Positions 1-64,000 of a DNA stretch of 64,000 bases are shown one piece after another (positions within the stretch are counted from its first letter, which is position 1; the number at the start of each line of letters is the position of its first letter). Position numbers and translations under genes: made by a program. Below the pieces are notes generated by a model that did no database searches, had not been told where the DNA came from, and worked only from the letters and a program-made list of their open reading frames with translations. Source of the DNA: Methanococcoides methylutens (GTDB lineage Archaea; Halobacteriota; Methanosarcinia; Methanosarcinales; Methanosarcinaceae); the NCBI RefSeq assembly GCF_000765475.1, contig NZ_JRHO01000013.1:124001-188000 (forward strand). The letters are read 5' to 3'.

Positions 1-1195
1 TAGCATCGGATACAGTGAATTCATTAACACGAAGTTCCATCTCACCGGTTTCAATATTTGAGAAATCCAAAAGATCATTGATCAGTTCCAGCAGATGATT
101 TCCATTTCTAAGAACTTTAGATATGTATTTCTTCTGCTCTTCATTCAAAGAGCCGTAATCTTCACTGCAAAGTAGATCGGAGAATCCGATGATCATAGTA
201 AGGGGAGTTCTTAGCTCATGGCTCATATTAGAGATGAATTCGGTCTTGGCCATGTTGGCAGATTCCGCAGCAACTTTTGCACGGAGCATTGCTTCTTCTG
301 CTTGCTTGCGCTCGGTAATATCTTGGACAATTCCCTGGAAGTGAGTTGCTTTTCCTTCCCCGTTCCTCAAAATAAAGGTCTTCTCATTTACCCACAATAA
401 ATTTCCATCTTTTGTTATCAAACGATATTCTGAGTTATAGTTGTCACTTCCCTCCTTACACTTTCCTTTAAGTGTATCCTTTACCATTTGATAATCATCG
501 GGATGGACCAGATCTCCATAATTAATTCGCCCAAGTACGAAATCCTCGGCTGAATAACCAAGCTTTAAAACATTCTCTGAAGCATAATCTGCAGGCCAGA
601 GATCCTCTGCCCTCCATAAGAATGCCATTGTAGAGCTATTGTTTATGATGCCTTCCAGAGCTTTTTGTTTCCGAATTGCTTCCTCAAAGGCAAGACAATT
701 GTTCTTCTGCTCAGTAATATCGTCCACAGTCAGCAATACAAGTGGTTCATTATTTTGTCGTATCAGGGTCGTTGAAATCAAAAAATGAAGTGTTACAGAC
801 TTATCATTGCTTACGATCTCCAATTCGCCTTCCTTTTTGTAAATGCTTTCACCGGTCTCAAAAGTGTGCATAACAGAGTTTCTTACAGTACATTCTGAGC
901 ATTCTCTGTTCTTCCCACAACCTTCTAATTTGATCGAATTTACACAGCCGAAGAGTTCACCACCAAGAAGACCAATACTATCCTTTTTTTCGTTCCCTAA
1001 TGCAATAGTAGCAGTCCGATTGATGTATTCAACTTTCCCTTCCTGATTGACAAGGATCATAATCATAGGAATATCATCAAAAATAGGACTTAATATATCA
1101 GAATCTACAAATGATCCAGTGGAACTTTTACAAGATTCGTCGCCGCTAAACTCACGCTGAATTATGTTACTTCCATCCAGATTCGATCCCTCCAT
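1..1195 (-). CDS. PAS-domain sensor histidine kinase, C-terminus outside window
   Basis: A signal-transducing histidine kinase; the 3' end, including the ATPase domain, lies beyond the window edge. Translating from ATG 1195-1193 gives an N-terminal PAS domain, a second PAS domain of the PAS_3 type (residues roughly 150-260, ending in the usual DITERK linker), then a HisKA dimerisation domain with the phosphorylatable His in SHELRTPL followed by the INDLLDFSNIETG helix. No membrane segment is visible, so it is probably cytoplasmic. The first PAS domain holds a compact cysteine cluster (FGC...GCG...C..C) seen in some redox or metal-sensing PAS domains. A minus-strand TATA-like element lies near 1249-1258. 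No response regulator is adjacent. The ligand is unknown. Confidence 0.9.
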   Translation of the reverse strand, partial: MEGSNLDGSNIIQREFSGDESCKSSTGSFVDSDILSPIFDDIPMIMILVNQEGKVEYINRTATIALGNEKKDSIGLLGGELFGCVNSIKLEGCGKNRECSECTVRNSVMHTFETGESIYKKEGELEIVSNDKSVTLHFLISTTLIRQNNEPLVLLTVDDITEQKNNCLAFEEAIRKQKALEGIINNSSTMAFLWRAEDLWPADYASENVLKLGYSAEDFVLGRINYGDLVHPDDYQMVKDTLKGKCKEGSDNYNSEYRLITKDGNLLWVNEKTFILRNGEGKATHFQGIVQDITERKQAEEAMLRAKVAAESANMAKTEFISNMSHELRTPLTMIIGFSDLLCSEDYGSLNEEQKKYISKVLRNGNHLLELINDLLDFSNIETGEMELRVNEFTVSDA

Positions 1196-1400
1196 ATTAC
1201 TTGTGTATGGTGTTGACTATGTTGTAGTATATAAAATATTCTATTGTTACATATATAAGAGTTTGAAAATGTAACAAATAATGTCTAAAAATTACCGAAT
1301 TTCTCCCTAACTTTGAGGGCTTATACAAAGACAAAAAATAGGTCATTTTAAAAACAAAATCCTGATCTCTGATCCTAAAACCAATAAATAAAAATCGAAA

Positions 1401-1410
1401 TATATAAATA
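1401..1410 (+). promoter_or_regulatory. TATA box of the binding-protein gene
   Basis: The AT-only element TATATAAATA sits 32 nt before the ATG at 1442. With archaeal TATA-to-start spacing of about 25 nt this predicts a very short 5' leader. The 246-nt divergent gap also carries a minus-strand TATA-like element for the kinase gene. Confidence 0.6.
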
Positions 1411-1441
1411 TGGACATTGTGTATGGGCTGAATGTGATTTT

Positions 1442-2707
1442 ATGAAAAGAACGGCGCTTTTTTTAATAAGTATACTACTTATGGCAACTTTCCTCTCAGG
1501 TTGTGTTGAATCGACCGGAGGAGCTACCAGTGAATCCGAGGATATAACCATTGGAGCACTTTTACCGCTTACAGGAGGTCTTTCCTCTATAGGAGAAGCA
1601 AGCCAGACAGCACTTGCAGTATCTGCAGATGACATCAACGGCTATTTCTCAGGACTTGGTTCCGGAAAGAACGTGAATGTAATTGTAAAGGATACCGAAA
1701 GTAATCCTGAGATGGCTCTGGAGCAGCTTAAAGAACTTGATGAAATGGGGATAACGCTAGTTATCGGTCCACAGTCAAGCAATGAAGCAGAAGCTGTCCT
1801 TGAATATGCAAACGAGAATGGTATTACCCTTCTGAGTACTGCATCAACAGCTCCATCTTTAGCTATTCCTGATGATAACCTGTTCAGGCTTGTGCCTGAT
1901 GACACTAACCAGGGAATGGTACTGGCTAGATTCATGCAGGAAGATGACATCAGTACTGTGATCCCTATGTACAGAAATGATGTTTGGGGTAATGGACTCT
2001 CTGATGAGGTTCGAAAAAGCTTTGAGGACCTTGACGGCACAGTGCTTGAGGGAGTTACGTATGAAACAGAAAATGTGGATTTTTCCGCAGAAGTAGAGTC
2101 ACTCAATGAAAAGGTAGTAGCGGCCACTTCAGAAAACGATGCTGGATCTATAGCTGTGGTCCTCTGTTCCTACGGTGAAGTAACAGAGATCTTTGCTTTA
2201 GCACAGAACTATCCTGCTCTGTCAGATGTTAACTGGTATGGCACTGACGGCATAGCGCTGAACAAGGGCCTGATAGACGATAATGATGCAGCCAGTTTTG
2301 CTGCAACAATCAATGTCAAGGCGCCAATATACGGATACATAAGGGCAAATGACAGATATCAGGAGATCGCACCAAGGATCGAAGAACAACTTGGAAGACT
2401 TCCTGAGTCTTACGCATTAACAACATATGACGCTCTCTGGATAGCTACATTTGTCGATCTGGATTCAATCCCGAATGACGACGAAAGTGTAAAAAGGGCA
2501 ATGAAAACCCTTACTGATTCGCACTTTGGAATGAGCGGATGGACAATACTCGATGAGAACGGAGACCGGAAATACTGGAACTATGACATCTGGACGGTCA
2601 CTGAAGAAGATGGAAGTTACCAGTGGGAGCTATGCGGCAAGATAATTCTGCCATATGAGGACAATATGCTCATTATGCAGGGTGAAGAACTTGGCTTTGC
2701 TCAATGA
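1442..2707 (+). CDS. ABC-type substrate-binding lipoprotein (LivK/Peripla_BP_6 type)
   Basis: A 421-residue extracytoplasmic receptor of the branched-chain amino acid/urea/amide binding family. The N-terminus is a lipoprotein signal: Lys-Arg, a hydrophobic run and a lipobox-like LSGC at about residue 21. The mature part opens with ITIGALLPLTGGLSSIGE, the classic start of the type I two-lobed binding fold, and runs at family length. No permease or ATPase gene is adjacent, so it either serves a transporter encoded elsewhere or acts as a sensor input. It stands alone between the divergent kinase and a terminator hairpin at 2710. The ligand cannot be told from sequence. Confidence 0.88.
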   Translation: MKRTALFLISILLMATFLSGCVESTGGATSESEDITIGALLPLTGGLSSIGEASQTALAVSADDINGYFSGLGSGKNVNVIVKDTESNPEMALEQLKELDEMGITLVIGPQSSNEAEAVLEYANENGITLLSTASTAPSLAIPDDNLFRLVPDDTNQGMVLARFMQEDDISTVIPMYRNDVWGNGLSDEVRKSFEDLDGTVLEGVTYETENVDFSAEVESLNEKVVAATSENDAGSIAVVLCSYGEVTEIFALAQNYPALSDVNWYGTDGIALNKGLIDDNDAASFAATINVKAPIYGYIRANDRYQEIAPRIEEQLGRLPESYALTTYDALWIATFVDLDSIPNDDESVKRAMKTLTDSHFGMSGWTILDENGDRKYWNYDIWTVTEEDGSYQWELCGKIILPYEDNMLIMQGEELGFAQ

Positions 2708-2709
2708 AT

Positions 2710-2736
2710 GATGGTGTGTTTGCACCATCTTTTTTT
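2710..2736 (+). terminator. Hairpin plus T-run after the binding-protein gene
   Basis: GATGGTG (2710-2716) pairs with CACCATC (2723-2729) and is followed at once by seven T residues. It lies just past the TGA of the binding-protein gene. Confidence 0.6.
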
Positions 2737-2976
2737 ATTTTTAGTTTATTCCACATATTTGTCATGATCCGGAGGATAAGTTTTCATGGATCTACCTTTT
2801 TCAAGTGCTTTATGTGTAATGTCTGATGAAATATAACAGGCCATTTACGCTAGCAAATCCTGCACCTGCAGATTTCAATAACATGCAAATACAGCACATG
2901 AACATGTGATAAATTCTTTTTATTGTAGATAATTAAAAAAAAGCATTAAAATACTTTGAATACTTCGAAATATCTA

Positions 2977-4833
2977 ATGACAACAGAAAAACAACATTAC
3001 CTCACACCGCAGGAAGCGGCTAAAAAGCTTAGAGTCGAAACAAAGACGATCCATACATGGCTTGAGGAAGGGACAATTGATGGCTTAAATGTGGGCAGGC
3101 TCTGGAGAATTCCACGCTCTCAACTGGAGCAGGCAGGGACCAATTGTTTTACAGAAAATATGGACACATTGAACGTTAAAGATATCCCACGCAATATGTG
3201 TAATTACAATAAGGCCAGGGAAGAGTGGGACAATGGGATGCCTGAATATTTCAATTTCGGATATGATATCATTGATGCCTGGGCAAAGGAAGATCGCAAC
3301 AAGCTTGCAATGATCTGGGTAAACCAGAAGGGTGAGGAGAAGAAGTACACCTTCAGGGACCTGATGAAACTCTCCAACCAGGCAGCGAACATCTTTCTCA
3401 AATACGGCATCAACAAGGGCGACAGGGTCATGCTGATGCTCCACCGCGTGCCGGAGTGGTGGATATTTGTAATTGCATTGATCAAACTTGGTGCTGTTGT
3501 GTGCCCGTGTCCGACACTTCTGACATCAAGTGACCTTCAGTACAGGATCAACGCAGGTAAGTTCAAGATGGCAGTTACTGACCTTGAAAATACACCTAAG
3601 TTCGATGAGGTCCGGATGGATTGCCCTTCTCTTAAGGAATGCATGTTAGTTGACGGTGAGAAAGATGACTGGATTAGTTTCCAGTACGAGCTCCTGTATC
3701 CTGCACCTGTGTCGCATCATTCGGTATCCATGCCTGCGCTTACAAGTTCAACTGATCCGATGCTGATATATTTCACCTCGGGAACGACGGGCAAAGGAAA
3801 GATGGTACTCCATAACCATGCATATCCGCTGGGTCACAGGGTCACTGCAGAGCTGTGGCAGGACCTGACCGAGAACGACCTGCATTTCACCTACTCGGAT
3901 ACCGGCTGGGCAAAATGCGCATGGGGCAAGATATTTGGCCAATGGATAGCAGGCTCATGTATTTTTGTGTATGATGTCAGAGGGAAATTCAAAGCGACCG
4001 AATTACTCCCGCTTATCGAGAAGTATGAGGTCACAAGTTTCTGCTGTCCTCCCACCATTTACAGGATGCTCATTCTTGCAGATCTGAGCAAGTTCGACCT
4101 CACCCAGCTCCGTCACTGCTGTAGTGCAGGCGAACCGCTAAATCCTGAGGTTATCAAGGTATGGAAGGAAGGAACAGGTCTTAGCATCTACGAGGGCTAC
4201 GGCCAGACAGAGACCTGCTGTGCCATTGCATCCTTCACCTGCTTGGAAAACAAGCCCGGTTCAATGGGAAAACCATCCCCTGGCTGGAATATTGAACTGC
4301 ACGATGACGACGGCAACCCGGTGGATAATTTTGAGGAAGGAAGGATCGCAGTTTCACTTGACCCACGACCTCTGGGCCTTATTGTCAAATACGTTAACAA
4401 CGATGAGGAGAACGAAAAGTCATTCCAGAATGGCTTTTATTACACCGGTGACAAGGCATACAGGGATGAGGATGGCTACTTCTGGTTCGTAGGCCGCGAT
4501 GATGATGTCATCAAGAGCTCAGGATACCGTATTGGCCCATTCGAGGTGGAAAGTGCCCTCCTTGAGCATCCTGCTGTCTAGGAATCCGCTGTTATCGGCG
4601 TTCCGGATAATATCAGGGGTATGATCGTCAAGGCTTTCATAGTACTGCGTGACGGATTCGTGCCATCGGAGAACCTGATAAAAGAGCTTCAGGACCACGT
4701 GAAGCATACAACAGCCCCATACAAGTACCCGAGGAGTGTTGAATTCGTGAATGACCTGCCAAAGACCATCGGCGGCAAGATCAAGAGGAAGGAGCTTCGG
4801 CACATGGAAGCCGAGAAGATTAATTGTGAGTGA
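2977..4833 (+). CDS. HTH-acyl-CoA synthetase fusion with in-frame UAG (possible Pyl)
   Basis: An AMP-forming acyl-CoA synthetase of the MacsMA type, 618 residues if the TAG at 4579-4581 is read through (position 535). Residues 8-50 form an excisionase/MerR-like helix-turn-helix ([12 protein letters not shown]...[11 protein letters not shown]), in one frame with the synthetase from about residue 63. The P-loop SGTTGKGK is at 268-275. The C-terminal subdomain, with the essential A10 lysine (GGKIKR, K601), lies wholly after the TAG, so a product stopped there could not adenylate its acid. The paralogue at 53943-55634 has Leu at the UAG position. ATG 2977 is preferred over an upstream TTG at 2956; ATG 3160 would drop the HTH. 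The pseudogene alternative is weakened by 84 clean, conserved codons after the TAG. Confidence 0.8.
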
Positions 4834-4854
4834 TGTTTCGGAGTATAGCAATCT

Positions 4855-4881
4855 GTGGGGATTGATCTCCACGTGTTTTTT
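4855..4881 (+). terminator. Terminator hairpin after the HTH-synthetase gene
   Basis: GTGGGGAT (4855-4862) pairs with ATCTCCAC (4865-4872), with one G.T pair, and a run of T follows at 4876-4881. It lies in the gap before the convergent GNAT gene. Confidence 0.55.
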
Positions 4882-4919
4882 ATTCGATGCAGGCAACAAG
4901 TAAAGTCTTGAAGCTATGT

Positions 4920-5532
4920 TCATTCCCTGAATAACTGTGTGTCCGTAACATGCTTTTCTTTATGAGGAAACTCCCTTTCGAATTTCTCAACCTCTTCCGC
5001 GGTAACTTCAAAAGAATCTGATGCGAAGAATTTCCCGGATACTGGTCCAAGACTACCTTCATAGAGTTCCAGTGCCATGAAAGCATCGAAGTTCTCACCG
5101 GTAGCTGTCTGGATGTTATATTCTATGGTATTTACGAAACCGAATCTCTTATAGTATTCAGGCTCACCAAAGATAAATATGCCTTTATACCCCAATTCTC
5201 TTGCCTTTTCAATAGAGCAGTTCATGAGCATTGAGCCGATCCCCTTTTTTTGATATGAAGGCAATACTCCGATCGGACCCATGCACAGGACTTCAAATTC
5301 CTTGTTCTCGTCATTGATCACTTTTGCTTTTGAAGACAATGTTGCCTACGATCATGTTCCCATCACATGCAACATAATCCATCTCCTTTACAAAATCAGG
5401 TGATCCTCTCATATGGTGCAAAACAAGATGTTCGACACATCCGGGTTTGTACAGGTCCCAGAATGCTTCTCTTGTCACATTTTCCACATCTCTAAAGTCG
5501 CTTTCAGCTTCCGGGCGGATTGAAATATTCAT
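4920..5532 (-). pseudogene. GNAT N-acetyltransferase interrupted by a frameshift
   Basis: Two overlapping frames together make one GNAT acetyltransferase of about 205 residues. The first (ATG 5532) reads MNISIRPEAESDF... up to GNMIVGNIVF and then runs into a stop. The second picks up with AKVINDENKEFEVLCMGPIGVLPSYQKKGIG, holding the acetyl-CoA-binding R/QxxGxG-type loop, and ends at TGA 4920. Joining them needs one base to be skipped near the A-runs at 5322-5331, which suggests a one-base insertion in a homopolymer. It may be a recent pseudogene, a sequencing error or, less likely, a programmed shift. The substrate is unknown; the family resembles YhbS-like predicted acetyltransferases. Confidence 0.75.
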
Positions 5533-5713
5533 GAGTATTTGCCTCTTTTTTACGATAAGGTGATTTAATAATAACGCTTTTTAAACTTTATTGATCTAAA
5601 CGGAAAATGAAGGACATCTTTAAAATATTTGGTCTTTTGGATTTGTAGCAACCTGCCCATAAATCCTTCTTAATACCGGATTGAAGCAGGCTTCAACAAG
5701 GAACACATCCTGC

Positions 5714-6349
5714 TCATTCAAATGCCACAACTTCAGTACTTTTAGACATAACCTCCCGGATGTACAATCCTCCCAGTACAGGTCCTGTTACAAACAAAAA
5801 AGAGAACATCAAAGCAGCCATGAGTTCACTATTAACACCCTGGGAAACGAATAATTCATTGTAAACAATAATTAAGCCATTTATTGCGGAAAGAAACAAA
5901 ATCATCTTTAGGTTCCTTGTATTATCACATCCGAGAGAACGGGCATAAATGTAGAAACTTACAGGCATTGCTACCAGCAGTAATATGATCAATAAAACTG
6001 CAATTCCCTGTAGAAAATCAAATTCATTTTCAAATCCCAAGTTAAGCTTTAAGTGAGAAATTATTGCCAGAGCTCCGATCATACATGAAAAGATGATCAA
6101 AGGCAGACCAGCAACATTCCTGCTCATTAATGTCTTAAGTCCAATAACAGATATTGGAAGCAGGTAAACAACACCTGTGATCAAGTGATAAATATCTAAA
6201 ATAGGTTTATGCAAATACATGTTGGCCAGGGTCATTCCGAATACAGAAAATGCCAGCCAGATCCATGCTATAAAGAAAAGAGATGCCTCCAAGGGTATCT
6301 CTTTGATTTTATCGATAAATGATACTATCGATTCGTATCTTTTGCTCAT
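5714..6349 (-). CDS. Six-helix membrane protein of unknown function
   Basis: A 211-residue integral membrane protein that I do not recognise. After a short charged N-terminus there are about six hydrophobic segments (for example SLFFIAWIWLAFSVFGMTLA, YHLITGVVYLLPISVIGL, GIAVLLIILLLVAMPVSFYIYA and ALMFSFLFVTGPVLGGLYI), separated by short loops. No catalytic motif or cysteine pattern stands out. A minus-strand TATA box (GTTATAAATA) at 6401-6410 lies about 50 nt before the start. The GNAT gene follows on the same strand after 180 nt and may be separately transcribed. Confidence 0.75.
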   Translation of the reverse strand: MSKRYESIVSFIDKIKEIPLEASLFFIAWIWLAFSVFGMTLANMYLHKPILDIYHLITGVVYLLPISVIGLKTLMSRNVAGLPLIIFSCMIGALAIISHLKLNLGFENEFDFLQGIAVLLIILLLVAMPVSFYIYARSLGCDNTRNLKMILFLSAINGLIIVYNELFVSQGVNSELMAALMFSFLFVTGPVLGGLYIREVMSKSTEVVAFE

Positions 6350-6737
6350 TCTTTTTTCTCCAACTCTCTCTTCAGTTTCTGTCCTTTCTCTTCTCTCCCG
6401 TATTTATAACTTCGGACAAATAATCATGATAAAATAAAAAATATCATATGGTATGCAATATTACTGCAATCAGTCAGACATTGCGTTTTTATCTGCAACC
6501 TGCAGACAGGGAAAGGGGTCCCCTGTTATTCTTGCATCTATACTATCAGGTAATGGTACCGCATGATGATGCAGACAAATCTAAATCTTGATCTGTCGAT
6601 GTCATTGGTTCCATGAAAGATAGCAGATACCAGACAACAGCTACAGACAGTAGATATTGATACTGTATAGCAGGCGAGAACACTCCTACATCATGCAAAT
6701 GTCTGGAACAGACTACACCATGACAAAGTGATGTAAT
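6350..6737. other. Gene-free gap, 388 nt
   Basis: The left end carries the minus-strand promoter of the membrane protein gene. The rest has no convincing coding frame. I see only short CAG-rich repeats and a GGGGTCCCC palindrome near 6516, and no clear TATA box for the gene at 6738. Confidence 0.4.
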
Positions 6738-7043
6738 ATGAAACAAAGGAGTAATACAACCAGAACATTGCGGGATACTATCATACTTGTACTTGTATTT
6801 TGTACGATCATAGGTGGACTTACATTTCTGGCAGCTGCAGCAGAGCTTAATCACCAGATGAAGAATAGCGACGGTTTTGCCCAGGGATATTCAGATTATC
6901 CAAAAGGTGACCAGTATAATAAGACCGTGGAAAATGTGAACATGTTCGAAGATATTGATTCATTCTTCTACGTGCGTGGATTTGAGACTGCTAAGAACGA
7001 TGAAATGATGCATTTGCCTCATCGTGATGTGATTCATGCGTGA
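6738..7043 (+). CDS. Small N-terminally anchored protein, unknown function
   Basis: A 101-residue ORF with a basic start (MKQRSNTTRTLRDT), one hydrophobic helix at about residues 14-35 (IILVLVFCTIIGGLTFLAAA) and a short polar tail, suggesting a membrane-anchored extracytoplasmic peptide. I do not recognise the family. Its 3' end, covering the last codons HRDVIHA and about 30 nt beyond, recurs in degenerate form at 7791-7844, where it reads HRDTIYA-stop. The gene may therefore be the surviving member of a decayed pair. No clear ribosome-binding site is visible. Moderate doubt remains that it is translated. Confidence 0.5.
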   Translation: MKQRSNTTRTLRDTIILVLVFCTIIGGLTFLAAAAELNHQMKNSDGFAQGYSDYPKGDQYNKTVENVNMFEDIDSFFYVRGFETAKNDEMMHLPHRDVIHA

Positions 7044-7074
7044 TCTAAAGTTATGTTGGGGATCCTGGCGATCC
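7021..7074. repeat. Degenerate 54-bp direct repeat, copy 1 (flanks msrA)
   Basis: Aligns without gaps to 7791-7844, 42 of 54 positions identical by hand count. It covers the 3' end of the small ORF at 6738-7043. Confidence 0.7.
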
Positions 7075-7123
7075 TCACAACTTTTATTAAATGGTTGTAT
7101 GTCAAACGTCCTATAACCAAAAA

Positions 7124-7630
7124 TCATTTTATGATCTCTCCTCCTGAGGCAGTTTTTTCGAAATATTGCTGGTGGTATTCCTTTGCCCTAAAAAATCTTG
7201 CAGCAGGACGTATCTCGGTGATTATATCCTTCTTGAATTTCCCGGATATTTCTATATCTCTTTTTGAAAGTGTTGCAAGGGACTTCTGCTCATCGTTATG
7301 ATAAAAAATAACTGAACCATATTGACCTGGTGTTTTTTCTCCTTTCTCATCGGGAACCGTTGGGTTATGCAGTTCCCAGAATAATTCCAGAAGCTTTTCA
7401 TAATGTACAACCTTCGGATCATAAACGATCTGGACAACCTCGACGTGTCCGGTATCTCCCACACTTACTTCTTCATAGGTGGGATAATCAAGTTTTCCTC
7501 CCATGTAGCCTACTGCAGTCCCTACAACACCCTGAACCCTGCGAAAAATATCTTCTGCTATCCAGAAACTCCCCGCAGCAAATGTGGCTACCTCATATCC
7601 TTCGTTCCTTAGCTTCTCAAAAAGCTCCAT
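7124..7630 (-). CDS. msrA: MsrA homologue lacking the catalytic cysteine
   Basis: A peptide-methionine (S)-S-oxide reductase fold protein, 168 residues. The family core is intact: the GxFW loop, GYMGGKLDYPTYEEVSVGDTGHVEVVQIVYDP, a Pro-rich strand and the C-terminal RAKEYHQQY. MsrA normally reduces methionine sulfoxide with a cysteine in GCFWG. Here that residue is Ser21 (AAGSFWIAED), and the protein contains no cysteine at all, so resolving cysteines are missing too. Classical thiol catalysis should be impossible. It may bind oxidised methionine without turnover, use another chemistry, or be decaying despite an open frame. It stands alone between two copies of a degenerate direct repeat. The ATG at 7630 matches the family start. 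Confidence 0.85.
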   Translation of the reverse strand: MELFEKLRNEGYEVATFAAGSFWIAEDIFRRVQGVVGTAVGYMGGKLDYPTYEEVSVGDTGHVEVVQIVYDPKVVHYEKLLELFWELHNPTVPDEKGEKTPGQYGSVIFYHNDEQKSLATLSKRDIEISGKFKKDIITEIRPAARFFRAKEYHQQYFEKTASGGEIIK

Positions 7631-8049
7631 TGTACCATCGGTAAATGTAATTCCCCCATTATCACATTGGTGAATTCTTTAAGGTATATTTTGAGTCCTT
7701 AGTTTATAATTGAGTCCTTGAAAGCAATAAACATTGGCTTTGTAGAAGTCATCAGGAAGGCAACGATTAGTTGAAAGGCTATACCGTCACATCGTGATAC
7801 GATTTATGCGTGATGCTGAATGATGTTGGGAATCCTAGTGATCCAGAGAACTGCCATTTCCGTTACTTCTTCTTATTGATCTACTGTCTTTCACGTAGAT
7901 TTTTTATTGGCAGAATATTTAATTGCACTTCTCAACAAACTCACAAGCCTTGAATCATATTGTTGCTCAATTTTCGAGGATTAGCTGAATCTAGAGAAGA
8001 GGATCTTTACATAGTAAAAAAAGAACCTGGTTTTTGTGAAAACCAGTTT
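7631..8049. other. Gap of 419 nt holding the second repeat copy
   Basis: No gene is apparent. It contains repeat copy 2 (7791-7844), an apparent peptide remnant ending HRDTIYA-stop, and AT-rich sequence before the small ORF at 8050. Confidence 0.4.
7791..7844. repeat. Degenerate 54-bp direct repeat, copy 2
   Basis: Partner of 7021-7074. The shared frame still ends in HRD-I-A followed by TGA, which points to duplication of a coding 3' end rather than a mobile-element terminus. Confidence 0.7.
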
Positions 8050-8217
8050 TTAGATATCTGCTTCTCCTTCATGCCCAAAGTGCTTTTTATTAGCCTTTTT
8101 CTGAGTATTAATGTCTTGCTGTGAAGCACCATCAACTACCATACCATCAATGATCTTATCAGCTGCTCCCTTGCGCTTTTTGTCCATTTCTTTTTCTTTA
8201 TTATGTTGTGAAGTCAT
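8050..8217 (-). CDS. Small lysine-rich protein, 55 residues
   Basis: A short ORF starting MTSQHNKEKEMDKKRKGAADK, highly charged, with no cysteine and no membrane helix. A good ribosome-binding site (GAGGAGAT) lies 6-8 nt before the ATG, inside the 15-nt gap after the gene at 8233-9048, so it is probably translated as the second gene of that operon. I do not recognise the family. The composition suggests a soluble, nucleic-acid-binding or partner protein, but this is only inference. Confidence 0.6.
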   Translation of the reverse strand: MTSQHNKEKEMDKKRKGAADKIIDGMVVDGASQQDINTQKKANKKHFGHEGEADI

Positions 8218-8232
8218 TTTTAATCTCCTCTT

Positions 8233-9048
8233 TCATTGTCTGTATTTCTTGAGATCCCAGCGAGAAACTACTTGTTTAGATCTTTTATAGAAATACTGGA
8301 ATCTCTCATGCGTAAAAATATCAACTTTGCCTTTTGAACCAGAAGCCCATATCCAGTAGGGATTGTTATCTCCCTCTTTTTCCCTAAAACGACCGAGGAA
8401 AATGGTGGTATGTGGTGAGCTACCGGTTATTATGCACATGTCCCCAGGCTTTAATTCACTGCAAGGATCTGCCATATCAGAAGGTTTGACAGATGTCTTT
8501 ATCTGTTTTGTATATGGATACTTCCCTTCTACTTTTCCAAGGTTAAGAGCTGTTGTGTCCGGGATCAATGTACTGTTATGGTAGATCTCTTCAAGTGCAT
8601 CTCTCATCGATTCGATTGCGAGGGCAGAACAATCGATCGCATTTTCTTTTGTCCACACTTCCCATCCTTTTTCAAAACCCTTATTGTAGATTATATGGAG
8701 CAGATCATCAATTCTGGTGCGTTTTCCCTGTGCACCCATTATAAATTCCATTCCTTTGTAAGTTAACAAACGTTTTAGATATGCATCAATTATCATTGAA
8801 TTGATAAGGTCCCTGTCAGTCGAATGATAAGAACAGATAGGTACAAAATAACCGCTTTCATCTCTAACTAAAAAATATCTACCTTTTGAAGGACAGACTG
8901 GATGATTTGTAAGATATTCTGGGACTAATTTATCAGTTGATATCCAATTTGTGGCTATGTTATCCGTCACCCCATCGATCTCAGCCATTACCAAAGCTGT
9001 CTCTATAGAACGTTTATTTGCAGAACAAAATTTATTTGGAAGGCCCAT
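8233..9048 (-). CDS. Pseudopilin-like N-domain joined to NlpC/P60-like cysteine peptidase
   Basis: A 271-residue protein with two parts. Residues 1-80 match the globular part of type II pseudopilin/ComGC-like proteins: CSANKRSIETALVMAE, LVPEYLTNHPVCPSKGRYFLV, then PICSYHS (Cys8, Cys52, Cys72, His75). The usual N-terminal pilin helix is absent. Residues 110-225 resemble an NlpC/P60 or CHAP-type hydrolase: a nucleophile-like Cys140 in NAIDCSALA and His213 in ITGSSPHTTIFLGR after a PGD turn. No signal peptide is visible, so it is presumably cytoplasmic. A 55-residue protein follows in the operon. The peptidase call rests on two motifs only; an amidase or transglutaminase-like role is equally possible. 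Confidence 0.55.
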   Translation of the reverse strand: MGLPNKFCSANKRSIETALVMAEIDGVTDNIATNWISTDKLVPEYLTNHPVCPSKGRYFLVRDESGYFVPICSYHSTDRDLINSMIIDAYLKRLLTYKGMEFIMGAQGKRTRIDDLLHIIYNKGFEKGWEVWTKENAIDCSALAIESMRDALEEIYHNSTLIPDTTALNLGKVEGKYPYTKQIKTSVKPSDMADPCSELKPGDMCIITGSSPHTTIFLGRFREKEGDNNPYWIWASGSKGKVDIFTHERFQYFYKRSKQVVSRWDLKKYRQ

Positions 9049-9181
9049 TTTTCTAAACTTCCTTCATTAAAGTTAATTTTATAAATCGAAACAAATATGC
9101 TATATCTTTTAATTGTAAGTATATTATAAGTGTAGCAATAAAAATATTTTCGTCGAGTTATGTTATTTACGTTGATAGAAT

Positions 9182-9343
9182 GATAATTCTGATCTTTTGA
9201 GGACGAAGATTATTGACATGTCTTATAGTGAATGGAAAAAGATGGGTTTCTCTAAGGGTACGTTGCATTACATGAAGCAGAATGCTATGAGTGATAAATT
9301 GTTTACTCTCAATACTCAAGTTAAGAAGAGGTTGGATCAATAG
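9182..9343 (+). pseudogene. Possible decayed 3' end of cas1
   Basis: A 53-codon open stretch without a start reads DLLRTKIIDMSYSEWKKMGF then SKGTLHYMKQNAMSDKLFTL and VKKRLDQ. This resembles, from memory, the C-terminal helical end of archaeal CRISPR integrase Cas1. Upstream it meets TGA and TAG in frame, and it ends at TAG 9341-9343, after which ENL follows where Cas1 proteins usually have a Trp-Glu pair. No catalytic Cas1 core, cas2 or CRISPR repeat is present in the window. If the assignment is right, this is the scar of a lost CRISPR locus at the edge of the restriction island. Confidence 0.45.
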
Positions 9344-9450
9344 GAAAACTTGTCGCAAACAGTTAATTTCATGGGTTTTTGTCGCTTTTCTGTGGAATTT
9401 GGCGACAATTCCAAAAGACAAATGCTATAGGCAAATTAACATGAATTAAT

Positions 9451-9475
9451 TATTTATATCAAAATTTATATTATA
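9451..9475 (+). promoter_or_regulatory. TATA region of the hsdRMS operon
   Basis: Two TATA-like elements (TATTTATAT and TTTATATTATA) lie 60-80 nt before the hsdR start. A short inverted repeat AGTAA/TTACT follows near 9484-9500 and could be a repressor site. Confidence 0.4.
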
Positions 9476-9532
9476 AGTTACAAAGTAATATCTGTTACTT
9501 ATTATCCTGATATTATTATTGGAAGCTGGAAA

Positions 9533-11821
9533 ATGGATGAAATTGACAAAAACGACCTGAGTGAACGAGATATTTGTACTAAGTTCATCACTCCGGCTAT
9601 CGATAAAGCAGGATGGAACCTTCATACACAGGTACGTGAAGAAGTTCCACTCACCAACGGGCGCATAATTGTCAGTGGTCAGACAGTGTCCCGTGGCAAG
9701 AACAAGCGTGCTGATTACATTCTATATCATAAACCCAATATTCCAATTGCTGTTGTTGAAGCAAAGAAGAACAAGTTTGAGGTTGGAGAAGGCATGCAGC
9801 AGGCCCTTGGCTATGCTGATATGGTCGATGTTCCTTTTGCTTTCAGTTCCAATGGAGATGCTTTTCTTTTCCATGACCGTTCAGGAAACTCCGATAAGAT
9901 CGAACAGGAACTTTCTCTTGAACAATTCCCATCACCTGAGGAACTATGGGAATCCTACTGCAGGTGGAAAGGAATTGATGATGCTGACAATAAATTGGTT
10001 GAACAGGATTTCCATAATGATTTTACAGGCAAAACGCCACGCTATTATCAGCTAAATGCGATTAACCGAACAATTGATGCCATCTCGAAGGGTCAGGACC
10101 GCATTTTGTTAGTTATGGCAACCGGAACTGGCAAGACATATACAGCTTTTCAGATCATCTGGAGATTGTGGAAATCCAGAGCAAAAAAACGAATTCTTTT
10201 CCTTGCGGACAGGAATATTCTGATAAATCAGGCTAAGACCAAGGATTTCAAACCGTTTGGTTCTGCAATGACAAGAATCGAGAAAAGGCAGGTTGATAAA
10301 TCCTATGAGATCTATCTTTCATTGTATCAGGCTGTAACCGGCAGTGAAGAAGAGAAGAACATCTACAAGCAATTCTCAAGGGATTTCTTTGATCTTGTTG
10401 TTGTGGATGAATGTCACCGTGGAAGTGCTGATGAGAATTCTGCCTGGCGAGATATTCTGGAATACTTTGATTCGGCTACACAGATCGGAATGACAGCTAC
10501 TCCAAAGGAAACGGAGACTGTATCCAATATTCACTATTTCGGTGAGCCGATCTATACCTATTCGCTTAAGCAGGGAATTGAAGATGGCTTCCTTGCTCCT
10601 TACAAGGTCATTCGTATCGATCTTGACAAGGACATTCAGGGATGGAGACCTCAAAAAGGGAAGCGGGACAAATATGGCAGAGAAATAATTGACCGTATCT
10701 ATAATCAACAGGATTTCGACCGCTAGATCGTTCTCGACAAGAGGACTGAAGTGGTCGCTAAAAAGGTTACCGAGCTTCTCAAAGCAACTGACAGATTTGG
10801 TAAGACGATAGTCTTCTGTGAAAATATCGATCATGCTGAAAGGATGCGACAGGCTATTGTAAATGAAAATCCGGATCTTGCACAGGACAGTAAGTATGTG
10901 ATGAGAATTACCGGGGATGAAAAGGAAGGAAAGGCTGAGCTGGACAATTTCATTATTCCCGAAAACCGTTATCCTGTGATTGCTACTACTTCCAAACTTC
11001 TTACCACCGGGGTAGATGTTCAGACGTGCAAATTGATCGTTCTTGATAAGCAGATCAAGTCCATGACCGAGTTCAAGCAGATAATCGGGCGTGGAACTCG
11101 TATCAATGAAGACTATGACAAGTTCTACTTTACGATAATGGATTTCAGGAAGGCAACTGAGCTATTCGCTGACCCTGATTTTGACGGTGAACCGGTTGAG
11201 GTTTACAAAGGATCAGGAACTAAACCACTTCGCCCAAACATGCCAACCCAGAAGATCAAGCCCTATAAGGTAGATGACGTGGGCGTTTCCGTCATTGCGG
11301 AGAGAGTACAGTACTACGGTTCTGACGGGAAGCTGGTAACGGAATCCATCAAGGATTACACTAAAAATACTATGCTTAAGGAGTTCTCATCCCTTGACCT
11401 ATTCTTAAAGCACTGGTCTGATACCGGAAAGAAGACCGCAATACTTGAGGAGCTTGAGGACAAAGGCCTGTTGCTGGATGCACTTGCAGAGGAGGTCGGC
11501 AGAAATTATGACCCATTCGACATGATATGCCATGTGGTGTTCGACCAGCCGCCATTGAGCCGCAAGCAGAGGGCGAACAACGTTCGCAGGACAGGCTATT
11601 TTGAGAAATACGAAGAGAAGGCACGTGCTGTTCTTGATGCTCTGCTGGACAAGTATGCAGATGAAGGTATAAGGAACCTTGAGGATCTCGATGTTCTTAG
11701 AGTGAAGCCGCTGAGTGATATCGGAACACCTATTGAGATCATCAAGCTTTTCGGCAACAAGAACAATTTCCTTGAAGCTGTGGCTGAAATGGAAACACAA
11801 TTATACCTTGCTGATGCTTAA
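9533..11821 (+). CDS. hsdR: Type I restriction enzyme R subunit with in-frame UAG (possible Pyl)
   Basis: The motor/nuclease subunit of a type I restriction-modification system: 762 residues if the TAG at 10724-10726 (position 398) is translated. Residues 55-80 form the HSDR_N nuclease core (RADYILY, AVVEAKK). Walker A is ATGTGKT at 196-202, DECH at 292-295 and TATP at 321-324. After the UAG the frame continues with [20 protein letters not shown], motor domain 2 ([34 protein letters not shown]) and the C-terminal domain up to TAA. The UAG falls inside a conserved stretch (QQDFDR-UAG-IVLDKRT). A truncated product would lack half the motor. The 365 downstream codons show no other damage and only a weak GTG restart at 10751, so readthrough is more likely than decay. 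Confidence 0.88.
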
Positions 11822-11852
11822 TCTCTGAGAAGAGCAGGAAGAGGGAAAAACG

Positions 11853-13301
11853 ATGTCAATTAGCACTACTATCAAGACTATACAGGATATTATGCGAAAG
11901 GACGCTGGTGTGGATGGGGATGCACAGCGTATTAGTCAGCTTGTATGGATGCTTTTCCTGAAGATATACGATGACAGGGAAGAAGAATATGAGGCGATGG
12001 AAGACAACTATGTGTCCCCTCTCCCTGAGCGTTTGAGGTGGAGGAACTGGGCAAAGAATGCAGAAGGTATAACCGGTGAAGAACTGCTGGATTTCGTGAA
12101 CAACGATCTTTTCAAGACCCTGAAAGACCTTTCGTTTACTGAGAACTCAGATCCACGTGGCTTTGTGGTGCGTGATGTTTTCGAAGATTCCTACAACTAT
12201 ATGAAAAACGGCACCCTGATCCGTCAGATGGCTAACAAGATCAATGATATCGATTTTAACGCTTCCAATGATCGCCACCTTTTCGGAGATGTGTATGAGA
12301 AGATCCTGAAAGACCTCCAGAGTGCAGGAAATGCCGGCGAGTTCTACACTCCGAGGGCCGTTACCGAGTTCATGGTGCAGATGGTAAACCCGAAAATAGG
12401 AGAAAAGCTGCTGGACCCTGCCTGTGGTACCGGCGGTTTCCTGACATCTTCGATTGAGCACCTGCGCGAGAAAGTAAATACCGTTGAGGATGAAGAAGCT
12501 CTGCAAAACTCCATTCACGGCGTTGAAAAGAAGCCACTCCCGCACCTGCTCTGCATTACCAATATGCTGTTGCACGGCATCGAGAACCCCGCACAGATCC
12601 AGAGGGATAACTCCCTCGCAAGACCCCTGAGGGACTACAAATCATCCGACAAAGTGGACGTTATCATAACCAATCCTCCCTTCGGAGGTACTGAAGAAGA
12701 CGGAATTGAAACCGGATTCCCAACTAACTATCAGACAAGAGAAACTGCCGACCTTTTCCTCGTCCTTATCACCCACCTGCTAAGGGACAACGGACGCGGT
12801 GCGATAGTCCTCCCTGACGGAACATTGTTCGGAGAAGGCGTCAAAACCCGTATAAAAGAGAAGCTGCTCAAGGAGTGCAACCTCCACACCATTGTGCGCC
12901 TTCCAAACGGCGTGTTCAGCCCCTACACAGGCATCAAGACCAACCTCCTGTTCTTCACCAAAGGAGAGCCTACAAAAGAGATCTGGTACTACGAACACCC
13001 CTACCCAGATGGCTACAAGTCCTACTCCAAGACCAAACCCATGCGAATCCAGGAGTTCGAACCCGAAAAGGCCTGGTGGAACAACCGCGAGGAAACCGAA
13101 CTTGCCTGGAAGGTCACCATAGACGAGATCAAGGCAAACAACTACAACCTCGACATCAAGAACCCCCACGAAGAAGCCATAGACCACGGCGACCCAGAAG
13201 AGCTCCTAGAGGACTACAAAGCCCTCCTATCCGAGATCTCCGAAACCCGCAACGCTCTGAAAGCAGAACTCATGGCAGCCCTCGAAGGTAAGAACGCATG
13301 A
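11853..13301 (+). CDS. hsdM: Type I DNA methyltransferase M subunit
   Basis: The N6-adenine methyltransferase subunit of the type I system, 482 residues. An N-terminal helical HsdM_N domain (residues 1-130) precedes the catalytic domain, with the S-adenosylmethionine motif DPACGTGG at 188-195 and catalytic NPPF at 274-277; the GEFYTPRAV signature is just before motif I. It needs HsdS for sequence specificity and protects host DNA from HsdR. The start ATG lies 31 nt after hsdR behind a purine-rich GAAGAGGG. The stop overlaps the hsdS start (ATGA), indicating translational coupling. Confidence 0.95.
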   Translation: MSISTTIKTIQDIMRKDAGVDGDAQRISQLVWMLFLKIYDDREEEYEAMEDNYVSPLPERLRWRNWAKNAEGITGEELLDFVNNDLFKTLKDLSFTENSDPRGFVVRDVFEDSYNYMKNGTLIRQMANKINDIDFNASNDRHLFGDVYEKILKDLQSAGNAGEFYTPRAVTEFMVQMVNPKIGEKLLDPACGTGGFLTSSIEHLREKVNTVEDEEALQNSIHGVEKKPLPHLLCITNMLLHGIENPAQIQRDNSLARPLRDYKSSDKVDVIITNPPFGGTEEDGIETGFPTNYQTRETADLFLVLITHLLRDNGRGAIVLPDGTLFGEGVKTRIKEKLLKECNLHTIVRLPNGVFSPYTGIKTNLLFFTKGEPTKEIWYYEHPYPDGYKSYSKTKPMRIQEFEPEKAWWNNREETELAWKVTIDEIKANNYNLDIKNPHEEAIDHGDPEELLEDYKALLSEISETRNALKAELMAALEGKNA

Positions 13302-14986
13302 ACCCCGATATCTTCTTCGAGAACTTCGACCTCCTCGCAGAATCCCCAAATGGCATCCAGAAGCTCCGTGAGATGATCCTGCAAATGGCTGTGCAGGGCA
13401 AGCTTGTAGAGCAGGATCCTGATTATGAGCCGGCAGAGGTATTGTTGGAGAGGATTATGGTTGAGAAGGAGAGGTTGGTGAAGGAAGGTAAGATTAGGAA
13501 ATCTAAAGCTTTACCGCCAATTGAAGAGGATGAAATATCTTATTATCTCCCTGATAATTGGAAATGGGTTCGGTTGGGAGAAATTATAGAACTTATTTCA
13601 GGGCAAGATCGTACTCCTTCTGAATATAACGGAGAGGGTATCGGTATACCGTATATTACAGGTGCAAGCAATATTCAACAAAACGATTTAATTATCAATA
13701 GATGGATAGCAAAATCGAATACTATCGCCATAAAAGATGATCTTTTAATTACTTGTAAAGGCACTGTGGGTACCACTATAATTTTGGAAAATGAGCAAGT
13801 TCATATTGCAAGACAGATCATGTCTGTGCGTTCCCATGGTTTGAATAACATAAAATACATCAAAGTATTCATTGATGGTTATGTTTCTTTTTTAGTATCT
13901 AGTGCTAAAAGTTTAATTCCTGGTATTTCGAGAAATGACATTTTAAACATTGTATTTCCACTACCACCTCTCGAAGAGCAAAAACGCATCGTAGCCAAAG
14001 TAGACCAGCTCATGGCACTATGCGACCAGCTCGAATCACTCCAGCAAAAGAAGAACGAAAGCCGCATCCAGTTAAATAATTCAGCACTTAACAAAATGCT
14101 CGATGCCGGCAGCCCTGAAGAATTCGCAGAACACTGGCAGCTTGTTTGTGAGAACTTCGATCTACTCTATGACGATCTGGATAATCTGGAGATGCTCAGG
14201 CAGGAAATATTGCAGCTTGCTGTGCAGGGTAAGCTTGTGGTGCAGGATGGCAGTGATGAGCCGGCAGGAGTGTTGTTGGAGAAGATTAAGGCTGAGAAAG
14301 AGAGGTTGGTGAAGGAATGTAAGATTAAGAAATCTAAGGCTTTACCAAAACTTAAGGAAGATGAAATTCCGTATGAGATTCCAAAAAGCTGGAAATGGAT
14401 CAGACTTGGAGATATGATTCAATCAATGACTAATGGAATCTACAAACCAGCTAAATATTACTCAGAAGATGGGATTGCATGTCTCAGAATGTATAATATC
14501 AACAGTGGAAAAATAAACCTTATAAATTTGAAAAGAATGCTGTTAGACAAAAGTGAACTTGAACAATATGGTCTTGAAAAAGGAGACTTACTTGTTAACC
14601 GAGTAAACAGTAGAGAATTGGTAGGTAAAGCTGGTGTTTTTGAAGATATTCAAGAGCCTTGTATTTTTGAAAGTAAGAATATAAGAGTGCGTTTGATGGA
14701 AAGAACCGCTTTGCAGCATTATGTCAATTTTTTGTTTCAAACATCTAATGTACGCAAAGTTTTTGAAGGAGATGCAAAGCAAACATGTGGACAAGCTTCA
14801 ATAAATCAACCTCAAATCGCAAACATTCCTTTGCCACTTCCGCCTATCGAAGAACAAAGACGAATAGTTTCTAAAGTAAATCAGCTAATAGAGTTATGTG
14901 ATCAGCTTGAAGCAAAGGTAAAGCAGACACAATCGGCTGGCGAGTTAATGGTGGAAGCAGTTGCAAGCAATCTTCTTGAAACTTAA
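13298..14986 (+). CDS. hsdS: Type I specificity subunit with two target-recognition domains
   Basis: The DNA-recognition subunit, 562 residues. Two half-subunits each have a conserved leader (about residues 20-80 and 300-350: LQ-AVQGKLV, EPA-VLLE, EKERLVKE, KSKALP), a variable target-recognition domain (residues 90-220 and 360-500) and a helical spacer (EEQKRIVAKVDQLMALCDQLE; EEQRRIVSKVNQLIELCDQLE). The two recognition domains differ from each other and are more AT-rich than the flanks, as expected for exchangeable cassettes. The ATG overlaps the hsdM stop and the TAA overlaps the stop of the convergent GHKL gene by 3 nt. The target sequence cannot be predicted. Confidence 0.95.
   Translation: MNPDIFFENFDLLAESPNGIQKLREMILQMAVQGKLVEQDPDYEPAEVLLERIMVEKERLVKEGKIRKSKALPPIEEDEISYYLPDNWKWVRLGEIIELISGQDRTPSEYNGEGIGIPYITGASNIQQNDLIINRWIAKSNTIAIKDDLLITCKGTVGTTIILENEQVHIARQIMSVRSHGLNNIKYIKVFIDGYVSFLVSSAKSLIPGISRNDILNIVFPLPPLEEQKRIVAKVDQLMALCDQLESLQQKKNESRIQLNNSALNKMLDAGSPEEFAEHWQLVCENFDLLYDDLDNLEMLRQEILQLAVQGKLVVQDGSDEPAGVLLEKIKAEKERLVKECKIKKSKALPKLKEDEIPYEIPKSWKWIRLGDMIQSMTNGIYKPAKYYSEDGIACLRMYNINSGKINLINLKRMLLDKSELEQYGLEKGDLLVNRVNSRELVGKAGVFEDIQEPCIFESKNIRVRLMERTALQHYVNFLFQTSNVRKVFEGDAKQTCGQASINQPQIANIPLPLPPIEEQRRIVSKVNQLIELCDQLEAKVKQTQSAGELMVEAVASNLLET
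13376..13516 (+). repeat. Intragenic hsdS repeat, copy 1
   Basis: About 140 nt beginning at the ATCCTGCAAATGGCTGTGCA segment are closely matched by 14206-14346. The pair frames the first recognition domain and offers homology for domain swapping. Confidence 0.65.
14206..14346 (+). repeat. Intragenic hsdS repeat, copy 2
   Basis: Second copy of the repeat at 13376-13516. Most differences are single substitutions, including the shared run GAGAGGTTGGTGAAGGAA. Confidence 0.65.
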
Positions 14987-17010
14987 TTAACCATAGCACT
15001 ATTTTTTGCCAATTCAACTGCTTCATCAGGTGACTCTAAGTTTTCAATCAACTTGCTCTTCTCTATTTCTAATCGATCTTGTAAAAATTGATGGCGCAAA
15101 TCACATTCATTTAATATATCACTCCACTTACGGACGTATATATTAAATTTATCTTGGCTGTGAACCAATCCACGTTCACCTTTTCCTTTATTATTTTCGA
15201 TTTCACCTTTTATGTATCCTAATGAATCGAACTTGTTTCCAATAAGAAGGAAATCCCAACTATATGTGTCTGCATTAAATCTATCAATAGCCATAATTGT
15301 TCGCATATATTTTTTTACTTGTGACAAGCAAGCTTCATTGAGCAATTTTTGAGGGTGCTTGAGTTCAATTATGAGGTTATGTATAGAATTATGATTTTTT
15401 TCTTGACGGCAAATGAATATATCGACCTGTTTGTATTTATCAGGATGGCTGATATGCACTTCACCGTCATAATCACGCAAGATTTTTAGATGATTCTTAA
15501 GAGCTTTTTCAAAATTGTCTTCTGCTGCAGCAACTAAACTGTACTTTTCTCCAAATATCCATGTATGATCTTCTACAATTTTTTGTAAATGATTTACTTC
15601 GTTTGCCTTTAATTCACGGTCGAATAGAATTTCTGATAAAATAGCTAAAATTTCAAACCGGTCTTTGACAAGATTCATAGTTTTTATTATTTTGGACATA
15701 TTAGTGATTTTTAAAATATTGCCCAATTCTTTTCTCTCATCAGAATCCAAGTTTACGATTTGATCCATGATTTCCAAAACATTCTCTCTTTCATCTGAGT
15801 TTAAGACCAAATTTAATAACCCTATTAACACTTGTTTCTGCTCTTTTTTGAGCTTGTGAAAAATAGATGGTTGTGTTGTGTATAGTTCTTGAATTACCTC
15901 TTCTAAATCTTCAACTTGAATTAATTCGAAATCATCTTTATTTTTTTTAGAAATAATGCCTTCTTCTTCAAATTCCGCAATTAGTTTTTGGGCATATTCT
16001 CTTAAAAAAGGTTTTCTTTTATTCCTAAGAAATCGATTTAATTCTTTCATTAGATACTTGAAGATATCATCGGAACGACAACCTCCAACCATATTTTTTT
16101 GTTTAGAATTTTCATTGGAATGGAAATTAAAATCTTCAAAATATTGGCTAGAAATATATAAGCTGTGATAAAAACGATCGCCTTTGTTATTTAAAGTGGT
16201 ATGTTCTTTATATATCTCTTTATTATTTTGATTAAGATAATAATACTTAGAGTATTCGTCTTCTAAAAAGTGCAACCATTGAACATATCTCACATTAAAT
16301 ATCTTATTAGAAGGTGTGTGTACTACTTTAAAATCCTCTTTATCCTTTATGAGGGAAGAATAATCAAGTTCTATACCATTTAATGATAATTTTACATTTG
16401 GTTTGTTTAATTCTAAGTACCAACAAAACTCTTTCTTGAGGTAATCTACCATTTCGGATTCCACAGATTTTGCTGAGTCTTTATTTTTTGTTTTTCTTTT
16501 AAGCCTTTTAAAATTGGTAAATTCAACAGTGGTACCTACTGAATCGTCTGTCACATTAGGAGTTGCTTCTAAGCCACTAAAGGATTCTAAGCGATTTGCT
16601 GATATGTCAATATTGTATTTTAAATTCAGAGCATTATCTTTGTAAGTTGTAGTCCATGTCGCATTATTTGCAAAAGTAAAAAAAGTAAATCGACCAATCC
16701 CGTTTTTTCCATGAAAAATTGAATTATGCTTGCTATTTTTATCCTCGCCAGCTTTTTCCGACACAAATATCGGCTGAAATTTAGATAACAGTTCATTGTG
16801 GTTAATTCCATAACCATTATCTTTGACGATTAGTTTTTTTAATATTCCACTTGAAGAAAAGTCATAAATTATATCGACTCTTGTTGCTTGTGCATCAAAA
16901 CCATTCCATATATATTGAGCAATTGATCTATAAAAACGATTTTCATTAAACTTTGAACGTTTTAAAGTTGAAATGATTCCAGGAGTCGTTATTTTTACTT
17001 CATTTGACAT
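14983..17010 (-). CDS. GHKL ATPase fused to PD-(D/E)XK (Shedu-like) nuclease, putative defence protein
   Basis: About 675 residues from ATG 17010 (an upstream GTG at 17019 would add three). The N-terminus is a GHKL/Hsp90-type ATPase: N-box SIAQYIWNGFDAQATRVDI, D-x-G-x-G in VKDNGYGI, and the lid GKNGIGRFTFFTF. A long helical middle follows. The C-terminus has a region like DUF4263/Shedu nucleases (VEDHTWIFGEKY) with PD-(D/E)XK residues D533 in QVDIFICRQ and E552-L-K554 in LIIELKHPQ (GTG numbering), then LSQVKKYM. GHKL ATPases of the MORC/MutL-related kind are known near restriction-modification genes. It lies tail-to-tail with hsdS on the opposite strand, with its own promoter, in AT-rich DNA, so it may be a separate defence gene. 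The immune role is inference. Confidence 0.7.
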   Translation of the reverse strand: MSNEVKITTPGIISTLKRSKFNENRFYRSIAQYIWNGFDAQATRVDIIYDFSSSGILKKLIVKDNGYGINHNELLSKFQPIFVSEKAGEDKNSKHNSIFHGKNGIGRFTFFTFANNATWTTTYKDNALNLKYNIDISANRLESFSGLEATPNVTDDSVGTTVEFTNFKRLKRKTKNKDSAKSVESEMVDYLKKEFCWYLELNKPNVKLSLNGIELDYSSLIKDKEDFKVVHTPSNKIFNVRYVQWLHFLEDEYSKYYYLNQNNKEIYKEHTTLNNKGDRFYHSLYISSQYFEDFNFHSNENSKQKNMVGGCRSDDIFKYLMKELNRFLRNKRKPFLREYAQKLIAEFEEEGIISKKNKDDFELIQVEDLEEVIQELYTTQPSIFHKLKKEQKQVLIGLLNLVLNSDERENVLEIMDQIVNLDSDERKELGNILKITNMSKIIKTMNLVKDRFEILAILSEILFDRELKANEVNHLQKIVEDHTWIFGEKYSLVAAAEDNFEKALKNHLKILRDYDGEVHISHPDKYKQVDIFICRQEKNHNSIHNLIIELKHPQKLLNEACLSQVKKYMRTIMAIDRFNADTYSWDFLLIGNKFDSLGYIKGEIENNKGKGERGLVHSQDKFNIYVRKWSDILNECDLRHQFLQDRLEIEKSKLIENLESPDEAVELAKNSAMVN

Positions 17011-17226
17011 TATTTGCACTTCATCATTTTGAATTAATTAAAAATAAACCAAAAATAGTACATTCAGTATCTATAAAATACTTTCGATTTCGTTATAATT
17101 TTAAACTTAGCTAATAAAACTACCTCACATTTCCACGCCCCCAAACCTCTCGCAAATCATTTAATGGTAAAATTTCTCATCAACCCATGACTTAATTGAG
17201 CATTTTCCTTTTCTTTTTCCCAATTA
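17011..17226. promoter_or_regulatory. Promoter region of the GHKL-nuclease gene
   Basis: A minus-strand TATA-like element (GTATTTTATAGATAC) lies at about 17074-17088. The rest of this divergent gap shows no gene. Confidence 0.4.
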
Positions 17227-17292
17227 GCTTTATATATTAGTTTCACGTTAAACCAATTAGTTTCTCATGAAACTAATTAAAACGGGAATAAT
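17227..17292 (+). promoter_or_regulatory. TATA box and palindromic operator of the marR-MATE operon
   Basis: A TATA box (CTTTATATATTA, around 17229-17240) is followed by two operator-like elements: an imperfect one, TTAGTTTCACGTTAAACC at 17237-17254, and a strong one whose 10-nt arms AATTAGTTTC and GAAACTAATT (17255-17264 and 17269-17278) are perfect complements around TCAT. The sites overlap the predicted transcript start, which fits repression by the MarR protein encoded next. Confidence 0.65.
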
Positions 17293-17736
17293 ATGAAACA
17301 GTCTGAAAGAATAGGTGCTAAGATCGCATACATCTTTTCGCACAATCACCAGTATATCGAGAATGCTCTTGAATCATACAACCTTAAAGGTCCGATGTTT
17401 GCATTCCTGCTGACACTCTCTTATAAAGATGGTTGTTCTCAGGAAAGTCTGGCACGTTATCTCAGGTTAAGCAAAGCAACTGCGACAAGAGCTATTAGAT
17501 CACTTGAGAAATACGGCTATGTATATCGGGAGAAAGACGAGAAAGACAGGCGAATATATCGGGTTTTCATCTCTGGTAAAGGCAGGGAAGTTATTCCGGC
17601 GATAAACAATGCTCTTCAGGAATGGAATGACATTCTTCTTTCAGACCTGTCTGATGAAGAGGAGCAGATCTTCAGGAATCTCCTCGATAAAACAAAAAAT
17701 ACCCTTGCGGAATTTGACATCAGGTCATCAAATTGA
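17293..17736 (+). CDS. MarR-family transcriptional regulator
   Basis: A 147-residue winged-helix repressor of the MarR family. The HTH is at about residues 55-80 (SQESLARYLRLSKATATRAIRSLEKYGYV), followed by the wing with the family's charged DEKDRRIYRVFISGKGREV. Terminal helices form the dimer interface. It is the first gene of a two-gene unit with a MATE exporter 33 nt downstream. The palindromes overlapping its own promoter suggest autorepression relieved by a toxic substrate of the exporter. No cysteine switch is evident, so a small-molecule ligand is more likely than direct oxidation sensing. Confidence 0.92.
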   Translation: MKQSERIGAKIAYIFSHNHQYIENALESYNLKGPMFAFLLTLSYKDGCSQESLARYLRLSKATATRAIRSLEKYGYVYREKDEKDRRIYRVFISGKGREVIPAINNALQEWNDILLSDLSDEEEQIFRNLLDKTKNTLAEFDIRSSN

Positions 17737-17769
17737 ATGAAAAACAAAAATTGATCTCAGGATAACATC

Positions 17770-19131
17770 ATGAATGAAAAAAGTGAGTTTTTAGGTACTG
17801 AGAAGATCAATAAACTTCTCTGGCAGCTGGCCACACCGGCAATAATCGGACTTCTTGTACAGGCATTCTACAATCTTGTAGATACTTTCTTTGTAGGAAG
17901 GGCACTTGGAGATCAAAGTGTACTGGGAATTGCAGGAGTAGCGGTTGCTTTTCCTCTGCAGATGCTTATGATGGCAATTTCCATCGGTATAGGAGTAGGT
18001 GGTTCTTCGGTTATTTCAAGAATGCTTGGTTCCGGAGATGTAAAAAAGGCGGAAAGAACTCTTGGAAATGTATTTACCTATACGCTTATACTTAGTATTA
18101 TCTTTGAAATTCTGTTCTTCCTGAATGTTGATATGGTGCTGAATCTCTTCGGTGCCACAGTAGATAATCTTCCTTATGCAAAGGAATACGCTGTTGTCAT
18201 ATTGCAGGGAACACTTGCCTTTACGTTCGGATTTGTACTGAACAACCTTGTAAGGGCGGAAGGTAATTCAAAAGTCGCCATGAACAACATGGTTTTTTCA
18301 GGTGTTCTGAATATTTTTCTTGATGCTATCCTTATGTTCGGGTTTGGCATGGGCGTAAAGGGTGCAGCTCTTGCAACCGTACTCGCACAACTTATAGGCA
18401 CTCTCTATCTCCTGCATTATTACGTAACCGGAAAAAGCCCGCTCAGACTGGCGTTCTCAGCTTTTGCTCCTAAGTTCGACCTGATCAGAGAAATAACACT
18501 GATAGGATTTGGTTCCTTTGTAATGGGTGCATCCAACAGTTTAATGCTGCTTGTACTGAACAATGTGCTTGAGATCTATGGTGGTGATCTCTCAATAGCT
18601 GTATTTGGTGTTGCAGGCAAGCTCATGATGCTGGTATTCATGCCTATTATTGGTGTATCACATGGCCTTCAGCCAATACTTGGCTATAATTATGGGGCAG
18701 AGAATTATGATAGGGTAAATGAATCTCTCAGGCTTTCACTGAAGATCACCACTCTTTTCGGCGTAGCAGGCTTAATATTACTGTCAGTTTTCCCGGGTAC
18801 TTTCTTTAGTTTATTCAGTACCGATACCGAAATTATAAACAGTGGTACATCTGCTTTGAGGATAATAATGCTTGCAAGTCCGTTAATTGGTCTGAATGTA
18901 ATTGGTACCACGCTGTTCCAGTCTGTAGGAAAGGCAAAGCCATCATTCGTTCTGTCATTATGTCGTCAGATCTTATTCCTTATCCCTCTGGTGATTCTCC
19001 TTCCACATTACTTTGATCTTACAGGAGTGTGGATGGCATTCCCGATATCCGATTTGATGGCTGCTTTTCTGAGTATGTTCCTTGTCTGGAAGGAATACCG
19101 TTATTTCCAGAATAAAAACAGTAGTGCCTGA
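17770..19131 (+). CDS. MATE-family multidrug/cation exporter
   Basis: A 453-residue transporter of the MatE family with two MatE repeats and about 12 transmembrane helices. Typical features are LLWQLATPAIIGLLVQAFYNLVDTFFVG at the N-terminus and PIIGVSHGLQPILGYNYGA in the second half. It should export cationic or hydrophobic compounds in exchange for Na+ or H+ across the cytoplasmic membrane. Co-transcription with the MarR gene suggests substrate-induced expression. A GC-rich hairpin follows at 19153-19174. The substrate cannot be told from sequence. Confidence 0.93.
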   Translation: MNEKSEFLGTEKINKLLWQLATPAIIGLLVQAFYNLVDTFFVGRALGDQSVLGIAGVAVAFPLQMLMMAISIGIGVGGSSVISRMLGSGDVKKAERTLGNVFTYTLILSIIFEILFFLNVDMVLNLFGATVDNLPYAKEYAVVILQGTLAFTFGFVLNNLVRAEGNSKVAMNNMVFSGVLNIFLDAILMFGFGMGVKGAALATVLAQLIGTLYLLHYYVTGKSPLRLAFSAFAPKFDLIREITLIGFGSFVMGASNSLMLLVLNNVLEIYGGDLSIAVFGVAGKLMMLVFMPIIGVSHGLQPILGYNYGAENYDRVNESLRLSLKITTLFGVAGLILLSVFPGTFFSLFSTDTEIINSGTSALRIIMLASPLIGLNVIGTTLFQSVGKAKPSFVLSLCRQILFLIPLVILLPHYFDLTGVWMAFPISDLMAAFLSMFLVWKEYRYFQNKNSSA

Positions 19132-19152
19132 ATTTAAGGATATGAATGACAC

Positions 19153-19174
19153 ATGGCGGCGTTCCTGCCGCCAT
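19153..19174 (+). terminator. GC-rich hairpin after the MATE gene
   Basis: ATGGCGGC (19153-19160) and GCCGCCAT (19167-19174) are perfect complements around a 6-nt loop. No strong T-run follows, so termination is plausible but not certain. Confidence 0.45.
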
Positions 19175-19303
19175 ATGATATTATCGGAATGCTTTTGTGA
19201 GTTCAAGTAGCTAAAATTAGGTAAGTGCTGAGGTTACCTATGTTCCCTATCCCTCTTCAACCTCTCACAAATCGTTTAATACTAAAAGTACAAATAGCAG
19301 ACT

Positions 19304-19924
19304 ATGTCTTACAGCTCCCACGCTGAAGAGGACGACGATGTTGAGATCGAGGAAGAATACCTGGGAGATTATGCCAGTATTCGGTCTATTGTGAAAGAGG
19401 CATTGCCGTTCCAGTTGCTTGCTACCTTGGGAGGAGCTGTGGCTGGGCTTATTCTTGTGGGGATGACTGATGAGCTTGAGCTTATTCCGGGGCTGATCGT
19501 CATTTATCCGGCAGTTCTTGGTATGCGTGGGAACATTTCATGCACTCTTGGGTCTCGTCTTGGCAGTGCTATACACATGGGTCTTATTACTAAGATCGAG
19601 AGGAATCCGGAGCTTACAAATAATATTTTAGGGTCACTGATACTTGGGTTTATTTTGTCGGTCGTTCTGGGGATACTGGGGCATGGCATGACAGCCCTGC
19701 TGGGGCTTGAGAGTGCGGGAGTTATTTCCCTTACGCTGATCGCTGTGCTTGCTGGGGTGTCCTCAGGGCTTATTCTTGCTGTTATTGCTGTGTTCCTTGC
19801 AATAGGCATGTTCAGGTTCGGATTTGATCCTGACAACGTTGTGACGCCTGCAATTGCGACCATTGGGGACATCGTATCCATGTTCATGCTGTTGATGGCT
19901 GCAAAGGTGGTGCTGATGTTATGA
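19304..19924 (+). CDS. MgtE-like permease half, first subunit
   Basis: A 206-residue membrane protein similar to the transmembrane domain of MgtE/SLC41 divalent-cation channels. After an acidic N-terminus (EEDDDVEIEEEYL) there are about five hydrophobic segments with MgtE-like signatures (GLIVIYPAVLGMRGNISCTLGSRLGSAIHMG and FGFDPDNVVTPAIATIGDIVSM). The bacterial cytosolic N and CBS domains are absent, so regulation must come from elsewhere, probably the PhoU/TrkA-C protein downstream. The TGA overlaps the ATG of a paralogous half, suggesting that a heterodimer forms the pore. Mg2+ or another divalent cation is the likely substrate by family. Confidence 0.85.
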   Translation: MSYSSHAEEDDDVEIEEEYLGDYASIRSIVKEALPFQLLATLGGAVAGLILVGMTDELELIPGLIVIYPAVLGMRGNISCTLGSRLGSAIHMGLITKIERNPELTNNILGSLILGFILSVVLGILGHGMTALLGLESAGVISLTLIAVLAGVSSGLILAVIAVFLAIGMFRFGFDPDNVVTPAIATIGDIVSMFMLLMAAKVVLML

Positions 19925-20481
19925 CCTACTATACAATCGACAGCATCGTCCGCAGGGGATTGCCGATCCTTTTGCTTACATCACTGCTCGGGCTTACTGC
20001 AGGTCAGATGATGAACTCCCAGATCGAGAATCTGGTAGCCATACCCACCATACTGTTGCTGATACCCGCACTGATCAAGATCGGCGGCGATACCGGAAGT
20101 ATGCTGGGTGCAAGGCTTTCCTCGGCATTTCATATGGGTATTGGTACCACGCACATCCAGAAGAACCCGGTCGTCAAGAACAGTGTCATTGCAGCGTTCA
20201 TTGTCGGGATCTCCGCTTCGGTGTTCCTGAGTATTATCGCCTGGATGATATGCTGTTTCGGAGAAGGTGGTTTCAGTTTCTTTACGATATTTACCATATG
20301 CATCATTTCCAGCATCTTCGAGCTGATCGCTGTGTTCTCAGCCACCATTGCAATAGCATTCGCATCCCACAGGTTCGGTATCGATCCCGATGATACTGTA
20401 ATTCCTATCATCGCAACACTGGGAGATATCGTTGGCATCATTGCCATCTTCACAACATTACATCTGTTGCAGATAATCTAA
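19921..20481 (+). CDS. MgtE-like permease half, second subunit
   Basis: A 186-residue paralogue of the preceding gene, overlapping its stop by 4 nt. It shares the same hallmark segments: LIPALIKIGGDTGSMLGARLSSAFHMGIG and HRFGIDPDDTVIPIIATLGDIVGI, the latter carrying the conserved FGIDPDD-T-P acidic ion-path motif. About five membrane helices are visible. Two half-sized, co-translated paralogues point to an obligate pair, as in archaeal COG1824-type permeases. It lies upstream of a separately promoted regulatory gene. Confidence 0.85.
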   Translation: MTYYTIDSIVRRGLPILLLTSLLGLTAGQMMNSQIENLVAIPTILLLIPALIKIGGDTGSMLGARLSSAFHMGIGTTHIQKNPVVKNSVIAAFIVGISASVFLSIIAWMICCFGEGGFSFFTIFTICIISSIFELIAVFSATIAIAFASHRFGIDPDDTVIPIIATLGDIVGIIAIFTTLHLLQII

Positions 20482-20500
20482 AAACGATCATGAAAAACGA

Positions 20501-20511
20501 TTATATATAAA
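20501..20511 (+). promoter_or_regulatory. TATA box of the PhoU/TrkA-C gene
   Basis: TTATATATAAA lies 39-49 nt before the ATG at 20550, so the third gene of the cluster can be transcribed on its own. Confidence 0.6.
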
Positions 20512-20549
20512 TAATTAAAAAATCATACCTAATAACTGGTATCAATAAT

Positions 20550-21755
20550 ATGAGTCACAAAGAAATCAAGTATATTCCGAGGAATCTAAAAGACCTTCTT
20601 ATTGAGATGAAGGATACTTCGGAACTGATGGTAGATCTTGCTTATTCTGCAATGGTATATGATGACGAGGATATTTCTGAAGAAGTACTTCATCTTGAAG
20701 ATCGGATGGACACTCTTCATTACCACATGAAAATGGCTGCAATGTTAAGCACACGCCGTATCGATGAAGCAGAAGATATGGTAGGTGTTCTTCAGGTGGC
20801 AGCATCCGCCGAGACCATTGCCAACGCAGCCGGTGATATCGCAAAGATCGTAGAGATGGATCTTGGTATCCCTCTTGAGCTTAAACTTGGTCTCAGGGAA
20901 GCCGAAGAGACAATTGTAAAGGCTACTGTCAATGAGAACTCCGATATGTGTGGACGTACTCTTGAAGACCTTGAACTTGAGGTCGAGACCGGTATGTGGG
21001 TGATCGCCATTCGAAGGAGCAATGACTGGATCTATGATCCGCATCACGATACCCGTGTCCGTCCAAATGATGTGATCTTCGCAAGAGGTCATGACGAAGG
21101 TGTACCTCTGCTTGTTGAACTTGCAACCATGAAAAATTACATACCACGCAAGTTCGAACATGTGAGCGTTTTAAAGGATCTCGAAAAAGCAGTGGATCTT
21201 ATAGTTGACATGAAGAACACCGCAGAACTGTCCGTAGGACTCGCATATTCAGCCCTGCTCTTTGATAACACCGACATCGCTGAAGAAGTAAAGGCCCTTG
21301 AGTCCGAGATGGATAAGAAGAAATCCGATCTTCAGCACTGGGTACTTGAGACCGCTAAACACGTTCCTGATGTGAATCACCTTCGTGGTCTGCTTCACCT
21401 TGCTAATGCATCCGAGTTCATCTCCGACGCTGCATACGGAATTGCAGATATTGTCCTTCGTGACATCGACCTTCACCCTATCATCACTATAGCAGTGCGT
21501 GAATCCGATGAGGTCATGATAAAAATGCAGGTTGACGGCTGCTCACCGATAATAGGCAAAAGCCTCAGGGAGCTGAAGCTCGAGACCGAGACCGGCATAC
21601 ACATAATGGCCATCAAGCGCGATGAACGTTGGGTATACAGTCCTGCCGCCAGAACAATGGTCAAGGAAGGGGATATTCTCATAGGACGTGGTTCCCAGAC
21701 CAGCGAGGAAGCATTGCTTGAGATGTGTGCATGTCCGGTAAGAGAGGATGACTGA
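20550..21755 (+). CDS. Tandem PhoU/TrkA-C regulatory protein
   Basis: A 401-residue soluble protein made of two similar halves. Each has a PhoU-like helical bundle (residues 1-115 and about 205-320; both include [24 protein letters not shown]-like stretches) followed by a TrkA-C (RCK C-terminal) domain (about 115-195 and 325-395; [22 protein letters not shown] and [22 protein letters not shown]). TrkA-C domains bind small ligands and gate ion transporters. Together with the two MgtE-like halves this matches the COG1824-COG3273 arrangement known in archaea. Its likely role is to sense a nucleotide or ion and control the permease pair. Confidence 0.88.
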
Positions 21756-21976
21756 TCTTTAGCTCTGTAGATATTCTTAACCAAACTAAATACATAGCCT
21801 TGACATACCTATCAGGGTTGTGTATCAATACCTTGAATTTCAATTTTTTTTACTTGATTTCCGTACTTCCTTGCACAAAAACTCTCCCTATGTTTTCTTT
21901 TCAGAATTGCAATAAAAATGTTATGTACATTTTATGCAAGGTTGTAATTGCAGTGGGCAAATATTACAAAATAAAT

Positions 21977-22200
21977 CAAAATATTTATAAGAAATCGGCT
22001 ATTTTATTGCAATGTATGGTTCAGCAAAGTCCAGCAGCAACAGCTAAACCCCATACCAAAAAGGCAAGATATAATTGTTTTAATTTTAGTTTAAAGCTTT
22101 TATGATTTTGCCTCTGTTGTATCTGATATGAAGTGATAATATGAAAAGAAAAGATGGATCTCCACAGAGCCTGATCTTTAGTAGCGGGGGTTTTTGCTAA
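21977..22200 (+). promoter_or_regulatory. Structured leader of duplicated gene, copy 1
   Basis: A TATA box (ATATTTATAA, 21981-21990) predicts transcription starting near 22012. There a hairpin begins (GTATGG...CCATAC, 22014-22056, with inner AGC/GCT pairing). A second stem joins AGGCAA (22062) to TTGCCT (22108-22113), and ACAGAG near the end can pair with CTCTGT. The segment differs from copy 2 at about 4 positions in 225, although the proteins they precede have diverged far more. That suggests a functional untranslated RNA or regulatory leader. Confidence 0.6.
22141..22200 (+). CDS. 19-residue leader ORF, copy 1
   Basis: ATG 22141 to TAA 22198-22200 encodes MKRKDGSPQSLIFSSGGFC. The stop codon directly abuts the ATG of the 151-residue gene at 22201 in the same frame. 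The peptide is identical in copy 2. It could be a leader peptide controlling reinitiation, or a by-product of a conserved RNA element. No ribosome-binding site is obvious. Confidence 0.4.
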   Translation: MKRKDGSPQSLIFSSGGFC

Positions 22201-22656
22201 ATGGATAAAACAGTTGTGTATGGCCTGATTATACTCTTTTTAGGAATAGCGATCGGATACAGCATCAATGACATGGCGACTGTCGAAGAGGTTCCCGTTG
22301 GATTAAAAGTACCGGAAATGTCAGCCTACCTGCGTTCCGCTGCTGAGAACAATACTGACAGTCACATCTGGTTTTACGATATCGGATTGTATAATTCCGG
22401 GGATGAAGCAGTATATGTAAACTCGGTTGAGCCTGTTTTCAGTAAAAATTTCTCAAAAATTGTATTGGAAGACAACAACATTATAGTTGTAGACAAACTT
22501 ATAAATGGAAAATCTTCGGTAGAGGTCAGCGGTCAGGTTGAGTTCAATACCACAGGTCTTTCAAGAGAAGAGATTTTTGATTCAACTGACGGGAACATTA
22601 TAGGATATAGGATATCCTCAACAGAGACCATCTATCATTCCTGGGCAGAAATTTAA
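22201..22656 (+). CDS. Small anchored extracytoplasmic protein, copy 1
   Basis: A 151-residue protein of unrecognised family. An N-terminal helix (VVYGLIILFLGIAIGYSINDMA) should act as a signal anchor, leaving a beta-rich domain outside (WFYDIGLYNSGDEAVYVNSVEPVF, SVEVSGQVEFNTTGLS, YRISSTETIYHSWAEI). The pattern recalls the Ig-like fold of CARDB/LEA14-like domains, but I see no catalytic residues. Its tandem paralogue at 23118 shares roughly three quarters of residues by eye. Both follow the same structured leader, so they are probably co-regulated. Confidence 0.7.
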   Translation: MDKTVVYGLIILFLGIAIGYSINDMATVEEVPVGLKVPEMSAYLRSAAENNTDSHIWFYDIGLYNSGDEAVYVNSVEPVFSKNFSKIVLEDNNIIVVDKLINGKSSVEVSGQVEFNTTGLSREEIFDSTDGNIIGYRISSTETIYHSWAEI

Positions 22657-22751
22657 AAAGAACGTGGAAAAACATGCATTATCGGTCAATGAACTGCAGG
22701 ACTTTCTACCTGTTTTTGTTAGGTTGATTAATATCGTCTATCAATTAGCGT

Positions 22752-22889
22752 TTATTTGATTATTTCAACAGAGTCGCTTTTCTTGCCAACATAGACCTCG
22801 TCAGTGTTCAGGAAAAGACATGCTCTACAACGCCCAAGCAAGCGGATAGCTTCTGGTAAAGTTCTGCAGGGTTCTCAATAGTGCCAAAC
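22752..22889 (-). pseudogene. Decayed 3' end of rpiA
   Basis: The minus strand reads FGTIENPAELYQKLSACLGVVEH, then after a one-base deletion [21 protein letters not shown]-stop. This matches the last 46 or so codons of the intact rpiA at 27970-28665. There is no start and no remaining enzyme core. The homology breaks off at about 22889, within a few bases of the start of leader copy 2 (22893), so the scar probably marks a recombination that also produced the tandem duplication. Confidence 0.88.
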
Positions 22890-22892
22890 TAA

Positions 22893-23117
22893 CAAAATAT
22901 TTATAAGAAATAGACTATTTTATTGCAATGTATGGGTTCAGCAAAGTCCAGCAGCAACAGCTAAACCCCATACCAAAAAGGCAAGATATAATTGTTTTAA
23001 TTTTAGTTTAAAGCTTTTATTATTTTGCCTCTGTTGTATCTGATATGAAGTGATAATATGAAAAGAAAAGATGGATCTCCACAGAGCCTGATCTTTAGTA
23101 GCGGGGGTTTTTGCTAA
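22893..23117 (+). promoter_or_regulatory. Structured leader of duplicated gene, copy 2
   Basis: Near-identical to 21977-22200 with one inserted G in the first stem (GTATGGG, 22930), which improves pairing with CCCCATAC (22966-22973). TATA box, both stems and leader ORF are all preserved. Confidence 0.6.
23058..23117 (+). CDS. 19-residue leader ORF, copy 2
   Basis: Identical peptide and identical abutment to the next ATG (23118) as at 22141-22200. Confidence 0.4.
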   Translation: MKRKDGSPQSLIFSSGGFC

Positions 23118-23573
23118 ATGGATAAAGCAGTTGTATATGGCCTGATTATACTTTTATTAGGAATTGCAATCGGATATAGCATCAATGACATGGCAACTAT
23201 CGAAGAGGTTCCCGGTGGAATGAAAGTGCCGGAAATGTTAGTCGGCTTGGGCCCCATTGATGAGAACAATACTGACAGTCACAGACTTAGTTACAATATA
23301 TTTTTGTATAATTCCGGGGATGAAGATGTATACGTAAATTCAGTAGAACCAATTTTCGGTGAGAACATCTCAAAAATGGTAGTGACCGAAAACAATACTA
23401 TAGTTGTGGACAGAACTATAAACGGAAACTCTTCGGTAGAGATTGGCGGTCAGGTGGAATTGAATACCACCGGTCTATCAAAAGAAGAGATTTTTGATGC
23501 AACTGAAATAACCATCATAGGATACAACATATCTTCAACAGAGACCATCTATAATTTCTGGGCAGATTTTTAA
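23118..23573 (+). CDS. Small anchored extracytoplasmic protein, copy 2
   Basis: The 151-residue paralogue of 22201-22656, with the same N-terminal anchor (VVYGLIILLLGIAIGYSINDMA) and beta-rich exterior part (YNIFLYNSGDEDVYVNSVEPIFGENIS). Differences are spread through the outer domain, while length and hydrophobic pattern are kept, which argues that both copies are under selection. No function can be assigned. Confidence 0.7.
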   Translation: MDKAVVYGLIILLLGIAIGYSINDMATIEEVPGGMKVPEMLVGLGPIDENNTDSHRLSYNIFLYNSGDEDVYVNSVEPIFGENISKMVVTENNTIVVDRTINGNSSVEIGGQVELNTTGLSKEEIFDATEITIIGYNISSTETIYNFWADF

Positions 23574-23762
23574 AAAAATCGTAGAAAACACCTGCGTATA
23601 AGCCAAATGACCATTTCAGGTCTTTCCACATGTTTTTTGTAAGATCAGTTCAGCAAGTTGAAATGACTTGATGATTTCAGCACATGCATCTTTAAATTAA
23701 CTTAGTAGCTGAGGCAGAATTGGCTGATATTCCCACCACCCTCCTTAAGTACTAACAACTCC

Positions 23763-23771
23763 TTTATATAT
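23763..23771 (+). promoter_or_regulatory. TATA box of the head-group gene cluster
   Basis: TTTATATAT lies 28-36 nt before ATG 23799. The spacing predicts a nearly leaderless transcript. Confidence 0.6.
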
Positions 23772-23798
23772 GATGGAAAAAACACAATCGGATATACA

Positions 23799-24548
23799 AT
23801 GAACTCAGACCACAGTAATCGTGGTAATGGACCCATAACTACAGCATTATTATTGGCAGCCGGAAAGGGCAGCCGTCTTTATCCTCTGACACGCGACACA
23901 CCGAAATGCCTCACAATGGTTCATGAGGCGTCTATTCTTGAACGACTTGTCATCAATTTGAAAAAGCAAGGCTTCAAACGTCTTGTTGTAGTCACAGGAT
24001 ATCAGGAAAAATGCATTCGTGATTTTTTGGAAACACGGGCTTGCGGAATGGAGATCGACTTTATTATAAGCCCCCTTTACGCGACCACCAATAACATATA
24101 TTCACTCTGGATGGCACGTAATATCATTAATGAGCAGTTTTTGCTTGTTGAAAGTGATCTTGTTTTTGATGGATCTCTTCTGGATGAAATGTGCTCTCCT
24201 GACAGAATTGCCGTAGCACGCATGCAACCTTGGATGAATGGTTCCACTGTCACAGTCAACCGATCCCAAAATGTTAAGAAATTCCAAAATGGTATTGCTG
24301 GGACTTTTGATGAGGCCAGATACAAGACTGTTAATATCTACAGTTTTTCACTGTCTTCATGGCAGCGTATTACAGAAAGACTTGACCAGTACATTTCAGC
24401 CGGCAAAGTAAATGACTATTATGAAACCGTATTTGCTGAAATGGTAGCTGATGGCAGTCTTGATCTTAAAACAGTCTCTTTTGACAGCAAGCGATGGTAT
24501 GAGATCGATACAGTTGCAGACCTGGCAAAAGCTGAGACTCTATTTTAG
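23799..24548 (+). CDS. LicC-like sugar/choline-phosphate nucleotidyltransferase
   Basis: A 249-residue NTP-transferase. The glycine-rich nucleotide loop LLAAGKGSRLYPLTRDTPKCL sits at about residues 18-38, with SDLVFD as the metal-binding acidic site and a C-terminal RWYEIDTVADLAKAETLF. Family members such as LicC make CDP-choline or CDP-phosphonates; hexose-phosphate activation is also possible. It is first in a run with an aminotransferase-fold enzyme, a CDP-alcohol phosphatidyltransferase and an ATP-grasp ligase, which favours CTP and an amino-alcohol phosphate as substrates. It is the only gene in the window that ends in TAG (24546-24548); beyond it the frame stays open for 82 codons to TGA 24795-24797. 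The family normally ends at the TAG. Confidence 0.85.
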   Translation: MNSDHSNRGNGPITTALLLAAGKGSRLYPLTRDTPKCLTMVHEASILERLVINLKKQGFKRLVVVTGYQEKCIRDFLETRACGMEIDFIISPLYATTNNIYSLWMARNIINEQFLLVESDLVFDGSLLDEMCSPDRIAVARMQPWMNGSTVTVNRSQNVKKFQNGIAGTFDEARYKTVNIYSFSLSSWQRITERLDQYISAGKVNDYYETVFAEMVADGSLDLKTVSFDSKRWYEIDTVADLAKAETLF

Positions 24549-24777
24549 GGGGATAAATACGAAACAATAATTCCTTACGACACCAAGCCACATACTTCTG
24601 GAAGACCAAGGCCGTTTTTCCAGCAATCAAAATGTGGGGTGAAGGTGGGGATTACTCGTTCACTTTCAGGTTTAAAACCATTGCCTAAGTCCAGCTCTTT
24701 CAACCTGAAACCACTTCTTGAGGGTAACGCATTAAAAAATAAAGTATCACATCAAAAAAGTTCTATGGAGGGGATGC

Positions 24778-25896
24778 ATGATGCAACAAAATTATGAGAC
24801 TCAATCTGAAAAATATGAATTTATTTCCGGACAGCATGGTGGTTACTATCGCCATGATTTTATTGATCATGCTTATCTTTACAATCTGTATTTCCCGCCA
24901 GAAGAAGTTTTTACAAGTTTTAAAGATAAAATTCACGACCTTGTCCTTAACTACCCGATTGCACAGGATGCTCTTGACGATCTCATAGGTGATCTGATCG
25001 ATCAGCCTGCTGAAAGGATCGTTGTAGGAAACGGCGCTGCCGAACTTATCAAGATCATATCCGGCCACATATCCAACAAGTTGATCGTTCCAGTACCATC
25101 TTTTAATGAATATGTGAATGCAGCACCAATAGGCAAAGTAGTTGAATTTCCTCTTGAATTTCCATCTTTTCAATTGGATGTAGACAAGTTTGCTGCTGAA
25201 GCGATCAAGGTTAAAGCAGATGTTGCTGTCGTGGTAACACCTAATAACCCAACATCGATCCTGGTTCCCAAGTCCGATCTAATATCTCTTGCACAAAAAC
25301 TTGCAGACCATGACTGTATGCTGATCATCGATGAATCATTCATAGATTTTGCACATGATCAGGATAAGGCAACTCTGGAACATGAACTCGAACGTTATCC
25401 GAACATAGCCATCATTAAAAGTATGAGCAAAGCCTATGGCATCTGCGGTATCAGGATCGGTTATCTGCTAACTGCAAATTTAGCATTTGCTGAATCTGTA
25501 AGGAAAGGTGTACATATATGGAACATTAACGGATTTGCCGAAGAGTTTCTGCGGATATTGCCCGATTACAGACAGGAATTTGTTGAAAGCTGCAAGCAGG
25601 TAAGGATCGACAGGTACAATATGTACAAAAGCCTGTGTGCGATCCCGGGAATGACTGTTTACAAACCCGATGCAAACTTTATTTTCTGCCGCCTCCCGGA
25701 TCATGCACAAAGTGGTCCTGAAATCACACGGAAGTTGTTCATTGAGCATAATATGTACATAAAAAACTGTCAGGACAAGACCCTGCCTGATTCTGATCGT
25801 TATGTTCGTATCGCCAGCCGTACTGAAGCAGAAAATTGCAAATTAGTTGAAGCATTAGTAGATGTTATTGACTCCAACAAAGTGGAAGTATTCTGA
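24778..25896 (+). CDS. PLP-dependent aminotransferase/decarboxylase, HisC/CobD-like
   Basis: A 372-residue fold-type I PLP enzyme. Motifs are GNGAAELIKI at about residue 82, VVVTPNNPTSIL, LIIDESFIDF, the PLP-lysine segment SMSKAYGICGIRIGY and a C-terminal Arg in RYVRIASRTEAEN. It is closest in type to histidinol-phosphate aminotransferase and CobD-like phosphoamino-acid decarboxylases. A strong ribosome-binding site, GGAGGGG at 24768-24774, precedes tandem ATGs. The downstream gene starts within its stop (TGATG). In this cluster it may make a phosphorylated amino-alcohol or amino compound for the nucleotidyltransferase. Aminotransferase and decarboxylase cannot be told apart here. Confidence 0.85.
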   Translation: MMQQNYETQSEKYEFISGQHGGYYRHDFIDHAYLYNLYFPPEEVFTSFKDKIHDLVLNYPIAQDALDDLIGDLIDQPAERIVVGNGAAELIKIISGHISNKLIVPVPSFNEYVNAAPIGKVVEFPLEFPSFQLDVDKFAAEAIKVKADVAVVVTPNNPTSILVPKSDLISLAQKLADHDCMLIIDESFIDFAHDQDKATLEHELERYPNIAIIKSMSKAYGICGIRIGYLLTANLAFAESVRKGVHIWNINGFAEEFLRILPDYRQEFVESCKQVRIDRYNMYKSLCAIPGMTVYKPDANFIFCRLPDHAQSGPEITRKLFIEHNMYIKNCQDKTLPDSDRYVRIASRTEAENCKLVEALVDVIDSNKVEVF

Positions 25897-26546
25897 TGAA
25901 TAATTCAGAACATCAGCGATCGCATCAGACAGGAATGCTTGCTTTCGCCCGTGATCTTCCAAACATCTGTTCGCTTGCAGGACTGTTATGTGCGGTCCTT
26001 AGCATATACTATGCCATATTAGGTAATTTGCCGATCGCGATAATTGGTATGATCTGGGCTGTTGTTTTTGACTGGGGTGATGGTCTCATTGCTCGCAGGA
26101 TGAAGGGACGAACTGATGAATATCGAGCTTTCGGAGGACAGCTTGATTCATTGATAGATATTGTAAGTTTTGGAATTTGCCCCGCTGTATTTCTCTTGAG
26201 CTATGGAGAATTCAGCCCATGGTTCCTACCCGGAGCGTTCGTGATCGTCGCCGTCAGTGCAATACGGTTGAGTTATTTCAATGTTTTCGGGCTGGTCGAT
26301 GATTCGACATATATGGGATTAGCACTTGACAACAATGTACTGATTCTTGCTTTTATCTTCCTGTTTGACAGTTTTTTCAGTCACCCGATCTTTTCAGTCG
26401 CTATATATTCATTGTTTATGTTTATGGCTGTCTTTAATTTAGCACCAATCCGAACGCCCAAGTTTTCCGGCAGGTGGTTTTCTGTTCTCCTGGGTTATGT
26501 CCTGGTGTTAACAGTAATCTATAGCTGGATACTGTGGAGCAGGTAA
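25896..26546 (+). CDS. CDP-alcohol phosphatidyltransferase
   Basis: A 216-residue integral membrane enzyme with about six helices. It carries the family signature D-x2-D-G-x2-A-R...G-x3-D-x3-D as DWGDGLIARR followed by GGQLDSLIDIVSFG; the spacing between AR and G is a few residues longer than usual. These enzymes join a CDP-activated alcohol to a second hydroxyl, for example making archaetidyl lipids. PssA-like features (SFGICPA) are present. It is translationally coupled to the aminotransferase-fold gene. In context it could transfer an amino-alcohol phosphate from CDP to a diether lipid. Confidence 0.9.
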   Translation: MNNSEHQRSHQTGMLAFARDLPNICSLAGLLCAVLSIYYAILGNLPIAIIGMIWAVVFDWGDGLIARRMKGRTDEYRAFGGQLDSLIDIVSFGICPAVFLLSYGEFSPWFLPGAFVIVAVSAIRLSYFNVFGLVDDSTYMGLALDNNVLILAFIFLFDSFFSHPIFSVAIYSLFMFMAVFNLAPIRTPKFSGRWFSVLLGYVLVLTVIYSWILWSR

Positions 26547-26587
26547 CAATAAAATTGGAACTACTTATCTAAAAAAAGGAAGATTTA

Positions 26588-27859
26588 ATGTATGAATTTC
26601 AATCACTCAGAAAATGTATCTCAAACAATGACAATGAGCTAATGATTTACGGAGCAGATCGTTTTTCACAGTTCCCGCGCCGTGATGCATCCGTTAATTC
26701 AAAATGTGACCGAGTGCTTCCGGTAGCACGTCCTGATGATGTGGTAGTTCTACGCGGAAAACTGGACTCCGAATATCATAAATGGCTGCGTTCCCATGGT
26801 CTGGGATCGGATCATATTGTGGAATATGACGCTTATTCAGGAGAAATGTCACTCTCCGAACTTATCGTTAATGATCCTGAACCAGTTAAAAAGATCATCA
26901 GGCAGATCGGGAAAAAACCTGTATATGTGCCATGGTTTTCAGGGCGTATGGAAACTGAAGCTGCAAAAGTTCTTGGAGCTGATCTTTTTGGAGCAACTGA
27001 AACTGCAACACTAAAGTATAATGATAAGTCAGCTTTCAAGACCGTATGTCAAGAATTGGGCATTGCTGTTGTTGAAGGCACTTCATTTGAAATGCATCCT
27101 GAAGACAATGAAAATTGTACCGATCTGGAAAACATTATTAACGGATATCTGTCAACCTGCGAAACTGTTATTATTCGCGGTACTTTGGGTGAAGCCGGCA
27201 TGTCGTTATACAAAACGAAAGGCCATGATATCTCAGAAATATATCACGAAATTGCAGCTAGCGGTGAAAGATCTGTTATCATTGAGCCTTTTCTGAATGT
27301 TTTTTCTTCTCCGAATGATCAGTGGGCGATCAGCAGAGATAGAAATATTAATTCACTTGGGATGCGAGATCAAATATGCGAAAGGGGGATGGTACACGTT
27401 GGCACTCTCAAAGAAGCAAATGCATCAGCAGATACTTTAAATTGCATTACAAAAACATCTGCAAAAATTGTAACTAATATGGCTGAATTCGGATATCGGG
27501 GTATAGTCGGTATAGATTATATTGTATCGGATGATGGTATATTTCCTGTTGAAAATAATGCTCGTTTTAACGGTTCCTCTTATGTGAGCATGATCGTAGA
27601 TAACATCGAAGAATCATTTTCCCCCATTCCATTCTGGAAATTTATGAAGATCAGGACAGAAGCATGCTCATTTCTTGAGCTAACTGAACGTATTGAGCCA
27701 GTACTTTACGATGGCAAAAAATTAAATTCCGTATTTCCTTTTAGTTGTGATACATTGCCGTTATCCGGAGATTTTGCTGTTATACTCTTAGCCGAGAATA
27801 TGGCTGAGATCTTTAACATCGAAGAATCACTGAAAGAAATGGTGATCAAAAGTTTTTGA
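26588..27859 (+). CDS. ATP-grasp ligase-like protein
   Basis: A 423-residue protein with an ATP-grasp fold. An N-terminal Rossmann-like region (ELMIYGADRFSQFPRR) leads to central nucleotide-binding strands (CETVIIRGTLGEAGMSLYK; SVIIEPFL) and a metal-binding segment GIVGIDYIVSDDGIFPVENNARFNG, with E and N ligands in VENNARFN. Such enzymes join a carboxylate to an amine or thiol via an acyl-phosphate. It comes last in the head-group cluster, 41 nt after the phosphatidyltransferase. It might couple an amino acid to an amino-alcohol or lipid head group, but the partner is unknown. Confidence 0.8.
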   Translation: MYEFQSLRKCISNNDNELMIYGADRFSQFPRRDASVNSKCDRVLPVARPDDVVVLRGKLDSEYHKWLRSHGLGSDHIVEYDAYSGEMSLSELIVNDPEPVKKIIRQIGKKPVYVPWFSGRMETEAAKVLGADLFGATETATLKYNDKSAFKTVCQELGIAVVEGTSFEMHPEDNENCTDLENIINGYLSTCETVIIRGTLGEAGMSLYKTKGHDISEIYHEIAASGERSVIIEPFLNVFSSPNDQWAISRDRNINSLGMRDQICERGMVHVGTLKEANASADTLNCITKTSAKIVTNMAEFGYRGIVGIDYIVSDDGIFPVENNARFNGSSYVSMIVDNIEESFSPIPFWKFMKIRTEACSFLELTERIEPVLYDGKKLNSVFPFSCDTLPLSGDFAVILLAENMAEIFNIEESLKEMVIKSF

Positions 27860-27969
27860 TCAATCTTATATGCCAATAAATTATCGATCAAAATCTAAAA
27901 ATTAAAAAAGCAAAATGCAGGTCCTGAATTTATCTTAAAGGACCACGCATTGGAAATTTAATACGACGG

Positions 27970-28665
27970 TTATTTGATGATTTCAACAGCTCCGCCTTTC
28001 CTGCCAACATAGACCTCGTCGGTATTCAGGAAAAGGCCGTGCTCTACGACACCAACGCATGCGGAGAGCCTCTGGTAGAGTTCTGCCGGGTCCTCAATAG
28101 TGCCGAATTCAACATCCATGATGACATTTCCGTTATCGGTGATAACAGGACCGTCCTTGCGGGATGCCATTCTTATCAAAGGCACACCTTCAAGATCGAT
28201 CATCTGCTTTTTCACAAGTTCTCTTGCATATGGAAGTACTTCCACAGGCACGAAGTGGTTAAGCTTTTCACTCATCTTGGAATCATCTGCGACTACAACA
28301 AAGCGTTTTGCTGAATAGGCCACGACCTTCTCACGGGTGTGTGCTGCACCGCCGCCCTTGATGACGTTCAGGTTAGCATCGACCTGGTCTGCACCATCGA
28401 TAGCAAGATCGAGCACAGGGTGCTCTGCAAGGCTTGTAAGTGGTACGCCTGCTTCAATAGCAAGCATTTCAGCCTGATAAGATGTGACGACTGCAAGAAC
28501 ATCCAGTCCTTCCTCTCTTACACGCCTTCCAACCTCTGCAATAGCAAAAGCTGTGGTGGAACCGGTTCCAAGACCGATGACCATACCGTCCTCTACAAGA
28601 TCAGCTGCTGCAATTCCTGCTGCCTGCTTCTCAGCACTTGATGCACTTGCATTTCTTTCTTTCAT
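27970..28665 (-). CDS. rpiA: Ribose-5-phosphate isomerase A
   Basis: A 231-residue RpiA that interconverts ribose-5-phosphate and ribulose-5-phosphate. Typical blocks are [15 protein letters not shown] (phosphate loop), [12 protein letters not shown] (catalytic Asp), [29 protein letters not shown] (catalytic Glu and Lys) and a C-terminal [12 protein letters not shown]. The ATG is 45 nt after aspS on the same strand, behind GGGG, so the two may share a transcript. In methanogens it links pentose supply for nucleotides with the ribulose-monophosphate route. A broken copy of its 3' end lies at 22752-22889. Confidence 0.96.
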
Positions 28666-28710
28666 TTTAATTCCCCTTTTACCGGAAAATAAATGATGGG
28701 ACTGCCACCC

Positions 28711-30042
28711 TTAAGGTGACAATCGCTTCCTGTCCCTTGGGAACAGGACAGTATCGCGGATATTCTCAACACCGAGCATTGTCATAACAAGACGCTCACA
28801 ACCGACACCCCATCCGGAGTGTGGTGGCATACCGTACTTGAATGCACGCAGGTAGAAGTCAAACCCATCAGGATTAAGTCCCTGTGATTCGATCCTTTCC
28901 TTAAGCATGTCATGCAGGTGTATACGCTGTGCACCGGAGGAAAGCTCCATTGTCCTGTGCATCATATCGAATGACTTGGATATCAATGGGTCGTTCTCGT
29001 AAGGCATAGCATAGAATGGCTTGATCTCGGTTGGCCAGTCAGTAATGAAATAGTGTGATTCTCCGGTTTCCTTGAACACATACTCACCAATGGTGTGCTC
29101 TGCAACGGTACCAAGATCTCCGCCCCATTCGATCATTTCCTCACCCTTGGCATTGACGATGTCAATAGCCTCGCTGTAAGGGATCTTCATGAATGGTGTC
29201 TTTGGAACTTCGAGCTCAATACCAAGGTTCTTAAGGGAAGCTGACTCGTTCTCGATGACCTGTCCATAGACGTAAGCGATCATGTTCTCGAGGATCTCCA
29301 TGACCTCGAAGTGGTCTACGAAACTTGCCTCGATATCGATGGACGTAGCTTCATTAAGGTGCCTGCGGGTGTCGTGCTCTTCTGCCCTGAAGATAGGACC
29401 GATCTCGAATACCCTGTCAAGTCCGCCGGACATAAGGATCTGCTTGAAAAGCTGCGGGCTCTGGTTCAGGAATGCTTCCCTGTCAAAGTATGTGATAGGG
29501 AAAAGGGATGTACCACCCTCGGTAGCTGTTGCAACGACCTTAGGACTTGATGTCTCGATAAAACCTTCGTCGGACAGGAAATTCCTCACTGAGCGAAGGA
29601 CCTCGTGTCTTATCTTGAAGATAGCTGTGGTCCTTTCACGTCTAAGGTCAATGAACCTGGAATCAAGACGTGTGTCAAGTTCAGCATCTACCTTTCCGGT
29701 GGTGTCCATTGGAAGTGGTGATTCAGCTTCATTGAGGAGTACGACCTCATCAGGTATGATCTCATATCCGTTTGGAGCCTTGCCTTCAGGTTTTGCAGTA
29801 CCTGTAACAGCCACAATTGACTCACGTACCAGCTTTCTTGCAGTATCGAAGAGTTCCTTGTCGATCTTCTTCTTGACAAGTGTTACCTGTGCCCTTCCTT
29901 CACGGTCACGGACAACCAGGAAGCAGATTCCGCCAAGGTCTCTGACTTCATGTACCCATCCGCAGACAGTGACCTTCTCATCACCGATCTTTTCCGGATC
30001 GATCTGTGAGGTATAATGTGTTCTTGGGTTTTCTAATGACAT
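28711..30042 (-). CDS. aspS: Aspartyl-tRNA synthetase, archaeal type
   Basis: A 443-residue class II synthetase. The N-terminal OB-fold anticodon domain ([15 protein letters not shown]) precedes the catalytic core with motif 2 ([21 protein letters not shown]) and motif 3 ([15 protein letters not shown]), without the bacterial GAD insertion. The His after GWV in the anticodon loop and Pro in the APNGYEI loop correspond, as I recall the family, to the non-discriminating type that also charges tRNA-Asn, which archaea then amidate. The start ATG has GGTGA just upstream; a minus-strand TATA-like element is near 30105-30120. A tRNA-Asp gene lies at 42047. Confidence 0.96.
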
Positions 30043-30670
30043 ATATTCACCTTACAAAGTTATCAAAATGATATGTATAGCGCTTTATGACGCTTTTGAT
30101 AAGCCTGTTAGTATATAAGCTATTCTTGTACTCTAAATTGCATCCATGTAAATATAGCTAACTATTGGAAAAGAAGGATATTGTAATTCTAATTTTCAGG
30201 AAGGATGTAACGCCTTTCAGGAGTGAATCTATGTTGCAAGCTTCACTACGGTCTGAACCAGAGAGTTCGATCGGTTTCCTTCTCGTTTCGGTAATCCACT
30301 TGAGCTAGTCGTGTAGATGTCGTACTGGCTGTTTCCCGGAAGTGCGCCGATATGTTTTTCTGATCGGATTGTGGTTTTAATGAAAAAAGGTGATTGAGGA
30401 TGCTCATGTGTGGTGCTGGGATATATACAAAAAGGAAAGTTGAAAGGTTAGCTTTTTGGTCGTTGTAGGAATCGCAATAAGTGGGGATTAAGCAAATACC
30501 AACGTTTCAAATTCATCATAAATAGTTTCTAACTTGTCGAGTTCTTCTTCCAAGATCTCAATGTTTGCTATTGTTTGGGAACATTTCTTCTAGGTTGTAT
30601 ATTTATTTCCACATCCATTAAAAAATAAAACGATGGAGTAAAAAAGTTACAACTCCATCCTTTGTTTCCC
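30043..30670. other. Gap of 628 nt with phage-like and coding-like remnants
   Basis: Next to aspS is its promoter. Around 30230-30360 the minus strand contains HIGALPGNS...SSGLPKREG, which weakly recalls the C-terminal end of phage terminase large subunits. Around 30488-30576 a start-less minus frame reads QTIANIEILEEELDKLETIY, coiled-coil-like, ending at TAA; a TAG lies just upstream in frame. No complete gene is visible. Confidence 0.35.
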
Positions 30671-31138
30671 TTAAATTGAAGCTGTGCCTTTTAGTTCAAG
30701 AGTGGTATCTGCTTTTTCACTCCACCAAGCTTCACCACTGACTTTCACCTTCGACCAGCCACCAACGGAAACACTTGCTTTCATATCCTGATTCAGGGTG
30801 ATGCTCGATTGATCAAATTTCACACTATCGTTTGCTTTGACACGGATTCTCCAGCTACCATTAGATGGAGCAACTATTTTGGCATCGATTTTGGCTGTTA
30901 TGGACCAGGGGAAAGGATTAGTAAATGATCCGACGACTATTGAGCCATATCCATTTACAACGTGTAATTTTATGTCTATGGGTTGACTGACACCAAGGTT
31001 TCCTTCTCCGAGCTGGGAGATTCCCAGCAAAGTTTCCTCACTTACATCCAATTTATCCATTATTTCTTTTTTCAACTCATCTTCCCATAAGGGAGCTTTC
31101 ATCTCTACACTTGTTGTATTTTGTAGTATTTGTTCCAT
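30671..31138 (-). CDS. Beta-rich 155-residue protein, unknown
   Basis: A soluble ORF of unrecognised family. It has a short helical N-part (EDELKKEIMDKLDVSEETLLGISQLG) and then an alternating, Gly/Ser/Trp-rich beta region (KASVSVGGWSKVKVSGEAWW). No signal peptide, cysteine or catalytic motif is seen. A minus-strand TATA box (TTTATATATAATC) near 31188-31200 and a GAGGT ribosome-binding site suggest that it is expressed. It sits between terminase remnants, so it may be phage cargo or the last intact gene of a decayed prophage. Confidence 0.6.
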   Translation of the reverse strand: MEQILQNTTSVEMKAPLWEDELKKEIMDKLDVSEETLLGISQLGEGNLGVSQPIDIKLHVVNGYGSIVVGSFTNPFPWSITAKIDAKIVAPSNGSWRIRVKANDSVKFDQSSITLNQDMKASVSVGGWSKVKVSGEAWWSEKADTTLELKGTASI

Positions 31139-31204
31139 ATATTTACCTCAATAATTTATTTTTTTAGTTAAATGTATTATACATTCGATTATATATAAAT
31201 ATTT

Positions 31205-31342
31205 TTAATGTGTTTTGTAAGAACTATAAAACCTCTGCTTTCCAATTCCGCTCTTACTTACTGATTGGTATAGTCTTTCAACTTCCCCAATCTTAGCTGA
31301 CCTTTTATCATAAATTCGCCATATTTCAATTTCATAGGACAC
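31205..31342 (-). other. Coding-like fragment beside the prophage remnant
   Basis: A 46-codon frame opening only with GTG reads VSYEIEIWRIYDKRSAKIGE and ends ...SSYKTH-stop. Composition is protein-like, but start and family are unknown. It is probably a remnant. Confidence 0.25.
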
Positions 31343-31410
31343 AAACTCGTCTTCTCATACCTCCGCTTCTTATTATTGTCCTTTTATGTACAGTCGACTC
31401 ACCTATCCAC

Positions 31411-32118
31411 ATCTCAAACTCTCAACCCACCACTCACACCAAATCCTCCTGAGAACCGAGGAATCGGTATACCAGGTTTCTTCGGAGGAAGCAGTTCGGT
31501 CAGGGCCCACACAAGAGCATCGACTCGGTTCGGATACTTCCCTTCCCCAGGTATCCACTCACACATCTGGTCCTCGAGTGCAGGGAATGTGCCGATATGT
31601 TGAATCCGCCGTTGCTTGTAGTATGATGATATCGGCTCTGCTCTCGTTTGTTTTCCATGGGGCTGGCGCGAACAGCCTTGAATGGAATCGACTGATCAAC
31701 TGCTCTGAGGTTGACCTCAACAAGATCTCCACCGTTGTTCACCTCGCCGATGACACGATCTGCAGAGTGCTTCCCGAAGGCTGCGATTGCTTCAGCTGCC
31801 CACTTTCGAGGTGTAGTGTGGCAGGTATAATCACCCATAACATACCCATGCTTCTGTCTATCGATGCCAGCAACAACAATGCCGGTATCGACGTCCCCAT
31901 CCTTTGACGTTACTGCCGGATCCACACCTACAACAATGCGGACGAGCTCAGGTATCTTTGCGACCCTGTGTGTCTCAATGTTGTCCCTCTGCCAAAGTGC
32001 ATCAGGATTGTCATCCAGTATCTCTACATTGAGTTCCTGTTGGCCAGGATGACTACCTTCAAACTTCAAACTTAGAAAGGAACATCTTCATGAAGAAGGC
32101 TGCAGGGCATTGTTCCAC
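31411..32118 (-). pseudogene. Decayed phage terminase large subunit (nuclease domain)
   Basis: The minus strand encodes the C-terminal half of TerL: MFLSKFEGSHPGQQELNVEI, then the RNase-H-like nuclease strand VVGVDPAVTSKDGDVDTGIVV and VIGEVNNGGDLVEV. A frameshift near 31650 moves the frame, after which it continues AEPISSYYKQRRIQHIGTFP, EDQMCEWIPGEG, NRVDALVWALTELLPPKKPG, the usual TerL ending. The ATPase half is missing. It marks an old integrated virus; no portal, capsid or integrase is left in the window. Confidence 0.85.
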
Positions 32119-32121
32119 ATA

Positions 32122-32138
32122 AAATTATTTATATAACA
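32122..32138 (+). promoter_or_regulatory. TATA box of the ASCH gene
   Basis: An ATTTATATAA-type element lies about 25-35 nt before ATG 32158, giving a nearly leaderless start. Confidence 0.5.
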
Positions 32139-32157
32139 ATCAATATGGATAAATAAG

Positions 32158-32766
32158 ATGGTTCAAGAGCAGACTCCCACAAATACGGATATAAATGTAC
32201 CCAAAAAATGGCAAGTCGCTGTTATTCCAAAAGAACCAACTTATTTTGACCGTTTCTTACCTTCCACACATCAACAGAGCACGCTTTTCGAATGTGGTAT
32301 GGACATGGGTGATGAACATGCATTGCCATATCCAAAGATACATGTCCTTGCAATAAGGCAGCCATGGGCATCACTGGTAATACACGGGCTAAAAAATATA
32401 GACATACGTTCGAAGAATACCTCTATTCGGGGAACCATCGCGATCTATGCGAGCAGAGCACCTATTCGTAAGAAAGACCTGAAATGGGTGAATGAGAACT
32501 GTGATGTTCCTGCTGACCTTTTTGATGATCTGCCCACAGGAATGATAATCGGGACAGCAAACCTGATCGAATGTATGGAATATGAATCGGATTTTCATTT
32601 CAAACTTGACCAAAGACGGCACATGAACCGGGAAGATAACTATTGTGAGAACATTAAAGGCTGGCTTTTAAGATCTCCGCGTGCAATAGAACCGGTCGAT
32701 TATAAGTTCAATGGAGAGGTCGTCTGGAGTCTGGCGGATACTGAGATATTACAGCAAACTGCTTAA
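32158..32766 (+). CDS. ASCH-domain protein
   Basis: A 202-residue soluble protein. From about residue 60 it carries an ASCH domain, the PUA-like RNA-binding fold: VLAIRQPWASLVIHGLKNIDIRS, GTIAIYASRAP and MIIGTANLIECMEY. ASCH proteins are suggested to bind RNA or modified nucleosides, and some hydrolyse N4-acetylcytidine. The first 55 residues (KKWQVAVIPKEPTYFDRFLP) are unassigned. It stands alone beside the terminase remnant, so it could be virus-derived cargo or a host gene. Confidence 0.85.
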   Translation: MVQEQTPTNTDINVPKKWQVAVIPKEPTYFDRFLPSTHQQSTLFECGMDMGDEHALPYPKIHVLAIRQPWASLVIHGLKNIDIRSKNTSIRGTIAIYASRAPIRKKDLKWVNENCDVPADLFDDLPTGMIIGTANLIECMEYESDFHFKLDQRRHMNREDNYCENIKGWLLRSPRAIEPVDYKFNGEVVWSLADTEILQQTA

Positions 32767-34987
<2,221 letters not shown>

Positions 34988-34998
34988 GGTGAGATAAG

Positions 34999-37494
34999 AT
35001 GGCAGATAATATGAACAATGAGCCTACAGACGTACAGCCAGAAGATGAAGCACCTCTGGACATCCGGCCTACCGATACAGGTGAAAGGGTCGTACCTGTG
35101 TTGATACAGGACGAAATGAAGAACTCGTATATCGATTATGCAATGAGTGTTATTGTGGGAAGGGCATTGCCTGATGCACGTGACGGTCTCAAGCCGGTAC
35201 ACAGGCGTATCCTGTATTCCATGAAGGAAGCCGGGATCACATCTGATAAGGCATACAAGAAGTCCGCCCGTGTAGTGGGAGACGTTCTTGGTAAATACCA
35301 CCCGCATGGTGACACTGCAGTTTATGATTCCCTTGTGAGGATGGTACAGGAGTTCTCCCTGAGGTATCCACTTATTGATGGTCAGGGTAACTTCGGTTCA
35401 ATTGATGGTGATTCAGCAGCAGCAATGCGATACACTGAGGTCCGCATGGACCGTATCTCCAATGAGATGCTCTCAGATATCGATAAAGAGACCGTAGATT
35501 ACAAGCCGAACTACGATGGTTCTCTCAAGGAGCCGTCAGTGCTTCCTGCGAAGCTTCCAAATCTTCTTATTAACGGTTCTACCGGTATTGCAGTCGGAAT
35601 GGCCACTAATATGGCACCTCACAACCTTGGTGAAGTGATCGATGCCACATTGAAACTTATTGATGAGCCGGAAACTACGACCCCTGAGCTCATGGAAATA
35701 GTCAAAGGCCCGGATTTCCCAACAGGCGCTACAATTCTCGGTACACAGGGTATCAGGTCTGCATATGAGACCGGACGTGGCCCTATAAAGCTGCGTGCAG
35801 TGACCTCTATCGAGGAAATGAAACACGACAAGAACCGTATTGTCGTAACAGAGCTACCTTATCAGGTCAATAAGGCCAAACTCATCGAGAACATTGCCTC
35901 ACTTGTGAGGGACAAAAGAATAGTCGGTATTTCCGATCTTCGTGATGAGTCTGATAGGGATGGTATCCGTGTTGCTATCGAACTTACAAGGAATACCAAT
36001 CCAGAAGTTATCCTGAACCAGCTTTACAAGCACACCCAGATGCAGACCACTTTTGGTATCATTAATCTTGCACTGGTGGATGGTATCCCAAGGGAACTTA
36101 CTCTCAAGGAAATACTTCAGATCTACCTGGAGCACAGGATCGAAGTTATCCTCAAGCGCTGCCAGTACGACCTGAGAAAAGCTGAGGAGAAGGCACACAT
36201 ACTTAAGGGACTGCTTATCGCACTTGACCATATTGATGAGGTCATTGCTCTTATCCGTGGTTCAAAGACCGTTGATGAAGCCAGAAGCGGCCTGATGGAA
36301 AAGTTCGGTCTTGATGAGGTCCAGGCAAAGGCTATTCTCGATATGCGCCTCCAGCGCCTGACAGGATTAGAAAGGCAGAAGATAGAGGACGAGCATGAGG
36401 AACTCATTAAGCTCATTGGTGACCTGAAGGAGATCATCGCCAGCGATGAAAGAAAATATACCATAATCAAAGATGAGTTGCAGGAGATCCGTGACAAGTT
36501 CGCAGACAAACGCAGGACAACGATCACAGGTTCCCACGTTGACATCGAGGATGAGGATCTCATCCCCGAGGAAGATGTTGTTGTAACGATCACAAATAGC
36601 GGTTATATCAAGAGGATGCCAGTGGACACTTATACTCAGCAGCACAGGGGTGGTAAGGGTGTCATGGGTATGGAGACCAAGGAGGAGGATTTCGTTGAGA
36701 ATATCTTCGTGTCTTCAACTCATAATTACCTGATGTTCTTCACAAACCGTGGAAAGGTACACTGGTTAAAGGTCTACAATATTCCGCAGGGAAGCAGACA
36801 ATCCAAAGGTAAGGCTATCGTTAACCTTCTTGAACTTGCAGAGAACGAATCCGTTACTGCAATGATACCTGTAAAGGAATTCGACGAGGACAAATACCTG
36901 TTCATGGCTACCAGGTCCGGTACTGTAAAGAAGACCCAGTTGTCTGATTTCAGCAATGTCAGAAAGGCAGGTATTATTGCTATAAACCTTGACGATGGTG
37001 ATGATCTTGTCAATGTAGCACTTACCGACGGCTCAAAGGAAATAATGATGGTATCAAGGCATGGAAAGGCCATCAGGTTCTCTGAGGACGATGTACGTTC
37101 AATGGGACGAACCGCAAGAGGAGTACGCGGTATGAAGCTTGCAGGCGATGATGTTGTGGTAAGCCTTGACCTCGTTGATGCGGAAAGCAAGTTGCTGACA
37201 ATAACCGAGAATGGATATGGAAAGCGTACTACCTTTGATGAATACCGTAGCATGAAACGTGGTGGACAGGGTGTCATTACCATAGTCACAAGCCTGCGTA
37301 ATGGTCCGGTCATAAATGTGAAGGCTGTAAACGATGACGATGAGGTCATGGTCACCAGCTCTGAAGGCATTATAATCAGGATACCTGTGAAAGACATACG
37401 TGCACAGGGCAGGAACACACAGGGTGTTAAAATAATGAATGTGAAACCTGGCGACAAGGTCGTGGGTGTTGCAAGAATTAAATATGAGGAATGA
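34999..37494 (+). CDS. gyrA: DNA gyrase subunit A
   Basis: The cleavage-reunion subunit, 831 residues. The N-terminal domain has the DNA-breaking Tyr145 in [11 protein letters not shown] and the quinolone-region sequence [15 protein letters not shown]. The C-terminal pinwheel opens with the GyrA box [11 protein letters not shown], the mark of a true gyrase rather than topoisomerase IV. A ribosome-binding site AGGTGA precedes ATG 34999. Co-transcribed with gyrB. The first 35 residues ([14 protein letters not shown]...) are an acidic extension. Confidence 0.97.
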
Positions 37495-37559
37495 CACGAA
37501 CTAAACACTTTTAAGCATTGACTATATTTAGTACAATAAATCGACAGAAGGATGATCTT

Positions 37560-38456
37560 ATGGAACTTGAAAAATTACGACATGGTACCGAACTTATCAA
37601 GCGCGGTTTTGCAAAGATGCAGAAAGGCGGCGTTATTATGGACGTTACAACTCCTGAGGAAGCAAGGATCGCTGAAGAAGCAGGAGCTGTTGCAGTTATG
37701 GCACTTCACGCTGTACCTTCCGATATCAGGAAGGAAGGCGGCGTTGCAAGGATGGCTGACCCACAGGTAACTGCTGACATCATTGAATCCGTAACAATTC
37801 CGGTAATGGCAAAAGCAAGGATAGGACACTTCGTTGAAGCTGAGATCCTGCAGGCACTTGGCTCTGACATGATCGATGAGTCAGAAGTGCTCACACCTGC
37901 TGATGAAAGCTTCCATATCGACAAGACACAGTTCACTGTTCCTTTCGTATGTGGTGCACGTAACCTCGGTGAAGCACTCAGAAGGATCAACGAAGGTGCA
38001 GCTATGATCCGTACAAAGGGCGAAGCTGGTACCGGTGACGTCAGGGAAGCTGTACGCCACATGAAGCAGATCCAGGGAGAGATCAGGACCCTCAAGGGCA
38101 TGACAAAGGAAGAGCTTATCATGGCTGCAAGAGACATCGAAGCACCTATTGAGCTTGTAATGGAGACCGCAGAAATGCAGCGTCTTCCTGTTGTGAACTT
38201 TGCAGCTGGCGGTGTCGCAACTCCTGCTGATGCAGCTCTCATGATGAGACTTGGCTCTGACGGTGTTTTCGTCGGATCAGGAATCTTCAAGGCAGAGAAC
38301 CCTGCAATGATGGCAAAAGCTATCGTTGAGGCTGTCAACAACTATGATAATCCTGAAGTGCTCGCAGAGATCTCAAAAGGTATCGGCGCAGGCATGAAAG
38401 GAATCAGCGTTGATTCCATTCCGGATGAACAGGTTCTCCAGACACGCGGCTGGTAA
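37560..38456 (+). CDS. pdxS: Pyridoxal 5'-phosphate synthase subunit PdxS
   Basis: The synthase subunit of ribose-5-phosphate-dependent PLP synthesis, 298 residues from ATG 37560; GAAGGATGAT just upstream sets this start. Signature blocks are [43 protein letters not shown], with the Schiff-base lysine region [12 protein letters not shown], and [16 protein letters not shown]. It takes ribose-5-phosphate, glyceraldehyde-3-phosphate and ammonia from PdxT. A TATA-like CTATATTTA is at about 37521. pdxT follows after 36 nt. Confidence 0.97.
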
Positions 38457-38461
38457 CCTTC

Positions 38462-38480
38462 TTCTTTTCTTTCTTTTTTT
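38462..38480 (+). terminator. T-rich tract between pdxS and pdxT
   Basis: A pyrimidine-only stretch ending in seven T residues, without a hairpin. Archaeal polymerases can terminate on such U-tracts, so it may lower pdxT expression relative to pdxS. Confidence 0.35.
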
Positions 38481-38492
38481 ACGGTGTTTATA

Positions 38493-39086
38493 ATGCGTAT
38501 AGGTGTTATTGCTATTCAGGGCGATGTTGCCGAACATGTTGAATCTGTTGAAAGAGCACTCGCTGAACGCGGGGAAACTGCAGAAGTTGTCACTATCAAG
38601 CACAAAGGAATAGTTCCTACATGTGACGGTCTCGTGTTCCCAGGCGGAGAAAGTACAACTCTTGGCCGCCTGATCCTCAGGGAAGGCATTGACGAGGAGA
38701 TCAAGCAGGCAAAAGAGAAAGGTATTCCAATACTTGGTACCTGTGCAGGTCTGATCCTTCTTGCGAAGTCTGGAGATTCACAGGTCGAGAAGACACATCA
38801 ATACCTGCTTGGACTGATGGATATAAAGGTAAACAGGAACTCTTTTGGAAGGCAGTTCCAGTCCTTCGAGGTCGACCTCGATGTTTCAGTATTGGATTCA
38901 CCATACAACGCCGTTTTTATCAGGGCACCGGCGATCCTTGAAGCAGGTGAGGATGTGAACGTCCTTGCGTCAATTGATGACAAGATCGTTGCTGCTGAAC
39001 AGGACAATGTCCTTGCACTGGCATTCCATCCGGAGCTTACTGAGGATATGAGGATCCACCAGTATTTCCTCGATAAGTTATTCTAA
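38493..39086 (+). CDS. pdxT: Pyridoxal 5'-phosphate synthase glutaminase PdxT
   Basis: The class I glutaminase partner of PdxS, 197 residues from ATG 38493 (RIGVIAIQGDVAEH is the family start). It has the GGESTT loop, the nucleophile Cys in ILGTCAGLILLAK and a C-terminal His-Glu pair in AFHPELTED. It releases ammonia from glutamine and channels it to PdxS in the 12+12 complex. Direct neighbour downstream of pdxS. Confidence 0.96.
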   Translation: MRIGVIAIQGDVAEHVESVERALAERGETAEVVTIKHKGIVPTCDGLVFPGGESTTLGRLILREGIDEEIKQAKEKGIPILGTCAGLILLAKSGDSQVEKTHQYLLGLMDIKVNRNSFGRQFQSFEVDLDVSVLDSPYNAVFIRAPAILEAGEDVNVLASIDDKIVAAEQDNVLALAFHPELTEDMRIHQYFLDKLF

Positions 39087-39282
39087 TTAAAACTAAAAAG
39101 TACGGAACAGCAATATTGCTATCAGTAATTTGTTGTTTCCTGATTTCATTCTTTTTTCTTCATGATATACTTCAAGAGGATGATGTTTATCATTCCAATG
39201 CAGATTAAGAAACTATAAAATCATCAATGCAGGAGCATTCAGCGTAGTTAAAAAACATTCCGATAACGGCAATATGGAACAA

Positions 39283-39297
39283 ATAAGAAATTCTTAT
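39283..39297. promoter_or_regulatory. Short palindrome upstream of the FMN-binding gene
   Basis: ATAAGAA and TTCTTAT flank a single A, about 75 nt before ATG 39369. It may be an operator; the 282-nt gap shows nothing else. Confidence 0.3.
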
Positions 39298-39368
39298 TAA
39301 GGTATAGCGTGTTTTCCCTTTAGGTCTCATAAGAGATCATGATTATTTTATTAGAAATGGTGATTTAG

Positions 39369-39773
39369 ATGGTCAAACTCACAGAAGATATGAAGGAAGC
39401 ATTTTCAAAGGTAAGAATTTTCCCATTTGCAACAGCATCAAAGGCAGGAATGCCAAATGTCATTCCTATCGGCATGTGCCAGTTAGTCGATGATGAAACT
39501 ATCTGGGTCACGGACAACTATTTCCTGAAGACCCGGGAGAACCTGGATGAGAACCCTGTGGCATCCATCTTTGTCTGGGGTCCTGAGGTTGGCGCCTGTT
39601 TCCAGATAAAGGGAGATGTCGAGGTCAAGACAAGCGGTGAGGACTATGACAAAGCTTATGCTGGTGCAAAGGCAAAGGGCGACAAGTTCCCTGCAAAAGC
39701 TCTCATGGTCATGAAGATCACTGAGGTATTCGAATGTATTTCCGGAGATAATGCCGGAAAGAAGTTGATCTGA
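39369..39773 (+). CDS. Pyridoxamine-phosphate-oxidase-like FMN-binding protein
   Basis: A 134-residue split-barrel flavoprotein of the PNPOx-like family: FPFATASKAGMPNVIPIGMCQLVDDETIWVTDNYFLKTRENLDENPVASIFVWG is the typical FMN/F420-binding half. It lacks the C-terminal substrate motifs of true PdxH. Its place after pdxST suggests but does not prove a link with vitamin B6; F420- or heme-related roles are as likely for this family. It has its own upstream region of 282 nt. Confidence 0.85.
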   Translation: MVKLTEDMKEAFSKVRIFPFATASKAGMPNVIPIGMCQLVDDETIWVTDNYFLKTRENLDENPVASIFVWGPEVGACFQIKGDVEVKTSGEDYDKAYAGAKAKGDKFPAKALMVMKITEVFECISGDNAGKKLI

Positions 39774-39874
39774 TCAGGTTAATTCATTAATCGTTCATCT
39801 AATGATAGGTTGATCTTCTTTATTCTGAATCTGATAAGTGAATAAAAAAAGAAGAGCTAAATTTATCATTAGGA

Positions 39875-40180
39875 TCACTTTTTTTCGTTCTTCTTTTTTT
39901 CCATATTTTTATCGGACCAGTTCCACCATTTGAGTAAGTCAGGTTCAGGGTTTTTGTGGGATGCATAATAGACCGCTTCCCTGAAGCCGTATAATACACA
40001 TCTGTCTATGTGTCTGCCTCTTAGATCAATTAATTCAAGATACATCAGTTCAGGATCCCTTTCCTTGAGTTCGGAAATGGAGCGTATTCCAAGATCCCAC
40101 AGTTGCTCAGCTGACTTTTTCCCAAAGCCCGGCATTTGCATTAGTTCTTTTAAGGTTTCTTCTTTCTTTGATCCGCTCAT
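39875..40180 (-). CDS. Cdd1-type helix-hairpin-helix protein
   Basis: A 101-residue member of the 'pathogenicity locus' (Cdd1) family. A helix-hairpin-helix at residues 10-35 (LKELMQMPGFGKKSAEQLWDLGI) should bind DNA non-specifically. It is followed by DLRGRHIDRCVLYGFREAVYYAS and a Trp-rich, lysine-ending tail. Function is unknown in general. It is divergent from the broken tag gene, about 100 nt away. Confidence 0.82.
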   Translation of the reverse strand: MSGSKKEETLKELMQMPGFGKKSAEQLWDLGIRSISELKERDPELMYLELIDLRGRHIDRCVLYGFREAVYYASHKNPEPDLLKWWNWSDKNMEKKKNEKK

Positions 40181-40279
40181 CGTTTAGTCCTTTATCTTAT
40201 CTAATTTCATCTTAGCTTTACCCCTCTTGTAGAATTTCCTAAAAGAAACTATAAAAGCTTTGACATCTGTCTGAAATGT

Positions 40280-40573
40280 ATGAAACTTCGTTGTGAGTGG
40301 GCAAATGCAAACGATCTTGAAATAGAGTATCATGACAAACATTGGGGTGTACCTGTGCATGATGACAGAACTCTGTTCGAATTCCTGATACTGGAAGGTG
40401 CACAGGCAGGTTTGAGCTGGGATAGTATTTTGAAAAGGAGAGAATCATATAAAGAAGCCTTTGATGATTTTGACTTCAATAAAATTGCAGCCTATGATGA
40501 TGCAAAGGTCGGGGAACTTATGCAGAACAGTGGGATCATACGCAACAGAAGAAAGATACTGTCTTCAGTGAAC
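40280..40573 (+). pseudogene. tag: 3-methyladenine DNA glycosylase I, cut by IS element
   Basis: The first 98 codons of Tag: RCEWANANDLEIEYHDKHWGVP, LFEFLILEGAQAGLSWDSILKRRE and IIRNRRKILSSVN. Homology stops where the TnpB element begins (about 40574), and the rest of the enzyme, about half with the zinc-binding C-terminus, is not found beyond the element at 41892. The gene is therefore truncated, not just interrupted. Loss of this repair glycosylase would matter for alkylation resistance unless another copy exists. Confidence 0.85.
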
Positions 40574-40665
40574 TACCACCCTATGAACAGGGTGGCTTCC
40601 TGTTTCATTCTTTTCTCTATTGAGAACAAGTCCACAGGCTCTTCCCGTAGTTCCTACGGTGACGA
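40574..40665 (-). ncRNA. Probable omega-RNA region at the tnpB 3' end
   Basis: TnpB guide RNAs are known to span the 3' end of tnpB and the adjacent element end. The 92 nt here include the terminal hairpin and a GGAACTACGGGAAGAGCC-like segment. If so, the guide would read into the remaining tag sequence. Boundaries are inferred. Confidence 0.4.
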
Positions 40666-41787
40666 TTATATACCTATTAAGTTCTGCTCTTGAAGAGCAA
40701 ATGTTTTGATATTGATAGCGGCATTAATGTCTCTATCGTGAGTGGTATTACAGTCTAAACATTCCCATTTTCTATCTGCAAGGGTCAAAGAACCGTTATA
40801 TTTTCCACAAACATTACAGATTTTAGTTGACGGCTCGAATTGCCCGATGCGAAGTATTGTTTTCCCATACCATTCTGCTTTATATTCGAGCTTTTCTACG
40901 AAAGAACTCCACGATGCATCAGCTATACGTTGTGCAAGATGGTGATTCTTGAGCATACCAGATACATTTAAGGTTTCTATTGCTATGGCTTGGTTCTCGC
41001 TGACGAGCTTTGCTGAAACCTTGTGTTGAAAATCGTGTCTCTGGTTACTTATTTTTTCATGAAGTTTAGCTACTTGTTTACGTGCTTTGTTCCTATTGCT
41101 GGAGTCTTTTTGCTTTCGAGAAAGACGTTTCGACAGGACTTTAAGGCGTTTCATGGAGTTTTTAAGGTGTCTTGGATTATCGATTTTGTCACCGTTTGAC
41201 ATGATGGCGAAATCTTTGATACCTACATCTACTCCCACGGTGTCATTTTCCGAGAATTCCATCTTTTTCAGATTTTCTCCTCCATCATCCACAAGAATAC
41301 TGATATAGAACTTTCCTGTAGATGTTTGGGAGACTGTAGCTGTTTTCAAATCACCGTTGCCTAATGAACGATGTAAAATAGTCTTAACATTGCCTATTTT
41401 TGGAAGGTAAATCATGTTGTTCTCAAAATCAACCTTATAGTTCTGAGGAACATTGTACGCCTGTACTGGATTTTTTCGAGATTTGAACTTAGGGAATCCT
41501 TTTTTCTCTCTGAAAAATCGTGTAAAAGCATTATCGAGATTGAGAGTAGCACCCTGCAATGACTGAGAATTAACCTCTTTAAGCCATTCGTGTTCTCCAT
41601 CCCTCTTCAACATTGTTATTCCTTTATTCAAGTCAAATCTTGAAACGGATTTACCATCTTGTTCATATGTCTTAATTTTCTGCTCTAAACCCCAATTATA
41701 GATGAATCTACATGCTCCAAAATGCTTAAATAACATCTCCTGTTGCTCTTTTGTAGGATATAATCTATACTTATAGGCTTTTAACAT
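40666..41787 (-). CDS. tnpB: TnpB RNA-guided nuclease (OrfB)
   Basis: A 373-residue TnpB. N-terminal OrfB_IS605 part (LKAYKYRLYPTKEQQEMLFKHFGACRFIYNWGL), RuvC-like active site with DVGIKDFAIMSNG, a catalytic Glu in AIAIETLNVSGML, the zinc ribbon CNVCGKYNG...CLDCNTTHDRD and a final Asp in HDRDINAAINI. All three RuvC carboxylates and four zinc cysteines are present, so the protein appears active. TnpB cleaves donor DNA under RNA guidance to keep the element in place. A poly-AT promoter region precedes ATG 41787. Confidence 0.95.
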   Translation of the reverse strand: MLKAYKYRLYPTKEQQEMLFKHFGACRFIYNWGLEQKIKTYEQDGKSVSRFDLNKGITMLKRDGEHEWLKEVNSQSLQGATLNLDNAFTRFFREKKGFPKFKSRKNPVQAYNVPQNYKVDFENNMIYLPKIGNVKTILHRSLGNGDLKTATVSQTSTGKFYISILVDDGGENLKKMEFSENDTVGVDVGIKDFAIMSNGDKIDNPRHLKNSMKRLKVLSKRLSRKQKDSSNRNKARKQVAKLHEKISNQRHDFQHKVSAKLVSENQAIAIETLNVSGMLKNHHLAQRIADASWSSFVEKLEYKAEWYGKTILRIGQFEPSTKICNVCGKYNGSLTLADRKWECLDCNTTHDRDINAAINIKTFALQEQNLIGI

Positions 41788-41990
41788 TCAAATATATATT
41801 TGAGTTAACTGTATATATAATTAATGTTAAGAAACACAAAGAACTTATTTTGTAGAATAGACGTAATTCATCCACCGTTTGAAAACGGTGGTCTTCTTAC
41901 TAAAAACCGATAAATGAGTAATTGAGCAATTGGACGAACAAATAGAAAGTAAAAAATGGAAAAATGACTACAACAGTCCAAAGATGCGAT

Positions 41991-42003
41991 ATGTTTATAT
42001 GTG
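41991..42003 (+). promoter_or_regulatory. TATA box of tRNA-Asp
   Basis: ATGTTTATATGTG lies about 45-55 nt before the mature tRNA 5' end, as usual for archaeal tRNA promoters with a short 5' leader. Confidence 0.5.
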
Positions 42004-42046
42004 TAGAAGCGTTGTAGGAGTGCTCACAACAGCAATCAGTCGCAAT

Positions 42047-42119
42047 GTCCGAATAGTGTAGAGGCCTATCATGGAGCCCTGTCGAGGCTCCGACCCGGGT
42101 TCGAATCCCGGTTCGGGCG
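42047..42119 (+). tRNA. tRNA-Asp (GTC)
   Basis: A 73-nt cloverleaf. Acceptor GTCCGAA pairs with TTCGGGC (one G.T), discriminator G. Anticodon stem GAGCC/GGCTC encloses CTGTCGA with anticodon GTC. T-arm CCGGG-TTCGAAT-CCCGG. No intron and no encoded CCA. Confidence 0.95.
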
Positions 42120-42126
42120 TATAGAT

Positions 42127-42155
42127 TTACCAGCAGAAATTGCTGGTAATTTTTT
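42127..42155 (+). terminator. Hairpin and T-run after tRNA-Asp
   Basis: TTACCAGCA (42127-42135) pairs perfectly with TGCTGGTAA (42141-42149), followed by six T residues. Confidence 0.7.
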
Positions 42156-42291
42156 CTCTTTTATCTTTGTTAATATTGATTAATTAGAATTTTAGTGGAA
42201 TCTTATGATTTTTGATAACAATCATTTTTAATAAATTATTTTTATAGTTTATCTATTTGATTTGGGACCATTTTAGAAAATTTTAAGTAGT

Positions 42292-42692
42292 ACCGCCTTC
42301 TGATGGTAACTATCTTGTCTCTGGTTCAATGGGCAGTGTTCCAAATGGATCTGTAGAGGCTAGCTTTTCAGTAATAGCTATGAAGGAGTCTTATTAAAGA
42401 TTGATGAAAATGGTGATGAAATCTGGTCTCAGTCCAATGATAGTTATTACTCTTCAGGTTTCAACTCTATTGCAGGATCTGATGGCAATTAGTTACAGCA
42501 GGATCTACATCTATTAATGACGGAGATGCATATGATACTCTGGTAGTTGTGTTCGAAGATCCTACAATTGAGAAACAAACTGTTCCTGAAGAAGAGGATC
42601 ACGATAAGGAGAATGAAGAAGAAAGTCCTCTTTCATTCCTGGTCACTCTTGCCTGCCTTGGATCTGCCTTTATATTGATGAAGAAGAAATGA
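42292..42692 (+). pseudogene. Decayed surface protein with C-terminal anchor
   Basis: Fragments in shifting frames read PSDGNYLVSGSMGSVPNGSV, LLKIDENGDEIWSQSNDSYY, then VTAGSTSINDGDAYDTLVVV and an acidic stalk ending in a membrane anchor (FLVTLACLGSAFILMKKK-stop). The 'KIDENGDEIW ... SDGN-LVTAGST' pattern is that of repeated beta-propeller-like surface proteins. There are at least two frameshifts and no start codon. Confidence 0.65.
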
Positions 42693-42997
42693 TTAAAGAG
42701 CTAACAGGGTTATTATGTCCTGTTCTTATTTTTTTATTAAAATCCAGCGATTTCAGTTATTCCTGGAGTATTCTTTTTTCAAGAGCAGATTTTTTTGTAA
42801 TCTATAGCTATTCTAATTGTATTTGTAATCGACTTTTTTATTGGTAATGAATTTTGATACAATAATAGAAATGCAATATATTGAAAAACAATTTCTATGA
42901 AAATTAAGAGCATGGACTAACGATTATAGGATCATAATGATCAAAATATGTGTCATAATTAAAAACTTAAATAATAAAATAAGAAAAAGGAAGAAAC
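42693..42997. other. Gap of 305 nt with terminator-like hairpin
   Basis: AACAGG (42703-42708) and CCTGTT (42719-42724), followed by a T-rich run, form a terminator for the decayed surface gene. The remainder is AT-rich with no feature seen. Confidence 0.4.
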
Positions 42998-43336
42998 TTA
43001 GTTCTTCCCTTTGCGGAATATACAGGCAAAGACCAGAATTAATATGGATGTGACCGGGGATATGCCAGGTATTCCATTTGGTTCATCTGTAGTAGGTTCC
43101 TCTTCTGAAGCTCCGGCATTATCAGAATCATAGATATCATCTGATGGATCGTCGGTGTTAATTGATGATCCATCTTCCACATCAGCTGCGATAGCAAATG
43201 GGGAGAATCCCGGAGTTTCTGCTTCGAAGTAAACGTATGAGTCATCCTCTCCAATCTTCATATTATTCTTTGAAGCATTGATCGTTGGAATGTCGAAAGA
43301 AATGAGTGTTTCTTCTATTGCTGAATTGGTCAACAT
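42998..43336 (-). pseudogene. 3' fragment of a PGF-pre-PGF surface protein gene
   Basis: A 112-codon frame carrying the end of an archaeal surface protein: the PGF-pre-PGF block VYFEAETPGFSPFAIAAD, an acidic Ser/Asp linker, and a terminal helix PGISPVTSILILVFACIF with basic RKGKN end, like archaeosortase-linked C-termini. The much longer N-terminal part expected of such proteins is missing upstream, where the ISL3 transposase fragment begins, so an insertion probably removed it. Confidence 0.72.
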
Positions 43337-43360
43337 TAATGAAGATTCTGTCTGATGAAT

Positions 43361-43712
43361 TCTAGCTCATTATGTTAAAAAAGCAAGAGTAAAGATGGAT
43401 CTGTCTGGACTTGATACAATTGGAGTAGACAAAATATCTGTTAAAAAGAGTCACAGCTTTGTGATTTTATTCTATGATCTAAACATATCAAGAGTAATTC
43501 ATATAGGAAATGGAAAGAAGAGAAGTGTTTTCAAAAACTTTAGAGCTATCCTTTCTAAGAAAATAAATCCTGATAATATCCAGTATATATCAATGGATAT
43601 GTATCCTGCTCGCACCCGTAACTTCATATGTAGCAGAAGTACAAGAAACTGGCACATGGAGAACAACGTTGTAACCAGGTCGATTACGACCGTAAACACT
43701 ATTAAGACATAA
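43361..43712 (+). pseudogene. ISL3-family transposase fragment
   Basis: The frame reads ILAHYVKKARVKMDLSGLDT then IGVDKISVKKSHSFVILFYD and ISMDMYPA, the N-terminal part of the DDE domain of ISL3 transposases (IGVDE-S-KKGHSY normally). After MYPA similarity is lost. The catalytic Glu following Asp is replaced (VDK for VDE). Only about a quarter of the gene remains. Confidence 0.75.
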
Positions 43713-44164
43713 AATCAATTGCTTAATGGGGTAAGAGCGTGAGGACTATTTGTTAATCGAACTTAATTTTGATTTTGACAACCTGCCCCCTAAAACACGG
43801 GCACCTCATAGGCAACGCTCCTACCCCCACCTTATTACAACCCATTTTTCTTCCTAGGCCTAAGATAATTCTGAACTAGCACTTTCCAGACTTTTATTCA
43901 GTAGTTGCAGCACTCCAATCACGTAAATAAGGGTAAAAATTTGAATGATACATTTTTGTATTAATAATTAATGCATATACTCAATTTTGATAATAATCAT
44001 TACTTGAAATATTGGCAAATGTATATATGTTTAAAAATATTAAAGGGATGTAGCACACGAAGCTCTCGATTTACTTCAGTTTCGCTTATTCGATCAGAGT
44101 AAAAAAGAAGAAGTTTCTACAGAGTATCGTATTCAATGTCTCGACATAAATATTCATTGATCCC
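43713..44164. other. Gap of 452 nt, unassigned
   Basis: No coding frame convinces. It includes a C-rich stretch (43784-43850) unlike its AT-rich surroundings and, near 44070-44164, sequence that might be the remains of an upstream PAS segment of the following kinase. Confidence 0.3.
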
Positions 44165-45919
44165 ATGACAGTTCTGAGGTTACCTATGAGAAAAGATAAT
44201 ATCGTTTTACCTGTGGGAAAAAGCATCACAGATATTACGTGGTGTAAAAATATTGAGGAAGAACTCCGCCTTAGAGATGAGCGATTAAGATGTCTTGAGT
44301 CCGTTCTACATTATAAGCCTGATTCAGTTCAGGATCTTCTTAATTTTGCACTTGATGAAGCAATCAAACTCACCCAGAGTAAAATTGGTCACATATACCA
44401 TTATGATGAGGAACAAATGAAGTTAACTCTCAACACATGGTCAAAAGATGTGATGAGGGAGTGTACAATTGTTGAACCTCTGAATACATATGATCTGAAG
44501 GATACCGGTATATGGGGAGAGGTGGTCAAGCAACGCAAAGCAATCATTCTAAATGACTTTCAGGCTGTAAATCCACTGAAAAAAGGTTACCCAAAAGGAC
44601 ATGTTGAACTTCATAAATACCTAAGCATACCAGTGTTCAGAAACGGACAAATCGTTGCTGTTGTCGGACTAGCCAACAAGGAATCAAATTATGATGAGAG
44701 TGATAGACTTCAGCTTACCTTGATCATGGATTCGGTATGGAACATTGTGGAGCAGAGACAGACTGAGGAAGCGCTGCAACAAAGTGAATTGAAGTATCGG
44801 CAGGCCTACAATCTCATGCAGGCAGTATTTGAAAGTCCAAATAATGTCGTTATATTCGCCATTGATCGGGAGTATCGATATATCGCTTTCAACAAAATTC
44901 ATCAGTTAACAATGAAGAACATATGGAATGCCAGGATTGCGATTGGCATTAGTATGCTAAGTTACATCAAAGACCCTAAAGATGGGGAAAAAGCAAAAAT
45001 AAACTTTGACCGGGCGCTTGCTGGTGAAGCATTCACCATTGTTGAAGAATATGGAGATGTGTTACTCGAAAGGCTGTGGTATGAGAATGTGTACAGTCCT
45101 CTTGAGGATGACGAGGGGAATATTATTGGGGTTACTGTCATTGTAACTGACATTACTGAACGTAAGAAAGCGGAGTTGGCTCTTGTTCGGGCCAAAGTTC
45201 TTGCTGAAGAAGGAAATCGTATCAAATCGGAATTCCTCGCGAACATGAGTCATGAGTTACGTACACCACTTAATTCAGTTATCGGTTTTTCTCAAGTTTT
45301 AAGCGATAAAAGGTTTGGTGATTTGAACAAAAAGCAAACCAAATATATATCTAATATCCTGAAAAGCGGAAGGCATTTGATGACGTTGATCAATGATATA
45401 CTTGATATTTCAAAAATTGAATCCGGTAATATGAAATATGAGCCTGAAATTATAAACCTGCCAGAAATAATTGATGAAATTGTAATGTTAATAGATCCAA
45501 TGGCAAAGAAAAAATCCATAGATCTTAAATCCAATATAGAACTTGAAATTCTGGAAATATATGCTGATAGGACAAAGATCAAACAAATTATGTATAATCT
45601 ACTCAGTAATGCAATTAAGTTTACACCAAAAAGTGGCAAAGTATGGGTCAACTCAAAAATTATTGGCGGTAAAGTTCAGGTTTCTGTATCTGATACTGGT
45701 ATAGGTATTCCCGAGAATAAACAAAAAACTGTATTTGAGGCCTTTAAGCAAGTTGATTCATCTTTTAACCGTAAATATGAAGGAACCGGATTGGGACTTG
45801 CGCTTGTTAAACAGTATGTTGAAATGCATGGTGGTGAGGTCTGGGTTGAAAGTGAAGTTGGAAAAGGAAGTACATTTGGATTTAGTATACTAATGAATCC
45901 TAATACCTCATCCAGCTAA
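44165..45919 (+). CDS. GAF/PAS sensor histidine kinase
   Basis: A 584-residue cytoplasmic kinase. Residues 50-195 form a GAF_2 domain (LLNFALDEAIKLTQSKIGHIYHYDEEQ; YLSIPVFRNGQIVAVVGLANK). A PAS domain follows (about 215-330, ending DITERKKAE), then HisKA with the phosphorylated His in ANMSHELRTPLNSVIGF and a complete HATPase with N-box NLLSNAIKF, DTGIGIP and GTGLGLALV. The first 30 residues (VLPVGKSITDIT) look like the tail of a lost PAS domain, and a stop lies in frame shortly upstream. No receiver or partner regulator is adjacent. The signal is unknown. Confidence 0.92.
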   Translation: MTVLRLPMRKDNIVLPVGKSITDITWCKNIEEELRLRDERLRCLESVLHYKPDSVQDLLNFALDEAIKLTQSKIGHIYHYDEEQMKLTLNTWSKDVMRECTIVEPLNTYDLKDTGIWGEVVKQRKAIILNDFQAVNPLKKGYPKGHVELHKYLSIPVFRNGQIVAVVGLANKESNYDESDRLQLTLIMDSVWNIVEQRQTEEALQQSELKYRQAYNLMQAVFESPNNVVIFAIDREYRYIAFNKIHQLTMKNIWNARIAIGISMLSYIKDPKDGEKAKINFDRALAGEAFTIVEEYGDVLLERLWYENVYSPLEDDEGNIIGVTVIVTDITERKKAELALVRAKVLAEEGNRIKSEFLANMSHELRTPLNSVIGFSQVLSDKRFGDLNKKQTKYISNILKSGRHLMTLINDILDISKIESGNMKYEPEIINLPEIIDEIVMLIDPMAKKKSIDLKSNIELEILEIYADRTKIKQIMYNLLSNAIKFTPKSGKVWVNSKIIGGKVQVSVSDTGIGIPENKQKTVFEAFKQVDSSFNRKYEGTGLGLALVKQYVEMHGGEVWVESEVGKGSTFGFSILMNPNTSSS

Positions 45920-46016
45920 CAAACGAATTTCTTCAAAGCGGTTTACTTTGCTGAGATAAACTAACAAGGGGCAAACTCATCGACCTTTGGGAAGACTTAG
46001 AGTAAGGGCAATAGGA

Positions 46017-47375
46017 TCACCTTCGATCTATCACTCTTTTAGCTCTTCCTTTTAGTTTATAAAATTCAAGCTCTCCCGGACCTGTTAATTTGATGTCAAC
46101 ATCAAGCTCACCATTATCATAAAGGCCCTTGGTGCCTGTTATGTTGCTGAGGAAACCTCTGAGAAAATTTTCTTCGATAACAGATCTATCGCAATTTTCC
46201 TTATCAATGCATTCTAGACTTACCTTTAGAATGGAAGTTCCATCCTCGTCCTCATAAAGGAAAGCTTCATACTCTCCAGTCAGGTAGTCCATGTTCTCCC
46301 TCTGAAAGACACCTCTTTCAACATTCACACGATTAAATGGTGAACCTGATATCCAATGAGTTTCAGCCTCACGCTCAGGGGTGAAGATCTTCATATGAGT
46401 CCTGCCACATGCACACTTTTTCCTTGATTGAACCACTGTTGTGTCTTCGGTGTCATAATTGATCAGAAGATTGCCACACTTTTCACCGGGGCTTAGCAGT
46501 GTCGTAAGTACTATCCTGCCACAGTCACCATCTTCAAGGAATTCCTTCCGGTATGGGTCATAGATATCAAGGTGGACAAGGTCTTCCGGAACATGAAGGC
46601 CACTTTGCTCTGTGCATTCTCCGCACATCGTTCCTTCAGTACTTCCATAGGTGTTGTAGATAGGACAGCCCCATAATTCCTCCAGATAGCTCCTGCTCTC
46701 CTCAGCAAAGCTCTCTCCTCCTACGACCAGTTTTTCGATGCTGGTCTCCCCTGGATCTATTCCTTCATCTTTTAGCCTGCGTGCAAGTCTTAAAAGCTTG
46801 AATACGCTGGCCACTATCCCTGTAGGCTGGTAGCTTTCAAGGACGCGAGTTGGGAATGTACATTTTCCTTCCGGTATGATAGCCATGCCGATATCACGTG
46901 CAGAAAGTGTCATGGTGTTGGCACCGACATTCATTCCGTAGGATGCACACATTATCATCCTGTCACCTTTCCCGAATCCCTGGGATGTGAAACTTCGGCT
47001 GTATTTCTCAGCAAAACGTAACCAGTCATCCCATGTAAGGAAAAAAGCCTTAGGGGTTCCGCTTGTGCCGCTGGTTTCATGGATAGTAAAAACCTTATCC
47101 CAGCTGGTACTCATAAAATTAAAATCATTGGTCTTTGGAGGCTGGTTGTTCCTGATAAGCTCGCCTGATACGAGCGGCATTTCCAGAAGGTCTTCATGAT
47201 CCCGGATACTTGAAGGCGATACATCATTACTTTCAAACCATTTTCTGTAAAAGGAAGAATGCTTTACAGCATAGTCTATAGTGTATCTTAACTTCTCTTC
47301 TACCAGGGAATCAAGGTCTCCCCGATCCATGGTCTCGATCTTTTCATTGTAATACTCCCCACTCAAATTGTTCAC
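46017..47375 (-). CDS. PaaK-like adenylate-forming ligase (coenzyme F390 synthetase-like)
   Basis: A 452-residue ligase of the phenylacetate-CoA ligase/F390-synthetase group. It has the P-loop ETSGTSGTPK at about residue 100, the GESFAEESRSYLEELWG segment and YNTYGSTEG, then a Cys-rich CACGRTHMKIF. In methanogens such proteins are often annotated as coenzyme F390 synthetase, which adenylylates F420 under oxidative stress; CoA ligation of an aryl acid is the alternative. GTG 47375 follows a purine-rich AAGGGG; ATG at about 47330 (MDRGDLDSL) is possible. The UbiB-like gene is its same-strand upstream neighbour, 48 nt away. Confidence 0.85.
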   Translation of the reverse strand: MNNLSGEYYNEKIETMDRGDLDSLVEEKLRYTIDYAVKHSSFYRKWFESNDVSPSSIRDHEDLLEMPLVSGELIRNNQPPKTNDFNFMSTSWDKVFTIHETSGTSGTPKAFFLTWDDWLRFAEKYSRSFTSQGFGKGDRMIMCASYGMNVGANTMTLSARDIGMAIIPEGKCTFPTRVLESYQPTGIVASVFKLLRLARRLKDEGIDPGETSIEKLVVGGESFAEESRSYLEELWGCPIYNTYGSTEGTMCGECTEQSGLHVPEDLVHLDIYDPYRKEFLEDGDCGRIVLTTLLSPGEKCGNLLINYDTEDTTVVQSRKKCACGRTHMKIFTPEREAETHWISGSPFNRVNVERGVFQRENMDYLTGEYEAFLYEDEDGTSILKVSLECIDKENCDRSVIEENFLRGFLSNITGTKGLYDNGELDVDIKLTGPGELEFYKLKGRAKRVIDRR

Positions 47376-47423
47376 CCCTTAGTTTCAATGATCAAATATT
47401 GGTATTGTTTTGTTTGTTTGGTG

Positions 47424-49049
47424 TTACTGGCTTCTCAGGAACAACACTCCGAACATGAAGATAGCTACAACGAATCCTGCTATTCCGAGAGTTGCAAGGC
47501 TACCCTCAGATTGTGATGCCAGATAAGCCGAAGCTACAAGGATAATCGACAGGAAGACATACTTCGCAAGATTCTCGACCATTCTGTCATGCTTGATCTC
47601 ACGGGTCTTCTCTTCCAGTTTCTCTATACGATATCCACGTATCGTCTCAATAACGTCATTAACCCCCTGTGGAAGGTTCTTGAATATCTCGAGATACCTG
47701 TCACCTTCCAGGAGGAAGTATTCGCCTGCCTTGAATGGGGAATACCTTTTAGTCATGACAATGAAGATCAGTCTCTTGGCATCCTCAATGATATTGAACC
47801 TGGGATCAAGCTCCAGGCAAACACCTTCAACGATTACAAGAGAACGTTCAAGTGTGGAGAAATCACTCGGAAGGGATAGATTGTATTTAAGTGCAAGATT
47901 TGCATAACTATCGTTTTGCCGTTCCCCTAAAGCAAAGTTCTGTATAGATATGAGCGTATCAAGGTCGACCTTGAACTTATGCACATTAATCTCTTCCTTA
48001 TTGATGTCAGCGATCTTCAGGAAAGCATCAAAAGCAATGTCAACGTTCTTCTTGTAGATCCCATAGAAAAGATTCAGCATGTTCCTGCGAAGCTCGGAAT
48101 CAATTAGTCCAACAGCCCCGAAATCGATGAAAGCGATCCCGTCATCACGGAGGAGAATATTTCCTGAATGAGGGTCTGCATGGTAGAAACCATGCAGATA
48201 GACCTGGTTCAGATAACTGGAACTGATGATGTGCGCATATTTTGATCTCGTTTTCTGGTCTGTTGTTTCAAGGTCCTTTACAAGGATGCCTTCCATATAG
48301 TCCATCACAAGAATACTTTCGGTACAATACTCATCGTGTACTGCGGGTATATGGACATCATGGGATTCTGCGAATAATTCCTCGAATCTCTTGATGTTGC
48401 GAGCCTCGTTCAAAAGGTCTACTTCTTTGTTCAGCATATCCTGGAATTCATCGAGAAAATCATCAATATCGATATTGTTCCCAAAACCACCCATTTTCTT
48501 CATAAGTGGCTTGAGGTCATTGATGATGGCAAGGTCAACATTGATCTGGTCTATAAGCCCAGGTTTTGCGATCTTGACAGCCACCCTTTTGCCACCGATC
48601 CTTGCTTCATAGACCTGTGCTATGGATGCACTGGCAATAGGTTTTCTCTTAAAATCATCAAAATTCGAAAGGAATTCAGAAACGACTGTTGAAGCATCTG
48701 CTTCTGCTATAGAACAACTGGCACGGAATCCCTCAAGGGACTCAGCCATCTCTTCCAGTTCAAGAGGACGGACCTTATTCTGAAGCTGTGAAAGCTCTCT
48801 GGTATAATCCAGGGGAAGAAGATCAGGACGCTTGCTCATGATCTGGCCCAGTTTGATGAACGTCACTCCAAGATCTTCAAATGCAAGCCTGAGCTTTCTT
48901 GCATTCTTTTGCATCTCAACATCAATATAACAGGTTCCCTTTTTATTGGAAACATAGTTCTGTTGTATGTCTTTATAAAGAAGGCTGAACAGATTGTATT
49001 TGAAAAATACCTTTGTAATGGAGATATATCGCCGTGTCTTCTTGAACAT
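47424..49049 (-). CDS. ABC1/UbiB-type atypical kinase
   Basis: A 541-residue membrane-tethered protein of the AarF/UbiB/ADCK family. The defining KxGQ motif is in FIKLGQIMSKRPDLLP, followed by the A-rich loop ASIAQVYEARIGGKRVAVKI, FYHADPHSGNILL (catalytic-loop equivalent) and AFIDFGAVG (metal-binding DFG-like). Two hydrophobic helices close the C-terminus. In other organisms these ATPases support isoprenoid-quinone synthesis. Methanogens of this family lack ubiquinone but some use the prenylated carrier methanophenazine, so a role in its synthesis or in lipid handling is conceivable. Likely operon with the PaaK-like gene. Confidence 0.92.
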   Translation of the reverse strand: MFKKTRRYISITKVFFKYNLFSLLYKDIQQNYVSNKKGTCYIDVEMQKNARKLRLAFEDLGVTFIKLGQIMSKRPDLLPLDYTRELSQLQNKVRPLELEEMAESLEGFRASCSIAEADASTVVSEFLSNFDDFKRKPIASASIAQVYEARIGGKRVAVKIAKPGLIDQINVDLAIINDLKPLMKKMGGFGNNIDIDDFLDEFQDMLNKEVDLLNEARNIKRFEELFAESHDVHIPAVHDEYCTESILVMDYMEGILVKDLETTDQKTRSKYAHIISSSYLNQVYLHGFYHADPHSGNILLRDDGIAFIDFGAVGLIDSELRRNMLNLFYGIYKKNVDIAFDAFLKIADINKEEINVHKFKVDLDTLISIQNFALGERQNDSYANLALKYNLSLPSDFSTLERSLVIVEGVCLELDPRFNIIEDAKRLIFIVMTKRYSPFKAGEYFLLEGDRYLEIFKNLPQGVNDVIETIRGYRIEKLEEKTREIKHDRMVENLAKYVFLSIILVASAYLASQSEGSLATLGIAGFVVAIFMFGVLFLRSQ

Positions 49050-49332
49050 TAATATAATGTATGTTTAGTTATAGTAAATAAATAGAGGGGGGACAAGTTC
49101 AGAAATGATGTCTTTCAGACCCTGATTTTTTGCATAGTATTTTGCTATATGTGTTTGGAGCTGGCAAATACCTATAAGACCTACGCAAAGCTTAAATACA
49201 ATTGTTATTTTTAATGTGCCTCTTTTAAAACTGCCTTCTGAGTTTGATTTTATAGGCAATTTAAGTTAACTTTAAGTAATATAACAAAGGAAGTACGCTG
49301 CATATTACCTAGATACGATTTGGAGAGCAATC

Positions 49333-50559
49333 ATGTTTGATTCAGGAACTACGGCTTTTATGATAGTTGCGACCAGTCTTGTTATGTTAATGACACCAGG
49401 ACTGGCGTTTTTTTATGGTGGGCTTGCAAATAAGAAAAATATAGTTGGTATAATGATGCAAACTTTTGTATCATTAGGAATAACGAGTATCCTCTGGTTA
49501 TGCGTAGGCTATTCTTTATGTTTCAGTGGTGACGGGGCTATTTTGGGAAATCTTGATAAAGCATTTTTGCAGGGAGTTGCAGCAGATTCTGTATTTTCAG
49601 GAAATGCAAAGATCCCTGAACTGGTATTCATTTCTTACCAGATGATGTTCGCGATCATAACTCCGGTACTTATAACCGGTGCATTTGTCAACCGTGTTAC
49701 CTTCAAGGCATTCCTGATCTTCCTTGTCCTCTGGCAGTTCCTTGTCTACTATCCATTTGTTCACATGGTATGGGGAGGTGGCTTTTTGGCTTCCATGGGC
49801 GTTCTTGACTTTGCAGGCGGTATTCCGGTACATGCAATAGCAGGATTCGGTGCTTTAGGAGCTGTCTTTTATGTAGGTGGAAGGAGAGAAAAAGATGAAA
49901 AACCTCACAGTATTCCCTTAATAGCCATTGGAGCAGGTATTCTCTGGTTTGGATGGTATGGATTCAATGCAGGAAGCGAGCTTAACCTTGACCAATTTAC
50001 TGCATTGGCACTGATAAATACTGACATTTCAGCTTCTTTCGCAGCAATTTCATGGCTCATGATCGAATGGGCAAGAGAAGGAAAACCAAAATTTGTAGGC
50101 TTATTGACAGGTGCTCTTGCCGGACTTGTGATAATAACACCTGCAGCAGCATATGTTTCTATGCCAACAGCTGCTCTTTATGGTATTGTAGGAGGAACAG
50201 CATGTTACTTTGCCATCCAGTTCAAGAATAAGATGGAATGGGATGATGCACTGGATGTATGGGGACTCCATGGAGTAGGTGGAGTGCTGGGAATGATCAT
50301 GCTGGGTATTTTTAGTTCATCAGCAGTTAATCCGGCTGCAACAGATGGCCTGTTCTTCGGAGGAGAACTCATGTTCTTTATAACAGAAGTAGGTGCAGTC
50401 GTTGGAGCATCGGTCTATGCATTCATATTCACTTACGGAATGCTGAGAATAATTGAATTTGTAACACCCGTGAAGGTTTCAGAAGAATTTGAACTTAAAG
50501 GGTTGGATGAAATGATCCATGGGGAACTAGCATACGACTATGATCTGTCAATTGACTGA
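49333..50559 (+). CDS. amt: Ammonium transporter
   Basis: A 408-residue Amt/MEP/Rh channel with 11 transmembrane helices. It starts TTAFMIVATSLVMLMTPGLAFFYGG and has PFVHMVWGGGFLASMGVLDFAGGIPVHAIAGFGALG with the first pore His and WGLHGVGGVLGM with the second. It conducts ammonium/ammonia into the cell. Unusually, no glnK gene, the normal regulatory partner, lies next to it; a small convergent membrane-protein gene does. A terminator hairpin follows. Confidence 0.96.
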   Translation: MFDSGTTAFMIVATSLVMLMTPGLAFFYGGLANKKNIVGIMMQTFVSLGITSILWLCVGYSLCFSGDGAILGNLDKAFLQGVAADSVFSGNAKIPELVFISYQMMFAIITPVLITGAFVNRVTFKAFLIFLVLWQFLVYYPFVHMVWGGGFLASMGVLDFAGGIPVHAIAGFGALGAVFYVGGRREKDEKPHSIPLIAIGAGILWFGWYGFNAGSELNLDQFTALALINTDISASFAAISWLMIEWAREGKPKFVGLLTGALAGLVIITPAAAYVSMPTAALYGIVGGTACYFAIQFKNKMEWDDALDVWGLHGVGGVLGMIMLGIFSSSAVNPAATDGLFFGGELMFFITEVGAVVGASVYAFIFTYGMLRIIEFVTPVKVSEEFELKGLDEMIHGELAYDYDLSID

Positions 50560-50592
50560 TCCATTTAAAAAGATGAATAAATGAGAATAATT

Positions 50593-50620
50593 CTCCTGCT
50601 TTGCAGGAGGTTCTATTCTT
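50593..50620 (+). terminator. Hairpin after amt
   Basis: CTCCTGC (50593-50599) pairs with GCAGGAG (50603-50609) across a TTT loop; a T-rich stretch follows. Confidence 0.6.
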
Positions 50621-50820
50621 TATTATTAGAGAATAATTAGATGATTATTTGATAATTATTAGATGATTCAGGAAATTATCAGATTATCGATCTGTCCTTT
50701 CCTTAGCATCCACACATACTCAATCTCTTTAGGGATGGCATGTTCATCAATAAAAACAGCTTTACGGACACTGTAGGCATCATCGAAACCTTTCATGCTC
50801 GTGGTCCATCGGATCTGCAT

Positions 50821-50997
50821 TCATTGGCCTTTGTTTTTAACCCGAAGATAAATGAAAGTAACAACTCCTGCAATTGTACCGGCAGGAAGTCCTACGAAAA
50901 CAGAAAAGAAGATCATTTCCTGAAGCAGAGCTGTTATAGCAACAGTTACTATAGCAAATACGGTGAAAGCTATTAAAAAATGAAGTATTCTTATCAT
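50821..50997 (-). CDS. 58-residue two-helix membrane protein
   Basis: ATG 50997 to TGA 50821-50823 encodes a small protein with two hydrophobic helices (LHFLIAFTVFAIVTVAITAL and FFSVFVGLPAGTIAGVVTFI) and a basic end RVKNKGQ. A minus-strand TATA-like CTTTATATTTT at about 51018-51028 predicts an almost leaderless transcript. The family is unrecognised. It is convergent with amt. Helix quality and promoter placement make it more credible than the opposing 78-codon frame on the plus strand. Confidence 0.6.
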   Translation of the reverse strand: MIRILHFLIAFTVFAIVTVAITALLQEMIFFSVFVGLPAGTIAGVVTFIYLRVKNKGQ

Positions 50998-51044
50998 GGT
51001 CTCCAGATCGTTAAAATATAAAGTAGCCGGAAATAAACCGGCAC

Positions 51045-52478
51045 TTATTTAAAGTTTTCTTTTGACCACTTTGCACCGGCTTCAAGGATATCCAGGTTCA
51101 TCGGGATAAGCTTTGGCTTGCTTGCGAAAGTATCCTCTATTGCTTCCCTGAATACTTTTTCCGGAAGGCGTGTGTCTCCCTGTGCCATAAGCACACCGAG
51201 CATGACGGTATTTGCAGCTTTTACTGAGCCTGCATCCTTTGCGATCTGCATGGAAGGTACTGCAATTGCCCTTACTCCTTCAGGAGCATCGAAATCACCA
51301 ATTGTGTCATCATAAAGTATGAGTCCTCCTTTCTTCACATCGCCTGCGAATTTCTCCAGGGATGGCTGGTTAAGAGCTACAAGCACATTTGACTCATAGA
51401 CGACAGGTGAACCAATTGATTCTCCTGAGATGACAACTGAACAGTTGGAGGTTCCACCACGCTGCTCCGGTCCGTATGAAGGATACCAGGAAGAATAGCG
51501 CTGGTCACGGCATCCTGCACGAGCAAGTGTAAGTCCCATACTTAAGACACCCTGGCCACCAAATCCTGCGATCTTAACAAGTGCCTGGCCAAACTCAGGG
51601 TCTGGTACAGCATCAGGAGATGCACTGCTTTCAAGACTGTAGAGATTATCGATCCCTTTCTTGGAGAAATCACTCTCAGAGCGCCACAATGGTTCTGTTT
51701 CATCGAATTTATCCCTGAAGTTTCCGAGAGGGAATTCCTTTTCCATCAGGTCATTCACGAAATCAGTGCTTTGTTCAGCATTTTGCCTGAGGTTGGTCGG
51801 ACATGTGGAAAGTACTTCTACGAATGCATACCCTTTGCCTTCTTTCTGAACTTCGAGTGCCCTTCTGACAGCTTTCTTTGCTTTCCTGATATGTGAGATG
51901 TCAGATATTGAAACACGCTCGATGAAGACTGGGGCCTTTAAGTTATCCAGCAACTCACACATGTGCATTGGGTATCCTGCAAAGCGAGGGTCCCTTCCAT
52001 CAGGACATGTTACGGTCTTTTCACCGATCAGCGTTGTTGGTGCCATCTGGCCACCGGTCATACCATAGACAGTGTTGTTCACGAAGAACACAGCCATCTT
52101 TTCACCACGGTTTGCTGCCTGCATGGTCTCATTAAGACCGATAGATGCGAGGTCACCGTCACCTTGGTAGGATATTACAACAGAGTTATCCTGTGCCCTT
52201 GACATACCGGTACCTACAGCAGGTGCACGTCCATGTGCGACCTGAAGGTTTCCGCAGTCAAAGTAGTAGTAAGCAAAAACTGCACAACCTACAGGACTGA
52301 TCATGACGCTTCTGTCCTGGATCTCAAGCTCTTCCATAGCCTCGCCGATCAGTTTGTGCAAAATACCGTGTCCACATCCAGGACAGTAGTGGGTTGCAGT
52401 TGGTGCTGCTCCACCTTTGCGTGGGAACTCTTCATAAATTCCAGATGGTCTTCCAATGATCTTTTCTGCCATGTTCAT
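51045..52478 (-). CDS. 2-oxoacid:ferredoxin oxidoreductase, fused beta (TPP) and gamma subunits
   Basis: A 477-residue protein that joins two normally separate subunits. Residues 1-280 are the thiamine-diphosphate beta subunit ([50 protein letters not shown]). From about 300 on is the gamma subunit ([40 protein letters not shown]). The enzyme interconverts a 2-oxo acid plus CoA with acyl-CoA, CO2 and reduced ferredoxin. The ATG overlaps the alpha-subunit stop (ATGA). The neighbouring acyl-CoA synthetase suggests reductive carboxylation of activated acids; VOR, KOR or IOR specificity is not decided by sequence alone. Confidence 0.92.
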
Positions 52479-53536
52479 TCCTCCCTAGCAGCAATTTCTC
52501 TAATCTTCTCCATGACCTGATCCATTGTAATAAGGTTTCCACCCATGCGGTTGACAAGGTCCACAGGCTTGTTGCAACCTGTTGCAAGACGTACGTCATC
52601 GATCAACTGACCATTGCTCATCTCAACGGAAACGAAGGTCTTATCACCTGAATCTGCGAGGGCCTTCAGTTCATTTTCAGGGAATGGGAACAATGTTATC
52701 GGACGGAAAAGTCCTACCTTGATACCTTCTCTCCTTGCAACTTCTACAGCTGAACGGCATATCCTGCTGCTGATACCATATGCTACGAGTACAATTGATG
52801 CATCGTCCATCATGTATTCCTCGTACTCAACTTCATTTTCCTTGACGGTCTCATACTTCTCTTGAAGCCTGTAGTTGAAGTCCTCGAGCTGGTCAAAGTC
52901 CAGGAAGATAGATGTTACAAGGTTCTGGCGTGTTTCCTTTGTTCCGCAAACAGCCCATGACTCGTCAATGACTGGCTCCACAGCTTCTTCAGGGAACTGG
53001 AGTGGCTCGATCATCTGTCCAAGCACACCATCTGCAAGTACTACAACAGGGTTGCGGTACTTTGTTGAAAGCTCAAATGCCTTTATTGTAAAGTCGCACA
53101 TTTCCTGAACGGAATTTGGTGCGATAACGATGTTGCGGTAGTTTCCGTGTCCGCCACCCTTTACGACCTGTGTGTAATCTCCCTGTTCAGGACCAATATT
53201 ACCAAGACCAGGACCTGCTCTCATGATGTCTACTATCACGCATGGGAGTTCTGCTCCTGCAAGGTATGATACACCTTCCTGTTTCAGGCTCATGCCGGGA
53301 CCTGATGACGCTGTCAGAACCCTGTGTCCGGCAGATGCTGCACCATATACCATGTTAATTGCAGCTTCTTCTGATTCTGCCTGTACGAATTTCCTTCCAA
53401 GCTTCGGGAATGTCTGGGAAGCCTCATGAAGGATCTCACTTGCAGGTGTGATCGGATATCCGAAATAACAGTCACAACCGGCATATAAAGCACCAATGAC
53501 AACTGCGGAGTTGCCTTTTATTAATTGTGTAGCCAT
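52475..53536 (-). CDS. 2-oxoacid:ferredoxin oxidoreductase, alpha subunit
   Basis: A 353-residue pyrimidine-binding alpha subunit: [31 protein letters not shown] at the N-terminus, [46 protein letters not shown], and a C-terminal transketolase-like domain ([14 protein letters not shown]). With the fused beta-gamma protein and the small ferredoxin it forms a complete VOR/KOR-type enzyme in the cytoplasm. Located 24 nt after the ferredoxin gene and overlapping the next gene by 4 nt. Confidence 0.93.
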
Positions 53537-53560
53537 AAAATATCACCTCATTTTTTTGGC

Positions 53561-53803
53561 TTATTCTTCCTTGATCGGGATATGCACAGCAATAGCCAGT
53601 GGCTCAGGACAGGTGTAGTAACAATTTCCGCATCCTATGCATCCTTCTCCCGTGTATTCAACATAATGGTAGCCGCGTTCGTTAATTTGTTCACTCATAA
53701 AGAGTACATCTTTGGGACATGCAGCTACGCATCTCTCACATCCTTTACACTCAATAATGTTCAGTTCAGGATATGGTTGCATCTTTTCCTTATTTTCAGC
53801 CAT
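53561..53803 (-). CDS. 2x[4Fe-4S] ferredoxin, delta subunit of the oxidoreductase
   Basis: An 80-residue ferredoxin with two complete cluster motifs, [12 protein letters not shown] and [12 protein letters not shown]. It carries electrons between the TPP enzyme and external ferredoxin. First gene of the delta-alpha-beta/gamma run. Upstream (53821-53870) are several GATC-containing inverted elements (ATGATC...GATCAT) that could bind a regulator. Confidence 0.93.
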
Positions 53804-53942
53804 AATATCAACTCAATGAACGGAAATATGATCTAAAATGATCGATCGTAAGATCATCTTGGATCAGAGTATTTTCAATATTTGCTACTAAATACATTAC
53901 AGGAAACCTTCCAGCTTCCTGACATGAAGTAATTAAGGTTTA

Positions 53943-55634
53943 TCAGTTTGTTGCTTTATCGTGATCACGTATCTCGACACGTCTTATCTTGCCACTGATG
54001 GTCTTTGGAAGCTCATCCACAAATTCTACAGCTCTTGGATACTTGTAAGGTGCAGTGGCTTTCTTGACATGGTCCTGCAACTCTTTCTTAAGCTCATCAC
54101 TTGCTTCATAGCCTTTGGCAAGAACAATGGTCGCCTTGACGATCTGGCCACGAACAGGATCCGGTACGCCGGTAATAGCACATTCAAGTACAGAAGGATG
54201 CTCGATCAGTGCACTCTCGACCTCGAAAGGACCTATCTTGTAACCGGAGCTCTTAATGATATCATCAGACCTTCCGATGAACCAGAAATAACCATCCTCA
54301 TCTTTCCATGCCATGTCACCGGTATGATAATAGCCATCATGCCAGGTGGCTTTTGTTTTCTCCTCATCTGCACGATATCCGGCAAAAAGACCTACTGGTT
54401 TGCCGCTGGAAGTATTGATGACGATCTCTCCTTCCTCACCGGAATCACAGAGCTTCCCGTCAAGGTTAAGCAACTGGATATCGTATTCAGGTGATGGTTT
54501 TCCCATTGACCCGGGCTTTGGTTCCATCCACGGATAGGTTGCGATTGTTACCACACTCTCGGTCTGGCCAAAGCCTTCCATGAGTTTCAGGCCTGTGAAC
54601 TCAAGGAATCTTTCATACACTTCAGGGTTCAATGGCTCACCGGCAACCACACAGTACTCAAGGCTGCTGAAATCATACTGTGAAAGATCTTCCTTGATGA
54701 GGAACCTATAGATAGTAGGCGGTGCACAGAATGTGGTCACGCCATATCTGCTGGCTTTCTCAAGCATGTTCTTTGCATTGAAACGCTCATAGTCATAGAC
54801 AAAAACAGCAGTGCCACAGATCCACTGGCCGTAGAGCTTACCCCATACGCATTTTGCCCAACCTGAGTCTGCAACTGTAAGGTGTAATCCATCGTCCATC
54901 ACGTTCTGCCAGTACTTAGCAGTGATTATGTGGCCAAGGGGGTAGGCGAAGTCATGCTGGACCATTTTTGGCAGACCGGTTGTTCCGGACGAGAAGTACA
55001 AAAGAGCAATATCATCGTTATTTGTTGCTTCATCGCCTTCAGGTCTGGTAAAGTCCTCAGAAGCCTCTTCAAGCTCCTTATTGAAATTGATCCACCCCTC
55101 TTTCTCAACATTGAGGACGGCTTTGTGAAGCAGGACATCCTCGTACCCTTTGTGAGCTTCATCGATGTAACCCATGAGACCTTCATCGTCTGCACTTACT
55201 ACCATCTTGATCTTTGCAAGTTCAATACGGTAGGTCACATCTTTGGTTGTCAGCATGTGGGTTGCAGGGAGAGTAACAGCACCTATCTTGTGCAAGGCAA
55301 GGATACATATCCAGAACTCATACCTTCCCTTCAAGGTCAGCATTACAACATCGCCTTTCTTGATGCCATATTTTCTGAAGAGATTTGCAGCTTTATCGCT
55401 GTAGTATTTCAGGTCCCTGAAATTATATATCAGTTCTTCACCATCATCATCGCACCATACAAGTGCTCTTTTCTCAGGTTGTTCCTTTGCGTACCTGTCG
55501 ACAATATCGTATGCGAAATTAAAGTTATCAGGGATCTTTATCTTAAAGTTCTCCTTATAGTCATCATACGATTCGAATTCCGTGCGTGAAACATATTCTT
55601 CTAAAAAAGATGACATATTTACACCGTTTTCCAT
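53943..55634 (-). CDS. AMP-forming acyl-CoA synthetase (MacsMA-like)
   Basis: A 563-residue acyl-CoA synthetase of the medium/branched-chain group: P-loop [12 protein letters not shown], core [14 protein letters not shown], hinge [31 protein letters not shown], and the A10 lysine in [10 protein letters not shown]. Methanosarcina relatives activate 2-methylbutyrate-like acids. With the downstream oxidoreductase it could feed acyl-CoA into reductive carboxylation to branched 2-oxo acids. Unlike its HTH-fused paralogue at 2977 it has no UAG and no HTH. ATG 55634 or ATG 55616 may be the start. Confidence 0.94.
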
Positions 55635-55677
55635 TTCTAATAGATCAATTCTTAAATTTGGATCAAATTTATGTTTT

Positions 55678-56232
55678 TCAGACTATCATAGCCAGGAACT
55701 TTGCAGGCTTATCCCCAAGGGCTTCCATTCCATGACCATAGCTGGAATCAAAATAGATGGAATCTCCTTCCTCAAGAACGATCTCGTTGTCATGTATCTT
55801 TACTTTTAAGGTACCTTCAAGAACAAGATCGAACTCCTGTCCAGGGTGGGAATTCATAGGGTTATTAGCATCTGTTGATCCTGCTTCAACCTCAACAATA
55901 AAAGTCTCTGCCTTTTTGTGTATGAAATTTGGGGCAAGGTTCTGATATTTGTAAGCCTCTCTTCTTTCAACAGTTGGTCCCTTGTCCTTCCTGGTAACAG
56001 TAAAGATATGCATGCGTGGTTCTTCGCCGGTTAGAAGTAATGTCATATCAACTTTCAGGAACTGTGCGATCTCAAAAAGTATGCTGGCAGGAATATCGAC
56101 TTCACCTGTATCATACTGCTGATAGGTTTCAACAGGGATATTCAGATAATTTGCCATTTCTTCTGAACTGATTTCTGACAGCTCGCGCAATTCATGGATA
56201 CGTGACGAGATTTCCTTTATTTTTTCCTGCAT
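55678..56232 (-). CDS. XRE-cupin transcriptional regulator
   Basis: A 184-residue regulator with an N-terminal Cro/CI-type helix-turn-helix ([41 protein letters not shown]) and a C-terminal cupin ([46 protein letters not shown]), which likely binds a small effector. It lies 43 nt upstream of the acyl-CoA synthetase on the same strand, so it is the obvious candidate to control the synthetase-oxidoreductase genes. A minus-strand TATA-like element is near 56266-56280. Confidence 0.92.
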
Positions 56233-56416
56233 GATATCAACTTTTATTGGTTAATAAGGAAGATACTTACAAAATAAAATAGAATTTTGAAAGAAACAAT
56301 ATTCAAGCAACTTAACTTGATATTGCGATCCTTTTTCGTATTTTAACATACAGGAAGTTAAAAAAGGTAGTGGGTGCCATGTTAACACATGACACAATCG
56401 GGATATTGGGAATGAA

Positions 56417-57748
56417 TTATTCAGTCAGACCAATACTAATTGAGTATTCAAAGTTCTCGGTGTTGTGTGGCATGATCTCGAGTATCCACTCACCGGCACC
56501 ACCATCGATAATATATGTCTCTGAATATCCGGTAGATCCCTGCTGGTAGACATCAGGCTGTTCCATATCTTCAGTCATCACAGATTCAACTTCAATGTAG
56601 CTGCCGGCAGCTTCATCCATTGCCATCATGTAAGGACCAGGATACTGCTGTCCAAGATTGACAGAGCCCCTGTAGCTTGTGCTCACAATTACCGGTCTCA
56701 CCTCTCCTTTTGCGTTCTTCAATACAACCTCAAAGGAAGGTGTTGTAGAAGATGTGCTGCTGCTACCATAGTTGTAGTCCGTTGAGAACAGCTTGATAGT
56801 GATAGGATCATCAGTCATTGCGTTGAAAGTTGTTATGAATGGTTCTTCGGGCTGTTGCCAGACATCGAAGTTCATGCTTACCTTCTGGCTCCATTCGGTG
56901 ATGGTTCTGTCATCGATATTCAGATTGATCATACCATTGACACTTCCTTCTGCATCAGCCGGGATCTTCACATTTACCTTCACAACAGCTTTTTCTCCTG
57001 GATTTATAATAGAAGGTGCTGTGATGGTCACATCTTTCTCATCAAGAGATACCTGTGAACTGTATCTGTACCATTCATCCTCGATCTCTTCGAACTGTGG
57101 ATCAATGGAAATTGCTTTGTCGCCAACGTTCTTGAGATTTATGGAATACTCATATTCAGCACCTGCTTCAACGCGGTCGCTGATGTATGAATTGAATATC
57201 TCAATGTTTGGTGGCAGCCATACATTCACTGAAAGTTCGAGCGCTCCGTTGTAACCCGGGTAAAGGGAAGCAACATCTCCCTCAAGACCGCTAAAGAAGA
57301 CGTTTGCACTGTAGTGGCCAAGTTCAGCATCTTCAGGAACTGCTACTTTGATCGTGAACTCCTGCTTTTCGCCGGTCTCCATTTCAGCTTTTGCAGGTGA
57401 AATAGTAACCCATTCATCATCAAGTTCATTGTCGTTGTAGAACTGTGGTACAAGGTAAGGCTCAACTGTCATCGTCTCTTCACCGTGGTTGTAGAGCACA
57501 ACAGTTACTTCCTCTGACTCACCGGGTTTAATTGTAAGATATGAATATCCCGGATCAACATAGAGGGGAACGACCTCTCGTGCAGCTTCAGGATATATCA
57601 TGTCCTGGTAATATCCATCAGCAGCGATCTTTTCAGCTATCAGTACAGGCTCTTCGGCCACTGGCTCAGAGATGGCAACAGCAACACCTGCTGCCGTCAT
57701 GCTGAGCAACAGCAGACCGAGTGTAACAAATGTGAAATATTTCTTCAT
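56417..57748 (-). CDS. Secreted protein with NEW3-like beta domains
   Basis: 443 residues from ATG 57748, chosen over upstream starts because AGGAGAAAT lies directly before it and the signal peptide follows (KKYFTFVTLGLLLLSMTAAGVAVAI). The outside part has two or three Ig-like NEW3/alpha-galactosidase-associated domains (SYLTIKPGESEEVTVVLYNH; VEAGAEYEYSINLKNVGD; IINPGEKAVVKVNVKIPADA), and no C-terminal membrane anchor is visible. It is acidic, as usual for archaeal envelope proteins. It may be an S-layer-associated or substrate-binding accessory protein. Located downstream of copA on the same strand, 260 nt away; a functional link is not evident. Confidence 0.78.
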   Translation of the reverse strand: MKKYFTFVTLGLLLLSMTAAGVAVAISEPVAEEPVLIAEKIAADGYYQDMIYPEAAREVVPLYVDPGYSYLTIKPGESEEVTVVLYNHGEETMTVEPYLVPQFYNDNELDDEWVTISPAKAEMETGEKQEFTIKVAVPEDAELGHYSANVFFSGLEGDVASLYPGYNGALELSVNVWLPPNIEIFNSYISDRVEAGAEYEYSINLKNVGDKAISIDPQFEEIEDEWYRYSSQVSLDEKDVTITAPSIINPGEKAVVKVNVKIPADAEGSVNGMINLNIDDRTITEWSQKVSMNFDVWQQPEEPFITTFNAMTDDPITIKLFSTDYNYGSSSTSSTTPSFEVVLKNAKGEVRPVIVSTSYRGSVNLGQQYPGPYMMAMDEAAGSYIEVESVMTEDMEQPDVYQQGSTGYSETYIIDGGAGEWILEIMPHNTENFEYSISIGLTE

Positions 57749-57902
57749 ATTAATTTCTCCTTTATGATCGTGATTGTCATCGTCTTTCGACATGTTACAA
57801 TATGATGTTGACTTATTAAAGAATTGTCTAAACTTCGAATTGATTCGTAGTTATAATATTAAGAAAAAAAGAGCAGCATGCTTAAAACATGCCACTTAAT
57901 TA

Positions 57903-58008
57903 ATTACTTGCTGATGATCAGATAATCGTTTGGTAGATCGATCGATCAAACAATCAATTAACTAACTAACTAACTAATGATCTATCAACCAATCGATTAG
58001 CTAATGTT
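57903..58008. repeat. Low-complexity tract with AACT tandem repeats
   Basis: The gap after copA includes GATCGATCGATC-like runs and about four and a half tandem AACT units at 57958-57976. It is probably part of the intergenic promoter/terminator zone. Confidence 0.5.
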
Positions 58009-58011
58009 CCA

Positions 58012-60795
58012 TCATTTGATCCTGCTTCTTTTCATCAGCAGTGAATTCGTCACAACAGATACCGAGCTCATTGCCATGAAAGCTGCTGCCATTGCAGGAG
58101 TGACAAGTACCTGATGGAATACCGGATAGAGGACACCTGCAGCGATCGGGATACCAAGACTGTTGTACCCAAAGGCCCAGAACAGGTTCTGCTTTATCTT
58201 TCTCATGGTCAGACGGCTCAAGCGCAGGGAAGCTACCACGTCAAGCAGGTCGTTCCTGATGAGTACGATCTGTGCTGATTCAATTGCCACATCTGTACCG
58301 GCTCCCATTGCTATCCCAACTTCTGCCTGAGTAAGTGCCGGTGCATCATTTATACCGTCACCGACCATTGCAACTATCCTGCCTTCATCCTGTAGTTTCC
58401 TGACCTCAGCTGCTTTGTCTTCAGGTAACACCTCAGAAAGAACGCGATCAATACCCGCTTTAGATGCAATAGCTGATGCGGTCCTGCTGTTATCTCCTGT
58501 GATCATTACAACCTCAAGTCCCATCTCTTTGAGCCTGGAAACAGCCTCTATGGAATTGGCTTTGAGTGTATCTGCTACTGCTACGATACCAGTTGCATTG
58601 CCATCAACTGAGACCAGCATAGCTGTCTTACCCTGATGTTCAAGTTCTTCAAGCCTACCGGTAAGGGAAGATACGTCAACATTGCTGTCAGTCATGAGCT
58701 TTCGGGTACCCAACAGCACCTCTTGCTCATTGATCAGTGCTTTTACCCCATGTCCCGGGATGGAATCAAAGGATGACACATCCATAATGGGGACGTTAGT
58801 TTCCACAGCAGCGTTTACAATAGCTTCACCCAGAGGATGTTCTGATCCCTTTTCTGCAGTAGCTGCAAGGGAAAGTACTTCATCTTCAGTGTGTCCGCTA
58901 AAAGCGACAATATCAGTTAGTACAGGTTTTCCTTCTGTGAGCGTACCAGTCTTGTCAAATATGATCGTATTGATCTTCCGGCTGACCTCAAGTGCTTCAC
59001 CACCCTTGATAAGTATACCATTTTCTGCTCCTTTGCCGGTACCTACCATTATGGCTACCGGAGTTGCAAGTCCTACAGCACATGGACAGGATATCACAAG
59101 AACTGTTATTCCGATCAGAAGGGAGAACAGGAACGGACTTGTGATAACAGAGTACTGTGCAACATCAAACATGTTGTATCCGATGAAGAGCCAGAACATG
59201 AATGAAAGCAAAGCAATTATTATGACTGCGACAATGAAGCGACCAGCAACAAAGTCAGCTATTCTCTGGATCGGTGCCTTGGATGTTTGTGCATCTTCTA
59301 CCAGCTTGATTATCTGTGAAAGTGCAGTATCAGCACCTACTTTGGTAGCTTTGAACCTGAAAGAACCAGTACCGTTTACAGTAGCACCGATGACCTGGTC
59401 ATCAATATTCTTCTCAACCGGAATGCTCTCACCGGTGATCATTGATTCGTCAATGGAAGATGAACCTTCAGTAACGATACCATCCACTGGTAGCTTCTCT
59501 CCTGGTCTGACAACAACAATATCTCCTGTGACCACATCTTCCACAGCTACTTCGGTCTCCTCTTCATTTCTGATGACCCGGGCTGCTCTTGCCTGCAATC
59601 CGATGAGCTTCCTGATGGCTTCGGATGTCCTGCCTCTTGCTTTTGCTTCAAGGTAACGTCCAAAGGTTATGAATGTGATCAGCATTGCAGCTGAATCGAA
59701 GAAAGTATGCTGGTATCCCGGTCCAAGGTCGATGAACCCGGTCACAACACTGATAGTATAAGCAGCACCGGTACCCGTTGCAATAAGAAGGTTCATATCA
59801 GCAGAACCGTGACGAAGCCCTTTGTAGGCACCAACGAAGTACTGTCTGCCTGGGAAAGCCATTACTATTGTAGTAAGAACAAAAAGTACAAATCGATCAG
59901 CAAGGATAGGGGGTACAAAATAAAGATACTGTGGGAACCCGCCACTCATTCCACCAAGCATTATTGGAATTGTCAACAGGAAAGCAATAAGCAGGTTGTT
60001 CCTCTGGTGTGTGATCTCAAGGTCCCTTGCAGCCTGTTCACGATCAGCAGGCCTACCCTCCTCCTTAACGGATGCAGTATAGCCAATATCATCTATTGCC
60101 TTAAGCATATCAGCTACGGAAACCTTTGAGGAATCATACTCAGCATGCGCACTGGACATTGGGAAATTCACACTGGCTTTGCTTACGCCATCAAGTTTCC
60201 TGAGAGCACGCTCTATATTTGATGCACAAGCGGCACATGTCATGCCTCCTACATCAAAGTTAACCTCATCTTTCAGTATGCCATAGCCTGTATCTACGAT
60301 CGTTTCTTCAAGTCTGTTAGTGTTTATCAGCTTCGGATCATAGGTTACGGATGCCTTTTCAAGCGGAAGATTGACAGTTGCCGAAAGGACGCCGGGCTGT
60401 TTCTTCAACGCATCCTCTATGCGCAATGCACAGGCGGCACATGTCATACCTGTAACTTTCAATGTGGAATCAGTGGGTACTTCAGCGGTCTCTTCTGCCA
60501 TCTCTTCTGTTGTGGTTTCAGTTGTAGCCTTAGTTGAAGCTTCAATTAAACTTTCTGCGAGTGTTTCTGCTGAATCTTCTGAACCGCTACCTTCGCCTGT
60601 CTCATAACCGGCATCTTCAACTGCCTTCCTGATCTCATCAAGGGTCACTTTTTCAGGATCAAAACTAACAGTAGCATTGTTCTCCTCAAGGCTTACCTCC
60701 ACATCTTCCACACCTTCAAGAGAAGAAATTGCTTTTGTAACTCTGTCATGGCAATGCATACAGGTCATTCCATGAACATCAATTGTGACTTTCAT
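58012..60795 (-). CDS. copA: Copper-exporting P1B-type ATPase with three metal-binding domains
   Basis: A 927-residue P1B-1 ATPase. Three heavy-metal-associated domains are at residues 1-66 (GMTCMHC), 111-175 (GMTCAAC) and 178-244 (GMTCAAC); a Ser/Thr/Glu-rich linker of about 40 residues separates the first two. The membrane CPC is at 570-572, the phosphorylation site DKTGT at 614-618, and [10 protein letters not shown] near the C-terminus. It exports Cu(I). The first domain has CMHC instead of CAAC, which may change affinity. The gene follows the small chaperone CopZ, with a perfect inverted repeat between them. Confidence 0.97.
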
Positions 60796-60850
60796 ATTAT
60801 CACACCAAAAGAATAAATGAAATTTGTTCGTCTGACGGTTGGTCGATCGT

Positions 60851-60878
60851 ACATTTAGTGCTACCAGGCACTAAATGT
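60851..60878. promoter_or_regulatory. Perfect inverted repeat between copZ and copA
   Basis: Eleven-nt arms ACATTTAGTGC (60851-60861) and GCACTAAATGT (60868-60878) around a 6-nt centre, 56 nt before the copA start. It is a likely operator for a copper-responsive regulator, or an mRNA hairpin tuning copA relative to copZ. Confidence 0.6.
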
Positions 60879-60943
60879 CCGACTTAATATTGATCAAATG
60901 TCGATCAAATCATTATTATTTATAATAAATTAAAGCTGTAAGG

Positions 60944-61147
60944 TCAGGCCTTATAGCCGGCATCATTGACTGCTTTTTTGATAGCATCAATATCTGTTGC
61001 CTGTGGATCGTAGGAAACACTGGCTTCTCCTTTTTCAAGATCGACATCAACAGAAGAAACGCCATTTAACCCGGATATTGCTTTAGTTACAGCCATCTTA
61101 CAGTGTCCGCAGGACATGCCTTCTACTTTAATAGTGGTTTCAGTCAT
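60944..61147 (-). CDS. copZ: CopZ-like copper chaperone
   Basis: A 67-residue single HMA domain with the metal site GMSCGHCKMAV and the family end AIKKAVNDAGYKA. It should carry Cu(I) to CopA in the cytoplasm. A ribosome-binding site GGGAG precedes the ATG. It is on the same strand upstream of copA and probably transcribed with it under shared control. Confidence 0.93.
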   Translation of the reverse strand: MTETTIKVEGMSCGHCKMAVTKAISGLNGVSSVDVDLEKGEASVSYDPQATDIDAIKKAVNDAGYKA

Positions 61148-61469
61148 TTTTATACTCCCATAAAGAAATGGACTATTCTTTAATTAATACTTTTTCCATT
61201 ATCTGTTATTGTTCCAGCAACGGTTTATTTCGGATGTGGTATAAGTGTACAAAACTCATTGATATAAACTTTAGTATATTATCACTTGCAGAGAATTTTC
61301 CTGCCAGCGCAAACTACTTAAACTGTCAGGCGGTAGGTTAACGCCGTTAACATACATAAATACTACCCATATTTATAAAAACGAAAACGCATATTTAGAT
61401 ATAAATATCGTTATAGAAATCTAAGTTGTTTGACATGTTATATAATAGAAATTATGATGTGGTGGGAAT
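61148..61469. promoter_or_regulatory. Divergent copZ/nadA intergenic region, 322 nt
   Basis: Contains GTTAAC-GCC-GTTAAC (61337-61351), an inverted repeat placed 20 nt upstream of a TATA box (ATTTATAAAA, 61371-61380) on the nadA side. It could be an operator for NAD-related control. Nothing else is recognised. Confidence 0.45.
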
Positions 61470-62390
61470 ATGCAGGACATGAATGATATAATTGACAGGA
61501 TCAATTCCCTGAAAGCAGAACACAATGCAGTTATCCTCGCCCACAATTACCAGCGCCCTGAAGTGCAGGATATTGCAGACTTCACAGGTGATTCACTTGG
61601 TCTTAGCCAGCAGGCCGTCGCTACCGATGCCGATGTGATAGTATTCTGTGGCGTAGACTTCATGGCTGAAAGCGCTGCAACACTTAGCCCGGAAAAGACT
61701 GTACTTCTTCCTGAAAAGGACGCCGGCTGCCCGATGGCCGAGATGGTCGATGTGATCTCCCTGGACGATGTAAAGCAGGAGCACCCCGATGCAGCGGTGG
61801 TCTGTTATGTGAACTCCTCTGCCGAGATCAAGGCCCAGAGCGATATCTGCTGTACATCCGCAAATGCAATTGATGTAGTGAACTCCCTTGAAGAGGATGA
61901 GATAATCTTTGTCCCTGACAAGAACCTCGGGACTTACGTTTCACATTTCACCGACAAGAAGATCATTACATGGGAAGGATTCTGCCCAACCCATCACCAG
62001 ATGCGTGCAGATGATGTCATCAAGGCAAAGGAAGCACATCCTGATGCCCTGTTCCTCGCACACCCGGAATGCAGGACAGAGGTCCTTGAGCTTGCAGATG
62101 AGGTCTTAAGCACTACCGGTATACTCAACTATGCTAAAAGCTCTGATGCTAAAGAGTTCATCATCGGTACTGAGAATGGCCTGCTTCACAGGTTAAGTAA
62201 AGAGAACCCTGATAAGAAGTTCTATTACCTGTCCGAGTTTACGATCTGTCCTAACATGAAGATCACTACCCTTGAATCAGTGCTTAATGCACTTGAGAAC
62301 ATGGAATATGTGATCACCGTGCCTGAAGAGACAAGGCTCAAAGCAAAAGAAGCACTTGACAGGATGCTTGCGGTAAAACGCACGATGTAA
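61470..62390 (+). CDS. nadA: Quinolinate synthase
   Basis: A 306-residue NadA that makes quinolinate from iminoaspartate and dihydroxyacetone phosphate in NAD biosynthesis. The three [4Fe-4S]-ligand cysteines are in [24 protein letters not shown] and [32 protein letters not shown] is the substrate region. GGTGGGA gives a good ribosome-binding site for ATG 61470. No nadB/nadX or nadC follows. The cluster makes it oxygen-sensitive, in keeping with an anaerobe. Confidence 0.96.
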
Positions 62391-62432
62391 TTTTATATGA
62401 GAGCATAGCTTGAAAATAAAAACACATTTTAT

Positions 62433-63311
62433 TTAATCATATTTCAGGCTTCTCATCATGTTTTCCCATATTTCTTTTAGTTTTTCTGAGAACTCATTTG
62501 ACAGTTCATTATCTAAATATTCGATCACCGTTATTTCCTGAATCATTGCTTTGGTCGGAATTTTGCTAAAAGGAAGCTTTCCTACAACATTGATCCCATT
62601 TTCCCTGCAATAATCTTCAATAATGCGGGTGTTCTCTTCATTTATATCATACTGGTTTATGCAGACCACAGCTGGAACATTAAAGTGGCTGGCTACACCC
62701 AGAACCCGTTCAAGATCATGGATCCCTGATACACTGGGTTCAGTTATGACCGCAACCATATCAACACCGGTAATAGAAGCGATCACAGAGCACCCTGTGC
62801 CGGGTGGTCCATCAATGATGATCATGTCTTTGTCATATCTATCAGCAAGTTTTCTGGCATTCTCCCTGACAAACGCTACCAATTTACCACTTGCTTCTTC
62901 TCCGACACTGAGCTTTGCATGTGCCATCGGTCCGAATCTGGTTTCAGAAAGATATGCATCTCCTGCTTTTCTTTCTACCATTGTTATAGCTCCTTCAGGA
63001 CAGACATGAGCACATACACCACAGCCTTCACATTCAAGGCTATCGATCCTGATATCATCAGTAATTGCATCGAACCTGCAATTCTCTCTACACAAGCCGC
63101 ATTGGATGCACAGGGAGCTATCAATAGATGCTTCTTTCAGTCCATAGAAGTCTATTGTCTCAGTTATCTTCGGGGCCAATATCAGGTGCATATCGGCTGC
63201 ATCCACATCACAGTCAGCTATCACTGCGTTATCTGCAAGTGAGGCAAAAGCTGCTGCTATAGTGGTCTTTCCGGTACCACCTTTGCCACTTATGACAGTA
63301 AGCTGCTTCAT
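62433..63311 (-). CDS. MinD-superfamily ATPase with inserted ferredoxin domain
   Basis: A 292-residue P-loop ATPase of the Mrp/NBP35-MinD group. Deviant Walker A KGGTGKTTIA is at the N-terminus, and a 2x[4Fe-4S] ferredoxin insert occupies about residues 68-110 (CIQCGLCRENC, CEGCGVCAHVCP); Walker A' is in DMIIIDGPPGTGCSV. Such proteins occur in pairs in anaerobes and are thought to help build or deliver iron-sulfur or related cofactors. Its start overlaps the stop of the CGGC-like gene, and a second such ATPase lies just upstream in the operon. Confidence 0.9.
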   Translation of the reverse strand: MKQLTVISGKGGTGKTTIAAAFASLADNAVIADCDVDAADMHLILAPKITETIDFYGLKEASIDSSLCIQCGLCRENCRFDAITDDIRIDSLECEGCGVCAHVCPEGAITMVERKAGDAYLSETRFGPMAHAKLSVGEEASGKLVAFVRENARKLADRYDKDMIIIDGPPGTGCSVIASITGVDMVAVITEPSVSGIHDLERVLGVASHFNVPAVVCINQYDINEENTRIIEDYCRENGINVVGKLPFSKIPTKAMIQEITVIEYLDNELSNEFSEKLKEIWENMMRSLKYD

Positions 63312-63490
63312 GTAATTTCTCCGATCTTAAAATATCCCGGACATCCTCTGCATGTGATCATGCCAATGATATCAATATCCTCATCCTTGAACTCTTCAGT
63401 ACCTGTCCCGCTCTTTATCACCTTAAAACAGGAGATTTCAGGACAGTACCTGGAGGCAATTTCACACCTTGCCAATCCTATCTTTACCAA
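63308..63490 (-). CDS. Short CGGC-like cysteine protein
   Basis: A 60-residue ORF with TTG start (63490) and a GAGGAG upstream. The sequence IGLARCEIASRYCPEISCFK then IGMITCRGCPGYF matches the first half of CGGC-domain proteins, including four or five cysteines, but the C-terminal half is missing and CGGC reads CRGC. It is translationally coupled at both ends (19 nt from one ATPase, 4-nt overlap with the other). It could be a genuine mini-metal-binding partner of the ATPases or a truncated gene. Confidence 0.65.
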   Translation of the reverse strand: MVKIGLARCEIASRYCPEISCFKVIKSGTGTEEFKDEDIDIIGMITCRGCPGYFKIGEIT

Positions 63491-63509
63491 TTACTATCAA
63501 CTCCTCTGA

Positions 63510-64000
63510 TCATTGTTCAGGAAGTTCCCTCATTTCAGACAGTGAGGTAACATCTCTGAAAAGCCTGAGAAATCTGTCCTTCCACTCCGGCATCTCATTT
63601 ACAAAGGGAATTCCCTGTGAGTACAACTTTGCTATCTCCATATCATAAGGGATCTTCATCAAGACCGGGATCCCCTCTTCAATACAGTATTCTTCTACGC
63701 TGGTGTCACCGATATCGCATCGATTTATCACCACACCGAACGGTATTCCCAGTATCCTCATCACATCAAGAGCAAGTTTCAGGTCATGGAACCCAAAAGG
63801 TGTAGATTCGGTTACAAGGATACAGTAATCGATATTCTTCACTGAAGCAATGACCGGGCAGGCAGTACCCGGAGGTGCATCGATGATAGCAGTCGTATTC
63901 TTATCGATATGCTCCTGAAGGGCCTTGATCACAAGTGATGTCATGGGTTCCCCTATCTTCAACATTCCCTGATAGAACACGAGTTCTTCGTTTACTGAAC
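63510..64000 (-). CDS. Second MinD-superfamily ATPase, N-terminus outside window
   Basis: The last 163 or so residues of a paralogue of the gene at 62433. The frame is open to the window edge (SVNEELVFYQGMLKIGEPMT) and includes the Walker A'-type TTAIIDAPPGTACPVIASV and the LVTESTPFGFHDLKLAL segment. The P-loop and any ferredoxin insert lie beyond 64000. It forms the usual pair of MinD-type ATPases with its downstream relative. Confidence 0.88.
   Translation of the reverse strand, partial: SVNEELVFYQGMLKIGEPMTSLVIKALQEHIDKNTTAIIDAPPGTACPVIASVKNIDYCILVTESTPFGFHDLKLALDVMRILGIPFGVVINRCDIGDTSVEEYCIEEGIPVLMKIPYDMEIAKLYSQGIPFVNEMPEWKDRFLRLFRDVTSLSEMRELPEQ

Follow-up and report, generated by a model that had tools for sequence, protein, structure and literature searches.

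The four genes at positions 23,799 to 27,859 of the window, which is the whole stretch of 64,000 nucleotides of Methanococcoides methylutens DNA that was analysed, are probably best explained as a mobile module for the synthesis of a polar head group, although considerable room is left for other readings. The PLP enzyme would act as a phospho-amino-acid decarboxylase; its most likely substrate is O-phospho-L-serine, giving ethanolamine phosphate, and the alternative is O-phospho-L-threonine, giving aminopropanol phosphate. The cytidylyltransferase (NTP) would activate the product with CTP to CDP-ethanolamine (or CDP-aminopropanol). The membrane transferase (CDPOH) would transfer the phospho-amino-alcohol to an acceptor in the membrane, in the simplest case a glycerolipid (of the archaeol type here, diacylglycerol in bacteria), and the ATP-grasp ligase would acylate the free amine, an amino acid being the probable acyl group. 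The formation of an amino-alcohol phosphate and then of its CDP derivative, as predicted in an earlier note on this DNA, is well supported, since the gene fusions, the LicD neighbours, the relatives in the PDB and the absence of PEP mutase all point to these two steps. The membrane acceptor and the acylated group are what we infer for the two steps that follow. The features of the locus are:

23799..24548, + strand: NTP, LicC/PntC-like predicted cytidylyltransferase, 249 aa, ending at the TAG at 24546-24548
24549..24777, + strand: stretch between NTP and PLP, in frame with NTP past the TAG and corresponding to the C-terminal tail of NTP in most other archaeal genera
24778..25896, + strand: PLP enzyme of the CobD / Ser-P and Thr-P decarboxylase-like group, 372 aa, probable phospho-amino-acid decarboxylase
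25896..26546, + strand: CDPOH, membrane CDP-alcohol phosphatidyltransferase with a PSS-like fold, 216 aa, invariant DNN/R72 signature
26588..27859, + strand: predicted ATP-grasp amide ligase of the amino-acid/peptide ligase type, 423 aa, optional fourth gene

The four open reading frames were found at these coordinates, and Pfam and NCBIfam scans agree with the families assigned to them before. The description of the run as one with overlaps or short gaps holds true for PLP and CDPOH, where the stop codon of the former and the ATG of the latter overlap by one base, but not for NTP and PLP, which are separated by 229 nt beginning after the in-frame TAG. Outside the genus, most orthologues have an NTP frame that continues through this gap and overlaps or nearly touches PLP. 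A possible pyrrolysine read-through of the TAG would extend NTP to the TGA at 24795-24797.

The co-occurrence of the genes in relatives, on which the earlier note had made its reading depend, was clearly observable. Within the order Methanosarcinales, the PLP gene was present in 18 of 150 genomes (81-100% identity), and all 18 carriers also contained NTP and CDPOH, while an adjoining ATP-grasp gene was found in 15 of them. Thus, the constant part of the proposed four-gene set is NTP-PLP-CDPOH, whereas the fourth gene is optional and replaceable. The same core, with approximately 55-80% identity, also occurs in Desulfobacterota, Gammaproteobacteria, Spirochaetes, Chloroflexi and others, and Desulfogranum marinum DSM 2058, an isolate, comprises all four genes. 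Of the 37 loci of the wide scan with enough flank, 36 have NTP immediately upstream of PLP and 35 have CDPOH next. The pairwise divergences of the four proteins increase in step (Spearman 0.76-0.89), and a genome of the same genus showed a clean empty site lacking exactly the four-gene block. Since the set is kept in unrelated contexts, the divergences run in parallel and an empty site exists, chance clustering can be excluded. The archaeal clade of the module is placed inside the bacterial diversity; the pathway is therefore not an archaeal one, which corrects the reading of the earlier note. Judged by these sequence comparisons, the four genes are a horizontally mobile unit of mostly bacterial spread which entered the Methanosarcinales.

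NTP belongs to the family NTP_transferase (PF00483), and among solved structures it is closest to LicC (1jyk) and PntC (6pd1). In PntC, E104 and E196 touch the primary amine of the substrate (PMC6697681). Their counterparts in NTP are E118 and E209, which are invariant together with D120 and E235 in 48 of 48 separate copies and in every readable fused copy. Since the nucleotidyltransferase fold, the metal-binding Asp/Glu and the acidic amine-contact pair of the LicC/PntC group are all present, the assignment of NTP as a LicC/PntC-like enzyme, predicted to use CTP and a phospho-amine, is well supported. A sugar-1-phosphate nucleotidyltransferase was rejected, as the top NCBIfam model, Arch_glmU, reached only 75.8 bits compared to a cut-off of 292.1 and LicC and PntC are the best solved relatives. 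The use of hexose phosphates only, which the earlier note had considered as a counter-case, would likewise not fit the active-site pattern, which resembles that of LicC/PntC and not that of a plain hexose-1-phosphate enzyme. With the Lic-1 phosphocholine pathway, the module shares the CTP-dependent activation of a phospho-amine, a LicD transferase in some loci and a Kennedy-like logic. In contrast to Lic-1, it comprises neither choline import nor a kinase, the PLP enzyme would make the phospho-amine in place, the main transferase is a CDP-alcohol phosphatidyltransferase and the amine pocket contains Glu instead of Asp. In many bacteria, NTP and PLP form one fused protein; of 37 such loci that were retrieved, one belongs to a Methanosarcina-family genome, and the fusion links the first and second step.

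PLP was assigned to Aminotran_1_2 (PF00155), with a Thr-P decarboxylase-like enzyme (6oux, 9.9e-56) and CobD as best solved relatives. The top NCBIfam model was CobD (TIGR01140) with 171.9 bits, below the cut-off of 290.55. A housekeeping HisC or a cobamide CobD was rejected based on such scores below the cut-offs and on two further CobD-like genes in the genome, of about 500 aa each, which are located beside the pyl cluster. Altogether, PLP is probably a phospho-amino-acid decarboxylase. The closest structural and profile relatives of PLP are of the type of the Thr-P decarboxylase CobD and the Ser-P decarboxylases Cj1436 and SMUL_1544 (the last named as an example, not by sequence comparison), with the HGG and DE(S/A)F motifs in common. 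Compared to the CobD type, PLP scores below the CobD cut-off, lies outside a cobamide locus, is linked to a cytidylyltransferase and carries Lys329 in place of Arg323 of Salmonella CobD, while Arg344 corresponds to CobD Arg337. Since this exchange was found in 54 of 54 separate copies, the substrate of PLP may differ from Thr-P. In Campylobacter jejuni, Cj1436 converts Ser-P to ethanolamine phosphate, which Cj1438C then links into an amide at the expense of ATP (PMC11800397). This capsule set likewise combines a producer of a phospho-amino-alcohol with an ATP-dependent ligase that forms an amide at the amine of this compound, but there the amide joins capsule glucuronate and no cytidylyltransferase step takes place on that amine.

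CDPOH (CDP-OH_P_transf, PF01066) contains the motif D-x2-D-G-x2-A-R ... G-x3-D-x3-D with D59, D62, G63, A66, R67, G80, D84 and D88, of which R67 is conserved in 50 of 51 copies and the others in all 51. In sequence and fold it is nearest to serine synthases with a CDP-lipid donor, the nearest solved fold being MjPSS (7b1k), with which it has the CDP-alcohol phosphotransferase motif in common. Compared to archaetidylserine synthase, however, the spacer between AR and G comprises 12 residues rather than 8, and the scores against TIGR04217, NF038087 and TIGR00473 (65.8, 90.4 and 67.6 bits) lie far below the curated cut-offs of 200, 240 and 107. The genome also contains a separate true archaetidylserine synthase (328.2 bits, cut-off 200) adjoining its decarboxylase. 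Plain archaetidylethanolamine was therefore judged redundant as the product of the module; PS decarboxylase is likewise present in 10 of 12 bacterial carriers.

The ATP-grasp gene stays below the cut-off of PF02655 (20.6 compared to 23.2 bits), while in NCBIfam it matches BesA and LdmS, both amino-acid ligases. E322, N324 and R326, at the putative E-x-N metal site, are invariant. Fold matches were obtained with PGM1-type amino-acid ligases, BesA and LdmS, although the AlphaFold model (mean pLDDT 58.9) is too poor for placing the second substrate. In loci lacking this gene, the fourth place is often taken by a SAM methyltransferase or LicD. The methyltransferase was found in 8 loci, never together with ATP-grasp, and LicD accompanies 3 separate and 7 fused loci (confirmed by Pfam for L098 and L109). 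Based on this gene content, the putative ligase is an optional, exchangeable part of the module, and the core may be regarded as a source of one activated amine which a swappable partner finishes or redirects.

Several rival explanations differ in the origin of the amine. NTP is as similar to PntC as to LicC, and in phosphonate tailoring (6pd1/6pd2) PntC also has a PLP enzyme as its partner, often in one fused protein, and a Glu pair at the amine; hence, NTP could activate 2-aminoethylphosphonate for a phosphonolipid. Yet the PntC fusions contain a class V AEP transaminase, whereas the PLP partner in the module is CobD/HisC-like. Since PEP mutase is absent from the genome (no match with PF13714 or TIGR02320), the phosphonate route was ruled out, in line with the earlier judgement that it is less likely; 12 bacterial carriers showed none above cut-off either, which makes this reading extremely improbable. 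An unlikely alternative, leaving the remaining pathway unchanged, would be that PLP is a transaminase making another amino-alcohol phosphate, for example serinol phosphate from dihydroxyacetone phosphate like the related Cj1437. The matches of PLP to HisC models (136.7 bits) and Lys329 are consistent with it, while the highest scores of CobD-like models and structures and the retained N-terminal HGG and DESFxDF motifs argue for decarboxylation.

Other rivals concern the transfer step. CDPOH shows weak matches to archaetidylserine and phosphatidylcholine synthases, and the serine contacts of MjPSS (D62, S63, D66, F105) are kept as D84, S85, D88 and F128. Given this kinship to enzymes with a CDP-lipid donor, the transfer could run the other way round, from a CDP-lipid to a free amino alcohol as acceptor, with a separate or regulatory role of NTP and PLP. 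To our knowledge, free archaeol is no standard intermediate in archaea, which counts against the proposed acceptor. Nonetheless, NTP and PLP accompany CDPOH in almost all loci and are fused elsewhere, LicD, whose donor is a CDP-amine, takes the place of CDPOH in L109, and an invariant G..DNN stands where MjPSS has its GLP-x-PA stretch (GLPIPAG), so that a reversal appears quite unlikely. Unlikely, too, is an acceptor other than a glycerolipid, in which case the product would be either a modified surface glycan or a phosphodiester that is soluble, like di-inositol phosphate. CDP-inositol cytidylyltransferase/DIPP synthase is a high NCBIfam match of NTP, the fused copies are located in polysaccharide loci with LicD, and the same enzyme, with 72-80% identity, occurs in bacteria and archaea despite their different lipid backbones. 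On the other hand, the fold of CDPOH is that of a phospholipid synthase, and no recurrent glycosyltransferase was found beside the separate form.

Within the proposed head-group module, the product may tentatively be described as an N-acylated (e.g. aminoacyl) phospho-amino-alcohol head group not described before. A single plug-in module would build it on the lipid backbones of archaea and of bacteria, different as these are, and its final form would depend on which of the interchangeable enzymes, ATP-grasp ligase, methyltransferase or LicD, acts last. In the open-access literature that was searched, no publication on this cluster or on the LicC-CobD fusion and no assay of an enzyme of this clade was found. 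If true, the module would represent a Kennedy-type route beginning at a phospho-amino acid, without uptake or kinase for choline or ethanolamine, and a unit which crossed between Archaea and Bacteria while the lipid backbones remained different. It would also make sense of the fused LicC-CobD-like proteins, widespread but unnamed, in polysaccharide loci of Treponema, Lachnospiraceae and Bacteroidales. Cultured carrier strains make the pathway testable: a particular, so far unknown polar lipid (or phosphodiester) is predicted in Methanococcoides-type archaea and in Desulfogranum marinum DSM 2058, and since the latter carries all four genes, lipidomics can test this prediction directly.

Both the placement of the four open reading frames at 23799-27859 on the + strand and the families named for them in the earlier note were confirmed by an ORF check and family scans. 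For the ATP-grasp ligase the Pfam match was weak, and the assignment is backed by NCBIfam amino-acid ligase models as well as by profile and fold searches. The features are as follows:

22201-22656 and 23118-23573: two tandem members of a 151-aa family that has no match in Pfam, directly upstream of the module
23799-24548, + strand: LicC/PntC-like cytidylyltransferase (NTP)
24546-24797, + strand: in-frame TAG at NTP codon 250, conserved in the genus, and a downstream stretch evolving like coding DNA
24778-25896, + strand: CobD-like PLP enzyme (PLP)
25896-26546, + strand: membrane CDP-alcohol phosphatidyltransferase (CDPOH)
26588-27859, + strand: ATP-grasp amide ligase, optional fourth gene

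Close orthologues of PLP (81-100% identity) were found in 18 of 150 genomes of the order, and neighbourhoods of 10-18 kb were read for each carrier. The co-conservation of all four genes, on which the earlier note had made its reading depend, was largely found: NTP-PLP-CDPOH was present in 18/18 carriers, with the ATP-grasp gene next in all except G124, G079 and G119. Close, full-length ATP-grasp orthologues occurred in 15/150 genomes, with fragments at contig ends in two further ones. The run is broken by contig ends in two genomes, and in G095 a transposase-like ORF (L058:8523-9464) between CDPOH and ATP-grasp represents a natural disruption. With matches accepted at E up to 1e-40, members of the CDPOH family were detected in 14/393 genomes of the phylum, every one within this order. 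The four proteins show correlated pairwise distances (0.76-0.89); this measure retains shared ancestry and is no test of independence. Methanosarcina sp. STD2_179 carries two tandem copies of NTP-PLP-CDPOH (L082:6022-12344). The genes flanking the module vary from genus to genus; inside this genus the location hardly changes, with a PhoU-like gene upstream and RpiA and AspS downstream. G116, of the same genus, showed identical flanks without the cluster, i.e. PhoU, a single small gene of the 22201 type, and then RpiA.

A PLP alignment was scanned against 84,980 species genomes, and the best 80 matches were used. Among these, the same module occurred at ~55-80% identity in Desulfobacula and other Desulfobacterota, Gammaproteobacteria, Spirochaetes, Acidobacteriota, Chloroflexi, Planctomycetes and others; in one isolate, Desulfogranum marinum DSM 2058 (L123), all four genes are present at 56-64% identity. 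For the 40 separate-gene loci among the matches listed, NTP lay directly upstream of PLP in 36 and CDPOH next after PLP in 35 of the 37 with enough flank. Many loci originate from metagenome bins and could be misbinned, although misbinning as the whole cause is disfavoured by the isolate genome and by how widely the identities are spread. In a quick PLP tree with a very long outgroup branch, the archaeal rows formed a single clade (SH-aLRT 95) within the bacterial rows. This nesting suggests a transfer from bacteria to archaea and a non-archaeal origin of the module.

In 37 loci among the matches listed, NTP and PLP form a single protein of ~600 aa, including polysaccharide loci of Treponema, Lachnospiraceae and Bacteroidales; G103, a Methanosarcina-family genome, shows this fusion in an archaeon. 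CDPOH follows the fused copy in L121 (actinobacterial) and L119 (myxococcal). NTP and PLP probably work together. LicD lies within 4 kb of the fusion in seven fused loci. The fused LicC-CobD-like proteins of polysaccharide loci (L124-L159, L074) adjoin genes for LicD or for ornithine cyclodeaminase-like or dehydrogenase-like proteins; these neighbours may act in tailoring the same amine.

The best solved relatives of PLP were, in this order, 6oux ("threonine phosphate decarboxylase-like enzyme"), 3ftb and CobD. The PLP-site residues (lysine K218, D185, N157, R226) are kept, as are two CobD-like motifs, HGG and DESFxDF, yet Lys329 replaces CobD Arg323 in 54/54 separate and 35/39 fused copies, so that PLP is regarded as CobD-like but not CobD. 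The best guess is a decarboxylation of Ser-P or Thr-P; a transaminase would be possible instead. It is established that methanogens have O-phosphoserine at their disposal. For NTP, LicC and PntC were the two best solved relatives. In the PntC structure, Glu104 and Glu196 are positioned to contact the primary amine, whereas the LicC counterparts, Asp105 and Asp192, are smaller (PMC6697681). E118 and E209 of the window protein, invariant in all readable copies, align to PntC Glu104 and LicC Asp192, respectively, where the match of E118 rests on PntC since the LicC alignment is off by one residue. Given this PntC-type Glu pair, a small primary amine is a likelier substrate than choline, and ethanolamine-P and aminopropanol-P would fit alike. 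A CDP-amino-alcohol as the joint product of PLP and NTP is well supported by comparison.

The AlphaFold model of CDPOH (mean pLDDT 86.4) resembled most closely MjPSS, the solved serine synthase (7b1k; TM 0.63-0.70). The catalytic motif is intact, with an AR-to-G spacer of 12 residues instead of 8, and G..DNN takes the place of the MjPSS stretch GLPIPAG. D145 (51/51), N147 (50/51) and the invariant R72 are kept. CDPOH would transfer the head group to a lipid-type acceptor, and ATP-grasp would acylate the amine. The nearest relatives of the latter are amino-acid or peptide ligases, and its E322, N324 and R326 are invariant in archaea and bacteria. A close known analogy is found in C. jejuni, where Cj1436 turns Ser-P into ethanolamine-P, which Cj1438C uses for amidation (PMC11800397).

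Judging from the loci compared, the fourth place of the module is exchangeable. ATP-grasp is present in the bacterial loci L095, L099, L102, L103, L106, L115 and L123, with a degraded copy in L113. In eight other loci, none with ATP-grasp, there is a SAM methyltransferase; all eight belong to one family, and some match NodS or proline dimethyltransferase models. LicD stands beside the module in three loci, again none with ATP-grasp, and occupies the CDPOH position in L109; in L086/L087 a class III aminotransferase comes after PLP. Archaea and bacteria alike repeatedly have a calcineurin-like metallophosphoesterase of ~281 aa next to the module (L081:5085-5930, L071:10617-11474, L113, L115, L116, L123); it is a possible further partner.

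The 229 nt between NTP and PLP open with the in-frame TAG, which the window shares with the seven other same-genus carriers read. In the remaining archaeal carriers codon 250 is nearly always TCA, TCG or TTG, and the frame usually continues for ~70-90 codons. After the TAG, dN/dS was 0.40 in the NTP frame vs 0.98 and 1.07 for the two alternative frames, as pairwise sums over six in-frame sequences that are not independent. The frame is lost in 2/8 same-genus carriers, and NTP tails are not conserved in bacteria. Since the genome encodes PylS and tRNA-Pyl(CUA), a pyrrolysine read-through is plausible.

Altogether, co-inheritance, families and intact motifs are directly evident from sequence. 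LicC/PntC-type activation and the CDP-alcohol transferase are known already; in the open-access literature searched, no description was found of a de novo phospho-amine maker with such a transferase, of an exchangeable last enzyme or of an interdomain spread. A phosphonate product, held to be less likely in the earlier note for want of a phosphonate mutase, is excluded by the absence of PEP mutase, which gave no match in the own genome (PF13714 or TIGR02320) and none over the cut-off in 12 bacterial carriers. Since the genome contains an archaetidylserine synthase (328.2 bits) adjoining an archaetidylserine decarboxylase, and 10/12 bacterial carriers tested contain PS decarboxylase, making a plain ethanolamine lipid is most likely not the purpose of the module. 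What it serves must instead lie with the tailoring gene or with a different acceptor.
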